A DNA stretch of 64,000 nt, taken from Boletus sp. NGJ. Lineage: Eukaryota; Basidiomycota; Agaricomycetes; Boletales; Boletaceae. The notes under the pieces are model-generated. The model searched no databases and was not told the DNA's origin. It saw only the letters and a list, made by a program, of their open reading frames with translations. Both the position numbers and the translations under genes were made by a program. Below are positions 1 to 64,000 of this stretch, one piece after another (within the stretch, counting starts at the first letter, position 1; every line of letters starts with the position of its first letter). The stretch covers positions 62,001-126,000 of the forward strand of contig JAGTXK010000219.1 in assembly GCA_019096195.1 (NCBI GenBank). Direction: 5' to 3'.

Positions 1-164
1 GTTTGTTTCACCGAACCATGGCCGGTGGTTCTCGTTCACCGATCACTGTACAACGGCTTCCCGATCCATGCACTGGCCCATGAGCGTAACGTCCGTTGTT
101 TCATTTCTTGCAAGTGTATTTAAGCTCTCTGGCTGCTTTCCCCTCTACATCAAACCCAGCAACC

Positions 165-712
165 ATGAACGTCGCTTCAGAGAGAGCAAGAGAGGCCTGC
201 ACCTCTTGTCGCAGAAGTCACAAAAAAGTTGCTACCGTTCTCCCTCTCTTGGCCAACCCCGTACTCAACCCTACTTTCTTTAGTGCGCTGTCATCGAAAA
301 TCCCCCACGTTGCGACCGCTGCGCGAAACGAAACACGGAGTGTAGTCTCGACTTGTCCGTGCCCGACGAGACTACGCCCATCGCCCAGCAAGGTCTACCG
401 GCATTGGCTCCCACAGAGTACGCCCCTGAGTCGTGGGACGTAAACCCTGGCGATTCTGCTGTTTCTCCGAGCTTTCCGTATCCATATTTCTTTCAAGAGC
501 CTTACTATCCACCCAACGTTATTACCACGGAAACTCCACGCGGGGGTTACCCTACAGACACTGGCATGACCTTCCAATCGTAAGGGCCTATTCTACTGAG
601 CCATCCTCACTCTTTAACCCCCGTCGCCAGCCCCGCCAACTACCATGAGAGCGCACAGCCTGCGATGAATCAAGATGGCCCCTACGACCCCTTGAACCCT
701 GTGTTCCAGTGA
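165..712 (+). CDS. Small Zn(2)-Cys(6) DNA-binding protein
   Basis: This encodes a short (about 146 residue) fungal binuclear zinc cluster protein, probably a nuclear transcription regulator. Joining exons 165-227, 284-579 and 631-712 gives one open frame; both introns are short GT-AG introns of 56 and 51 bases. The cluster has perfect spacing: C-x2-C-x6-C-x8-C-x2-C-x6-C, starting ACTSCRRSHKKC and ending RCDRCAKRNTEC, at about residues 11-38. The rest is Pro/Tyr/Ser-rich with no fungal-specific transcription factor middle domain, so it is much shorter than classical Gal4-type factors of 600-900 residues. The start is the first ATG before the cluster. Target genes cannot be inferred. Confidence 0.82.
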
Positions 713-1053
713 TCATGGTTTTTCTCCTGTGTCGCCGGGACTTATATCTCGCTTACGTAACGCTGGACCGTTGTACGTGTACACACATGTTATGTTGCTC
801 ATGCACATGTTTGCCACATTTCTGTAATTTCGGTCATCAGGATAGACAAGGTCCCTTCCTGTGCGCACTCTAAGTATGTCGTGCATCGTGTTGTGCTGTC
901 ATGCACACACACACGAGTCGGAACGGATTTCATTTGGCCCCTTCCTTGCTCGCTAACTTACACTTTCCATAGAGTAATAGAGTACACCGTGGCTGATGAG
1001 CAGGCACCACCAAAGAAGCCTAATTTGATACAAAGCACTCCTCGAAGCATTTC
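713..1053. other. Convergent intergenic region
   Basis: This lies between the 3' ends of the zinc-cluster gene and the aldehyde dehydrogenase gene. I see only AT- and CA-rich spacer with short alternating TGT/ACA tracts and no supported gene. Confidence 0.5.
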
Positions 1054-3408
1054 TCACAATGGCCAGTCGAGCTGTTCTCCAAAGTTCCAATGAACGGCCT
1101 TGACGGACGTGTACTCCTCGAGGGCGTAACTGCCCAGTTCGCGACCTTCAAAGTATCGGTTCAATCGTTCATAGACATCTAACACAGCATACCTATCCCG
1201 CTCTGTTTCTTCCCGCCAAAGGGGACGTTGTTGTTCAGCAAATTATACTGGTTAACCCAGACCTGGAGTGGAACATGAGGATTCGTAGCACAAATCGACA
1301 AGGCAACCTTGCGCACTGTTCCAGCTTCCAGGGCAGACGAGACTCGCATACACTGGTTGGCGTCATCTACAAGCACTCGTGGTCAGGTCCGTGCAACGTA
1401 CGCCCTCTGCGTATTGGACTCACTCGAGTGCAGCCCGGCGCCAAGACCATAACTAGTGTCGTTTGCTAGGGTTATCGCTTCTTCCTCTGTCTTGAACTTG
1501 CCGACCGCGAGCACGGGGCCGAAAATCTAGAAAACGTTTCAACCAGCTGTATCAACTTACAATACCCTACCAAGTACCTCATCCCGGACCTACATCGCGT
1601 ATCAGCGGAATTCTCCGAATGCATCATGTAGATCTCACTATCTTCATGTCTTGTTTGATGTCCGTGAATACTACGCGGTAATTTTCGCCTCTAGGGACTC
1701 AAAGAACTCGGGGAAGAACAATGCTTACTAGTCGGATCCACGAAAAACCCTTTGCCCGGGCGTTTCTGGCCGCCAAGGGCGAGCTTCGCACCCTGAGCCT
1801 TACCATTTTCGATGTATCCCCAGACTTTGTCGTATTGAGTCTTAGAGACCTGTGGAAAGTTATGAGCCTCAAATGTCCAACTCTGGCGCGATGAACTGAC
1901 AACAGGGCCACCTCCACTGCTTTCGTCGAAGCCATCTCCGATGACAAGTTCCTTGGCTTTTTGCACCAGCAAGGGGACAAACTTGTCATAAATGGATTCC
2001 TGCACGTACAAACGAGACCCAGCGGTGCAATCCTGACCGGTGTTGTAAAGGATGCCTAGACACGCCCAATTGGCTGCCTGGTCGAGGTCCGCGGACTCGA
2101 AGATAAGTTGCGGTGACTTCCCGCCGAGCTCCAGCGATACCTATTTTACATACTTTTAATGCACTGCCTTGATGTTTGTTACCTCGCGGGAGTGGCATGT
2201 AGACGAACCTTCTTCAAATTACTCTTTGCAGCAGCTTCCATAATCTTCCGACCGGTCGCAGTAGATCCAGTGAACGCCACTTTGTCAACATCCCTGTGTG
2301 CCGAAAGCGCTGCACCACCAACGGGACCTAGAGAGGGGATTGTGTTTACCACACCAGGCGGGAATCTGTCCGTGAAAATGAACGATTTACATAACGGAAA
2401 CAAGGTGTCAAGCGCCCTCACCCTGCCTCGGCGATGAGCTTGGACAACAAGAGTGCTGTGAGCGGAGTTAATTCAGAAGGCTTCATGACGATTGTGCATC
2501 CACATGCAAGTGCGGGTGCCACTTTCCAGGCCCTAATATGAATTGGATAATGATGCCATTGCCGTGCAATGCGCGGATGGGCCTACCACATATTGATTGG
2601 GTAGTTCCAAGGGATGCTGTGAGGCGTCAATCAGAGTCGAATGTAGGCGGTGGGTCTCTGCCTACATTTGTCCACAAACACCAATCGGATCGTGTCTGGT
2701 GAATGCAAGCTTCTTCTTATTGTCAACCTCTATCGTCTAATGTGCGTGGAAACAATGAGATAGAATGGAGGTCAGAGTGTAAGTACGAGGATCACCTGCC
2801 CAACGATTTTGTCTGCCCATCCGGCATAATAGCGCAGGCACTGAATAGTATCACCGATGTCGAAGTCCCTGCCACAAAACATGTCAAAGGGTTTCACTAG
2901 TTCGGCGAAGCCTGCCCCAATACCTGGCTATCTTGACCGGTTTCCCGTTGTTTAGACTCTCGATTTCTGCGAGGATTTGCTGGTCTCTTTCGACGAGGTC
3001 AGCGAGCTTGTTCAACAAGCGAGACCGCTCAAAACCCGTGACGTTTTTCCCCCAGGTAGTGTTGAAAGCGTTGCGAGCGGCCGCGACAGCGATGTTGATG
3101 TCTTTCTCAGAACCTTTTGAGTTTTAAACAATCACACAGGGGCAATGAGGTCAGAGCAGGATGTTATTACTGGGTAATGGAAGGAGGGTATACCTGCGAC
3201 GACAGAACAGATGACCCCCTCGGTCGCCGGATTGATCGCACTATCGTTATCTTGAGCGCAAGAGAGATAGGATCGAACGATGGTATGCGCACTGGATAAG
3301 CTCCTTGGAGTCTGCAGAAGGAACAAACTCGTTGTTGATGAAGAGACCTGTCGGTACCTCGACCTCGCGTTGTGTAGCGGAGATGGCAATTTTCACGATG
3401 TGAGCCAT
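1054..3408 (-). CDS. NAD(P)-dependent aldehyde dehydrogenase
   Basis: This enzyme oxidises an aldehyde to its carboxylic acid with NAD(P)+; the substrate cannot be told from sequence. The gene reads from ATG at 3408 ([13 protein letters not shown]) to a stop at 1054-1056 through many short introns. Family landmarks appear in order: FINNEFVPS near the N-terminus, [33 protein letters not shown] of the cofactor site, [11 protein letters not shown], the catalytic cysteine in [13 protein letters not shown] with [13 protein letters not shown], and the C-terminal [16 protein letters not shown] followed by VKAVH. The final intron splits SGIG and RELG. All catalytic motifs are intact and the length (about 500 residues) is normal. 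No organelle signal is evident at the start, which suggests a cytosolic ALD/AldA-type enzyme. Confidence 0.93.
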
Positions 3409-3462
3409 GGTTCAAGCAGCAAGTGGACCGAGCGCACGCTGCGATAACAGCCTGGGCCACTG

Positions 3463-3470
3463 TTTATAAA
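3463..3470 (-). promoter_or_regulatory. TATA-like box upstream of the aldehyde dehydrogenase
   Basis: A palindromic TTTATAAA lies about 55 bases upstream of the ALDH start codon inside the 322-base divergent region shared with COX8 (3409-3730). The position fits a core promoter, but function is inferred from sequence alone. Confidence 0.4.
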
Positions 3471-3730
3471 TGGCTCGTTATCTAGCAGCGCCACAGCTCC
3501 GCCAGCCACCTATAGCCCATGAATCATGATATGGATTCGATTCGGATGTTTTTTTTGCTATGGAATTCGAGCTGGTCGATGAGTACGAGCATCTACCGCA
3601 AGTGAACGGGCATGGTCAGTTAGCAGGGTAGTTGCAGGACGTGTTCTCGTCAAACTACCCGGGTTTTCTCACAGTCATCGAAAACGTCGGCGCCACTTGC
3701 CCTCCGTCTCTCTCCTTCACCACCACCACG

Positions 3731-4069
3731 ATGCTCGCGCGTGCACCGCTCAGTCTCCGTTCCCAAGTCACCCGCCTGCGTGTCACCTCCCCCGCACGCT
3801 ATGCCCACGGCCATGGCGAATATCACGTATGCTTTCCTTGCAACTTCCTAAATGTCACCCTCACTGGCTTATTCTCAACCCAGCATTTACCCTTTGCGTT
3901 CCCAGGCAAAAAACGCGCAGCTTTTGCCATCAAGCTGTCCCTCTTCCTCCTTTCAGGTTTCAGCATTCCTTTTGCTGCCGTGACATATCAGCTGTAAGCT
4001 TCTCACTCCCCCCATTCACTCATACTCAGGGATCCACTATGTATTAGAAAGAAGGCTGGTGCTGCATAG
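3731..4069 (+). CDS. COX8: Cytochrome c oxidase subunit VIII (fungal Cox8/COX7C type)
   Basis: This is a 75-residue single-pass subunit of mitochondrial complex IV. Exons are 3731-3826, 3884-3993 and 4048-4069. The N-terminal 25 or so residues are Arg/Ser-rich without acids (MLARAPLSLRSQVTRLRV), as in a mitochondrial presequence. The mature part has the family's PF-x-F-PGKKRAAFAIK, one hydrophobic helix (LSLFLLSGFSIPFAAVTYQL) and the terminal KKAGAA. The second intron falls in the penultimate Leu codon, so the last exon is only 22 bases and is easily missed. It is divergently transcribed from the aldehyde dehydrogenase. Confidence 0.9.
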
Positions 4070-4176
4070 TTGCACCCTTCCTATGTTTGCAATAGACATT
4101 TGCATCAGTCTTCTTTCACCCCAACTTCATTCTGATGTACGAGTGTGCTACGCAGCCAGAAACCGAATATATTCAT

Positions 4177-7100
4177 TCATACTGCATTTTCATTCTCTAT
4201 CTCCTCCACGAGTATCCTCTTAATACGTGCTTGAGCCCCTTTGTTCGACCGTCGGCTTTCCCGACAATCGCACGTTCTCGACAAGAACTCAGGGTTACAC
4301 TGCAACGCATCCAGTGCGAGCACAGACGCCGCACGCCCCGCAGCCTGCGCTGTTCCACCCATCCCACTGGCCAAGGTAATTTGATGAATGATACCTGCGT
4401 GTTGGAGACGTAAACGCAGCGACCATCATAGGGGGAATAGCTTACAATCACAACGTGTTTCTTGCGTCAAATCATCTCGCTCCTTCAATAGCTCGAATTG
4501 TTGACATCCATGTGACTGCAACAGCTCGAAAAGAATCTTCGTCGGATGGTGAGACAACGTTTTCAATGTGATGTGTCGGTCATAGAATGGCTTGAGCACT
4601 GTCTTGAAAAATTTCTCTGCTCCATCTAACGTGAACCCGTCTGAAACGTAAAGGGCCCCAATGATGGACTCCACGATGTCCGAGAGTGCCTAATAATTGC
4701 GTATCAGTATGCTGCCCTCTACCCATGATCTGCTCAACTACTTTAGGAGGCTCAACTTGCAGCCAATGTTGCGTAGGCAGACTGTCCTTGGCGGTCGCCT
4801 CTGCTTCTAGTCTGTTTGCTTCCACTTTTTGAGCATAAGTCTCGAATGTGGTTGCAAGAGCATAAGAATCGAAATGAAGATGTTTGTGTAACCCGCACGA
4901 CACACACAAAGCAGCGAGAGTTGCATTAGATACCATCGCTCCCTTGAGTGCATAAGTTGAAAGGCTAAGCAGTGATAGCAAGCGGAGCCTACCTTTAGCA
5001 TTGTCATCGCGCCCGGTGACAGGTGGTCCTCGCGACTGAATATGTATCGCACCGTCACTAGCCATGTCAGTTCGACGCCAAGACTTCACCAGCAGGGGGA
5101 GACACACGGAAATCAAGGATAGCGTCTCCAAGGAATTCTAATCTCTCACAGCAAGTAGCGTCGTGACCCTCTACCGATGTATGAGTCTGGGATTTCCGTA
5201 TTAGCATACATGCAAAAGATGTCCTCAGGACTGAAACCATTCACTAGTGCTTGGGCGAGGAAATGAGGGAGGCGGAAGCGGTGCCCGATTATTGCCTCGA
5301 CAGCTCCGATCGTACCCTGACGAAGCGGCCTACTGGGTGTGGAAGGGATTGCAGGTGTATTTCGGCGGAAATCCTGCCACTGATGGATGAGAGGGATGGG
5401 CACCTGCAATGCCTTTGCACCCTGGAATGCGTTATCCTGTCCCCCAGACATATACGCCGCTCCAATGATGGCCTCTGTGACATCCGCAATGGTCTTCGGA
5501 AACAATGTCGTCAGCACCTCTTATCCAGTCAAAGTATTCCTCGGGTACCTTGTCACCTAGCCATTGAGTCACATTCTCGTCGCGTAATTTCTTCTTCCTC
5601 TTCTTGAGCACATTACTCGCATTCATGTCTTCCTCTTGGCTAGCTGAGTCTTGTTTGCATTGCAAGACATCCGCCGTGACACTGATTTCATCTCCGCTAT
5701 ATGCAGGGTCTGCAATAGTTGACAGGGATAGAGGATCAACGGTGAAATTCGGCGGATACCACAACTTGTGGCTAAATGGTTTGCTCTGGATATACTGAGG
5801 CAAACCGATCTGATCAGCGCTTTGCATCAACACTTTATTGTTGATGATCCGTTGGCGTGCGGCGTGCAGGGCCCCTTCGTGCTGTGCTGGGTTGGTAACA
5901 AAAACGTAGACGGACGCAAGATATTTCAGAAATGAATCGCCTGCAACAGATGTGAACTAAGGTGCGAAGGGGTGATGCAACTAATATCAAACCAAAAAAC
6001 TCCAGTCTTTCATAATTAACTTCACAGCCTGCGGAAGGTGCGGAGATGGCGGACAACAGGAGATTCTCATGGATTGAATAACCGAATAAGTTGGCATTGA
6101 GCTCGTGAACAATCAAGAAGTCTTCTATCCGTTTCATAATGGAAGGGAGAAGAAGCGCAGTTCGGAAGGTGCTGCTCAATAACGTCAGTATTCGGGAGCG
6201 GCGGCACACAGCTGGCAAGATTGAGTTCGTCACCTTGCAGGAATAGTAAACTTGGCACTGAGCTCCGGAATTAAATCTGGGAGAGTGTCAACATCCCGAG
6301 GTTATCAGGGCTGAATCACACGTACATTTGACGGCCGCTTTAACTGACTCTGTGGCGGCAGTCCTGGTGGTTGGATTGAGGTGATTCCCAGTCATGGCAA
6401 CCCCAAACACCTCTATGAGGGGCTGCGAGTAGTCTGACAAGCCTTCGAAGCATTTCCGCCTAGCCTTGCAATATTCAATCAAGTTCATGTATCCTGCCTC
6501 TCGCTCGAGGAAGTGTGAGCTCACAACCAGGGTTAATATTCTTTTCCACATACTGGGCTATCTTCAGGTTTGCTTAAAGGCGTCAAGTCCCGCCGGAGGC
6601 GTGCGACATAATACCGCCGGGTGAATTCGACCGACCGGTCTTGTACGACAAGGTCATCCACCCCCTCCGAGGATGCATGGAGCTCCTCTAAATCGAATTT
6701 TACCATCCACGTCTTCCCGGCAAGTTCGATGGTATCCCATGATATGTAGTCCGCGAGGTGAATCGGATCCAAGGATCGAGCGTCCACTTGTTCAGGAAGC
6801 TTGAGTGGCGCAAACATGTAAGCTATCTTTTCCAAGGGACAAACGAGCGGTTTGTTGGAGATTGCTCGGCAAATCCTTAGCGTAAACAAGTAAAGGGCTT
6901 CCAAGCGTTGTTCGTCCAATTCGAGGGGCGGCGCGCGGAGGTTTCGTATGGTCTCCGACGTTCCTGGGAAGAAGAGACGAAAGGAAGGGATATGTGGCAG
7001 TGGTTGACGACTCAAGAGCATGATTGGAGCGTAATCTACACCCCGTCGGTCTACGTAGACGACGAAAGGGAATAAACGACGTTTATGAAGATGAATGGAA

Positions 7101-9595
7101 TTTGACCAGAAATGTGACCGCTTGCGAGGATAACAACGGTTTCCGGACACTTTGTCTGCGGCAAGTGCTGCTGAACCACTTGCATCAGGTTTGAGGTGGT
7201 GCTGGGGTACTGGGAATAGATTGTTATGAAATGTACCATGCTCGTATAGTTGTACGCAGGCTTCGAATGCAGCTGATCGGCGAGCGTGAGTCAGGTGTTA
7301 AGCGAGTAGGCCCGGTTACATGGTCGATGAGCAAGCCAGTTGGCAACGTCACGGTACAGGCCCACGCTTGCTGGCTTGGAGGAACACAAACTTCTCTGGT
7401 AATCAATAATGGTGCGCCAGAGAGGTCGGGTTTCTGCATAACGGCAACGAAGCGATAGAGGGCCTCGAGAGCATCATATTCGTATAATCGCCTCCCTGTT
7501 ACTGGGTCTTCGATATAAGGCCACGAGCTCATGTCATCTTCGTCACCAAACTGGAAAGGGTGCCGATTTTCTACTAAGGGTGATGGCGGAATGGGAACCC
7601 CTCCATTATGGATGATCACGGGAATCCACGATTCGCTGAATGCTCCTTCCGAGAATTGTGTCAGCACTTGACGGTGCATGTCGTTCCCATTCTCCGCCAT
7701 GTGAACAACCCGACTGGAGGGCAGGCATGCGCGAGCGCACGCATATGAAAACGATAGCTGGCTCTCGAACACATCATATCTGTATCAGATCAGATGCATA
7801 TCATTACCCGGAAGGTTTTGGTCAGAAGCCAACCTTATAACAAGTAAAGCGGGAGGAACATCCAAATCCTCCAGCGTTTTTGTCAAGATCAAGAGGTTAT
7901 ACTTCCCAGTTTCGAAACTCCGTCGCATATCGGCCTGTACAACAATTGAGCGATCAAAACCATTGCGGAGGGGTAATATATACTTGATATTGGACATCGA
8001 TCACAGGGAGGTTGCCAGTCACAGCGAACGGACGCAAGAATTCCAAACCATCGGTCATCACACGCAGCATGTCAGCCATAATGGTCGCAACACAGCCTTG
8101 CTGTACTACGCAGGGTAAGCAAAAGAGTGAGATGGTGAACTTGCTCACCTAAAAGAATACCACGGAAGTCATCTCCACAAGACCTATGTGCCCTCAAAAC
8201 CTGGACCAACCGCGCGAATTTTGGGGTGACATTGAAACCTCGAGAAGAGGGATTTGTATTGGGCATTGAAAAATCCCAATTTTCAATGAGATTTCGGATC
8301 TCGCTTGCTCCCTTCTCTACAGGGTCGTCGTCATCACGTTCAGGAATCTTCCCGATCTCCTTCAATGCGCGACGCCAGACGAGGTCGCTAGCGCAAGAAC
8401 CCAACGCTTGCAATGTGCAATGTGCGTCCTTCAACAGGGACTCGCACATATTCCCACTAGGATCCAGTTGGTGGATGTCCTGTGTGAGCCTGCTTTGCGA
8501 TTTCGTACACGTGGGCTCATACGGGACGACGGTTTGTAAAGGATGAAGTCGCTGTGGGGCAGAGTAAACTGTCTCGGCAAGGAGCATACGTTCCATTGTT
8601 TCAACATCAGCACCAGTCATCGGTGAACTGAATGTAAGGATTCTGGGCCTCACGAATATGTTCGGACTCCGGCAGAACCACGCCAAAACATCACCTAACG
8701 GCAGACCCTCCCGTAAACTCGAATGAGCATTGGTGATCACAAAGGCGACAAAGTGTGAAATTGTCCAGATCCCTCGAGTGACATGACCGAGCAATGTCTG
8801 TGGATATATTGTAAATGTCGTGAAGAGGACGAGAACCAGCCTACTTGCATCAACAGAGCACACAACAACCTGATTCAGAGATAAATCTGGTGTATCTACG
8901 TGACCGTGGCACGCAGCGACTTTCAAGCAAGATTTGATGGCTATCTTCGTTGTAAGCCCATCAATAGGTGTGTTGTTTCTAAATCCACGTTATGAACACA
9001 GCTAGAGATGATTTTTTAGAAAACAGCCTACGGGACCACCACGACGGATACCTGTCGGCGAGAAGAGTCTCCGTTGGAGGATGCAGTCAGGTTCTCAGCA
9101 GCCCACATCAAAAATTTGGAGGCTAGGTCGGTAACATCTACGCATGATGTTAGGAATAGAAGAAAGGTTATATGGGTGCCACTATACCATCTGGGCGACT
9201 GTATATAACGATTGCTAGGGAACCGTCAACAGGGTGCTTTTGGCGTTCCTTGCAAACTTACTATTGCGAGTTTTTGCGAACTCGAGTAACTCGTCTGCGG
9301 AGCCGGAGGTAAATGCACTAGATGAATGCTTTTGGTGCGCCGAATGCGGAGCGGAAGTTTTCACTTTCTTCAAAGACTGGATAGAATGGGTGTCACTATC
9401 TTGGTTACTCGACTGTCTTGTGCGCTTCAGGGATACCGTGCCAGTCGAATCGGTTTCCGGGGTGAGACCAACAGAAGACAATTCAGGGAGAGCAATGGGA
9501 TCGTTAACACCGAATTCTCCCGGTTCGCAAGTTTGCTGGGAGCCAAGATGCACTGGGTGTGGTCGACGCGAACTATCTTTCCAGACCTTGAGCAT
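4177..9595 (-). CDS. Dicer-like ribonuclease III with a degenerate helicase region
   Basis: This multi-exon Dicer cuts double-stranded RNA into small RNAs for RNA silencing. Reading from ATG 9595: a Ser-rich leader; a helicase-fold region (about 9240-7200) ending in GNDMHRQVLTQ; the dimerisation domain (WPYIEDPVTGRRLYEYDALE, about 7500); a PAZ region ending VEFTRRYYVARLRRDLTPLS (about 6580); RNase IIIa with NYERLEFFGDSFLKYLASVY (splice inside FFG|D, about 5990-5910) and DVTEAIIGAAYMSGG; RNase IIIb with CERLEFLGDAILDF (about 5130) and DIVESIIGALY (about 4680); and a C-terminal tail with LDALQCNPEFLSRTCDCRE. Both RNase III sites keep their acidic residues, so nuclease activity is expected. The helicase motifs are not canonical: motif I reads TRNTIVIYSRPD and motif II reads FVITNAHSS. 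An earlier in-frame TTG exists, but 9595 is the first ATG. Confidence 0.88.
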
Positions 9596-9762
9596 CGGGG
9601 AACGCCTCGAAAGATGCGGCAAGGGGAGAAGTCAGCTGCTACTAGTATTACCGTAACGCCTCAAATTGGGAGGCTCAGCTTGTTTCCCACCTCCATGACG
9701 GACTTCAACGCCGGGACATAAAGGCCTTGCGGAAGACCTACAATCCGTGTCTGACTGACTCC
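9596..9762. promoter_or_regulatory. Divergent promoter of the Dicer gene and an unknown gene
   Basis: These 167 bases separate the Dicer start (minus strand) from the start of the gene at 9763 (plus strand). Promoters of both genes must lie here or within the first exons. I recognise no specific motif. Confidence 0.4.
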
Positions 9763-11268
9763 ATGGTGAACAATGCTCCGATAATACTTTCGCTCGCAGA
9801 GCAGCTCACCTCAGAGCCTCCGTCGCCGAAGCCTGTACCACGACATCGACTGGGCTCCGAGTTCTGTCTTGTTGCGCGGCTCCCATCTACGGGTTCGTAC
9901 CAATGCTTGTCAGTCCACACCATCACCAACATTTCTCAAGCTTTTCTACAGCGTGAGGCCAGCCAGACTGCTCCTAAAGCTATCCTCCAGCAATTACGCC
10001 GCAGTCCTACGCCACCCTCTAGTCCCCCGCCGCACTTGGCGTCTGAAGAGCCCGAGGATAGCTCAACGCGTGAGAGACGGGATAGTATTTCGTCAAGTGC
10101 CTCCCCGACATCGCCAACTACACCGTCAAGTTGGAGCATCAGCATACCAAAGTTTAGTTCCACCAAGACATGGAAAGAGCCCCAGGTAGGGGCGTTTCAT
10201 CTGCAATGGTCCTGGGATTCCCCACCGACGACTTCAACAGCCCTTTGAAATCTTCAGAGCCATTGAACGTAAAGATATCATGTTTCTTATGGAAATTCGA
10301 GATAGAGCGTTTCCGGTCAGTTCCTATAGCCTGTGGAATAGATGAGTTATCTAATAATGGATAGCTTCTTTTGCGCAAAACTGGTGATGCTACTCCCCTT
10401 CTTCACGCCATGCGGATCGGTCAATCACACCGCGACGTAGCAATAATCCTTCTTGGCGCCTTCTCACGTTGGATAAATCATCTTGACGACAACGAAGTAC
10501 AGCTACCGAAGACTAGGGTCATTTTGAAAGCCTTGAGTATGAGGGATAATCCATGCCGTCTCGTTTACTTACTTAGGGTTAGGAACGAACCTCAAGCTCG
10601 CGATTGATTATGGCCTGCACAAATCACAGAGCGACCTAATAGCTTCCTTTTTACAGACTTTAGTCATGAGTGAAGGTGACAAGTGGGTACGAGCCCAGGT
10701 GTCGACTGTTTCACTTGCATTGCGGTCGGGCACAGCTGGTAAACCTGTCAGTACGGCTTCTGCTGCAGTGCGAAAATTTGCAACCAAGGAGCTGAGCAAA
10801 GCTGATGCAATAGCTTCACTCGAAGATTAGTGGGTGGAGTTTTATCTTCTGTAACTATTTAGTCTTAAGAGTATTTCATCAGTGTGGCAAACGCTACTGC
10901 CGATCTTCTGTTACTCAGTGCTTGGTCAATGGCGCTTGAGATTATCGAAGGCGAGCAGATACCTGTGAGTATCCCAGCAGCAGCCTTAGTGCGCAACATT
11001 CACATCGTTTAGTTCTATTACTTCGCACGGGATGACAGGGTTTTCAGGGTCTTTGTTGACCGCCTTGACACTCATCGAAATGCAATTCATCGCAATCTGA
11101 CTCGTCGTTTGAAGTGGCAGTTACGCGTGTTGCGCCAAGTTCTTGAAGGCCGTCATACGACCTATTCTGTTTGTGTAAAGTCCTTCATATTGCTCATACG
11201 CTGATCCAGCTGAACAGGCTAAAATCGAGCTTCTCACAGGCGAACTTGATCAAGGAGAGGGTGTTTGA
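9763..11268 (+). CDS. Conserved protein of unknown function, ankyrin-like segment
   Basis: I do not recognise this family with certainty. Splicing seven short introns gives one continuous frame from ATG 9763 to TGA 11266-11268. The N-terminal third is Ser/Pro-rich and low complexity (SPTPPSSPPPH, SSSASPTSPTTPSS). Then comes an ordered helical region: PFEIFRAIERKDIMFLMEIR, then TGDATPLLHAMRIGQSHRDV followed by AIILLGAFSRWI, which resembles ankyrin helix pairs. Further helical blocks end in NLTRRLKWQLRVLRQVLEGR. There is no signal peptide or membrane span. It shares a 167-base divergent promoter with the Dicer gene, which may only reflect compaction. Confidence 0.7.
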
Positions 11269-11611
11269 TTAACTTTGCAGCGGGGCTATATCAACTCGTA
11301 ATGCATTCGCACTCCACCACGTTCGAGGGTATAGTTGAGACTGAGTCTTGATCAATGTCTGCTGAGTAAAAACATGCTCGTACAAGGTGCCCTCCGGACT
11401 CAAAGTCATATCCAACTGGGCGTATCGTCGAGCAAAGAATAATATCGCTGCATTGCCGAGACTTGTGCCCCATGTGATGTGAGCCTTTGACCTCTCACTC
11501 AACCATATGGATGGACATACCAATGGCATACATCACACCTAGTGTAATTGTGTAGTTTTTTATCGGTGTTCATGTATTACTCGAACCAGTATATGCGAAA
11601 TCCAAGTATAA
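11269..11611 (-). other. Unassigned open frame downstream of the DUF7719-like gene
   Basis: Between two gene ends, a minus-strand frame of about 70 sense codons (about 11490 down to 11269) has protein-like composition (WGTSLGNAAILFFARRYAQL, then YEHVFTQQTLIKTQSQLYPR). It ends in a stop right at the left edge. I could not splice it in frame to the gene at 11612, and it has no convincing ATG of its own. It could be a missed C-terminal exon, a gene remnant or chance. Confidence 0.3.
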
Positions 11612-12460
11612 TCAAAGCAATAACTTCATACCTGTCCACCATGTCCAGCCCCCTATCAGGGCAAGACTGAGGAGTGCCAAAGAGAGCCTGAGTTGGATGA
11701 CTGTATACAACCAAATCGTGGCGAACTGCGGGCACTGGTAATACACTTGCATGAGCTGAAATATAATTCCGAATTTCGAAGGGATATGACTTACCTGGGC
11801 TATATTCTTCAGCCAGGATCCACGATTAACAAGCCATATCATGCGTGGGCCAACGCCGAGGGAAAGTAAGAAGAGTGCAACCTGTGTTATTGTATTGTCC
11901 TTGTGTCGAATTGCTGATCCATTGATGTAAACGCTCGCCCAAGGGTAAAGTCTAAGCCAATTAACGCACTGTAGAACATGAAGAGTGCCATGACTTGCGG
12001 TGGTTGTGTGAGTTCGGTACCGTTGTTCTGACGTATGAAACGTACTTGGGAATGTATTTACGAGTCTGTCTGTGATATCATGGAAAGACGGTTCTTTCGC
12101 ATACTGGCGGCGGATCAGACTTGTAACGTGCACGTCGTTGTTAATTCAAGTATGGCTACTGATCATGCATCGGCGTACTCACATGTCCATCATGATGAGG
12201 AAGAAAGTGTGCGGCGTTATGATCATGAACGCATTCAAAATTTCTTCCGCGAGTGAGGATGGACCATCAAGTTCCTCTCGACCAGTCGTGGCAGGACGTG
12301 TGGGTGCGGACGAGGAGGTCGAGGGACTTTGGTCGGAGTCTTTGAACCTTTCAAGCAAGCCGCTTTCTCGTATCAATCGCCATTTCTCATCTTCGGGTAT
12401 CTCTATAAGAGGTTTCTGTTCCGTGGGTGGTTTAGGTATGCTCTTCCGGTTCTTTGACAT
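11612..12460 (-). CDS. Multi-pass membrane protein, DUF7719-like
   Basis: This is a predicted small membrane protein of unknown function, conserved in fungi. From ATG 12460 (MSKNRKSIPKPP) there is a charged, Ser/Thr-rich cytosolic leader of about 80 residues, then a hydrophobic stretch (NAFMIITPHTFFLIMMDI) joined by an intron to LIRRQYAKEPSFHDI. Later come VALFLLSLGVGPRMIWLVNR and LRLSLALLSLALIGGWTWWT, giving about four membrane spans. The pattern LxxxxGxxxxIxLVNRGSWLKN followed by CPQFATIWLYTVIQ matches my recollection of DUF7719 proteins. The stop at 11612 follows shortly after WWTG; an alternative 3' exon cannot be excluded. Only 90 bases separate it from the divergent Faf1-like gene. Confidence 0.65.
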
Positions 12461-12550
12461 GAGTGGAACTGAGTGAACGGTGAGGCGATGCCACAGTCAG
12501 ATTCCCCGCGGGCTAAACAGTGTTGTTTACGCCCTATTACCCCGCTACTT

Positions 12551-13659
12551 ATGACAACACAAAACGACCAGGAGAGACTCCTCAGCATACTACATGCTCA
12601 CGGCCAACAATTTTTGAGTGCGTTTGACGTTCCCGCCATACCAAAACACGAAACGAACGACTCAGATGGTTCGGAGCCTGAGGAAGAATGGATAGGCTTC
12701 GGTTCGCCAGCCAACAGAAGCACTTCCGAGACAGATTCAGATGGTGAGTGCAATGGTGGTGCGTAACCAATCACTCGAGTCTCCATCTAATTGAGAATTC
12801 CACAGGCTTTGAACAAGAAGATGAATTCGCGTCAAGTTCCTCGCGCACACCAGATATCACGGTATTCCTAGAATCAACACGAAAACAGCCAGTAACCAGC
12901 CTTTCGGCCAAGGAACTCAGGAAATCGTTTATGGTACACCGGTTTTAGTGTTGCGAATATCATCTTTACTTTTTTTTAGTCATCCAAAGTGTCCAACATT
13001 GCATCATCTTCCATGCAACCTGTATCCAAGGGAAAGATATCCGATGGAGAGTCAGACGACGAACGGTACGCATTCTTCATTCCCTCGTTCATGTAAGGTG
13101 TCTTCAAAGGTTCTGATTTCCTGACAAGTACGAACACCCAAAACGACGCCCTCCTCCATCGTTTAGTGCATACCAAACTACTCTCAGGATCCCTTAACCC
13201 GGAACTCGATCTTAATCATGCGCAGAGGGGAAAGGCGTTGACCGGCCGTGTCTTAGAGTTGGCAGGAGAGGCTAAGCTCGGTAAGGGTGAAGGCATGTTT
13301 CGTCAAGAGCAGCGCAATAAAGCAGCAAAGCGCGTACGAGATGGCTTGATTCGAAAGCAAAGGGAGCAAAAGCAAAAAACCCTTGAAGAGGTACTGATTG
13401 CAGTGATACACTCAACGTTTTGTTGACGAAGTCGCAGGCTAAAGATTTAGGCAACTATCACCCAACCCTCAAGCGACTTTATGACTCAAACTCATCTTCC
13501 ACGCCAAGGAAGAAGCGAGCCCGAGGTCTGGGAATGGGCGTCGGGAAATTTGTTGGAGGAACCCTCAAGCTTAGTCGAGAAGAAATTGCATCAGCGACAG
13601 GATCCGGGAAACGGTTACAGAGTGATGGTCGTCGGGGAGTGCGCAAACAGCCACGTTAG
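12551..13659 (+). CDS. Faf1/C1orf131-like ribosome assembly factor
   Basis: This is a predicted nucleolar protein of small-subunit ribosome assembly. Starting at ATG 12551 (MTTQNDQERLL), four short introns join an acidic Ser-rich N-terminal part to a basic helical C-terminal part. The latter contains ELAGEAKLGKGEGMFRQEQR, RDGLIRKQREQKQKTLEEAK, DLGNYHPTLKRLYD and a glycine-rich end, GLGMGVGKFVGGTLKLSREE. That last element, GxGxGKFxxGxLxLSxxEI, is the feature I associate with the Faf1/C1orf131 (DUF4602) family. An in-frame upstream ATG at 12488 would add 21 residues. It is divergently transcribed from the DUF7719-like gene. Confidence 0.65.
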
Positions 13660-13967
13660 AAAAGAGCTTCGACGAAGTTCACAGTGACCTACCATCAGCC
13701 GGTGCTCGCCTTGTCTACGATGATTGAGTTGTATAATACATTACATTCTTCAGACGAGCACGGTAATATACAATCATGTACAGACGTTCTCATAAATTTA
13801 TTGGTACCTTTACATGTGGAGTGCCTGTAACCCATCGTTGATGTCAGCTTCGTCTTCCTGATGCCGCATGGAGGCATGTGAGGCAGCGTAATCCCTCTCC
13901 GATCGTCTGTCGCTGGAGCTTCGAGTGTCTTTAGTTCATGCACCACAGGGGTGAGGGTCCATGGAGC
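13660..13967. other. Convergent intergenic region
   Basis: This is 3'-to-3' spacer between the Faf1-like gene and the low-complexity protein gene. The open frames here are short and lack coding character. Nothing is supported. Confidence 0.45.
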
Positions 13968-15742
13968 TTACTTGGAGTACTGCTGAGGCGGTCTCTCCAG
14001 AGGCACTTGACCCGAGTGGCTGTATGTCCTATGCGATGCTCGAGAAGACACTCTGCTTGGGGTGTGCGTCTCCGACCTCCCTTGCAGTTTATGGTCTCCG
14101 TGCTCTCTATGTCCACCATGTTCTCTGTAACCTCCGTAATCTCTGTGTGTGTTGGGATCCCTGTAACCTCTGTAATCTCTGTATTCGCTGTGGTTTGGGT
14201 AGTCAGCGTAACCTCGGTACCGGTGATCTCGGTGATCTCGGTGATCACGCCAGTCTCTTTCTCTGTGATCGTGATACTCTCCATGATCTGGGTGATAATC
14301 ATAACCCCGCCTATACGAGGGGTCAGAGCGGTAGCTACGGGATGAGTAACTCCTATCATGCCTGAGAGCATTCTCAGAGACTAATCAGATAGCGTGAGGG
14401 TATCTTACCTGAGCTGACTGGAAGAGGGGTAAGCATCGATTCGGACGACGTGAGGTTCACTATACCCTCGATGAGGTCCTCCGTCGTGACTATCGTATCT
14501 GCCCACACAGTTGAGAACTTGATGGCGCGTGAAAAAACTCGCTCACCTATATAATTCTCTCCCGTGCTCATCCTGGACCACGAATGGACCTGGACGTGAC
14601 GGCCGCGACCTTCCACTGAAGTCCCCGACTCTAGAAGTGAACAGATGTCATAATACAGGGGGGTTGTCAGAGCCTCAGCATTACCTAGTTATTTCGTTTC
14701 CGTATTCATCTTGAAATATTACATTCATTCCGCCTGGGATGATATAATATATAGGGGCATCTTTGTCGTAACCACTGGCACGAGCATATCTATCAAGATA
14801 GATTTCTGGATTGTGGTGTGAATGGGAATGGGCCTGCAAAGACCTCAGCTTTCGATCTCACAGGAACGAGGTAGAGACGAACGTCGTGCAATACCTCGTA
14901 GGTGTGGTTGCCGTGGATGTCTGTTGGGGATCTTAAACCTGGTACGTAACCCCCAGAGTAGTTACGTGGAAGTGGCGGGATCTGCGGGGAGTTGCTTAAA
15001 GTCATTCACATCGATAGGTAATAATTCTGCACGCACCACCCTTTCACTCGGATGCGAAGGTGGAGTACGCAAAGCTTCAATAGTGTGATCACTACCAGAC
15101 GCAGACGACCTGCTTGGGGAAGGGCTCATGATTACAGGCTCATCAAGATTGACCCGCCCCCCGTGACTACCATGGAACGAGCCAGCGCGCTGCAGTGGTG
15201 GGGGGCGATCCAACAACCTTGGGACGTCATGCAGCCTTCCCGCGTGTTCACGATGTTCGCGTTCCGATAATGTCATCGAAACAGGACTCTCAATTGCTGG
15301 TCCAAGAGAAGGCAAAGCTGAGGGTATCTTGACGGGCCGCGCATTGAGGACACCTCCCAACACTGCGTCGGGACTGTCGACTCGAATATAACCTTCATTA
15401 TAGTCGTCTGCGTCGGTCGGCGTACGTGACGGCAACGGGGTAAAAAGCTACGCATTAGACATGAGAAGCAAGCTCAGAGATGCCGTGCATCAACGTGACT
15501 GCTTACGGGTTCTCTTCTCTGTAGCTGATGCGGTCGATAAAAAAAGTCTACACCTGATGCTAAACATGACTTGCCTTTGTGCTTGATCTTCTCAAGACTT
15601 GCGGCTGTGATCGATTCATAGGCTCTGGTTGGAAGTCTGTCGCTGGCGGATAGCCCTGGGGATAATCTGTATATATTGTGGGTTCGCCACGATGGGTACG
15701 ATTGCGAGAACCAGAGAATGCCTTGAACATGTTGAAGGGCAT
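13968..15742 (-). CDS. Basidiomycete protein with QDExGxExxR repeats and an H/D/R/Y-rich tail
   Basis: Function unknown. ATG 15742 starts MPFNMFKAFSGSRNRTHRGE. The middle is disordered (SPSPSRSSASGSDHTIEALR). Two related segments follow, IIPGGMNVIFQDEYGNEITR and, after an intron, FVVQDEHGRELYR, joined by VGDFSGRSRPSRPGP. The last exon, ending at TAA 13968-13970, encodes a striking tail of alternating His, Asp, Arg, Tyr and Gly (DWRDHRDHRDHRYRGYADYP and similar). This frame is the one continuous with the upstream exons; the overlapping minus-strand frame rich in Thr/Glu/Ile is its shadow. There is no signal peptide or membrane span. The tail resembles low-complexity RNA-associated or phase-separating proteins, but that is only an analogy. 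Confidence 0.7.
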
Positions 15743-16106
15743 GCTCGAGGTGCAGGAGAAGGCTGATGTAGTTAATTAGCAGGTGCTGATTCAAGAATTT
15801 ATGGCAGGCAGACATGAGGCAGCCGTATGGCTGGCAATTTCTGATCAGCCATTTTGCGTTCCCTAAGGATTAAAACACGAGGCATCGACAGACGCTCGTG
15901 TTCTCATGCTCTAACTAACAATCGCGAACGTATAAATTTCCAGATCCCACTATCATATAGTCTCATGGTACCACGAAAATCCTCAGACCACCGCATCGTC
16001 CGCAGTCCAAGTTAGAGTTTGATGCCGGATATACTTAATAGATACACAGCGCAGGATTGACTTCATACCCACCAGCCGCATTACGCCACCAGCGAGCGGT
16101 ATCCCA
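15743..16106. other. Upstream region of the H/D/R/Y-tail gene
   Basis: This 364-base gap lies between a gene start (15742, minus) and the 3' end of the zinc-ribbon gene. It is AT-rich with scattered short repeats and must hold the promoter of the gene at 13968-15742. I see no other feature. Confidence 0.4.
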
Positions 16107-17339
16107 TCAGGAGGTCAGGCCGCTCAAAGCGCCACTTTGATGCTGAAGTTGCTTCACCTGTCCAAGGGCATGAGCAACTTTACCAATCGCCTCCGCAGTC
16201 GCTGCTACACTCGGAGGATCCAAGAGACTTGGACTAGCGCATGTCATGGCAAGTCTCTCGGACAGCGACCCGAGGGCCATCTCCAGCGCCTGAACAGATG
16301 CATCAAGAGGTAGTACGGTAGCTGCCGGCAGAGCAGCGACCTGTCACCATGATAAGCATCTCATTTTTAAAAGATCATATAAATAATTACCAGCTGCGTA
16401 CTTCGCAATTCAGAACTCGCGCGGGAGGAAAGGTCCACGGTCAACTGGTTGCAGTGTCAGAGAAATTTCCTATGACTACAACAGAAATACCTTGGGAGTC
16501 TCAAGAGGAGGATCCAGAGTGGGAAGCTGAATTGGGTGTGGGCTGTTACGGGAAACAGCAGATCCTTTGCCAGACGCTCCTGGCTGCTGTGAACCCCCAG
16601 TTGGCCCGTGTTCGGGCGGAAAGACTCCTGCCGATACGGGAGCAAAACGTTGCCATCCTTCCGAGTCCTCGGTGATGTATATGGTCCCACATATGACACA
16701 TTCCTGGTCAGAGGATGTTATACACAATGGCAAAGCTGTGCGAGATAACCGCAGACCTTGCGAGGATCTTTGTCAATGCCTGTCTTTGGTGGTCTGACAA
16801 GCGGAATTCCATAACATCGGGTATTAGGACACTCCTCTGCTAGCATGGCCCACCCTTTTAGTAAACGCTTCCCAATTTCAGTGGAGGCTTGGTCTGACTG
16901 CTGGCGACGTCGAATCATGTCCTCGGTTTCGGCTGGAGGAGCAAAGGTAGGTGAACTCAAAGTACTGGAGAGATCCGTAGGCGGGGTTGATGGCCGTGAA
17001 GCAGGCGATGTAGAAGGAACGGTTGAGGATGATTGAGACTCCGTTCCCTCATTCCATTGAGCTTTATCGTAGGGGTGATTCCTCTAGTAACGTGATAAAA
17101 GATAGCATACTCACTATTTGGAGGCCCGTCGCAGTTTGCACAGTAGCGGACGGCAGGTTGTTGGCCTTCCGGGGATCTCAGTAGCGGCACGCCTCTGCAA
17201 GATGGAGCAGGACAAGGGCAGTCTGTGAGCACCTGGGATGATATTGGATAAGTGGGGTTCCTCTGAATGGCAAGGGTCATACCCATCCTCTCAGCATATA
17301 CTTTCCGAGTTTGTTGGAGACATCGTCGATCTTACTCAT
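16107..17339 (-). CDS. Tandem zinc-ribbon protein, Sjogren/scleroderma autoantigen p27 (ZNRD2) family
   Basis: From ATG 17339 (MSKIDDVSNKLGKYMLRGW) two copies of the same module are visible. Copy one is LRGW-VLTDCPCPAPSCRGVPLLR with a closing CANC; copy two is LLKGWAMLAEECPNTRCYGI then PLVRPP and, after an intron, CVICG. Each gives a CxxxxC ... CxxC zinc ribbon led by an amphipathic LLxGW helix. A Ser/Pro-rich linker separates them. The tail is long and partly helical (SVQALEMALGSLSERLAM) and ends SGALSGLTS at 16107. The human homologue has one ribbon; the two-ribbon form is seen directly here. The molecular role of the family is poorly known. The gene diverges from the GH47 gene by 127 bases. 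Confidence 0.8.
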
Positions 17340-17466
17340 AATGTTGAGAGTTTATGAACAAGCCTAGGATCTGGCGTCTGCGGAGTGTTATTGAACACGT
17401 GACGTTGATCACTCGAGTGCCACGTTTGTAATGGGCAGTCGCGTCTCGGACTTGCACTCTCGCGTC

Positions 17467-20400
17467 ATGAAATGGCCAAATCAATGGCCACTCTCACTCC
17501 CGCTCTATTTTCTAACAGTTTATGACAACCCCAGCTTTGTTCAAGCATCCACTGCTGGAGCGACTGTATGGTCAAATCAACGGAAGCAAATGTTCCGGTA
17601 CGTCTCTGATTTCGTTCGGAGACCCGTGTGTAACACCATGTAGAGATGCCACTCGCGATTTATGGTATCATGGTTTTGATAATTACATGTCGAGCGGTGC
17701 GTTTTGGTGATTGCTCGTCCATGACGTCGTCTAAAGACTTGACAGCTTTCCCACTTGATGAGGTGACTGGCTTTCGATGACGCATCAGCCACACGATATT
17801 GACCGACGCAAGCTCTCACCACTTTCCTGTACAGGGAGAGGTCCAGACTGGGAGAACCCGTATGATTGTCTCGTCATGTAGAGAACGACGCTAACGACAG
17901 ACCAGAGCAAACACAGCATTCAACGATGTTTCCGGAAATTTCTCCCTGACACTTGTTGATGTATTGGATACACTAGTTGTACTCGACGATCCACCAGGTT
18001 TCCAAGACGCGGTCAAAAATGTCATCGACTGGGTTTCTTTCGATGTGAACACAAAACCACAAGTGTTTGAAACCACGATTCGTGTCCTCGGTGGCCTTTT
18101 GTCCGGACATATTTTCGCCAGCGAGCCAGGACAACCATTTTATCTTCCATGGTACCGCGGACAACTTTTGTACATGGCTCACGACCTTGGAAAGCGACTG
18201 TTGCCTGCATTTGCAACGCCAACTGGGCTTCCGTATGCTAGAGTAAGTGACATTTGTATCAGTCAACCCTGAAGCTTATCTCTCCCCAGCTTAATCTGCG
18301 GCACGGTGTTCCAAAGGGAGAGTCTCAAGATACCTGTTGGTCATTTCTATGTCTCGGGAGCAACATCTCATTCGACTCTAGGTACTGCTGGGGCAGGTTC
18401 TTTGATACTAGAGCTTGGTACACTGAGTAGACTCACTGGGGATGAGCGCTTCGAGAGAGTCGCCTACAAAGCATATTTTGCATTATGGAACCGCAGATCA
18501 GACCTTGATTTGGTGTCCAACACAATCAATATTCGGACCGGGGTCGGTACCGTCTCCTCCCCCCCCTTTTCACTTGTTCTGGTGCTTATTTCCAGTCTAG
18601 TTATGGACACCTCCAGAGATCACGGGGATCGGTGCTGGCATAGACTCTTTCTACGAATACGCACTAAAATGGTACATTCTAAGTGGTATGTTATCCGCAA
18701 CGCTCACCGCATGAACGTCTTTCCTTACTCTCACGCCATAGGAGAAGTCGAGTTTTTGGATGTTTGGCAAGAAGGGTACGCAGCAGTCATGCGACATGTC
18801 CGCTCTCTCGACGGTCATTGGGTAAGACTTCGGTCACTCATCTTCCTGCTACCCACCAATGACTGTTTTCAGTACCGTATTGTCAATCCATATACCGGAG
18901 ACCAGGTCTATACAACGATAGATTCACTCTCCGCCTTCTGGCCAGGTTTGCAGGTTCTTGGTGGAGATGTTCCTAACGCCATCAAATCTCACCTGACTTG
19001 TGAGGACCTGCATGGCGTCGTATTCGGTCGTAGTCTAACCCTTGCATAGACTGGAACATATGGAGACGGCATTCAGGATTGCCCGAGGTGTGGGATGCAC
19101 ATGTTATGCAGGCGACATCCTTTCAATATCCCCTTCGCCCCGAATTTATCGAATCTACCTGGTATCTTTACAGGGTAAGTAGTGGTGGCAATGATCTATC
19201 ACCTTTTACTGATGCGTTAATTAGGCCACCCGAGACACCTACTACCTTGATATTGGAGAGCGCGTTCTGAAAGATCTCGTTATTAGAACGAAGGTAGACT
19301 GTGGACTTACTGGAATCAAAGACTTACGCACCAATGCAAGGGACGACAGGATGGAGTCGTTCGCGCTTTCAGAAACCTTGAAGGTAAAATTTCCCTTTCT
19401 TATCAATGACAACCGGGATGGATTTGATCTTGCATCATAGTATCTGTACCTTCTTTTCGACGAAAAGAATAATCTGAACAGTGACGATTCCCATTATGTG
19501 TTAAGCACGGAGGGTCATATTCTTTCCCTTCCGAGGCATGCTCTCAAGCCTATGTCACCTGCACGTCGAAGGCTTCGTAGGGAGGAAAATCTCCAGTGTC
19601 CTGCATATCATCCTTTCCAAGGGTTCGTCCCAAGTGGTGTCGTGAGAGGTCTCACGCGTGGAGTGGGCTCGCGCCCCGACGCTGACTATGCAAGAGAGCT
19701 AATCGGACTGCGACCTCAGCCGTTGGACGAATGGCATTGGTACACCGATGGCTGGTGTTCGTTACCTCAAGTGGATCCATTTGTGAGACCTGCTTGCTGA
19801 GTTACCTGACACCTGACTCTTAAGTCGTGACAGACGTATGACTTTATCATGTCTCCGGGGGGTCGCATAGTTGCAGAGGATCAAAATCCAGGAAACCAGA
19901 AGCTACAACTTGTGGCAGATGGAATTTTACTCCAGAACATCACTGGAATACGAGCTCACATCGTCAGTCGCCTCGATGGAAAGGGATATGACATCACTAA
20001 ACGTGGGTGGATTTGTCTGCGTTGTCGAGCTTGATGCTCAGTTCCCTGCAATAGTCGGCCCACACTCTGTTCGAACCGGCCAGTTAGTCTATGTCAACGA
20101 TACAGCACTGCTCTTACCAGAAGATGAATTAAAAATCCAACCTGACGTCCGTCTGCGGATATTTCTGGACACCATGGACCCCATGCTTCCAGCTCGTCCT
20201 GGGATGCTAGAATTGAATGCAGAATTTCATGTAATCGCCCATACTGCTACATTTGGTGCAGACATAACCTGGGTAGGGAGCCCAAAACCGCTCATATTTG
20301 GGCGCGCTGAGGGGGTTCGGATTCGAAGAGATGACACGAACTTGCTCGGATGTCAGCCCTTTGATCAAGACCTTGCTGGTGATACTGTGTTTTTATGGAG

Positions 20401-20761
20401 GGGTGGTTGCCCCTTCCTAGAAAAGCTCATTTTTGCTCGGGACGCAGGCGCCTCGGGGGTCATTGTTGTCAACACCGACGACACACACGTTAACCCTTCG
20501 GCTACCTCAGATGAGGTAGCGGCAGCGGGTGAACTCCACAACGTTGCACTCGTGCTGTTGCCACATACGACAGGGAAGAATATTGCTGCTATGTTGGATG
20601 CTTCTGGTTTGTTTGGATACGGTAATGTTCTGTTTTCCATTGATTCAGAAGGATGGACGGGTCAACGAAAGGCTGGTGGAGATAAAACTGATGAGGGCCA
20701 GACGCCGCGTGTACTATACATTAGCGGGCATCCCTTGCTGAACACCCGGTTGATAGTGTAA
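17467..20761 (+). CDS. GH47 EDEM-type alpha-mannosidase with PA domain
   Basis: This is a predicted ER enzyme or lectin that trims or recognises mannose on misfolded glycoproteins for ER-associated degradation. From ATG 17467 (MKWPNQWPLSLPLYF, a weak signal peptide; an in-frame ATG lies at 17431) about 15 short introns are spliced. GH47 landmarks include RDATRDLWYHGFDNYM, SCTGRGPDWENP, SLTLVDVLDTLVVLDDP, TGAGSLILELGTLSRLTGD and IDSFYEYALK, ending in VLSTEGHILSLP. After GYDITK, an ordinary 52-base intron (20003-20054) restores the frame into GPHSVRTGQLVYVND. The C-terminal third holds a protease-associated domain (GCPFLEKLIFARDAGASGVI). The PA extension places it near EDEM3/Mnl rather than ER mannosidase I. 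No HDEL-type retention signal ends the protein. Confidence 0.88.
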
Positions 20762-21779
20762 TGCAATTTGCTAGACTGTGGGGTCACAATTTCCGACTTG
20801 GACAGTGGGTGAGTTGAACGTGAATTTGTTCGCACACTTTACTCTCCCCATGATGTATGGAAATTTGTGGATTAGATCTCTAGTACTAGTAGAGTAGCGC
20901 CCAATACCCTTTTCGGACAATACCAAGGTAGGCACGTGCACCCAAGACAATATACATGCGGGCACTCTCTATTTCTTGTCAATCAGACTGATATCAGATC
21001 GCGGAGAAAATGAGTAGCCTGTTTCTCCCTAATTCTAGCTTAAATACTAGATCTACCAATTTTCACATTTTACCCGGCGACAGCATCCAGGAGACGACCA
21101 TCCTATTGTGATGTTCATACCCGTGCAGCAGCCTTGCCGATCGGTCGTTCTTGTGTCTGTTCGTTCCGTGTGATCGCCCAGTAATGGCTGGCGTGGGAGC
21201 CGGCAAGGATGCAGGGACGCGATGCCGGATTAGCTGAGTCAGCTGATTCAGCGAGCCGTATCGGATGCCTCTGCTTCGTTTGACTTGTTGGCAAGTTAGT
21301 ACTAGATGCCAACGTTCTTTTCCTTCTTTCCATCCTGTTCGCTGCTTACCCACTGCTCTCTCCAGTCGTTCCGCACTGTCACTATAGAGGCTCGGGTTCG
21401 GGTTTCCTTGACACAGCTCATGCCTCAGGCTCACAAGTCACAACGAGGTGGTATGTCCTCCAATCTCTCTTATTTAATGTTGTACAATGTGAAACCAATG
21501 TGTGGGACAACTCGTGTTGCAACTGTCGCACCAGTGAAATGTGCAGCAGTTGTCGCGGTTATCGTCATTCCACACGCATTCGCGGGTGGCCCCGAGCCAT
21601 GGGAACGGGTCAACCCACTACATCATCCGGGGGGTAAGAGATACTGTAACCAACTTTTATGACTCGCTTTCGCTGCAACCAACTGGTATATAACATCAAC
21701 ACTATTCACAAAGAACAAGTTTAAATATCCCAAGAGAAATCTAACAATAAGGATAGGGTTTTGACGCGCCAATCGAGGC
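20762..21779. other. Convergent intergenic region of about 1 kb
   Basis: This lies between the 3' ends of the mannosidase and APRT genes and is long for this genome. A plus-strand frame of about 110 codons (about 21310-21632) contains a cysteine cluster (SCCNCRTSEMCSSC) but no suitable ATG. A minus-strand frame at 21063-21434 starts at GTG and looks like background. I support no gene here. Confidence 0.4.
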
Positions 21780-22499
21780 CTATTCCTGAATGATCGAATA
21801 AACTGGATCCTCAATGGTCCAGTTCTTTCGCAACGCGGATATTTCCACAATGAACAAGTACTCCAAGATATTCCCGCCGTGCATGCGAACGAGTGCACCT
21901 GCCGCACTGGCAGAGCCGCCTAGGGAAGGGTGCAAAGCTGAGTAACGATGTCGACGTGGGGGACTGAAATTGGACATACCAGTAGCGATGAGATCGTCAA
22001 CAACGATAACATTCTGCCCGTGTCGGATAGCTCCGTCCTGCATCTCAAATGTGTCCTATCGCAGAGAACCAATCAGGTGTGAGGCGCGGAGAGCGAGATC
22101 CAACGCACGGAGCCATACTCCTTCTCGTACGAGGTTTGCTTGCATGGTCCCGGAAGCTTTCCCTTTTTCCTCACCGGCACGAACGCCGCGCCCAATCGCA
22201 GAGCGATAAGTGGTCCGATAAGGAACCCTCGCGCGTCTAGGCCAACAACGACATCCACCTTCTTGCGCACTGATTTTGGTACCGTGTGGGAGGTTATGTG
22301 ATAGATAAAGTGAGTGATCATTGTCTCGAATGCGACGGGATCGCGGAAAATGGGGAAGATGTCGAGGAAACTGACACCCTGTTGAGCGATTCTCTACTTG
22401 AGACGAACCACACGAAAAAAAAGGGAACGGAAGACATACCGGCTTGGGAAAGTCTGGGTAGATGGTGACGATGCTCCGCAAAAGATCAATGTCAGACAT
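21780..22499 (-). CDS. APT1: Adenine phosphoribosyltransferase
   Basis: This enzyme condenses adenine with PRPP to AMP in purine salvage and is cytosolic. Reading from ATG 22499 (MSDIDLLRSIVTIYPDFPK), spliced exons give GVSFLDIFPIFRDPVAFETM, VVVGLDARGFLIGPLIALRL and GAAFVPVRKKGKLPG, then DTFEMQDGAIRHGQNVIVVD. The PRPP-binding signature VIVVDDLIATG is complete and followed, after an intron, by GSASAAGALVRMHGG. The stop is at 21780-21782. Length (about 185 residues) and motifs match ordinary APRT. The next 499 bases upstream carry its promoter. Confidence 0.93.
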
Positions 22500-22998
22500 G
22501 GCGGAGCCCACGCTCGTTACAAGAGAGAAGTTGGCCCTTGGAACTTGAGTAGGGAGCGGGGAAGGAGGGAAAAAAAAAAAAACCTAATCGAGGTGGGGTT
22601 GGATTACTGTCGGGTGCCGTGATCGGTCACGGAATGTAGAAATTTGAATTTTCCAAGATTGCAGTCCATCTCAGAACGTTGTACCCGCGTTCGGGGTTTA
22701 AATCTGGCATGTCGTGGGAGATTTTCAGTCGGAGATGGCATATTAAACCTCCACCTGTACGTGAATCCGGGACTTCGGTCACCCCGGTGGCATTGCCGGG
22801 GGGGCGGGGCCGTCATTCCATCAACTCGCTTGTCAAGCGTTGTCCCAAGTCGGTCGCTCCGCTATTCACAAGGCTTACTTATCGCACGTTCGTTACGGAG
22901 GGGTCATGATGATAGTCATAGATCGACAGTACCCTTGTAAGAGGCATAAGTAAAGTCATAGGCAGTACAAGGGGGGGAAAGCAAGGCGAGAGGACGTT
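22500..22998. other. Upstream region of APRT
   Basis: This gap separates the APRT start from the 3' end of the ribosomal protein S3a gene. It contains an A-run of about 12 bases near 22571 and a G/C-rich stretch near 22795-22812. I see no gene; it must contain the APRT promoter. Confidence 0.4.
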
Positions 22999-23965
22999 TT
23001 AGACAGACTCCAGAATCTCGGGCTCCTTGAACTCCTTCACCACCCGCGTGCCGGTCTCCTGTGAAAAACGGTCAGTGCCAGGGGATCATCGACGGGTTCA
23101 AGAAACACCAACGTCAGTCGACTCGCCGTGAAGCTCAAGTAGTTTCGACACATCAAATTTGGGTGCCTTGAGGATTTTGGCCTTGCGGATGTAGACGTTT
23201 TGTAGTGGGTAGATATTGCGCGTGTTCTTCTCGATCTCACGACCAATCGCCTCCGGAACAAACTTTTGCACCAGCTCCTTCAAATCGCAGCTAGTCGCCT
23301 CCCGAGTCATGATCTCCAACATCTTCTTGCGGATCTCGCGGATTTGACTCGTTTGAGCGTAGGTTGTTTTGCGCACTTGGTTTGGACGACGCTTTGTGAA
23401 GGCGATGGCAAACAGGCGGAGCAGGTAGCCATCCGTGGTCTTAACATCGACGTGTGCCTCTATCAGAGTTTGCCATTTACGGACAAGGGAACGCAGCTTG
23501 TCCGAAGTAAAGTCCATGCCGTAGAAGTTGGTGAGACAGTTCTTGCCCTGCACCTCATCAATCCGTAGCTTTATTTTTCGGAAGGACTGCTCCTCGTCCT
23601 TGTTGAGATCTGCGAGGGAGACCTCGATGATGCGACCCTTTAGCGAGTCATTGGCATTCTCTGCAGGACATGGTCAGACGAGGGCGAGGCAAAGCAGAGA
23701 GGATGCGTACTCAATCCCTGCGATCGGTTCACAAGGGTCTTTCCAATGTTCTTGACCTCGAACGTCGAGGGAGCCTTGATGTCATACCAATCTGAACAGA
23801 GATGAGTTGGGGTTTATATTGGACATGCAAGACATACCCTTGCGAGAGAAAGGGTCGACGACCTTTTTCTTGATGCCTTTCTTGCCCTTGGAGAGACGCT
23901 TGTTCTAGGGGAACGTGAGGCGACGGACAACTGGGGGTGCATGGACGTACTTTTCCTACAGCCAT
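22999..23965 (-). CDS. RPS1: 40S ribosomal protein S3a (eS1)
   Basis: This is a structural protein of the small ribosomal subunit. ATG 23965 begins MAVGK, interrupted by an intron right after the fifth codon, a layout common in ribosomal protein genes, then [20 protein letters not shown]. Further landmarks are [80 protein letters not shown] and [20 protein letters not shown]. The last exon encodes [19 protein letters not shown] and stops at 22999-23001. All of the family's core is present. It is divergent from ATG10 with 118 bases between starts. Confidence 0.96.
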
Positions 23966-24083
23966 GACGGAGGATGATGTGAGCCGGCAGTTGGGATGGC
24001 TGTAGTGTGCAGTTGTCAAGCGGTGGCTTGAACCTTATTCATGTGCTGCTACAGTCATTCTCACGCCACATTTCCTTTGAGCG

Positions 24084-24743
24084 ATGACATTCTCTCGCCC
24101 GCTGTTTGAGGCGGCGTGCAAAGCGTTTGTCCAACACCGACATGACTGGGTTTGGGTAGAACACGCAGCGTCCCCAGGCTTTGGCTACATGCAACGAACG
24201 ACCCCGCTTCAGAAGCGACCCGCCACTAGTGACCTACCCGAGTTCGCTGAGGACCCTGCCGAGGCCATGCCTTTGCCCGACCACCTCACCTGCCATCAAT
24301 CCGTCGCATTCTCTCAGACTTTCCAAGTTCCGACCTTTTATTTTTCTGTGTATGACTCCAGTGCGTGAGACGTCCAGTCCGCGCTTTCTCACTACATGAT
24401 CCTCTTAGGCGGCTCACCCCTTAGCCTTTCGGATATCATGCACACCTCCTTGCTTCGCAAACACGCCATTGATGGTATGGAGGCAACTGCCTTCTCGATA
24501 GGCGATCCGACCTCCAACTTTCCGCTTCTCTCATTCGGTGATCATCCTTCTCTCGGCTCACAGTGCTGGTACCTGCACCCATGTGAGACAGGTTCTGCCG
24601 TGGAAGAGATGCTGGCAGCGTGGCCGGACGCAGGCTCGCAAGACTCGGCCCGACACTGGTTGGAGGCGTGGTTCCTAGTGCTTAGTTGTGTGGTGGACCT
24701 TGGGGGGACAAGCTGGCCTGTCGGGTATGTGAGATTCACGTAG
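24084..24743 (+). CDS. ATG10: Autophagy E2-like enzyme ATG10
   Basis: ATG10 is the ubiquitin-conjugating-like enzyme that links ATG12 to ATG5 in autophagosome formation. The start is ATG 24084 (MTFSRPLFEAACKAF). One intron near 24362-24410 joins FSQTFQVPTFYFSVYDSS to GSPLSLSDIMHTSLL. The catalytic cysteine is in QCWYLHPCETGSAVEEM, matching the family's HPCxT signature. The C-terminal part, ARHWLEAWFLVLSCVVDL, matches the conserved yLxxWxxxxgxxv region. The stop is 24741-24743, giving about 200 residues, a normal length. It has no membrane or targeting signal. Confidence 0.85.
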
Positions 24744-24918
24744 ACCACGTTCAGCCCGACCTGGCCAGATCTCGTACTGTTGCAACTTGTATCGTACGAC
24801 TGTCATTGCACGTAGCTCGTTGTATACGGACCACCGTGGAAATCGGGCAAGTTACCTCTTCATTCGTCTCGGAGTGTGCCGATAACGTTTGTTGTACGGT
24901 TTTAAAGCTTTTGAGACG

Positions 24919-26414
24919 ATGATGATTCTGACAGCACGTCTCGCCTCTCTCTCTCGCCCCGCTCTATTCTCTCGCACTATGGTATGTTCTCTCCCCTCCC
25001 TTTCTCCCGATCGCACCCAACACACCACACAGTCCACTCACGAAGCCGTCATTGTCGCTGCATCCAGAACACCCGTCGGATCCCTCAACGGATCCCTCAA
25101 GACCTTGACTGCACCACAGCTCGGTGTGATCGCCCTCAAGCATGCTTTCCAGCAATCAAACGTCAGCCCCGCAGAAGCAGAGGAAATATACTTTGGCAAT
25201 GTCGTCCAGGCCGGCGTCGGCCAATCACCAGCCCGCCAGGTCGCCCTCGCTGCAGGCATGAAGACTTCTTCAGATGCGACGACCATCAACAAGGTCTGCG
25301 CGAGTGGCTTGAAGACAATCATGCTTGCTGCCCAGAGTATCGAGTCTGGGTACAAAAATGTCGTGGTCGCTGGCGGCATGGAGAGCATGAGTAATGCACC
25401 GTCCGTTGCATCTCTACCCATTTCCCTCCCGCCTCTCATCTGCCCACTGACAGCTTCCTTCTGCCTCGGTCAAATCCTCTCTTTGGCAAGTTTGAGACAA
25501 AAGACTCCCTGGAAAGCGACGGTCTCTGGGACGTCTACAACAACTTTGCTATGGGTAACTGTGGTGAAATTGCTGCCGAGAAGTATGGCATCACCCGAGA
25601 GTCGATGGACGCACACGCCATAAAATCATACAAGCGCGCTGATAGTGCCTGGAAAGAAGGTCTCTTCAACAACGAGATTGCCCCTGTGACAATCAAGGGA
25701 AAGAAAGGTGATACCATCGTGGCGGAAGACGAAGAGTACAAGAGAGTTATCTTTGACAAGATTCCCTCGCTCAAGTCTGCGTTCAAGCCTGGCGGTTCAA
25801 TAACAGCAGCCAACTCATCCACTTTGAATGACGGTGCCTCAGCGTTGATCCTCATGTCCGCAGAGAAGGCCAAGGAACTGGGCGTAAAACCTCTCGCCAA
25901 GGTTGTCTGTAAGTTTACTCTAATCCATCAATCCATCGATCACTGATCCCTGATCCCTGGGAAAATAGCGTACGCTGATGCGGGTGTCGACCCTGTTGAT
26001 TTCCCCATGGCTCCTACTGTCGCTCTCCCTCAAGCTCTGAAGAGGGCTAACTTAACTGTGGACGACATTGCACGATTTGAAATAAATGAGGCTTTCTCAG
26101 TTGTCGTTTGTCTTGCGGAGAAGCTGCTTCAGATCGACCCTGCAAAGATTAATATCAATGGGTAAGCAACTACGATGGTTCGACTGCTATGGTCACAGGC
26201 TAAGAGCTCGTCAGTGGTGCCGTCGCACTCGGTCATGCTATCGGAAACTCGGGATCTCGAATCGTTGTTTCGCTTGTACACAGCCTGAAAACTGGTGAAT
26301 ACGGTGCGGCTGGTATCTGCAATGGCGTAAGTCGATGCGTTCTATATTCGCCAGTCTCTGAGATATCGTTCCTAGGGTGGCGCCGCATCTGCCCTTGTGA
26401 TTCAAAAGCTGTAA
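24919..26414 (+). CDS. ERG10: Acetyl-CoA C-acetyltransferase (thiolase II)
   Basis: This enzyme joins two acetyl-CoA into acetoacetyl-CoA, the first step toward mevalonate and ergosterol, or runs in reverse for ketone and fatty acid breakdown. ATG 24919 opens a short Arg/Ser-rich leader ([20 protein letters not shown]) typical of a mitochondrial presequence. A second ATG at 24979 sits directly against intron 1 and would give [17 protein letters not shown], a cytosolic-type start. The active site is complete: [10 protein letters not shown] (acyl cysteine), [15 protein letters not shown] (His) and [13 protein letters not shown] (second Cys). Spliced exons also give [17 protein letters not shown] and [17 protein letters not shown]. 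The stop is 26412-26414; length is about 410 residues. Confidence 0.94.
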
Positions 26415-26754
26415 AGGGTGGATGTGCCTGGTGTTGTACGTTATATGATGAATATCATATTTTTTCTCATTAGAACCTAGTCAAAACCCCGACTAATCTA
26501 CGCCACTTTATCTGAGGTATGTGAGGAAGTACTCTTCAAGTCTCTTCCAAGCCCCTCCCAGGCCCGTGTGCTCACGCTAAAAATGATCGCACCCTTATCA
26601 TTCCGTTGGATTCCGTTGGTTGACGTTTGCGCGCCAAATCGTTATCAGTGGCTGGCCCCACATCGGTGTTCAGTGCGCCGTGCGAGATCATAACCTTGAG
26701 CACTTCAGAGGATAAGAACCGGCTTGTATCTACGTTGGTGTGCCTACGTTCCCA
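26415..26754. other. Upstream region of the MFS permease gene
   Basis: This is 340 bases between two head-to-tail plus-strand genes. It holds the thiolase 3' region and the permease promoter. A minus-strand open frame overlapping it looks like a shadow of permease exon 1. Confidence 0.4.
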
Positions 26755-29275
26755 ATGTCTTCCAACCCCGGTGCATTGAAGAACTTCGAGGAGTTCGAGA
26801 AGAACTTTCAACTCTCTGAACATTTCGAGGAGAAGCACGATTCGGACTCTTTCGGTGCAACAGACGGAGATGAGGCCTTGCAACTTGTCGGCGCTGAAGC
26901 CAAAGAACACTTCAGCGACGAGTTCAACAGAAAGCTTCGAAGGAAATTGGTGTGTAAATTCGGGGCGCTTCAAATATCGGTTTGTCAACGACGTATGGAC
27001 TCTAGGACTTCGTCATCCCAACGATATCTGCGGCAGTTTATTTCACTCAATTCCTGTACGCCCCACTACATGATCTCTACGTCGAAGGCACTCACTTGTA
27101 CTTGCTTATGTCTAGCGACAAGACTGCTCTTAACTATGCAAGGCGAGAAATAGCGTAAAATTCAACCAGTCCCATATTAAATTTTCATAGTATCATGGGC
27201 TTTCCCATCGTGGGCCAGGTGAAACGAAGCTTTTGTAGGTGCCATATCCATCGGCTTATCTTCCCTGCAGAACTACAACCTGGCATCCATGGCCTTTTAT
27301 CTCGGTAAAGCTGATCACCTTGTCTGCGCTTTCGTCTGACGGACGGTAGGGTTCCTTTTCTGGGAGTTTCCTACTGTGTACATTTCCCAGAAATTGAGAT
27401 TGGCCAAGTATCTGGGTAAGGATGCTGTCCGTCGGTCAAGACGTAATTGTTGATAGCGTCCAAGGCGTCAACATCGTTCTCTGGGGAGCACTGCTCATGC
27501 TGCACGCATCTACTAACAACTTCGGGGCTTTCTTTGCCCTCCGTTTCCTTCTGGGTATGTTGATTCAGTGATTTGCCGCTATTTACAATAATGCAATCGT
27601 TTCAGGCATGTGCGAGTCTTGCGTAGCCCCATGCTTGGTTTTGATCATATCCATGTTCTACAAGAAGGACGAGCAGGTTCGCTGAGATTCCCAAACCTCT
27701 GTGGGCACACAACTCATGACACGCGTAGGCCACAAGGATCTCGTGGTTTTATGTTATGGTCAGGGCATCACATACTAATTCTACAGACTCTCATCTATCT
27801 TCCCACAGAATGGCCTCACATCGATTTTTGGAGGTTTTGTCGCTTACGTTAGTCGAATGCATGACATTCGGCGACTTTGTTCACGACAGCATTGCAGGGT
27901 ATTTCATACTACGACGGCAAAGCTATTCCGACATACAAGATCGTTTACCTCCTCTTGGGCGGGTTGGCAATTGTCATCGGAATTATTGTTCTGATCGGGC
28001 TTCCTGATTCTCCTGTCCATGCTCGAATGCTCAGTAGAGAGGAGCGAATCGCCGCATTGGAACGCGTCCGTAATGATCAGGGAGGGACAGAAAACAAGAC
28101 TATCAAGAAAGAACAGATCAAGGAGGCCCTTACTGACATCAGGACTTGGTTGATGGTATTGTCGACGCTGCTCAGTATGTGCATCTTCTGACAATTCCTA
28201 TCACACTATTGACACATGTTTCAGCGAGTATTCCAAATGGCGCGCTGAGTAACTGTGGGGTGGACCATGACGGTCGAACTCAATAGAGTGCTGACTCTGT
28301 TGCTTTACCAGTCAGCAACATAGTCATCAAGAGCTTTGGATATACGTATGTCACTGCAGAAGCAACGAGTCAACCAGAGATCTGAATATGGATCTAGAAC
28401 AAAGCAAACGTTGATTCTCTCCACACCCACGGGCGCTCTCTTATCTGCAATGGTCCTCTTCTGTGGTTGGTATTCAGACAAGAAGGTGACGGCTTATGCA
28501 TTCTGTTAGTGTAACCGTGATTAACTGTTCTACTCAGAACGAGCGGATGACACCCATCGTCATCGCTTTAATACCCACTATCGTCGGTGCAGGTGAGCAA
28601 CAACGTTATGATGGCTGCTCTCTTTCGGTGCGATCCGTCTACCAGCGATCATGGTTGGTCTGCAAGGCAACGGGCACCACCAGGGCCCCGGCGTGCTCTT
28701 ATTTGGTAAAAACTGTGTTCTTCCCACATTGCACGTTTGTTGAGTCGATCCCCAGCATCATACTTGACGGGAACGTTTGGTAGTGCCTTGTCGACCATCT
28801 ATGCTTATAACGCCAGTAACACGAGTGGTCATACCAAAAAGGTCGATCGCCCATTCCTTTCTCATTCATTCTGATTCCTTATCGTGTCAAAAGGTTACGA
28901 TAAACGCGTTAACAATGGCGACCTTCAGTGTGGGTAACATCATCGGCACGGAGATTTTCCAACCAAAGGACGCCCCTGCATACATCCCGGGTAAGAGTGC
29001 AATCATGGCACTTCTAGCCGTGCAGATCTTCGTGTCCTACACCCTCCGTTGGGTCAACATTCGTTTGAACAAGCAACGCCAGAAGAAGTTGGCGGAAGAA
29101 AAGGTACGTCACGGATGGAGTGATGCGGATGTCCAGCGGGAAAGGGAACGACATGCGTTTGCCGATCTGACGGACAAACAGTGAGTGATGTTTTGTTTCA
29201 GCGTCACCTGGATGGGAATTTGATGGGAGTTTTTTTCCTCTCAAAAGGAACTTGTTCTTCGTATACACGGCATAG
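26755..29275 (+). CDS. MFS permease of the Dal5/anion:cation symporter family
   Basis: This is a predicted 12-span plasma-membrane transporter for an organic anion such as allantoate, nicotinate or a related carboxylate; the substrate is unknown. From ATG 26755 (MSSNPGALKNFEEFEKNF) more than ten short introns are removed. Landmarks are DFVIPTISAAVYFTQFL-DKTALNYAS, IMGFPIVGQNYNLASMAFYL, FLFWEFPTVYISQKL, VNIVLWGALLMLHASTNNFG, CVAPCLVLIISMFYKKDEQ, YYDGKAIPTYKIVYLLLGGL, LPDSPVHARMLSREER and VTINALTMATFSVGNIIGTE. One intron (27143-27190) appears to be GC-AG; using it gives the conserved NYAS-IMG junction. The C-terminus is QNLFFVYTA, stop 29273-29275. The gene seems intact. Confidence 0.86.
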
Positions 29276-29598
29276 TGTCATGTATTAACTGACGACTTCT
29301 GGCATAGTGCACACGGTAACTCGAGGTTTGGGAATCAGAACTGTGTACGGTGGTCTTACGAAATTCGATCACAAGTCATTCATCATCCAGTCTATGAAAC
29401 TTTATCACAACGTGAACAACACGAGAGCCGAGGCATCGTGGGTTGGGCCCGGCGTAGATAAAGCCCGACCCATATAGCACTTTCTCACCGTCACCATAGG
29501 CTCCCCTCCCTTTCACACCAACCATCCACTGCCTAGATCTTCAAGCCTGTTCAGCTTTAGTCCGTAACGAAAAGGGCTGAGTCATTATTCAATGAGAT
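29276..29598. other. Convergent intergenic region
   Basis: This is spacer between the 3' ends of the permease and the HMUDK-chromodomain gene. It is mixed composition and I see no open frame with coding character. Confidence 0.4.
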
Positions 29599-30943
29599 TC
29601 AAGAACATGCCCTACCTTGGACTGTCTTCAGATATGCACGAACGACGTCCGGTGCATCCTCTATGAGCGAACCCTCGGGTTCCCATGTAGCCTCGTCGTC
29701 AGGGTACCCCTTCCAAAGGACATGAAATTCTCGTACACCGTCCACCACCCGATGGCCCTTAATAGCCTCTATGATGAACTTCTCCAGGACTTCCGCCTCA
29801 GCCTCTTCCTGAGATTTGATTCGAAGGACGCCTCGGGATTTGTGTGACCAGGCCTTCGGGAGTCGCGGCTTGCCCAGGTTTCCACTCGGTCCGAATGCGC
29901 GACCCATGGATTTATTGGTGCACTTGCGTATATATTTGTCCAATTCGCATAGCGTGTGCTCGATGTCACAGAGCATCATGGGAAGGCAGTTGGGACCAAG
30001 CCCTTTAAACTCGATGCCCAAACGCTGGAAGTGTTCGTATTGCGTGATCAGCATCCATCGAACCATCTCAACTTCCACCGAGCGGGGGACGGTTTCACGG
30101 AAGCACCTCTGTAGCCCCCTCCTGGACCCGACACCTATCACAACGAAGTCGTACTCGGAAAAGTGAACGACGTCGGAATAGGACAAGTTCAAAATCAGCT
30201 GATAAGCAGTAAAATCGCCCATGCTTTTGAACGTCCGCAGGTACTCAAAGACGTCCGCCATATACTTTGCGTCTCGCAACTGGGCGGGCAATTCCTGCAT
30301 CAGGACCTCCAAGAATCCCAGGTGATTCATGAAATTTTCCGCGAATCCTAGTTCTGGCGCTGGTTTCTGATACGCTCCTGTGTAGATGGAAACCCCCCTG
30401 TTGTACAAGTCACGGAGGACCCTCTCGTAATTGGCGCGCTTATAGGCCTTCCAGGTGAATGGTTGGATATTTTCGCGCAAGGTCTCGTACGTCCGGATGC
30501 TGGTGTACGTGCTGAAGAGCAGGATGCGGAACGTGACTTCCTCGCGTCGTTGCGGACCCTTTTCAATGACTTCTGTCACGATATACTGGCTGACCCGGTC
30601 GAGGACCCGGAATGTATTGCAAAACTTGTAATTTGCAAGAATCGGGTCCGTCGTCCAGCTATCGCAACGATGTGTCAGACGCGAAAGCTTCTGGCTATGG
30701 CTTTACTTACGGAGGGGGGTGACCCGCGCGACGCTTTCCATCGATGGCATGCCTTTCGGCTGCCAACCGCCAAAAAGTGTCGAACACTGGGGTTGGTTCG
30801 TATTCTACCTCACGGAAAGTGAGGGTCATTGGAGGTGGAGCCGCGTTGCCAAAATGGAGTTGAGAACACGTCTTGGAGCGTTTGCTGCATCTCGACGTGT
30901 CACCGTCTTCGACGGCAGCAGCATCACGTTTTGTTCGTGACAT
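29599..30943 (-). CDS. 5-hmdU DNA kinase helical-domain (aGPT-PPlase-like) protein fused to a chromodomain
   Basis: Two exons (30943-30711, 30658-29599) give 430 residues. After a basic leader (MSRTKRDAAAVEDGD), residues of about 55-330 match the helical domain named HMUDK_hel: VFDTFWRLAAERHAI, DPILANYKFCNTFRVLDRVS, EKGPQRREEVTFRILLFSTY, GAYQKPAPELGFAENFMNHL, FKSMGDFTAYQLILNLSYSD and GLGPNCLPMMLCDIEHTLCE-LDKYIR. This domain is known from phage thymidine hypermodification systems and is widespread in basidiomycetes. A chromodomain follows at about 365-415: FIIEAIKGHRVVDGVREFHV then LWKGYPDDEATWEPEGSL, with an aromatic cage expected to bind methyl-lysine on histone tails. No P-loop kinase domain is present. 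It plausibly modifies or recognises bases in silent chromatin, which is inference. No transposase or reverse transcriptase lies nearby. Confidence 0.85.
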
Positions 30944-31161
30944 GGTTTTGGGAGCCTAGTAGCACGCGCGCTTAGAGCACGCGCACGATGTGGGATGTGC
31001 CCTACAAAACGACTCGTTGTCAGTAGACAAACTGTGCCTAAGCGAAACGGAGAGCCACCGCTACGATGTATTATAGTGTACGTAAAACTGGGACAAAGAT
31101 GTTGACATCCTTCCACCACCATCACCTGACATGAGATAGAACCTCACCAGCGACGCACAGA
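30944..31161. promoter_or_regulatory. Bidirectional promoter of the HMUDK-chromodomain gene and its partner
   Basis: These 218 bases lie between two divergent start codons. A direct repeat AGCACGCGC occurs twice (about 30960-30986), giving two ACGCG cores like those bound by MBF-type cell-cycle factors in fungi. No TATA box is obvious. Shared control is inferred from the layout. Confidence 0.45.
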
Positions 31162-33405
31162 ATGGACGGACAAGACAGGCGTCGATTTGTCCAGCAGTAC
31201 GTTGAACGACAGAAAGCCTATTTACCCACATATACCACCGAGCACCTTTTGAACGAACGCCATCGAACGCCGACCAAGCCGCTACGGAGTGATGAGTTTG
31301 GATTCGACACCCCTGTTCTTCGTCCACGGGTGCTAGAGAACAAGGCCGCTCAAACCCAGCTTACGCTGCAAGCGGGAGCGGGCAAGTCACGAACGCGCGG
31401 AGCCGAACCGGGTCCACTGTCGAACCAAGGTCCCGGACCTCCTCCCGCTCCACCACCTGGAGGAGCACCGTCGGCAGCTCAAGACACCGCTCCGAGCAAG
31501 AAGGACAAGTCGAGATTAAAACGAAAGAAAGCGTCGACCCCAATCGACAGCGATAACGAACGTGCGGCCAGTAGGTCACTCTCACGTGCTTAGGATCGCT
31601 ATCCGTTTGGGTTGAATACTTGCACGCAGGACTAGCGGATCGACGGGCGCGCAAGAGGAAGAAACGCGCCATCGTAAATCCTCCACAGAAGGACGACGAT
31701 GAAGTCGTGCCTGCTGCGGCCCCCAAAATAGGAAGGGCGAACGGCCAGAAAGCGAAGAAGCCCACCGCGTTGGCCCTTTTGTACGGATTTTCCGCTACGA
31801 ATGTCACCAAGGACAGGCTCACGGTTGGTCATTTATTGGATGTTGCGTTCCATGCTCTCATATGCTCGGCAGCTGAAACCCGCGCTTTCCCTTGGTGTTT
31901 TCAGCAAGGGGAAAGCGTCAGCGAAAAAAAAAGTAATTACACCGGGCAAGTCCGGTAAGTATCCTAATAATGTTACGGTCGGGAATGCACTGCTTAAGAA
32001 CACAGCATCGAGGAATGAGCTTTTCTCCGAATCCGCGTTCTTGAACAAGCCGAGTGAGCGGGTTGCTGACCATTCAAGGGTTGACGATGATTCGGATGAT
32101 AGCTCGGTTTCCTCGGTTTCTAACCACCTCATGCCCCGAGTCATCCGCACTGCGAACCGTACGAAGGAGGATCGAGCCAAATGTACCGAAACCCGCGCTG
32201 TGAAAACACCGAAGGCAGCCGCTCACGCAGTAACTGAATCAGAGGTTTGGGATATCGAAGTGCAGAGCAAACTTCCCTCCTCTGCGCGCGATGTTTCGAG
32301 CGACCCTGAAGCGCAAGAGTCTGCTCCCGTCGTGCTCGATCTCCGCGGGGCAGAGTGGGCAGTTTCTATCAACATGACGGAAGAACGTGAAGAACGCCGC
32401 GTCAAAGCCGGGACTCCGAGCCTGTCTGTCATCCGAAGCCGTTCAAGAGGACGTTCCGTAGTTTGCGGTTCCCCGCCAGCTATATCGGATATACTTGGTC
32501 TTCCTGCTCCATCGATCCATCCTTCTCACTCGGCATCTCAGGTAGGGCGACGTGCTGCTGACGTTGAACCCTCCGATCTGCGCCTAGCAACATCCAAGTA
32601 TTTCGCTGAACCCAAGCCAGCCACGGTCCAGGAGTTTACCGCACTTGCTCCACAGACACAAAGATCGAATGATGTCAGCGATGTATTTGATTCTCAAATC
32701 CCGGGTCAAGGCGTCGAGGACGTCATGACGGATGTACAGACGATTCAAAGAGTGGCTCCGTCGATGAGCTCCCTGATAGGTGTTCCGCAGCCGCCGGTAG
32801 AGTTCCAGACCCGGTACGAGAGCGACGGTTCCCCGTGGGACGATTGCTGCGCACGCGTGGATGTGCCTTGGGAGCCCCTTGGAGGACGCTATTTCGAGTC
32901 TTCTGTCTTGGAGGTCCCAGGTGGTCAGTCCATTGACAGCGCCGCTGAATATTGTCATTCTCACCAAAGCACCACCTGGGATTGGTGCCGACCTTGGCAC
33001 CACTCGGCTGATTTAACCACTGATGACATAGTGGATGTTCCCATGGAGGCTCTCCACGCTCCCTCCGATCTGTTGGCGGCTGTCGAACCTTGTTTTTTCG
33101 AGACACAGGCCGGGTACGACCCTGGAGAAGGACATTTTTCTGGGCAATGGTTTTGTATGGCTGAGACTGGACAGAATTTTCCTGCGTACGAAGATATGTC
33201 GTCGATTTGTGATAGCGAGGAAAGCTTGGACTATGGAGAGCCAGGAGAGGACGCGCCAGGCTTCTTGGAGGGACGAGCGCTATTACTCGGTGTCCCGGAG
33301 GACTACACGGAGAGGCCATGGTGTGCCAGACTGTCGGGACTGGATCAGGCAGAGATGGACGTTGCAAGCCGACTGCGGGATCACTGGCGCCCACTGCGAC
33401 TTTGA
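31162..33405 (+). CDS. Large disordered nuclear-type protein of unknown function
   Basis: I do not recognise this family. From ATG 31162 a compact N-terminal segment (MDGQDRRRFVQQYVERQKAY then LPTYTTEHLLNERHRTPTKP) looks ordered. A Pro/Gly/Ala linker and two lysine-rich stretches follow (SRLKRKKASTPI and RRARKRKKRAIVNPPQ), probable nuclear signals. Introns after 31570 and after 31821 are needed; a third, in frame and of 51 bases, probably lies at about 31956-32006. The rest is Ser/Glu-rich and disordered with short Trp-containing motifs (TTWDWCRPWHH), ending in a conserved-looking MDVASRLRDHWRPLRL at 33405. Total is near 680 residues. It shares a 218-base divergent promoter with the HMUDK-chromodomain gene, so a joint role is possible but unproven. 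Confidence 0.7.
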
Positions 33406-33485
33406 AAGAATCTTACAATTGACGGACATGGGTACAGTACAGTTTCGAGAATCTTTACTTGGACAGCAAGCTAGATATAAAATAA

Positions 33486-34186
33486 CTACATTCGATGAAT
33501 GACCCTTCCGCGCTGGTCGATTTCTCTACCGTGCTCGTCGAGACGGAACCTGTTGTCAACGGCGCCAAAGAACCAAGGCCCTGTGCGGGAAGAATTGTTC
33601 CTGTGGAGTCCGGAATCATCTCTGAAGCCAGAATATGAATTAAAGGAATTATGACGCCTGCGATGTTCGTCCTTGTGCGAATAGTGATGAGGCTGATGAG
33701 AGTGATGGTCGGAATGATCGACGCCAAAGAAGTGGCGGATGCGATCGCTCATGGAAGGGGTGCGCTCACGCAGTGCGTGGTAGCTCTGACCATGGGCATA
33801 GGAATGGGATTGGGGCTGCTGGTGCTGGTGCTGGTGCTGGTGAGAGTAGTGGTGAGAGCTGTGGGAATGCGACTGGTGGGGATAGTGGGGGAGCTGGTGA
33901 GCAGAGTGCGAGGGGTGGCGATGGGAAGAGTGTGAGCGACCGTGATGGTCAGGATGGTTGTAATGGCCCGATTCCTAGACAAGGAGGTGAGGAGCGATGG
34001 CAAATAAAAGGAGAGACATACACTGTGGGCGTAACCAGTGTTGGCTGGATATACAGTATAGTCATGAGAGCGGTGGTGGGAGTGTCTGCTAGTGCTCCTT
34101 GGCCGCTGAGTGGGGACGAGATACTGTGAGTGGGGGGAGGGGGAGTAGGAGGAGTGCGCAGAGTGCGATGGAAAGGGATAAGCCAT
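33486..34186 (-). CDS. Histidine-rich basidiomycete protein
   Basis: Function unknown. Two exons (34186 down to about 34040, then about 33992 to 33486) give about 215 residues. The start is MAYPFPSHSAHSSYSPSPHS. The middle is His/Ser/Gln-rich, with a CAG/CAC tract near 33825-33850 encoding HQHQHQHQQ. The C-terminus is more ordered: SMSDRIRHFFGVDHSDHHSH, then TGPWFFGAVDNRFRLDEHGR and EIDQRGRVIHRM. The terminal block with repeated DExGR/DQRGR looks like a conserved element. The histidine clusters could bind metal. The gene is divergent from the DUF1640 gene with 85 bases between starts. Confidence 0.72.
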
Positions 34187-34271
34187 GATTGCAGTACTCA
34201 TCAATTGATCGGTCATTATATATAATCTCATCGGATCGGAACTCGGGTGCGACGGTTGTGTTCCGACTATT

Positions 34272-35202
34272 ATGAGTCGAGCTGGCTGGTCCCGCATCTT
34301 TGTCCGTCTCCACCACCACGACAAGGTGACTGGCCCCCCCGTCCCCTCCCGCCCTCCACCGCCCTACACAACCCCGCCCTTCCATACCCATGCCTTCTTC
34401 CTCGCACTCGAACGCTCCTTCCCAACACCCACAGCCCGCAGCCTCATGCGTGCTACCCGCGCACTCCTCGTCGACCGCGTCGGCAGGGTGAAACGCGACG
34501 GTCTCACCGTCAAAGACATCGACAACGTGCGTACGCCTCTCCACCGACGACCCCGCTCACCCACTCCCATCAGCAAGCATACCTCTTTCGGGCCGCATTG
34601 TCCGAGCTGAGAGCAGAGCAAGGCGCTCGTTCGCGAAACGAAAACGTCGCCATGCGTGCCACCATTGCCGCACTTCGCAGGGAGGTCGACAGGCTCGACG
34701 TAAAGATGAAGGAAGATCTCGGAACCCTCAAGCACGAGTGTGTCCATTCCACATTCTTTCCTCCTCCCCGTCCGACCCACATTGCAGGATTCAAATGGAG
34801 CTCGATACTCGCAAGAACGAAAGCAAGTCTGATTTGAAGCAACAGAGCATCGCTATCGAGGTCTGTTCACGCCTTTATTCAAGATCACGTTCTGATCTCG
34901 CCCCGCTGGAGCAGGAAGTCTTGAACAAGGCCATCGTCGGACTCGGTGACCTCCGCGCGAGCATGGAAGAAGTAAAGTGGGACAACATGCGCAAAGCAGT
35001 TGGTGATTATCATCCCTTTCCTCTCGCTTTCCTCTCCCTCACGTCCCGTCTCTTAGCCGCGCTCAGCGCCTTCCTTGTTCTCATCATACTCTCCATGGAG
35101 TTGTATCAATTCAACAGACAAGCGGCACCTCCCTCTCGACATTCAGCCCCCACACATATCCACACCTCAGAAGTGGGTGATGATGAGATATCCCATTCGT
35201 GA
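34272..35202 (+). CDS. Mitochondrial DUF1640 / MCUR1-CCDC90 family protein (Fmp32-like)
   Basis: This is a predicted inner-membrane mitochondrial coiled-coil protein; relatives have been linked to calcium uniporter regulation and respiratory complex assembly. From ATG 34272 ([17 protein letters not shown]), landmarks are [103 protein letters not shown] and WDNMRKAV, followed after an intron by a membrane span ([16 protein letters not shown]) before the stop at 35200-35202. Four introns are removed. This order of coiled coil, conserved KMKED...HEIQM core and C-terminal transmembrane helix is the family's architecture. Confidence 0.88.
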
Positions 35203-35313
35203 TTTCGTAGCATCCCTCCTATCTAGAATTGATTTGTATTCTACACCCGAGTAATCTCTGTATCACAACCCAATGTACATCAAGCCAGTACACAACTCAC
35301 AGACGATTCGCCG

Positions 35314-35937
35314 TCACTTGATGCTGAGCTTCAAGAGCCTGTCCATAACCTCAGCCTCGCCTGGAGTTGGCGCTGATGCGACAGCCCCATTTGGCTTGTC
35401 TGCGGTGTCTGCTCCGCTCGATCCACCGTCCGTCGTCGGAGCGGATGTCTTGGTCGTTGCAGCCTGTGCACCAGTACCATTGCTCTCAGCATCTTCTTCG
35501 TCCTCCCAACTGTCTTTCACCACCCCTTCCGACTTTTCTGCTGCCTTCCTTGCCCTTTGGTTGGCCCGCTTTTTCGCGTTTTTGTTTGGCGGTGGGACAC
35601 TTGCCCCTTTCGCTTTCTGTTGCGACTCCGGGGAGGGTGTAACCCAGCCCAGGATATGCCCCTTGGGGAGGGTTGCGGCATCCATGGCCTGTTGACGTGT
35701 GCCACGGAAGCGTGAAACGTCTTCCTGAGGTGTGAACCCAGGTCGGATTTTAATTTGCTTGCGCACGCTGGGCAGCATTGCCAGATGAGTGAGCGAACGA
35801 AGTCGCGTCCACCGTCAGAAGCAAGCCACGCACGATCCATCCGGTCGCTTCGACTCGGGAATAACCCGCTCGAGTGTTCGTGGGTCTAGTGCAATCCCGG
35901 CCGCGGATTGCTGTGGAAAGAGAGGAGGTTTCGACAT
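35314..35937 (-). CDS. PYM, partner of Mago-Y14 (exon junction complex disassembly factor)
   Basis: PYM removes exon junction complexes from mRNA on translating ribosomes. From ATG 35937 the N-terminal Mago-Y14 binding region reads [20 protein letters not shown] then RPDGS, and after one intron [20 protein letters not shown]. This is the family's signature [39 protein letters not shown]. The remainder is a Lys/Ala-rich helical stretch ([19 protein letters not shown]) and an acidic/Ser-rich tail ending [14 protein letters not shown] at 35314. Length is about 185 residues, normal. It is divergent from GPN3 with 83 bases between starts. Confidence 0.9.
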
Positions 35938-36020
35938 GGTACGAGAGTCGTCGTGATGGCAGAGCGAGAGTGAGTTCGGAGTTACAATCCATCTTATCTC
36001 TGTCCCCTCCTCCTCGTGTG

Positions 36021-37152
36021 ATGCGCTACGCTGTCTTCGTCACTGGCCCAGCCGGTGCCGGAAAGTCTACGTTCTGCACCTCTTTCGCCACCCATCTTCG
36101 AGTGTCCAGACGCACCGCCCACATCGTCAACCTCGACCCCGCCGCAACAGGAGACGCCTTTGAGTATGAGCCTGCCATCGACATCAGGGAACTCGTCACA
36201 CTCGGAGACGTCATGGCTGAAATGGGAATGGGTCCCAACGGTGGTCTCGTGTATTGCTTTGAGTGAGTGAGTGAATCCTCTTCCCGCGTTTGCTAGGCAT
36301 GTGCTGATCCATACGAACAGATATCTCCTGGAAAACATGGACTGGCTCGAGGAAGAACTGGGCGGATTCGACGATGACTATCTCATCATCGATTGCCCTG
36401 GTTCGTACCCTCCCTCGTCCTACAAGTCGAGAGCTCATGCATCCCAGGTCAAATCGAACTATACACACATCACCCATTCCTCCCCTCGCTCGCTCGCAAC
36501 TTGCAGCGGATGGGCATAAGGACCTGTGCCGTGTACCTCCTCGAGTCTCAATTCATGGAAGACCGCTATAAATTCTTTGGGTACCTTCATTCCTCACCTT
36601 GCTCGCATGTTCTGATCTCCTTTGCCAGTGGCGTCCTCTCCGCCATGTCTGCCATGGTAAACCTCGAGATCCCATGGATAAACATCATGTCAAAAATGGA
36701 TCTCGTCTCGTCATCCCCTTCCTCGGACACCACCCAGCCACGGAACGGCAAACGTGCGCGCCGAGATATCGCACGGTATCTCGATCCCGATCCACTCTTG
36801 CTTGCGAACGCACGAGATGGACACGATAAAGTGTCGGAAAGAGAGAACAACCGGTTTCATGAACTGAATAGGGCGATCGTCCAGCTGGTACGGAGTCCCG
36901 CGTCTCCCATCCTTGTGCGGCATTGATGGTTCATTAGATCGAGGATCACCCTCTTGTTTCTTTCCTGCCTCTTGACCTCACGTCGACCGATTCTCTCGAA
37001 CTTGTTGTCAGCCACATAGATTTTACGATGCAATATGGCGAGGATGAGGAACCAAAAGAGGTATGCGCTCCTCGAATGGCAAGAGGTTCGGTGCTGACCG
37101 ACGCGAACAGCCACGCGACTTGGACGAGGGGGATTTTGCGGACATGGAGTAG
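36021..37152 (+). CDS. GPN3: GPN-loop GTPase 3
   Basis: This is a SIMIBI-class GTPase needed for assembly and nuclear import of RNA polymerase II. ATG 36021 opens [20 protein letters not shown] with an intact P-loop (GPAGAGKST). It continues [40 protein letters not shown] and [20 protein letters not shown]. The Gly-Pro-Asn loop is present in MGMGPNGG. Switch II region [20 protein letters not shown] and the base-recognition MSKMDLV follow. The C-terminal exons give [19 protein letters not shown] and [14 protein letters not shown]. Five introns are removed and the stop is 37150-37152. Only 46 bases separate it from the next gene on the same strand. Confidence 0.93.
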
Positions 37153-37198
37153 TTGCAAACTTGTATGTATGTAGTCGTAGTGGAAACACAACTTGGGC

Positions 37199-37666
37199 AT
37201 GACCATCCACGGCATTGGTGTCGACCTCTTACATGTCCCGCGCATGGCCGCGTTGGTCAACCGAAGAGGGGCAAAGAGGATTGCCTCGCGCATTCTCAGT
37301 CCATCAGAACGAAGCGCTTTTTGTCGGCTCTGGCCAGAAAACCTGGACGAACAATGGACACGGGTGCACAATGCAACGCGATTTTTGGGTGTGCGGTATG
37401 TACTCCCTCGTCGTGTCTAGCTTCGAATTCTGAACGGCTACAGGTGGGCGGTGAAAGAGGCAGCCTACAAGGCGCTGTATCCACTCAGACCGACGTGGAA
37501 GGAGCTCACTTACACCACGTTTGATCCTCAGACGGGATCCAAGCCCACGCTCTTCTTCCATCCTGGCGGCGGTGATGTCTCAAGCCAACGTCCAAGATTA
37601 TATGTATCCGTCAGTCACGACGGAGAGTACATTTTTGCACACGTCGTCGCCGAAAATGTGGCCTGA
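37199..37666 (+). CDS. AcpS-type 4'-phosphopantetheinyl transferase, probably mitochondrial
   Basis: This enzyme transfers phosphopantetheine from CoA to an acyl carrier protein serine, and the small AcpS type usually serves mitochondrial ACP in fungi (Ppt2). From ATG 37199 (MTIHGIGVDLLHVPRMAALV), motif 1 is GIGVDLLHV, then RILSPSERSAFCRLWPEN and FLGVRWAVKEAAYKAL across one intron; the WxxKExxxK motif carries the metal-binding Glu. The C-terminus is RLYVSVSHDGEYIFAHVVAE. Length of about 140 residues matches AcpS, not the larger Sfp type. An upstream in-frame TTG is not needed as start. Confidence 0.9.
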
Positions 37667-37698
37667 CAGCTGCAACGGGTCGCATTGTACAGTGCTCG

Positions 37699-38955
37699 TC
37701 AGTCTACGTTATCTACTGTTCTCTCGCTGGACGGTCGCTCGGGCCACCAGTCAGGCCACCAAGGCTCTACTTTCCACCTTGCTCCGTTTGCGACGTTGGC
37801 TTCGTCTGTGAATAAGGCAATGTCTGGACGCAGGTGTTCTAAACGGACGAGAGCGAGGCCGACGGCAGCGCCAGGGCTCACTGATGGCGTGGCGATCGAA
37901 GTGAGGAGAGTGGACGTTCCGCGGGGACGAAGTGTTCGAGTCGGCGTGTCGGACTCGGTGGCGGGTGAGGGGATCACTGAAGGTTTGATGGGAAGGTGCA
38001 ATGAGGGACCTGCTCTCGTTGTCGTCGTCGTGGACAAAACAGCTGGGAGAATTCGTTTGCGTATCACGCCGGTGTGATAGGTCCGTACTGTGAGTTCTTG
38101 ACCCACATAACACCCCTTGCGGAAGTCGACTGCAAGGACCGGGTCGCGTCAGTTTCAGTGCGGGAGTAAGGCAAGGTCACGCACGGCCACCCATGACATC
38201 GAGGTTCGACTCGATGGGAAACGCGTGCAGAGGCTGAATATCAGCACTACCCTCGGGCACGCCATGCATTATCCTGTGTAAGAGATATGCATCCGCCGCC
38301 AACACATCGTGGGTTGAGGCTTCCTGGGCTGTGCAACAACGGTAGTGTGAGCAGAAGAAAAAGCGTCGAGTAAAAGCTACGGACGTCTGTCTCCTTTGCG
38401 GACGAGCAATCGCCGACCCATACCGGGTGCACGGCGGTCCAAATTGACGCCGTGCTCGGTACCCCATGGGCTGGCGGGTAAGTCACGCCAGACGGGCTCG
38501 ACGGCGCCGCTTGCTGCCCAATGCCAGGATCTCTGTTGGACTTGCGGATATTCTCCCCATGCGGCCCATACGTCCCATTCTTGGGTCACATCGCGAATGC
38601 GGACCTTGGAACGAAGGACGAAGCGTTTGAGCAAGGAGAGGAGTGACGGGGACTCGGATGGGGATGAGTCGTGGTCGATGAGATAGGTGGGGGAAGGGGA
38701 CGCGGGTGAGGTGAAGAGGAAGATGTCGTGGAGGACGCGGCCCTATTGTTGGAAAGGGTCAGTCGAAAGTAGGAGGGAGTCGGACATGGTCACCTGGGCG
38801 TGCAGCAACGCGGTGTAGGACGGGAGGCCATTAACGCTGCCTGCGAGCAAGCCGTTGAGAAATTGGGTCGCGTCGCTGCCAGAGAGGGCGAGCACGGCGC
38901 GATGGGGGATGGGGGCCAAGCTGGGCGTTGAGCGAAGGAGTGCACGCAATGCCAT
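37699..38955 (-). CDS. IBA57: IBA57-type mitochondrial Fe-S assembly protein
   Basis: This GcvT-like protein acts in mitochondrial 4Fe-4S cluster maturation. From ATG 38955, [20 protein letters not shown] is Arg-rich and suits a presequence; then [30 protein letters not shown] after an intron, and [13 protein letters not shown]. The diagnostic motif, after further introns, is [20 protein letters not shown], containing KGCYVGQE, followed by [11 protein letters not shown]. The stop is 37699-37701. A Thr/Ser-rich insertion ([20 protein letters not shown]) is longer than in yeast. It is divergent from COA5 with only 48 bases between start codons. Confidence 0.92.
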
Positions 38956-39003
38956 GGCGGTGTGGGTACAGCAGGCGTCAACATCCTCTCAGACTCAACC
39001 ACC
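38956..39003. promoter_or_regulatory. Very short bidirectional promoter, IBA57 and COA5
   Basis: Only 48 bases lie between the two divergent start codons, so both genes' 5' untranslated regions and promoters must overlap each other or the neighbouring coding sequence. Both products are mitochondrial assembly factors. Confidence 0.55.
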
Positions 39004-39295
39004 ATGTCGTCCTCCTGTTCTGCGCTACTCGGGGCATTAAAGACGTGCCTGCTCGAGTCTGACTGCGTTCAAAAACATGGTCGATTACCGTCGGACTGTC
39101 TCAAGCATCACATGGACGAGCTCCCTGAGGCTTGTCAACACTTGCGAAAGGCTACTCATGAGTGCAAGCGAAACATGGTACGTGGGCCGTCTGAGACGGG
39201 GACAAAAAGTAAATGACTACTACTAGCTGGACATGCGGAAGAGGTTCCGGGGCAATATGGTGGGCATGGAAGGGGAAAAGACGAAGGACGGATGA
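39004..39295 (+). CDS. COA5: Cytochrome oxidase assembly factor COA5/PET191
   Basis: This small twin-cysteine intermembrane-space protein is needed to assemble mitochondrial complex IV. Exons 39004-39177 and about 39229-39295 give about 80 residues: MSSSCSALLGALKTCLLESD, CVQKHGRLPSDCLKHHMDEL, PEACQHLRKATHECKRNM, then LDMRKRFRGNMVGMEGE. Two C-x9-C pairs are visible (CSALLGALKTC and CQHLRKATHEC) plus a C-x10-C. The LDMRKRFRGN block is the family's hallmark. As usual for Mia40 substrates there is no cleavable presequence. Confidence 0.93.
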
Positions 39296-39352
39296 GTGTT
39301 GCTGACTGAGGACATTAGCAAGCACGTTGGACACATGACCCAGCCAGTCGAC

Positions 39353-39358
39353 TATAAA
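39353..39358 (+). promoter_or_regulatory. TATA box upstream of the GST gene
   Basis: TATAAA lies 44 bases upstream of the GST start codon, a plausible core promoter distance for a strongly or inducibly expressed fungal gene. Confidence 0.45.
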
Positions 39359-39396
39359 TTCTGTCGTTCCCTCCCACTGTGAGTTACAAGTCTGCC

Positions 39397-40374
39397 ATGT
39401 CGAAACCCCTCTTGCTCTATACCGCGCCCACTCCCAACGGACACAAGGTGTCCATATTGCTCGAAGAACTCAAGGCTGCCTATGGCAACCTCATCGATTA
39501 CGAGTAAGCGCTTCCCTGTGGGCAGGCTATGCAGCCCCTGACCGAGCACCCTCAGCGTCGAGAAGATCGACATCTCCACGAACCGTCAGAAGGAGCCATG
39601 GTTCGTCGCTCTCAACCCAAACGGTCGCATCCCCGTCCTCGTCGATCGCGAGCACAAGCCAGAGCCTTTCAACGTCTTTGAAACCGCCGCTATTCTCCTC
39701 TACCTCGTCCGCAAGTACGACACCAAAGGTCTCTTCTCCTTCCCCGCCGGAAGCGACGATGAGAGCGTCATGCTCCAGTGGATCTTCTTTGCCGTGGGTG
39801 ACTTCCCACCAACATTGCTCCCGCTCATCGAGCCCGTCTCGTAGCACGGCGGAGTCGGTCCCATGCAAGGCCAGGGTATGCCGCCCTTCCCCCGCCACAC
39901 ATGATCTCACCCACTCATCTTTCTCACCAGCACATCACTTTAGACGCTATGCCCCAGAGGATGTCCCATATGGCAAGAAGCGTGCGTGGTAAAACTATCT
40001 ATCTTGACACTGTATTTTCTCACTCTCTTCTAGGCTATACCGACGAGACTGCCCGTCTGTACAATGTGCTCAACATCCGTCTCGAGGGTCGTGAATACCT
40101 CGCTGGCCCAGGAAAGGGCAAGTTGAGCGTTGCGGACATCAACGTTATACCCTGGTATGTTGGCCGTCCGACTTGAGCGGTTATCATCTCATGCATTGTC
40201 ACCAGGGTTCGTCTCCACAAGCATGCTGGGATAGACACCCTCGACGCCTTCCCCAACACCAAGGTAAGCATGCCACATGATTCACGTATCAGGGGCGATT
40301 CTTAGCGCACGTAGGCTTGGGTGGAACGCCTCACTGCAAGGCCTGGGGTGTTGGCTGGGCTCCAAGTACCCTAA
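39397..40374 (+). CDS. Ure2p-type glutathione S-transferase
   Basis: This is a soluble enzyme conjugating glutathione to electrophiles or reducing disulfides. From ATG 39397 the thioredoxin fold starts [20 protein letters not shown], with the glutathione site region [15 protein letters not shown] and [18 protein letters not shown]. Six introns are removed; the C-terminal helical domain includes [40 protein letters not shown] and [19 protein letters not shown], stop 40372-40374. The intron at about 39794 interrupts [18 protein letters not shown], the usual helix before the interdomain loop. All family landmarks are intact. Confidence 0.92.
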
Positions 40375-40525
40375 ACGTGAAAAAAAAGTTGAGATAGGCA
40401 ACCATCGTGTAGTTGTAAGATTACCCCGCCGTACGAACCGATGCAATGCAAGTGAACGTGTCCACGTGACTGATAAGATTGTGACTCTGACAAACTTCCT
40501 TTCGTCTATATTGCCTGGGGGCAGG

Positions 40526-43500
40526 ATGCAAGTATCGACCGCTTACATTTCTGCGTCCGCCAATCGCTTTAACCGTGCTGCTCATGTGTCGCCCAACTCT
40601 ACCCTTGTAGCATTTGGATCAGGTCGTCTTATAGCCTTCTGGAACGTCGATGCGAGCCGACCAGTTTTTCCTCCGTCGTGCTTCAACTGATGCCCTCACC
40701 TAGGATCAAACAGACAAGGGTGTCTATGAAACCCTCGCAGGTCACGAAGGCTTGGTGACCTGTGTGCGATTTCTCAGCAATGACTTTCTCGTGAGCGCAG
40801 ACGACAAGGGGCAGGTTCGGTTCTGGCAAAAGTTGGGCAAAGTACGATATCCCTCCCCGTTTCCATAGTCTCTCTGATGCTACCATTGGTGTCAGTGGAC
40901 GAACACAGTCTCCGTCCATGCGCACCCCCAACCGATCTCTGCTCTTTCTGTGTCTGGAGGTCTCCTAGTGACAGGGAGCTCCGATTCCTCTGTCAAGATA
41001 TGGACTATCATCGTCGAACAAGAAATTCGTACGCAAACGCTCCCTCTTTATCCGTTCGAGGTTCCTAATATGACTGGCCCATAGCCAAAGTCGAAATGGT
41101 TCAGGTCATCTCCCTTCAGGGAAAATACCCGCTTGCACTGGAGGTGACAATGCTTCCTCATTCCCAAGGTGGGTGTTGGTTTGGCATCCGAAGTTCGGAA
41201 AGTCACTCGGCATTCGTTCTTTCTTGATAGCCACTATCCTCGCCATCGCCGGGACAGACAGAAACGTACATATCTGGACACGTTCTGACAGCAACGTGCG
41301 TCTTGATCTTTGTCGTTGAATTTCCTGCATCGTTAGCGCTGTCACAGTTTGTCCGTTCCGTCGCCCTTCCGGGTCATGAAGACTGGGTACGAGCCCTGGC
41401 GTTCTGTACACCGACACCATCTGCAGGGACCCCTTCCGATGATCAGCTCATACTTGCTTCGGGCTCTCAGGATGGGACGATTAGATTGTGGAACATCGTT
41501 GCCTTGGAGATCGCAAAATGTCGGAGAGATGGGAACGGAAGCACGAATGCACTCACTGATGATCTACTGGATGCCTTTGAAGTTTCACTCGCGGATCCTG
41601 CGGAGGGCGAAGAAGGTGGAAGACAGATATCGCTCAAACGTCATATTCTAACAGTAAAATCCAAGGATCTTGGGTGTGTTTCCTCCCCACTTCGCTCATG
41701 AGTATGTGATCAAGCGTTGAAAAGAACCCAGCAATACGCCATAACCTTTGATGCATTGCTCATCGGACATGAAGCAGGTGTGACGTCGCTGGCATGGGCA
41801 CCATCTGCCCCAGAGAGCGCTTCATCACTGCAAACTCTTTTGTCAAGTTCAACAGACTCTTCTCTCATTTTGTGGTCTCCAAGCCAAATCTTGCCTTCGG
41901 CGTCACCAAGCGATATCACGGCCGGTTCAATATGGATCAACCGAGAACGGTTTGGTGACGTTGGTGGACAACGCCTCGGAGGGTTTGTTGGCGGACTTTG
42001 GACGAGAACCATGCAAGGCAATGAGATTATAGGCTGGGGATGGAACGGAGGGTGGAGACGTTGGCAATCTGTGCAAGCAGCAGGCGACCCGGATACTGCG
42101 CAATGGAGAGAAATTGGTGCTATCAGTGGACACAGCGGACCAGTGAAGGACCTTGATTGGAGTCCTGCTGGAGAATACATCATTTCGGTTGGGTAAGCTG
42201 TGTTGGATAAAACCATCTGCATGTCTGGCTAACCAAGTCAGGTTGGATCAGACGACCCGTGTTCACGGTGCCGTTCCCTTGTCTTCCTCTACCTCACGTT
42301 CTTTGGGAGTGTGGCATGAATTAGCGCGTCCTCAAGTACATGGATATGACCTTGTAGGTGCGACTTGGCTTGGTCCGTGGTCATTCGCAAGTGTCGCAGA
42401 CGAGAAAGTTGCCCGTGTCTTCGAGGCTCCTGAAGGGTTCGTGGAGACCGTTAAGAAGCTGCATGTTCGTGGTGTAGTAGAGAGTACGGTAAGGCTTTTT
42501 AGATAGGTTGCAAGCATGTTGATGATATTCCGTCAGGAAAAACGACCCATTGCAGCCCACGTACCTCCTCTGGGGTTGTCGAACAAGGCGGTTAGCGAGG
42601 GTATGACTCTTTACTCCAAGCCGCTGTTCACCATTCTCACGTCGTACTCTCGGCAGGGCCGGCTCAGCTAGATTCATCACGGCCAGATAGGCGGCCCTTC
42701 GAAGGCGAACTCGCGGCTACAACGCTCTGGCCGGAAAATGAGAAGGTCTTTGGCCATGGTTACGAGGTGACGATGCATATATCTCTTCGAAGATGTGGTA
42801 CTGAATAATACCTTTTCCGATCAGTCGATAACCATCGCGTCATCCAACTCTCATGATTTACTGGCCACCGCTTGCAGGGCCACCTCTGCTCAACACGCTG
42901 TGGTTCGTGTGTACTCCACGTCCACATACCAACGATTTGGTTCGCCGTTGGAAGGACACTCGCTTACGGTCACCCGTATCGCTTTCAGCCCGGACGACCG
43001 TTACATCGTCACTGTCAGTCGTGATCGCACGTGGCGATCGTTTGAAAGGCGGGACGACGGTACGAGGCCCTCTCGCGTGACTTTAACTATCGTGCACGAT
43101 ACATCTCCCGCAGGATATTTCCCGGTCGCCGCAGACAAATCCCATACGCGGATCATTTGGGATTGTGCGTGGAGCCGCGAAGGCGACATTTTTGCCACTG
43201 CTTCACGGGACAAGACGGCACGTGTCCCTCTCCTTGTCTGTCTGACTCGGTGGTGGTCATGCCCTCATCGTGGCCTCGTTCCAGGTAAAAATATGGTCTC
43301 CGAGAGCTGGTTCGGACCGATGGCCCATGCTCGCCACGTTGAAATTCACGGAAGCAGCGACCGCAGTTGCCTTTTGTACCCTGGACACCACGAGGTAAGG
43401 TGGATTTTCTTCCGTTGGTAAAGGCGGTGGATCTCTGAACGACAAGTCAGGCGGTTACTCGCGGTCGGTTTGGAAACGGGGGAGATCTCCGTTTACCGTA

Positions 43501-43745
43501 ACTTGATCCCTACCCCGGACAAATGGGAGGTTTCGAGTTCGATTCCCGTTGGGTATGATCTATTCTATTCCTACTTCCCTCCAACTTGTCTTTATGCGAG
43601 ACTCAACTTTGACTGCAGGATTGCCCATGTCGATCAAATTCATAAACTGGCATGGCAGTCTCCTGATGAACCCACCAAGCGACGTCTTGCGTCGTGCAGC
43701 GAAGACGGCACACTTAAGATATTGGTGGTCCATGTTGATGTATAA
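40526..43745 (+). CDS. ELP2: Elongator complex subunit ELP2
   Basis: ELP2 is the double WD40-propeller scaffold of Elongator, which modifies wobble uridine of tRNAs. From ATG 40526 (MQVSTAYISASANRFNRAAH) about 14 introns join WD repeats, including LAGHEGLVTCVRFLSNDFLV, HAHPQPISALSVSGGLLVTG, LPGHEDWVRALAFCTP, GSQDGTIRLWNIVALEIAKC, LIGHEAGVTSLAWAPSAPES, ISGHSGPVKDLDWSPAGEYI, GHSLTVTRIAFSPDDRYIVT and HTRIIWDCAWSREGDIFATA. The family-specific QLDSSRPDRRPFEGELAATT-LWPENEKVFGHGYE is present. The protein ends RLASCSEDGTLKILVVHVDV, stop 43743-43745. Length of about 820 residues is normal. Confidence 0.92.
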
Positions 43746-44095
43746 AGTATATATATCTGTTAAGAAGACAACAGAAGAAGTCATGTAACACAGGAAACGC
43801 AATCATAGTGAAGGGAGGAACTTCTGCTATACAGTGGTAAGGGTCGGAAAGGTGTCGGGAGATAGGAGCAATCGACAATCAGGTTACTACGGAAACAATT
43901 TCGTTCGTATGGGTTGTACTTTGGGGGGTGCCGGATATACGGGTATAGAACGGATCAGTGACCGGAGGGTTGCCTGTATGAGTTGATATAGTAGCTGGTA
44001 ACTGATGGTGTGAATAAGCAAAACCAAGGGCCAGTAACTTCAGCAAAGCGGGCCCGTGCACATAGGGATACAGGAACAGTGAAAGATCATGAAAT
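43746..44095. other. Convergent intergenic region
   Basis: This is 350 bases of spacer between the 3' ends of ELP2 and the pseudo-helicase gene. It is AT-rich with a (TA)n-like patch near 43742-43756. No gene is supported. Confidence 0.4.
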
Positions 44096-47000
44096 TTAAA
44101 CAATATCGCGAAGACTCATCGGAACTTCAGGCTGTAAACACTCGTCAATGTGTTGATCCGAAGAAAGGCGGAGGAACGTACGCATTTTATCCTATAAGAC
44201 AATGCACAGTGAGCCAGGTCCTTGCGAACAAATTTGAAATGCTTACTTGTAGAAACATTCGATGGAGCGCAGCATCTCAACGTCCCCGCCTGTCGCAGTC
44301 ACGAAGTTTATGATAACACCGGCGCGTGCGTAACTTGACGCGATGGCAGGAGCAACACTTTACAAACGCTGACGTGAGAGAGGAATGACAAGATACGGTG
44401 CTGCCTACCGATGAGCGTATTCTTCCACTGCTTTGGGGAGATCTGCAAAGTTCTTCAGCACAAAGAGGAGAGAATGAGGATAGCTTGACATACCATAGTT
44501 GATGATGAGAGGGACGTGGGATATTTCTGGGATCTTGACTTGAACGTCATTGACAACCAACACCTTGGTCACCGGCTGCCTCATCATGACTGAAGCAGAA
44601 CTTCTGAATTTGTTCAGAGCTGCCAACTTGGTTCCAGCATTCATTTCCCCGTGCTAAAGAAATAGGTCAGTTCGATCGTAGCATCAAACTGATCAACTCA
44701 CAAGCGGGACCGCTTCCAGTCCACGACTTGCCAGTTTATATACAACGGAATCCAAGGCATTCATCCCGCCGACGTGAACAATTGCTTGACTGACTTCAAC
44801 GTCATCAAAAATGTCGGCCAATGCATCCAACTTCCACTCTCGAGCTTGGGCAGTCTCCACGCTTGAAGCCCCCCTACCTGAGCCGATGATTCCATGGCCG
44901 CCGCCCGGCGCCCCGACATGTGTGGAATCTGCCCGACCCCCGGCCGTGAAAGCGAGATACAAGTAAAACTGTCGTAACCCCCGGGAACCTTGACTCGTTT
45001 CTGTACTTGTGACATTTCCGTCCCGGCGCACCAGGACCCTGACGGGTTCCCTAAGCTGGATGGCCGTCGCAAGGTTTAGAACATCCTGGGGTACTGTGTT
45101 CGAAAATAGGGCGGTTTGACGCTCAATTAGCGTTGAGTTTCCTCCTAGATCGTTAGAGGGCGATGGAGGAATAGCGGAATATCTTCGCGCAGAGTTGACT
45201 ACTCCTGCTAGTGGGCTGTTGGTGTCAAATGAGGTGAACGACGATTGACCCGAGCCACTAGAACTTGGCGTTGGAGTGCCGGGACCCATGGGACGGGATC
45301 TAGGAGGAGGGAGTAGCTTGACGATGTTGAAAACGAATTCATGTAGATTTCGAGCAATCAGCTGGTCGACTTCATCAAGCACCAAAAAGCGGAGTTCTGA
45401 ACCAGTGAGGCCTCCTGGGGAAGTGAACAATGCGTGCAGTTTTTGTGGCGTCCCGCAGATGATGTGTGGCATGTTCTGTTGGAGAAGACGCAGCTCCTGC
45501 GTGAGGTCGTTCGCATTTGTTGACGTGCCTACTCCTAATGCTGATCGGATGCCAATGGGTCCCCCCAAATCTCGAATCATGCGTTGAGCTTGTGTTGCCT
45601 GATCCACCGTGGTGGATATCATCACAGCGAGCGGGCCTCTATTGGGAGGTCTGCCTGTTGTATTGACCACAGCGACCTGAATGGCAGGTATGACATATGC
45701 AGCAATGCGCTCTTGGGTCGGAGGAGCTTGAGCGATGATGTCGGAGCCTCGAAGAAGGAAAGGGAGAGCACGCTGCTGAATCTTATTGGGTGGACCAACA
45801 CTAACAGTCAACTGCATCAGTCCTGAGTAGATTAATTATGAGGAATTGTATCACCCAAATTTGCTCAGCGAGCGAAGTAAATCGGGTGCGAGGTTCAATT
45901 GCTCCCATTTAGAGACCATGGGACCATTGTCGCGAGGGGAACTGCCCGCCCAGTCACTGCCTTGTCCATCGATGATCTGCCGGTCGTTAAATCAGAACCG
46001 CGCATAACACTGGAAATGGCACGCTCACACCAACTGATTCTCTGCGCATCAATCCCCCAGTGACGGATCGGCGTTTGTCGCGTAACGGGTCACTACGTGT
46101 GAGGGCTGCAACATTGTCCACCCTCAGATGTAAATCGAGGTTTCCTGCAGACCACGTTCGTGTTGGAGGGTTCGGAGCACGAGAAGGAGCCCTCAGTTCA
46201 GGTCGATTGGGCAGCCCGTGGCCGAGCAATGCGGGATTAGGACTGATATTGGGCCCGAACGATTGGCCTGGGGGAAGATCTGGTGTATGAGGGGTGAGCC
46301 GACCAAGGTTAGTCGCACTCTGAATGTGTTGTTGTGTTTGTAATGCTAGAAGCTGACCAACAGATGTGGTCAAGGTATTTAAGCGCTGTGATATCTGGGT
46401 TATGTCGTCGGGTGGAGGAGACTGGTTTGGGGCGATACCCGCACCGAAAGATGTTCTAGGTAGAGTCAGGGAAGCAGCGGACTGGCCACCAGTGGGCGCG
46501 AATGGATCCTTGAACTCTGGCTGTGAACTGCTAGCCTGTGACGCACTATTAAATGAACGCTCGACAAGGAAATCCACTTTGCGGTGGACATCACGGAGTT
46601 CTCGTTGAACTTCCTGAGCCGTAAACTCGCAGCGTAGTAGACGCTCGATGATGTCTTGAATGAGGGGCGAAGTTTTGAGCTGAGCATCAAGGTTCTGCGA
46701 GAACTCTCCCCCAGTAGTGAACTGGCTGCCGGAATCTAAAGACGAAACAGGAGACGAGGATATGAATACACCATTGGTATTGAAAGGTGAACGAGACGAG
46801 TTGTTCATGATGTTAACGGGAGGTGTATTGATGTGACCCCTGGACTGCTGGATGGGTACAGAGAAGAATGGGGAGTCTGCAGGTGTCCGTGCCCGTTCAG
46901 CCGTAGTGAGCGATCCGTGTGTATCGTCCGCTTCTGGCAGAGCCTCTAAGCTCCCAATAGCGCTCATCTCGCGGGTACGAGGAAGATTGAATGGTCTGTC

Positions 47001-47294
47001 TAGCTCTGCATGATGTGTAGCTGATGAGTCATTGGAAACGGATTGCGACGGTCGAATGTGGATGTCGGATAGGCGTTCCTGGTTCTCGGTGTGTTGAGCA
47101 GGACTTGGAGAGGAGCGCACAGACCTATGTTCGACAGGAGAAGCGGAAAGCCCAGAGACGGACGCCCGAACCTGCTCTCGGAGTGTGGGAGGTGCAAGAC
47201 CAAAGCCAGTTTGGGGGCCATCATCCTCAACAACACGCATGCTGCCAGGGAAGAAAGGCGTAGAGGCTGGATTGAGAGCTGCGGTTTTCGCCAT
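44096..47294 (-). CDS. Pseudo-helicase: disordered N-terminal half fused to a degenerate eIF4A-like core
   Basis: From ATG 47294 (MAKTAALNPASTPFFPGSMR) a Ser/Pro-rich region of about 430 residues contains one coiled-coil stretch (LIQDIIERLLRCEFTAQEVQ). A standard 52-base intron (45977-46028, GTGAGC...CAG, phase 0) joins it in frame to WEQLNLAPDLLRSLSKFG, equivalent to the eIF4A Q-motif region. The core follows eIF4A closely but lacks ATPase residues: motif I is AQAPPTQERIAAYV where eIF4A has AQAQSGTGKTATF; motif II is VLDEVDQL; the SAT motif is SNT; motif VI HRIGRGGR becomes HRVAPAIAS. The end, GVIINFVTATGGDVEMLRSI then PEVPMSLRDIV, still matches the eIF4A C-terminus. A binding or regulatory role in translation is inferred. 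Confidence 0.8.
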
Positions 47295-47822
47295 TGTGCA
47301 AGAAGATCCAAAGTGCGTCAAAAGGGCAAAGACTGGATGCAAAGCCGGACCAAGATTCGGTTAGCAAGATGAATTTGTATAGCAGATCCGATCTCACCTG
47401 CACGTCGAGTGGTCAGGCCAGTTCCATGCAGAGATGTTATGGGTGAGCGGTCGGTTGACTGGGGGAGACTCGGTGGACTCTCGCTCTCGCAGGGATGGGT
47501 GTCGCCAAAGAACTTGCAGCCAAACTTGTTTAGCCGGCTCAATGTGCGAAAGTGGCACTGAATAGGTCCGGACGCATTTGAACAAATTGCATATGTAACA
47601 TACAGAGGGCATAGACAACTCTGACACCAGAAAACGGACAGGGACACTGTACATGGCGAAACCGTCACATAATGCCCTCTCGAAACGTGAGGTTCATGAA
47701 GTGGAACTGCCTGTGCAACTTTCGCCCATGTTCATGTTGTTGGTCTAGGAGGACCGTAGGTTCAAGCTTGAGCGATCTGGCTCAACTATTTAACACCAAG
47801 TTTGACATGGTGACTGAACTTC
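47295..47822. other. Upstream region of the pseudo-helicase gene
   Basis: This 528-base gap separates the pseudo-helicase start from the end of the RRM gene on the same strand. Overlapping frames are short and not continuous with either gene. It must contain the pseudo-helicase promoter. Confidence 0.4.
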
Positions 47823-48561
47823 CTACCCGAGTGCGCTCATTTGAGCACGATGCAGATCCGGTGGTTCCATCCTTGACCGATAATCATCCAGGCGCTTGAC
47901 GATTTTTTCCCGGACTTCAGGAAGATCGGATATGGCTATAGAAACCTAAATGAAAGGAATATAGCCAGGTGTTTGTAGCGAACAACCAACTTACCGCGAG
48001 TTCGCGTCCCCCGAGGGTACCCCCTAGCCTGCAAGCCTTATGCCTGGCCGTTCTTGATTCGAAAACCACGATAGCGTACTGGCGAACTTTCATGTTCTGG
48101 TGGTAACCAGCTGGGGGAGGTTTGATTGTCATAGCCACCCCACCGCAGCAGTGAATCTTGGCCGATAGGATTTTCCCGCAGCTGCTGAAATGCGCTATCA
48201 ACGCGTTCTCATCCACATCGGGACCGATCTTTATGACGAATCATCGAGCGAGATCGAGAAGAGAGGAACTGCAGCAACGCACGTTTCCCACATACGCGAT
48301 GGAGGGTTCAACGAATTGTTTGGTTCTGTGAACTCGTTTGGCGGCGTCTTTGACGGCAGCTTTTGCCTTGCCTAGCTTGTGAGCGCGAGTGCGACGTGAT
48401 GTCGCATGCGGCTTTTTGGGCTTGGTACCCTGCACCGATACAATTCAGTCCGCTTGCTTGGTCTGTGTTGTTGCAAAACGGCACACCTGTGCATGGGCAT
48501 TCCGAGTGGGTGCAGAATCGACGGAAGCTACAGAGGAGCTTGGAGCGCGGAACTTTGCCAT
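47823..48561 (-). CDS. Single-RRM RNA-binding protein with a basic leader
   Basis: From ATG 48561 (MAKFRAPSSSVASVDSAPT) an intron leads to a strongly basic stretch, GTKPKKPHATSRRTRAHKLG and AAKRVHRTKQFVEPS, then an RRM beginning with RNP2-like YVGNI (spliced YVGN|IGPDVDENALIAHFSSCG) and an RNP1-like RQYAIVVFESR. The last exon gives VSIAISDLPEVREKIVKRLD and stops at 47823-47825. About 190 residues. The basic leader suggests a nuclear or nucleolar location. I cannot assign a named orthologue; Nop6- or Sgn1-like small RRM proteins are possible. Confidence 0.75.
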
Positions 48562-48840
48562 TCGCGTGATTGTGCTGGATGGTGTTGGAGAGTTTCGTTG
48601 TGATGAACTGTGGTTTTTTGGATGTCACTCGGGCGGGCCTTTTGAAGTACACGACGAGGCGGTAGAAGAGGTGCTTGGTGCTTCGAACATGTCAGCGCGG
48701 TGACAGCCTGGAGTGGGTATCAATTGGAACGAGTTGGACGAACAATGGACAGACTGAGTTGTGGACCATCCACGGTCCCACGGCATTATGCAATTTATTC
48801 GCTTTGACGGACAAATTTGTTGACGTCCCATTGCTTTGAC

Positions 48841-49267
48841 ATGGCTGCCCGAGACACTCCCCGACTGTACCGCAGCGTGGCCAGAGAAGTTGCGAGAGCG
48901 GTGAACATGATGCGCTTGCCAGGTGTACGGTGTGATCTGACTTGCTTCCCTTTTTCCAGAGCATCTCGCCACGGACGCAAAGAAACAGGGACATCTCGGC
49001 CAACTTGCGAAGACTGTTCGAGCGACACGGCCAGTCTAGCGGGCCCGGGGCACTTCGCCACGACGTGGAAAACATTGTGACTTTTATGCGTTCGCAGAGG
49101 GAGTACAAGGTAGATGATGCGGTCAGTTTGGAGCGGACAGGGCTGACCTGAGGATGCAGACGCTGTTGGAGCGATACAACCCACTCGTTGAGCTGACGGC
49201 GGAGGAGAGGATAGAGGCTACTGCGCGGAGGGTGGGACTGAACATGCCGGTTGGTCGCGATGAGTAG
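48841..49267 (+). CDS. FMC1: FMC1/LYR-type mitochondrial ATP synthase assembly protein
   Basis: This is a small mitochondrial matrix protein, family member of the LYR/FMC1 group needed for F1 ATPase assembly. ATG 48841 starts MAARDTPRLYRSVAREVARA, with LYR at residues 9-11. Two introns are removed: SISPRTQRNRDISANLRRLF, HDVENIVTFMRSQREYK and TLLERYNPLVELTAEERIEA then TARRVGLNMPVGRDE. The terminal ARRVGLNMP block is what I associate with FMC1. The stop at 49265-49267 is 40 bases before the SUA5 start. Confidence 0.78.
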
Positions 49268-49307
49268 AAGACTAGTACTTGGATGTGTTTACTTGTCCCC
49301 TACACAG

Positions 49308-50510
49308 ATGTCCTCGACGCAAGTGCTCAAGTGTGATCCAGCGTCCATCGCTTTTGATCAAGACGGTCGTCCCCACATCTCTTCCCAGTTCTCTCTCGCA
49401 TCTCTCCGCCTCGCTGCTCGCCATCTCCACGCTCTCCAGCCCGTCGCGTTTCCAACCGAAACCGTTTACGGCCTCGCCGCCCTCGCCCTCAATCCCGATG
49501 CCGCCTCACGCATTTTCTCCACCAAGGGCCGTCCCGCTGACAACCCGCTCATCGTCCATGTCTCATCCCAATCCATGCTCTACTCCCTCCTTCCTCCCAA
49601 CTTCACCATTCCCCCTTCTTATCAGATATTGATCAAAGCTTTCTGGCCTGGCCCCCTCACGCTCCTCTTTCCGAGCGACGCTACCAAGATACCCAGCATT
49701 ATCACCGCGAATCATCCGACTGTCGCTGTCAGGATGCCTTCCCATCCAGTCGCGCGCGCGCTCATCGCCCTTTCCAATGCTCCCCTGGCTGCACCAAGTG
49801 CCAACTCTTCAGGCAAACCAAGTCCCACCCGCGCCGAACATGTATTCCGCGATCTCAACGGCAAGATCGAACTCATCCTAGATGGCGGGCCTTGTGATGT
49901 TGGCCTCGAGAGCACCGTCCTAGATGGCTTGCACGACGATGGCAACATTCGCATCCTCAGACCAGGCGGCATCACAGTAGAGCAGATAGAAGACGCACTC
50001 AACCTTGCTCACTCTGGACATACGATACCCAGGGTTCTCGTTCATCGTCGTGACTTTGTGGATGACGCCATCGAGCAAGCTCCCACAACGCCAGGCATGA
50101 AATATCGCCACTATGCACCCACTGTTCCCGTGACCTTGCTACGAGCAACCTCTCACCCACCTAGTGGAGCAAACCCCATCTCTCTATCCACTCTGCTGGC
50201 ATCTCTCAAGAGTTCCACAGTTCCAAACCCGCCTCCAAAAGTAGGGTTGTTGGCTCCGGCAGAGTCTGTTTTGGCCAAGACGCTCCTTGAAGATCCAGTG
50301 ATTCACTGGCATCGTTATACTCTGGGATCCCTGTCGGAACTCACCGTCATTGCACAACGCCTTTTCGACGGATTGTTGACACTTGAGCGGGAGGGTGTTG
50401 ACCTCATCCTCATAGAAGAAGTTCCCGAGGAAAATGAAGGGCTAGCAATCATGAATCGGGTGAAGAAGGCAGCCAGCGAAACATGCTGGATCGTCCCAAA
50501 TTCGCTATAG
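49308..50510 (+). CDS. SUA5: Threonylcarbamoyl-AMP synthase SUA5
   Basis: This makes threonylcarbamoyl-AMP from threonine, bicarbonate and ATP for the t6A modification at position 37 of ANN-decoding tRNAs. The gene is intronless, unusual here, and gives 400 residues from ATG 49308 (MSSTQVLKCDPAS). YrdC-domain motifs are PVAFPTETVYGLAALALNPD, FSTKGRPADNPLIVHVSSQ, FWPGPLTLLFPSD, VAVRMPSHPVARALI, APSANSSGKPSPTRAEHVF and GLESTVLDG. The linker PTTPGMKYRHYAPTVPVTLL and a C-terminal Rossmann-like SUA5 domain (HRYTLGSLSELTVIAQRLFD) follow. Longer in-frame starts upstream overlap FMC1 and are unlikely. Confidence 0.94.
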   Translation: MSSTQVLKCDPASIAFDQDGRPHISSQFSLASLRLAARHLHALQPVAFPTETVYGLAALALNPDAASRIFSTKGRPADNPLIVHVSSQSMLYSLLPPNFTIPPSYQILIKAFWPGPLTLLFPSDATKIPSIITANHPTVAVRMPSHPVARALIALSNAPLAAPSANSSGKPSPTRAEHVFRDLNGKIELILDGGPCDVGLESTVLDGLHDDGNIRILRPGGITVEQIEDALNLAHSGHTIPRVLVHRRDFVDDAIEQAPTTPGMKYRHYAPTVPVTLLRATSHPPSGANPISLSTLLASLKSSTVPNPPPKVGLLAPAESVLAKTLLEDPVIHWHRYTLGSLSELTVIAQRLFDGLLTLEREGVDLILIEEVPEENEGLAIMNRVKKAASETCWIVPNSL

Positions 50511-51258
50511 ATGTCCGCGTACGTTGTCCGCTACATGCTGTTTATCAATAATTCCATAGACATTCATAGAAGATGACAGCACTCCTTCCGAACACCATGA
50601 CCCGTTAGTCCTCCGTCAATTCCACGTTTCCAGTGTAAATATGTATATCCGAGAGTCACACGAAAGTCACCTGCTGGAAGATGGGCATTTTCCTGGGAAC
50701 GCTAAAGTCATTCAGCTTGTATCAACTTCATACTATTTGCTTTCTTTTCCCGTCCCTGCGCAGAGTTCATCGGCGTTTCCACAATGCCGGCCACGCGAGC
50801 TACACTGAAGCACCGCCGTAACTATCTCTGACATATCATTTCTCTCAAAGACCGCCTGACCAGCACATTTTGCCTCGTGTTTGTGGACAACTGCCTCGTG
50901 TTTTTTTTTTTTTTTGGCGATCAGGTGCCCAACATGATTTCTTCTTCTCTTTTTTTCTACACTTGCATCCTCATAGCTAATGTTAATGGCGCTGATCATC
51001 GCAACCTTGCAATACCCTGCAATCATGATGATAAGAGACGCGATGGTGCGTACAGCAAATTTCTGGCATCCAAGATTCTGACAGGTAACGATCCTTTGTT
51101 CGTTCGCGAACGCGGAACGCAAAATATCAGATCTCCGGTCTGCAACGTGTCGCCGCGAGCTTCCGAGCTTGCTCTGTCCTGGCCACGTGGTCCATATCTT
51201 TCAGCCCGAGCGTTCGCTCCAGTCCCTGTCTACTTTATGCGACGAGTCTTTCACCATA
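50511..51258. other. Intergenic region upstream of the HMG-box locus
   Basis: This is about 750 bases with a 15-base T-run near 50900-50915 and CT-rich stretches, as in promoter DNA. Overlapping plus- and minus-strand open frames cross the T-run and have no convincing starts. No gene is supported. Confidence 0.4.
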
Positions 51259-51640
51259 ATGTCTTTCAATGTAACCATTGCATCATATTCTCGCTTGCAA
51301 ACAATGCGGTGGTCCTGCCATGATAGCCTCCTCGTCCAACGCCTATAAAGAGCTGCCCAGCTGTATTCAAGAATTCACTTCTCACATCCTGTTATCGTCT
51401 GCCTGGACGCTGACGACTAACTTTGTTTTATCGCTCTCCACTGGTCCGCTACATATCTTCGGTTCTATGGATGACCACTGACTTGTCTTTCCTCCTCCTG
51501 TAGACTTTACCTTTCTGGACGCCGGATATACCGAGGCACCCCAAGAGATTGTATTTTTTATTAAGACAGTCTCATCCTCCATCTCCATTCCAGACCACAT
51601 TGCATTGTCCGACGACGCCAGCCTATCCGAGTTCATCTAG
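51259..51640 (+). CDS. Candidate small gene directly upstream of the HMG-box gene
   Basis: Splicing two plausible introns (about 51309-51359 and 51462-51503) from ATG 51259 (MSFNVTIASYSRLQTMR) yields one frame of about 95 codons: CIQEFTSHILLSSAWTLTTN, FVLSLSTGPLHIF, DFTFLDAGYTEAPQEIVFFI and HIALSDDASLSEFI, stop 51638-51640, only 20 bases before the HMG-box ATG. I do not recognise it. It could be a real small protein, an upstream open frame, or chance continuity of frames. Confidence 0.3.
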
Positions 51641-51659
51641 AGCCTTTCCTCGTTACGTT

Positions 51660-52670
51660 ATGCCAGCAACATCAAAGATCACGTTCATTAACGAGTGCCG
51701 CTCCCTTGCTTCGGGACAGTACACCGAGAAGTGCGACGCACCTAAGCGTATCCCTCGACCACCCAACGCATTCATGTTGTATCGTTCGGACTTTCTTAAG
51801 AGACGAGCAATACCTCCAGAGGTCGAGAAGCGTCAACAGAATCTCAGTCGCATTGCTGGTCAATGCTGGAACATGCTCCCGGATACTGAAAAGGATATTT
51901 GGCACAGTAAAGCGGCAGCTGTCCGTGCGGAGCACCGCGCCAGATACCCTTCCCACAAGACCGGGCCATTTCACAAGGATACAAACAGCATTTTGACAAA
52001 GGATAAAAGGAGAGGGAGTACTACTAATTCTGGGCATTCTTTCAGTCGATCTAGAACCCGCCGAACGCAAACTCCCTACTGCGAAAGCATGTTTGCCGCT
52101 CTCCATGATCCAAATTTCTCCTCCCCCGCATCCCAAAACAGTCTTCTTCCTCCAACTCCTGTGTCTGTGGCCCGTTTGTCTACGACTGCTTCGCCCTCTC
52201 CACTTTCATTGCCGAAATTGTTACCTCCGTTTACGTCAGATACACATTCTAGCGGGTCTGGTTCCGAAATACCACAATGTGATCTATCTCAAACAAGTCG
52301 AGATTTAGAGATTGTAGGTATCCCTTCTTGTTCAAAAGCGAGACTGAAGTCCAAATTCTTCCAGATACCGAGTGATATTGGTTCCTCCCAAGAACAATAC
52401 CCCACACTTCAACAATATGAGGATAGCTTTGCAACTTGCGTACCTTATCCCGGCCCCGAACAGCTTCCGGAGCTTCGATGCGATCCAGTTGCCCAAGTCC
52501 CTCTGACCCTACCAGAGTCAAATTCATTCTCACCTGAAAGGTACCATCTGGCGGATTGTCCTTCATCGACGAACAGCTTCGGTGTCACGGCCCACCTTGT
52601 TCGTTTTGATCAGTCCTCGGTTCCCTTGTATCCTTGGCATAGTGACGAACTGAATACTTCTTCCGGATAG
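51660..52670 (+). CDS. HMG-box transcription factor (MATA_HMG-like)
   Basis: This is a single-exon nuclear DNA-binding protein of about 336 residues. The start is ATG 51660 (MPATSKITFINECRS). The HMG box spans about residues 30-105: RIPRPPNAFMLYRSDFLKRR, AIPPEVEKRQQNLSRIAGQC and WNMLPDTEKDIWHSKAAAVR then AEHRARYPSHKTGP. RPPNAFMLYR and the W-x-M-L...EK-x-x-WHxKA core are typical of the basidiomycete mating and development class related to Prf1. The rest is Ser/Pro-rich with no second domain. In-frame codons further upstream lack an ATG. The role is probably sexual development or dikaryon gene control, inferred from the family. Confidence 0.85.
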   Translation: MPATSKITFINECRSLASGQYTEKCDAPKRIPRPPNAFMLYRSDFLKRRAIPPEVEKRQQNLSRIAGQCWNMLPDTEKDIWHSKAAAVRAEHRARYPSHKTGPFHKDTNSILTKDKRRGSTTNSGHSFSRSRTRRTQTPYCESMFAALHDPNFSSPASQNSLLPPTPVSVARLSTTASPSPLSLPKLLPPFTSDTHSSGSGSEIPQCDLSQTSRDLEIVGIPSCSKARLKSKFFQIPSDIGSSQEQYPTLQQYEDSFATCVPYPGPEQLPELRCDPVAQVPLTLPESNSFSPERYHLADCPSSTNSFGVTAHLVRFDQSSVPLYPWHSDELNTSSG

Positions 52671-52875
52671 AGGGGATCGTAAAGTGTTATTCGTACATCC
52701 TTACTCTTGTCCAGAGCATGAAAGTAGTAACTCCAACTTAGTCCATAAACCTTGCGTCCGTGGAATCGTAGCCAGATTTCCAAGTTTCTAAATCAGGACA
52801 CGTGACATCATGTGACGGGGTGTGTGACAAATCGCGAGAAGTGATCTGAAAAGTTGCCAGCTAGCTCAGGATGCA

Positions 52876-54911
52876 ATGGCGAGACGAAAACTTGACGAAT
52901 TGACTACCGATGACCTCCTCAAGTTACAGGAAGGACCTCCCTCAAAGAAGATTCGTGTCTCTACCTCCGTATCTGTTCATTCTGGACACTGTGTCAGGGT
53001 TGGTGACGAATCAGGCGACTCAACAGACGAAGATGATTCTCTGAATACTGCTGACTCTTTTCTGGGTCGGGTGGATGAAGAACAGACTGAGAGTGACCCC
53101 TTGGAGTTGAGGGGAGCCACGGAGGACAGCGGGCGTCTCAAGCTGTCTCCTACGAATCCGGTCTCCACACGTACGCCAGGACTAGCTCAAACCTCAAAGC
53201 GTTCGATCAAGTCCTTCAATGATATGGGGATCTCATCTGCATTGGAAGCTGCCCTTCATCGCATGTCCATCCACACGCCCACCGAGGTTCAAGCCACCTG
53301 TATACCACCAATTCTGGCAGGTGCGGCCTGGTGGTCAAGAGACTCTACCCTGGAACATTCCATTGACGTCAGTTTCTTATAGGGAGAGATTGCATCGGTC
53401 ACGCTAAAACGGGTTCAGGAAAAACTATCGCATTTGCGATTCCTATCCTTCAAAAATTATCTCATGATCCGTACGGAGTCTTCGCCCTTGTTCTCACTCC
53501 AACGCGGTACGGGGAATCCGCTACTGTTTTGCAGTATGGATACTGAAGTCTGATTTCGTTAGCGAGCTAGCGTTTCAAATATCGGAACAATTCGCTGTGC
53601 TTGGTACCTCACTAAACATTCGTACATCGGTTATCGTTGGGGGCATGGACATGATGACCCAAGCCCTTGAACTCGATGGTCGCCCTCATGTAGTGGTTGC
53701 CACACCTGGTCGTATCGTAGACCACCTCAAAAGTGGTAGTGGTGACTGGGACCTTTCAAGAATAAAGTTTCTGGTCAGTCACTTTCTTGATCTCCGTCGC
53801 AGGTGTAGTGATGCAAAGGGTCGAATAGATTCTTGACGAAGCGGACCGTCTGTTGACACCCACATTTGCGTCGGAGCTATCGTATTTGTTCAGTATCCTA
53901 CCCACCGATCGACAAACATGTCTCTTCACGGCCACCCTAACACCATCTGTTGAATGTGTGGCTTCGATGCCTCCAAAAGGAGGCAAGACGATACCATTCT
54001 TTCACCGCACTGAGTCAACGTGAGTTTAGCTTCGGTGCTCACGGGTCCTGATCTCACCATTGCCCAGAGTCGAGACAGTTTCAAGCTTGAAACAGCGTTA
54101 TGTTCTTGTTCCGTCCCATGTACGAGAAAGTTACCTCTTCTACCTTCTTTGCAATCCTCCGGAGGACACATTGCCACACCGCCGTGTACCGCCAGAGCTC
54201 GCAAAAAATTCTGGGAAAACGAAAAGTGGCAAGTCAGGATCTTCGAGAAAAAGTGCTCAGGAAGAAGATGACATAACCCAGCCACCTCCTACAATAATAT
54301 TCTGTACGAAACCTCGTACTGCCGCTTACCTCACAAGTTTGTTGAAGACGCTCTCGATCCGGAGTACAGCACTACATTCTCGCCTTACGCAGCGTGAACG
54401 CCTGGGATCATTGTCGTTATTCCGTTCGGCCATTGTTCCGGTTCTGGTTTCTACGGACGTTGGCGCTCGTGGCTTGGATATTGAAGATGTAGCAATGGTC
54501 ATCAACTGGGACCTCCCGAATGAACCAGAAGAATACACCCACCGCGTCGGACGAACGGCCCGCGCTGGAAAGGGGGGTGTTGCCATCAGCTTCGTTACTG
54601 AAAAGGACGAGCATCGAATACTAAGGATAGAGGATCGCATCGGTATGTCATCACGTAGCATGCAAGGTCACGAATCAATACATTATTGTCTAGGCGTCAA
54701 GCTTACCACTTTGACGCTGCCAGAAGATAGAGTGTTGGATAAACTGAATGCTGTCTCGACCGCTAAGCGGCTTGCGAATATGGTAATTGTATCATGCTCC
54801 CTTGGTTGTCGGATGCTGAGCTTTGTGTAGGAACTACATGACTCGAACTTTGGGCAGCGGGAAGAAATTTACAAGATCAAAAGTTGGAAAAGACGACAAG
54901 TCAGAGTATGA
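52876..54911 (+). CDS. DBP8: DEAD-box RNA helicase DBP8
   Basis: This nucleolar ATP-dependent helicase acts in 18S rRNA maturation. ATG 52876 ([20 protein letters not shown]) opens an acidic leader, then the Q motif ([20 protein letters not shown]). The catalytic motifs are intact: [19 protein letters not shown], Ia [51 protein letters not shown] and [15 protein letters not shown]. The C-terminal [13 protein letters not shown], joined across an intron to [20 protein letters not shown], is specific to DBP8. An insertion rich in Lys/Ser ([20 protein letters not shown]) precedes [15 protein letters not shown]. The stop is 54909-54911. Confidence 0.93.
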
Positions 54912-55448
54912 AAGCGTGACAATGGGGATTGGATCTGGAGTGAGGGGAGTGAGCACTGGTAAGACACTTTGCAGCGCTTTGTGGAACTGATAGGGCGAAC
55001 GTGAAACACAGGCCTTGTATGACAACGTACGCCAAGCAATCGACATTGTTGTCCCCAGTACTGGACCATGCGCAAGCTTGACTTCTCTGAGAGCGAGGCG
55101 AATGGAATGAGCTCGGGGACTTGTGTGATGTTACGTCGAAGACACTCTGATAACTTACTACATGTGAGTAGATCGCCATTAGCGACTTCGGCATTGCGTG
55201 CCGCCGTGGACAGAGATCTGACTCCGCTTCGGAATTTATTCAAACCCCGCGAGCAACGGTGCCATTCTTAATCTGTTCTTGCGAGCAGCGCATTTTGGAC
55301 CTTCTCCCCCTGTTTTCCGTTACGTCCTCTGTCCCGCCGCCAGCTGTCCCAATAGCGCTGGATCCCCCCAAGTATCCGCAGTTTGTATCCATAATATTTA
55401 TCTTGAATCCATCCTCTATCTTTCTTCCCCCCCTTCGAAACAGGTGTT
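54912..55448. other. Intergenic region between DBP8 and the BTB gene
   Basis: This is 537 bases. A minus-strand frame of about 100 codons (55243 down to about 54940) contains FRSGVRSLSTAARNAEVANG, which looks like a mitochondrial presequence, but it starts at a TTG and has an upstream in-frame stop. I do not support a gene. A CT-rich stretch just before 55449 fits the BTB gene's promoter. Confidence 0.4.
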
Positions 55449-56622
55449 ATGTCCAATTCAGTCGAGAACACAGACTGGGATTTCGTACTCCAGTTCGTCT
55501 CCGAACCACTCGACCTCGAGATGCCTGCGCCGGAAAAACCTGTGTCCGGCAGAGTCGAGCCACCGGTTACTCAGGTGCCCACTCCACCAGTACGCGGTCT
55601 TCATGCCCAAGTTATACTGAATATAACCGGTCATATTTTCCAGGAATCGTTCACCGCCTCCCCGGTGGATCCTGCTCCAGACGAAAATGCGTTGGTTTCA
55701 GTATCAACCACTTTTTTTCCTGGCGCACAGAATCATGCTCTTCCACCTGATCTTGTCCTTCTATCAGCCGACTCAGTGTTCTTCTATGTACACATCCATG
55801 TCCTCCTTGCTGCGTCGGACAATACCTTCAACTCTTTGCTTCCACCCTCCACAAAAGCAAAGTCTAGTCCCATGGGTCCCATAGTTCCCGTCTCAGAATC
55901 GTCAACAGTTCTCAACATCGTACTACACGCCGTTTACGACATTTCTTGTTCTCATTATTCGCCTTCATTCGAATCACTCGCAGCGGCACTGAATGCCATG
56001 ACTACGTATGGGATCTCGCTCAGAACACACGTTGCCCCGACTACTTGCATTCACACCCTTCTTTTGTCACTTGCACCCATCTACCCGCTGGAGCTCTATG
56101 CGCTCGCTGCGTCATATGACTTGTATGACCTTGCCGTTCCGACATCAGCATACTTGCTCTCATTTTCTCTCGCTTCACTCACGGACGAAATGGCCGAACG
56201 AATTGGTCCCAAGTATCTAAAGCGACTCTTTTTTCTGCACTTTGGACGCGCCGACGCACTCAAACGCCTCCTCTTGCCGCCCCCTCACCCACACCCTCCT
56301 ACCCCACCTTGTGATTACTCAGAACAAAAAAAGTTGACTCGAGCATGGGCATTAGCATCCGCCTACCTTACTTGGGATGCAAGGCCTGGTAAGGACTTGT
56401 AAAATAAAACATGATACTGGATTGACCCGGAACGTGGTAGATTTATCGACAAGTACCATGGAATCGGCCCTCGCGCCATTAGGCGATCAGCTGTCTTGCG
56501 AATCTTGTCGGCGTACGCTCCAAGAAAGGCTCAAAACACTTATTGTGCAGTGGTCTATGGTGAAGGTAAATTTTATCCATCTTGAAGTTTTTTCTCTCAG
56601 TATCTTTCAGAGGACGATTTAG
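55449..56622 (+). CDS. Basidiomycete BTB/POZ-domain protein
   Basis: This is a predicted adaptor of unknown target, from a family expanded in mushrooms. ATG 55449 (MSNSVENTDWDFVLQF) is followed by a BTB fold at about residues 105-200: PDLVLLSADSVFFYVHIHVL, then LAASDNTFNSLLP and STVLNIVLHAVYDIS. A helical extension reads ALAASYDLYDLAVPTSAYLL and IGPKYLKRLFFLHFGRADAL, with TRAWALASAYLTWDARP. Two introns near the end give the cysteine pair SCESCRRTLQERLKTLIVQW, and the stop is 56620-56622. The whole layout, including the terminal CxxC segment, matches mushroom BTB proteins I recall. Links to cullin-3 are possible but not shown. Confidence 0.78.
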
Positions 56623-57110
56623 CCACGCAGCTCGCTTACTTCTCGCAGCCGAAACCATCGACTCGTGGCTATACCCCCCATTTCTCAAAAAAGAAACGAT
56701 GACCTGTATGTTTAGAATCAGATTCTTAGTCAAAGTCGTTCGATTGCACGTTGCATTGTTCTTCTTACTTTCCTGCCAAGGGTTGTTTTCTTCACAGCAT
56801 ATCATTTCCCCTTTCCTCCAACACGACGCATGTACGCACACCTAACATTAACATTCCACATCTCTATGTATTCCTACCGTCCCGTTGCTTTCTTTCTTTC
56901 GCATCAGCGTCCACGCAAGGAAACCTGTATTACGGCGGCTGCGCACATTCACGCAAGTGAAATCGGTAGGTATGCACATGAATCCCACTTGCAGCACATA
57001 AAGTAAGAGCTTTCAACGGAGTGAGATGCTCAGTTTCATCAAAGACCATAAAGAAGAGGGTAACGAGAGGTCGGCGGTGATGATTCTACGAGATGATGGG
57101 CTGATTGGTA
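56623..57110. other. Convergent intergenic region
   Basis: This is 488 bases between the 3' ends of the BTB gene and MOB1. It is T/C-rich and the open frames here lack coding character. Confidence 0.4.
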
Positions 57111-58208
57111 TTATCGCGTTTTGTCCTCAGCTAGAATGGCATCATTGAGCTCATCCAACGGAGCCAACTCCTTCTTCTCTACAAGATCGAACTGCACAAC
57201 AGCAAAAGGAATGTGAGCGGGAGGCACCCTGGAGGTAGGGGAAAAGTACTTCGTTGATGAACAAGAAAAAGTGACGATAGCTAGTATTCAGGTGCGCTAG
57301 AATTACAAGGAATCTGATCAGTAACCTCGTACAGTCGAGAAGATGTTGGAATATACCTTCAATACCCAGGGCACAGATCTGATCGAAATGGTTGCTGTAA
57401 ATATGAGCGTACACACGGAATAACCTTCGAACGATGGTCCGGACGGTGTCTCGGAAATTGCGGGGGAACGGGACGCCTGCAGGTTTAAACGAGGATATGG
57501 AACAACACGAAATCCAGGAGAGGAACCTCGGTACCTATCTTATTTGGGAAGACGTTCTCGTCGTCCAGGATGTTTTGAGCCCAATTCATCAAAGCGTCGA
57601 CGTATTCTGGAGCTGGGAGCTTGGTAGGCTTCTTGTACTTGGCACCGTCTTCCCACAAGTACTCATACCTCGAGACCAGTTAGGGATGGACAGGGAGCAT
57701 ACAATAGTTTCTCACCGAGGGCCTGCAGACATGATCGGACACTGATCCATGGATGAGTTAGAGAAAGGATCGGTAGAGATCTCGTACACACCTCCCGCGT
57801 CGTACAAAACTCCGTTACTGTACCATACAACATATTCAGGTGATTGAAGAAGTCGACAGCTAAAGTCTGATGCGTGAGCGTTTCATTGAACGGTCTACGC
57901 CAGACACACCATGCACGGCAAGCCATTCGTTCAAATCTTCACCCTCCGGAAGCTGAACAGCGAGCCTCAAGTTGCCCGATCCCTTGGATGACAGATGCAT
58001 CGATGAACCATCCCCGTTAGCATCAGACCATGGGCCGCCTCACCAGCGTAGCTTCTGCATATTTGCGCAACTGGTACTGCTTCGTTCCCTCAGGTACGTC
58101 CTTGCGAGGTTTGAAGGTTCGCGTCTTTCCTCTACACGATAAGGGCCGTGAGTCTGCGTGTTGGCTTCACATCCAGCAGATAACTCACAGACCAAAGAAT
58201 GAAGACAT
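57111..58208 (-). CDS. MOB1: MOB1 kinase activator
   Basis: MOB1 binds and activates NDR/LATS kinases (Dbf2-type) in mitotic exit and septation. A very short first exon at 58208 (MSSFFGL) is spliced to GKTRTFKPRKDVPEGTKQYQ, then YAEATL and GSGNLRLAVQLPEGEDLNEW. Zinc ligands are present: the pair in TEFCTTRECPIM and the His pair in VYAHIYSNHFDQI. Further landmarks are TLAVDFFNHLNMLYGT, SAGPRYEYLWEDGAKYKKPT, PNKIGVPFPRNF and AHLNTSYRHFFLFINEFDLV. The C-terminus is KKELAPLDELNDAILAEDKT-R, stop 57111-57113. Length is about 215 residues, fully canonical. Confidence 0.94.
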
Positions 58209-58586
58209 GGTAAGGATGGACGAAGATGTAGTACGGTAAGCGACATGCGATGGCAGCTCGTATGTCCCGAGATTGGCAATGGCCCGGTGCCATTGTCGCC
58301 GCCTGAACGTTTGAACGTCTGTAACTTAGCAACCTCTCGACGTCGATACGTTTGCTAGCCGGGTCTTGTCCCAAGCTGAGTCTACAAACTGCTCAAAGTC
58401 CGAAACCGCAAGCAGTAGTAGTTATTAGTGTCTGTCACGCGGCACCAAGACGATGGATAGATGTGGCTTCATTGTGGTGACCGACATCGATGATGCTCAG
58501 CTAGAAAAACCAGAAAACCTACCCCGAAGCAGGTGCCTCAGAACTGGTAGATAATGCGTACAACAGGATACATTGCAACAGACCAG
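58209..58586. other. Upstream region of MOB1
   Basis: This is 378 bases between the MOB1 start and the 3' end of the snRNP gene on the same strand. Open frames here are short and unsupported; it must contain the MOB1 promoter. Confidence 0.4.
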
Positions 58587-59526
58587 TCAAAAGTAAACAA
58601 CGCTCATTTTCCAACCCTTTTTGAGAGTAAAGTTGTCCAGGGCTTCTTTCGCCGACGACGCTAGCTCGGCGGATTCGTAAAATACTTGTGCCATTTTAAT
58701 TTTTGCACCGGCAGCGTTTGGCGTCGGCGACTGCGCTACGTGCGTTGACAAGAAGCCTCGATATCTGTAAAAGGTCGTCAAACAAGAGGGGAAAGGGGGG
58801 CAAGAAATTACACACTGTTGGAAGAGAACAGAGAGAACGTCGTCAGTTACTTCCTGCGGTAGATTCGTGCAGAGTAGACGTGCGGACGGCTGTTGTGTAG
58901 GCGCAGGCATAGTTGCTTCGAAAAAGAAAAGGTGAGTCGTGGTGCACTTCTTGACGGTGCCGCATACCTAGTGGCTTGACTTGCACATTTTCTTCGTCCT
59001 CGTCGATCTCCATTTCCTCCTCGTCGCTGCCATCACCTTGTGATTTTTCCCGCTTCGCGTGGGGGTGATCATCCGTGGTGTCTTCGTCTCTCTGTCTCTT
59101 GTCTACAGAAGAGACAGTAAGTTTTCCAATCTGTGCGACCTCTGGTCGTGCATATGTGGAAGTTGGAGGGACAAAGTTTAGATCCTCTCGTCGAGACGTC
59201 GCGTACGACTTTGACTTTGCATAGGTGATGCGCTGGATGAGTCGCGTTGATCGCAGCGCGGGGGATTACAGAGGAATGCGACGGACCATAGGCTTATCAT
59301 AGAACATCACGCCTTCGCATGCCCTCATCGCGGTCGTCGCGGCAGCAAGATCAGTGAACACGAGGAATGCCTGTCCTCTCATTTTTGTGCTTTTGGAGGC
59401 TACCACGTCTATCACCTTTCCATAGGTCGTGAAGAGAGCATATAGCTGCGAGCGCAGCTCTTCCTTGTTGACCTTGTCGTTGAGATTGTTGATGTAGAGC
59501 GTTGTGTTTGGCTGCGACAGAGCCAT
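58587..59526 (-). CDS. U1A/U2B''-type snRNP protein with two RRMs
   Basis: This spliceosomal RNA-binding protein binds a U1 or U2 snRNA stem-loop. From ATG 59526, RRM1 reads TTLYINNLNDKVNKEELRSQ, LYALFTTYGKVIDVVASKST and MRGQAFLVFTDLAAATTAMR; its end, YDKPM|RITYAKSKSYAT, is split by an intron whose removal restores the family's KPMRIxYAKxxS. An acidic linker (DEEEMEIDEDEENVQ) follows. RRM2 is LLCTNLPQEVTDDVLSVLFQ and, after an intron, YRGFLSTHVAQS then KMAQVFYESAELASSAKEAL. The stop is 58587-58589. Whether U1A or U2B'' cannot be told; fungi often have one. It is divergent from the ceramide synthase. Confidence 0.88.
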
Positions 59527-59869
59527 GTCGGTTTAAATAGACCGGCCAGAACACGGCGGGTCCCCTGCATATAGGGAGGCCCCACTCGATCTGGCAAGTG
59601 ACTCCCACGGATCCTTGACCTTTGGGCAACCCTCAGCACCATGAGCTCGTCGTGCTCGTCGTCGTGCCCGTCGCCATCTTTCGCGTCCCTGAGCGCGACA
59701 CTTGTCCCAGCCGACTCTCTGGGCTTGTTTGTCGTTGCCAAGATCTGCTTTGGTTGTGTTTTATTACTCCGAAAACGTAACTGGGCAAACAAACGCAAAA
59801 CCGTACCCGAGTCGAACGTTCCTTCCTCCAGTCCATGAAATTTTTGACGGCCTCCTGCAACGCATTCAA

Positions 59870-61183
59870 ATGAACAGCCTGCAGGTCTCGGAATGGCTTC
59901 CGTCCTTTATCATCCCATTCTTTACGCTCTCATACCCCACTTCCCCACCTCTCGATCCTGACTCCTTCCACGATTCCATCTATTATACCACTGGTATCCT
60001 CGATGTCTGTGTCATCGTCTCGTGTATCGCTGTCATGGCAGTGTTACGCGACATAACACGCGTCTATCTCATGGAACCTTTCGCCAAATGGAAGCTCACT
60101 CGTGACTGGGAGAGATCACAACGGGACGCGAGCAAAGTTAATGGTGCCCCCAAAGGCTCGGTCAACGGTTCATCAGTTCCGAACGGCGTCGCTGATCACA
60201 GGAAAGGAGAACATGCCCCTCTTACCATGTCAAAAAGAGATGCGCGTAAGATACATAGAAGCATGCTCAGGTTTGCCGAACAAGGCTGGTCTGTCATATA
60301 CTATACTCTAAACTTCGCTTTTGGCGTCGTAAGTATTCTTACCAACGACATGCAAGCAGGCACTCAGGTCTAACACTCTTCCTTCCCAGTATGTGCACCG
60401 CAAGCTTCCCACCCGAATGTTGCGCCCTACGGAGCTGTGGTTGAATTACCCTCACGTTCCCTTGGCTGGTACCGTCAAGTTTTACTATCTTACCCAGAAT
60501 GCCTTCTACCTTCATCAAGTGTTGATCCTCAATGCTGAGGCTCGAAGGAAGGATCATCTCCAAATGATGGCCCATCATATCATCACCATCATACTTATGG
60601 TTGCAAGTTATGCCTATAATTTTACTCGCACGGGGTGCCTTGTCATGATGCTGATGGATTGTTGTGATATTTTCTTGCCGGTAAGTGGCCCTTGACACCA
60701 AGTGGATGAACGACTCTCACTCAGGAATCCCAGCTTGCCAAGATGCTGCGATATATTGCCCTATATACTCTTTGCGATATCACCTTCACCGTTTTCATGA
60801 TCTCTTGGTTCATCACTCGACACGTCCTTTTCATCATTGTCATCAAATGTGCTGTGCTGGACGCCACACACCTTGTCACCGAAATGTGGGCGCCAGAAAG
60901 AGGCAACTATTTTTCCCCTTTCATACACAAGACCTTCTCTACTTTGCTGGTTGCACTACAGGTGAGTGGAGTATAGTCATCTGTTCGTTGCATACTCATC
61001 ATCGTGCAAAGCTGATTCAAATCGTTTGGTTCGGAATGATATGCCGCGTTGCATATCGGGTTGTGACCGGTCACGGGGCATCCGACGATCGCAGCGATGA
61101 GGAGGTCGAGTAAGTCCATCGTGAACGGCGCTGGTCGACGCTAACTCGCCCATAGGGGAACCGACGAAGGGAAGGAGGAGTGA
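59870..61183 (+). CDS. LAG1: Lag1-type ceramide synthase
   Basis: This ER membrane enzyme acylates sphingoid bases with fatty acyl-CoA to form ceramide. ATG 59870 starts MNSLQVSEWLPSFIIPFFTL. The TLC (TRAM/LAG1/CLN8) domain includes GVYVHRKLPTRMLRPTELWL, LAGTVKFYYLTQNAFYLHQV and the Lag1 motif RRKDHLQMMAHHIITIILMV with its double histidine, then DIFLPESQLAKMLRY across an intron, and later ITRHVLFIIVIKCAVLDATH. Four introns are removed; the tail DDRSDEEVEGTDEGKEE is acidic as in yeast Lag1/Lac1. An earlier frame from ATG 59641 (MSSSCSSSCPSPSFASLS) could be a first exon joined by a weak intron ending at 59883, or simply 5' leader. Confidence 0.9.
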
Positions 61184-61474
61184 TCACGCGTTTTGGTAGA
61201 CTATCCTACATATGTTCGGCATCTAATGGCCAAAAGCATCTGCCTTTTGCATACCTAGACGCGCAAATTCTATACCATAATTCAAGTTGCTTGATGCCTG
61301 TGTATTCATGTGCATGGGAGCGTCTTTTATACAAGTTGGTTCTAACTGCCAAGTACAAGGGGTGTTTCCTTTTCGAGCAAACACGGTTACTCCTGTTAGT
61401 CCCACAGCGAAACCACCACTGGCCTCTCCCCAAGTTGTCTTTGATCCACTCCACTCACATCCACACCGAGGACC

Positions 61475-62335
61475 ATGATGGCTAGTTTCATGTCTTTCTT
61501 TGGGGGGAGGCGGGACTCCAAACAAGCTGCTCGTGATGCTATCGTCTCACTCAGGCAGCAGCTGCAGATGATAGAGAAGAAGGAAGACTACCTCCAGAAG
61601 AAGATAGACGAAGAAATGAAGAAGGCAAAGGCGAGCGCTGTATCAAATAAAGCGGGTACGCCATCGACAATAAAAGTTTACACCCACTGAGTGGCCTCCC
61701 CGTCGACCAGCTGCGACCCAGGCGCTGCGCAGAAAGAAGCAAAGCGAAGCGGAGATGGAACGATTAAACGGACAGCGTTTGCAGCTCGAACTACAGATCA
61801 ACACTTTAGAATCCGCGAACCTCAATCTCGAGACGATGCAGGCAATGAAGAAAGCCTCGGATGTGTTGGGGGATATCCACGGACACATGTTGGTGTGGTC
61901 CACCGTCCTCTCTTGTCCCTCGAACTGATAATGCCCTCAGGACATTGTCTGACGTGGATGCTACGATGGGGAGGATTGGCGAGCAACGAGAGATAGCCAA
62001 CGAGATCGCAGAAGCAATATCTGCACCAACCGATCACGCCGACGAGGTAATTTATCACCCTTGGACAGGTACTACGAGCATTCACGACACCCCACAGGAT
62101 GCACTAAGGGAAGAGCTAGCTGAGCTTGAGCAGGAACAATTGGATGAGCGTCTAGCCGGCGCAGAACATGTGCCTGTACACATTCCTTCGGGTGCACGGG
62201 AAGCGCGTGAGTGTCGACAAGTCTCACCATCCATGAGCACACTATTCACTTCTGTGTCCGACAGCCAAGCAAATTGCGGTGGAGGACGACGAGGAAACGC
62301 AGTTGAAAGAGTTGCAGGCCTCTTTGGCGATGTAA
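61475..62335 (+). CDS. SNF7: ESCRT-III subunit SNF7 (CHMP4)
   Basis: This is the main filament-forming ESCRT-III protein for multivesicular body sorting. ATG 61475 is one of three nearby in-frame ATGs (MMASFMSFFGGRRDSKQ); the internal M before SFFGG matches the usual Snf7 start. The basic core reads AIVSLRQQLQMIEKKEDYLQ, KKIDEEMKKAKASA, then ATQALRRKKQSEAEMERLNG and LETMQAMKKASDVLGDIHGH. An intron with a GTTGGT donor near 61890 is needed to reach HMTLSDVDATMGRIGEQREI. The acidic C-terminal half, ALREELAELEQEQLDERLAG, and the final LKELQASLAM (MIM-like helix) are complete; stop 62333-62335. Confidence 0.93.
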
Positions 62336-62653
62336 TGCCTGCGGTAATGTTGAATCGTACTCCCAATTTGACGTCTTGTGTTCCGGATATCATGTTTCGT
62401 CATCTACTATCTATATCCCATCACCTTCATTTAATAACATCACGCACTTTGTGCTCATTGCAGACCTTGGGACGTGTTCTGAAGTGGGTAGTGTACAGGA
62501 TAGTCAGTATTAAATTATGCAGCGATGGTCACTAGACTATGAGTTCAATGGGGAATGCAGTGCATCAAGAAGGGACGTGTAGGGGAAGATGCAGATGATG
62601 AGAGTGCAGTGCGATCTTTATTCGGAGGGTGGTGAATTAAAAACATCAAGCAA
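62336..62653. other. Convergent intergenic region
   Basis: This is 318 bases of spacer between the 3' ends of SNF7 and the phosphatase gene. No gene is supported. Confidence 0.4.
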
Positions 62654-64000
62654 TCATGATGAAAAGCCACGGAGCCCCAATACTCTGCGCACGTCAGATG
62701 TGAAGCGCAAGGAGTCGAGGATTGGCAACAAATCAAGGAGGGCTTCGTCGTGTGGATCGTGGGTCCATCCCTCTATAGGTATACCGTTTGCTGTTGAGAT
62801 TGGATTAAACAACAGCATGGAATCAGTATTTCGCTATGCTGACCTTCATTGACACGATAACTGATTGGCGAGTTGTCGATTAGGCAAACACGCGAGAGAT
62901 CTTGCTCGATGATAGACAGATCTTTGGTATATGAACCATTCGGGAGCAGCGTGCAGGACTACGAGGACTTTTGAAAAAGCAGACGGTGACAGGTTGAACG
63001 ACGCACCTCCCGAAAGAAACGACGGGCGAGGATACCACGTCCAGCGTCTAGCCAGTCGATGACTGGGTCCGCATACTCCTGCATTGAGGCAGTGAATACG
63101 ACCAGGGTGTACCATCCAGACACCTACAGCAGGTCAACATCGCAGGAAAAAGTTCCTGTAACAATAGGATCTACCTTGCGAAGAAAGTAATCCACGAAGG
63201 GACGCTTGTATACATGATACAACGTACTCCGACCACCGAGAACTACCTCGACTGTGTGACCCTTGTTGCGCCTCCCAAACCCGAGGAGACCGAATCCGCC
63301 AGAGGACAAGGTTATGGGCTTGGACGTTGAGTGTATCAGAGTCTCGTCCAAATCGAGCACCAGTGTCTTTGGGAGATGGAAGGGCGTCTTATGAGCTGGC
63401 AAAGGAGGAGTGGTTTCTCGGGCAGCTTCGGCTAGTGGGGGCGGGTGGGAATCATGTCCTGATATCGACAGAGATGTGGAACTAGGAACAGGTGAGGGGG
63501 GAGGAGTAGGGAGAGAACCTATCTCTAACTTGGGGTGTATGAGATGAGATGGTGGGCGGGATGAGAGAGGGGACGACGATTGTTGCGTTGCTGGTGGAAC
63601 AGTACAGGCATCGTCGTTGTTCACGTCCCGCAGGTCACGAACATCGAGCTGGATGACTGTGAGCTGGTTTCGGTTGCCGTCGATGTCTCCTGGTACCCAA
63701 GAGGCCCATGTAGCGTATATTGTATTCCAGACAACAACGAAAACGCGGACGAAGAAGAGGCGTCTGAAGGTGCTCCTGAATCTGAGGCTTGGCGGTAATC
63801 TGATGGCTGGATCAGAGACGGATGGTTTGTGAAAATTGATTGGCAAGAAACCAGAGGGAGAGGAGTAGGAGCGCCTTGGTCGAGCGGGGTGTGGAGAATC
63901 TAGGAGCGGCTTGTCGGACCAAGGGGGAGGGGTTCGCTTGAGAGCACTGCCAGCGTCGGAACCCCGACGTTTGACAGAGTGGCGGCGGGGCAGAAATTGA
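62654..64000 (-). CDS. Nem1/CTDNEP1-type membrane phosphatase (partial, 5' end beyond window)
   Basis: This HAD-family phosphatase probably dephosphorylates lipin (Pah1) at the nuclear/ER membrane to control lipid synthesis. The frame is open to the right edge, so the start lies outside. Visible parts are an Arg/Ser/Pro leader, a membrane-anchor-like helix ([20 protein letters not shown]), a long Ser/Pro linker, and the FCP1 domain: [17 protein letters not shown] with the DLDET catalytic motif, [48 protein letters not shown] and [20 protein letters not shown]. The C-terminus is [21 protein letters not shown], stop 62654-62656. Three introns are removed. The leader and anchor favour Nem1 over soluble CTD phosphatases such as Psr1. 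Confidence 0.86.

Follow-up and report, generated by a model that had tools for sequence, protein, structure and literature searches.

The genome of Boletus sp. NGJ carries, in a single occurrence, a real fusion of an HMUDK_hel domain with a chromodomain, encoded on the minus strand of the window, i.e. the whole 64,000-nt stretch of DNA analysed here (GCA_019096195.1, contig JAGTXK010000219.1, positions 62,001-126,000 of the forward strand). Building on the observed gene with both its domains, the predicted fold, the aromatic cage residues, an Asp-to-Asn change at an otherwise invariant position and the presence of one copy, our first choice, held tentatively and with somewhat less than even confidence, is that this single-copy host protein is guided by chromatin and acts on modified pyrimidines as their reader or adaptor. 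Because an Asp invariant in its relatives is Asn here, a nuclear role as reader or adaptor, its catalysis lost or altered, appears to be the most likely one, rather than that of a thymine writer.

In hmmscan searches against Pfam the ORF at 29602-30702 matched PF18723 (HMUDK_hel; 331.2 bits, E = 6.8e-99, cut-off 25) and PF00385 (Chromo; 48.9 bits, E = 6.1e-13, above the Pfam cut-off), and these two were its only matches at E up to 1. The first-pass annotation had proposed a profile search with these very models, had named an HMUDK_hel-type domain and a chromodomain in the same exon, and had remarked that no P-loop kinase is attached; all of this holds, both domains lying in exon 2 with neither a stop nor an intron between them. 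The exon 2 ORF covers HMUDK_hel profile positions 19-279 of 281, exon 1 holds the first 28 positions (22.2 bits, below the cut-off when taken alone), and removal of the predicted intron fuses the exons in frame, joining profile position 28 to about 29 in a predicted product of 430 aa (Table 1). The GC content per codon position (0.559/0.418/0.624) looks coding-like.

Table 1. Features of the fusion gene (window coordinates) and of the bacterial operons (coordinates within loci L126, L127, L128 and L130)
Feature	Coordinates	Strand	Basis
Exon 1: N-terminal region and first ~28 HMUDK_hel profile positions; ATG at 30943	30711..30943	-	splice model, profile positions
Predicted 52-nt intron, GTAAGT ... 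CTGAC ... TAG	30659..30710	-	splice model
Exon 2 and stop codon (ends at 29599): remaining HMUDK_hel, chromodomain	29599..30658	-	ORF, profile matches, splice model
HMUDK_hel domain (PF18723), split by the intron	29908..30793	-	profile match
Codon AAC, Asn235; Asp in 96/96 phage and bacterial relatives	30187..30189	-	tblastn alignments; MAFFT agrees
Chromodomain (PF00385), cage residues F372, W393, Y396	29626..29778	-	profile match, HP1 alignment
Bacterial HTH - M78/CapP-like - TS-like - HMUDK_hel - MazG/MazG_C operon	L126:5919-9892; L128:6106-9882; L130:6041-9837
Rearranged form of the bacterial HMUDK_hel operon	L127:7065-11680

A search of the 32.8 Mb genome recovered one PF18723 match only, and the 2.8 kb around the fusion gene was found once by a search that skips simple repeats. 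Among six neighbouring ORFs scanned with Pfam, two are thiolase pieces, one is an ATP_bind_1 protein and three are without a match; they include no thymidylate synthase (TS), kinase or glycosyltransferase and give no sign of a pathway. We rejected a transposon gene as an explanation, since the stretch was found once and recognisable host genes stand about 4 kb (thiolase) and 5 kb (ATP_bind_1) away. The inverted pairs in 28000-33000 comprise three weak ones of 15-22 nt, none of which flanks the gene on both sides.

To define how far the family signature is preserved we compared the domain with its relatives in tblastn alignments of 96 phage and bacterial loci. R95, D98, F227, G253, G255, G259, C315, E316 and K319 are identical in all 96 and in the Boletus protein, and R64, shared by all 89 relatives that cover it, is also kept. 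At position 235, however, every one of the 96 relatives has Asp and the window has Asn, an assignment with which MAFFT agrees (Asp in 75/75 others). The question of whether the conserved residues of the phage enzymes are kept thus receives a divided answer: 10 of the 11 strictly invariant residues stand and Asp235 does not, so that the protein genuinely belongs to the family, with one such loss. In the MAFFT alignment 32 of the 40 columns conserved at >=70% in the 75 others are retained, and K186, Lys in 72 of these 75, is Asn in the window, though the tblastn alignments scatter at this position (Lys in 22/96). We read the replacement of this putative catalytic residue as a sign of weakened or altered catalysis. 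The replacement could also be a mark of decay, and in a single genome selection is not measurable; yet the 430-codon gene is intact despite an identity of only 36% to its best relative, its codon positions look coding-like, its profile scores are strong and its cage residues are kept, which makes a decaying or chance fusion devoid of function very improbable.

Beyond Pfam, the protein found no match in PADLOC or NCBIfam, and in PHROGs it matched phrog_2396 (E = 2.6e-41), a family whose function is not known; a second PHROGs match, to a terminase small subunit (E = 0.0028), was weak and was set aside, as was the single, not credible match (E = 0.3) of a PDB profile search with the HMUDK_hel alignment. 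Two predicted models support a DNA-glycosylase-like fold for the domain, which we take to be the fold claimed for the HMUDK_hel/aGPT-PPlase1 family. Judged from these models, the fold would be common with that of the 5-PmdU glycinyltransferase gp46/PUGT (8z2n), by its title an amino acid:DNA transferase. The two proteins are 8% identical and the window protein matches PF18723, not PF18724 (ADDT), for which its ORF gave no match at E up to 1 while a control protein of phage SN1 did. Identity of the domain to the queuine salvage enzyme DUF2419 and to HhH DNA glycosylases is 6-16%.

Searches of the genome for candidate partners recovered 25 TET/JBP matches, 18 of them over the cut-off; seven of these 18 are stop-free and 11 have internal stops, and the TET/JBP family of this fungus is therefore sizeable and partly decayed. 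The C5-methyltransferase matches number five, two of them with internal stops. No match to the kinase PF18748 was obtained at E up to 1 in a six-frame, unspliced search, which can miss intron-cut genes; similar six-frame searches run without a positive control did not find PF18724 or PF18722, and MazG_C was likewise not found by a search without one. The relevant sections of PMC12730594 describe fungal TET/JBP genes as borne by DNA transposons, hold a TET-like activity on 5mC to be likely and allow for activity on thymine by some fungal TET/JBP types, and those of PMC8889193 report oxidised methylcytosines in two mushrooms with no excision mechanism discovered in fungi.

This last gap, together with the glycosylase-like fold of the models and the TET/JBP matches, would suit an enzyme of DNA repair or demethylation that clears TET/JBP-oxidised pyrimidines from silenced regions. 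Placed by eye in an alignment, with no superposed coordinates, the position of the catalytic Asp of HhH glycosylases falls on G253-V254-G255, both glycines of which are found in 96/96 relatives; further, the phage relatives presumably serve DNA rich in modified T, whose excision would harm the phage. We consider such a repair role quite improbable.

To place the domain among its relatives we scanned viral and genomic contigs. A viral-contig scan with the single protein gave 10 stretches that fitted the pattern and no relative, a scan with an alignment gave 159 relatives among 180 stretches (80 kept), and a genome-contig scan with an alignment gave 11 among 40. A tblastn search against phages returned 464 records and a top-ranked match of 30.4% identity. 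The domain and most invariant residues are common to the proteins of phages M6, SN1, Kuttervirus SFP10 and LuckyBarnes, in comparison with which the Boletus protein adds the chromodomain and has Asn for Asp235. In SN1 the gene, annotated as aGPT-PPlase clade 1, adjoins a P-loop kinase (PF18748), with an ADDT (PF18724), a PLP enzyme and a radical-SAM gene nearby; in LuckyBarnes it adjoins thymidylate synthase and TET-associated glycosyltransferase genes. The best matches are bacterial, led by Methylotenera (36% identity, E = 1e-53), with Enhygromyxa, Colwellia, Saccharibacteria and a gammaproteobacterium at 31-33%. Closest to the window's gene are members of bacterial operons and not phage hypermodification genes.

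A tree of 77 domains splits them into 24 and 53 (support 99/99), the window falling among the 24 together with these bacterial genes, Kuttervirus, LuckyBarnes and a Nodularia phage, though the tree does not single out its closest sister. Gene neighborhoods of the two clades differ: by profiles built here, and within the fetched flanks, a kinase occurs in 0/27 loci of the window's clade versus 30/53 of the other, TS in 13/27 versus 49/53, a glycosyltransferase in 4/27 versus 16/53, ADDT in 1/27 versus 22/53 and MazG_C in 4/27 versus 0/53, all of these being lower bounds as flank lengths vary and certain contigs are short. The 27 loci are the 23 other tree rows of the window's clade plus 4 duplicates, and the counts take in 80 of the 96 loci, leaving out 5 further duplicates and 11 loci in which no HMUDK_hel ORF was called (a kinase is nearby in several of these 11). 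The lack of an attached kinase fits this clade. By Pfam's own PF18748 model a kinase is present in 4 of the 20 HMUDK_hel records examined; one of the four is Kuttervirus SFP10, a member of the window's clade, in which it lies about 48 kb from HMUDK_hel. In L003, L048, L070, L071, L076 and other loci HMUDK_hel has TET-associated-type glycosyltransferases in its vicinity and the flanks showed no kinase, a hint that the phage DNA may carry glycosylated 5hmU.

The cited sections of earlier studies describe 5hmdU in phage DNA as phosphorylated by a 5hmdU DNA kinase and then modified further (PMC7653180, PMC6449724), reduced transcription when the template carries phosphorylated 5hmU (PMC6457204), partner genes that include TS and aG/PT-PPlase1 and sometimes a glucosyltransferase, with bacterial aG/PT-PPlase1 orthologs separate from viral ones (PMC9599517), and a phage set of a TET-like protein, aGPT-Pplase2 and a kinase (PMC11955845); their passages report no activity for HMUDK_hel alone. 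Given both kinase-less and kinase-bearing contexts, the domain is probably a wider component of 5-hydroxymethyl-dU systems and not a kinase partner only. That relatives can occur kinase-free beside thymidylate-synthase-type genes and glycosyltransferases would agree with a chromatin-directed writer, whose catalytic domain would take part in modifying heterochromatic thymine or hydroxymethyl-pyrimidines, TET/JBP supplying 5hmU and an unrelated partner the rest. The retained invariant residues, the fold that the models have in common with a DNA-base transferase, the TET/JBP matches and the room left for thymine activity in the sections of PMC12730594 agree with it too. Such a writer is possible but on balance unlikely, weakened as it is by Asn235 and the lack of partners (neither PF18748 nor PF18724 found in the genome), by Asn at position 186 to the extent that MAFFT places it correctly, and by the 5mC activity favored in the same source. 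With no pathway in the six neighbouring ORFs either, the thymine-modifying activity raised in the first-pass annotation is not supported; that annotation is partly borne out, being right in its domain names and the fusion.

Among the bacterial relatives, the operon order in L126 is HTH, M78 peptidase, TS-like protein, HMUDK_hel and MazG with MazG_C, and by profiles built here (the HTH being read by eye) L128 and L130 have the same order; MazG_C is Pfam-confirmed in L128 and L127, the latter having its partners on the opposite strand, and in L129 the partners are absent within its 17 kb. The L126 peptidase matches PADLOC capP (E = 2.6e-19) and is the only operon protein among those tested to match PADLOC 2023. 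The TS-like protein gave no Pfam match in L126 and L128, matched TIGR03283 in L126 at E = 7.1e-11, below that model's curated cut-off, and was hit by a phage-TS profile at E = 3.5e-4 (L126), 0.023 (L130), 0.068 (L128) and 4.7 (L127); a PDB profile search with its alignment returned none, and the iterated TS-like profile behind the flank counts, which could have suffered drift, is not taken as evidence of TS kinship. A DNA C5-methyltransferase gene adjoins the operon in L126. These operon HMUDK_hel proteins are the nearest to the window's (31-36% identity, E down to 1e-53) and lie in its clade, where no counted flank has a kinase; unlike it, they keep Asp and are without a chromodomain. In the cited sections of PMC13092281 aGPT-Pplase, MazG and MazG-C figure in a list of defence domains that are predicted and in no case validated. 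The Boletus protein might accordingly be a domesticated part of a bacterial immune-type operon, sensing DNA of foreign or transposon origin and being sent to heterochromatin; we hold this to be very doubtful, as the operon partners are not seen with HMUDK_hel in the fungus and the function of the bacterial operon is itself unproven.

The chromodomain aligns with HP1 (best 6asz_A, E = 5.7e-10), placing F372, W393 and Y396 on columns that we take to be the aromatic cage positions. With this cage and the profile match both present, it looks competent for methyl-lysine binding. It shares with HP1/CBX chromodomains the F/W/Y cage and the WKGYP..TWEPE core, and differs from them in being joined to HMUDK_hel in a protein to which hmmscan gave no chromo shadow match; a further search for the chromo shadow domain (HP1), run without a positive control, did not find it either. 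Of 428 candidate chromodomains in the genome 150 were scored; chromodomain stretches of the genome are 28-43% alike over about 50 residues, and the 146 other stretches listed are 30-43% alike to the window's; as HP1 chains match too, with scores from a different program, an HP1-like gene and a retroelement may either be its source. The genome has one Pre-SET domain, which is typical of H3K9 methyltransferases.

For the reader or adaptor that we prefer, the chromodomain would tether the protein to a methylated form of histone H3, H3K9me being the likeliest, and the glycosylase-fold HMUDK_hel would flip out of the DNA, and recognise, a pyrimidine that is oxidised or carries another 5-substituent, the first candidates being 5-hydroxymethyluracil or a TET product. 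The bolder form, in which a eukaryotic protein guided by histone methylation is a reader (or altered writer) of hypermodified thymine or 5-hydroxymethyluracil, with a domain common to a bacterial immune-type operon and acting where TET/JBP work, seems to us rather unlikely. Were HMUDK_hel to recognise oxidised or hypermodified thymine in silenced chromatin, this would be a fungal DNA-base mark outside cytosine methylation, read jointly with histone methylation. As the gene holds no kinase, transferase or hydroxymethylase and has the invariant Asp changed, the fusion offers a route to learning the role of HMUDK_hel. The abstract of Iyer 2013 reportedly names basidiomycetes, and that work may already describe the fusion; none of the titles and abstract openings of other papers covered here names a chromodomain fusion. 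Finally, two unmatched plus-strand ORFs in the window are probably exons of one divergent gene (31162-33405), which starts 218 bp from the ATG of the fusion gene, bears a lysine/arginine-rich stretch near its start and has no Pfam match in its two pieces; a promoter common to both genes is possible.
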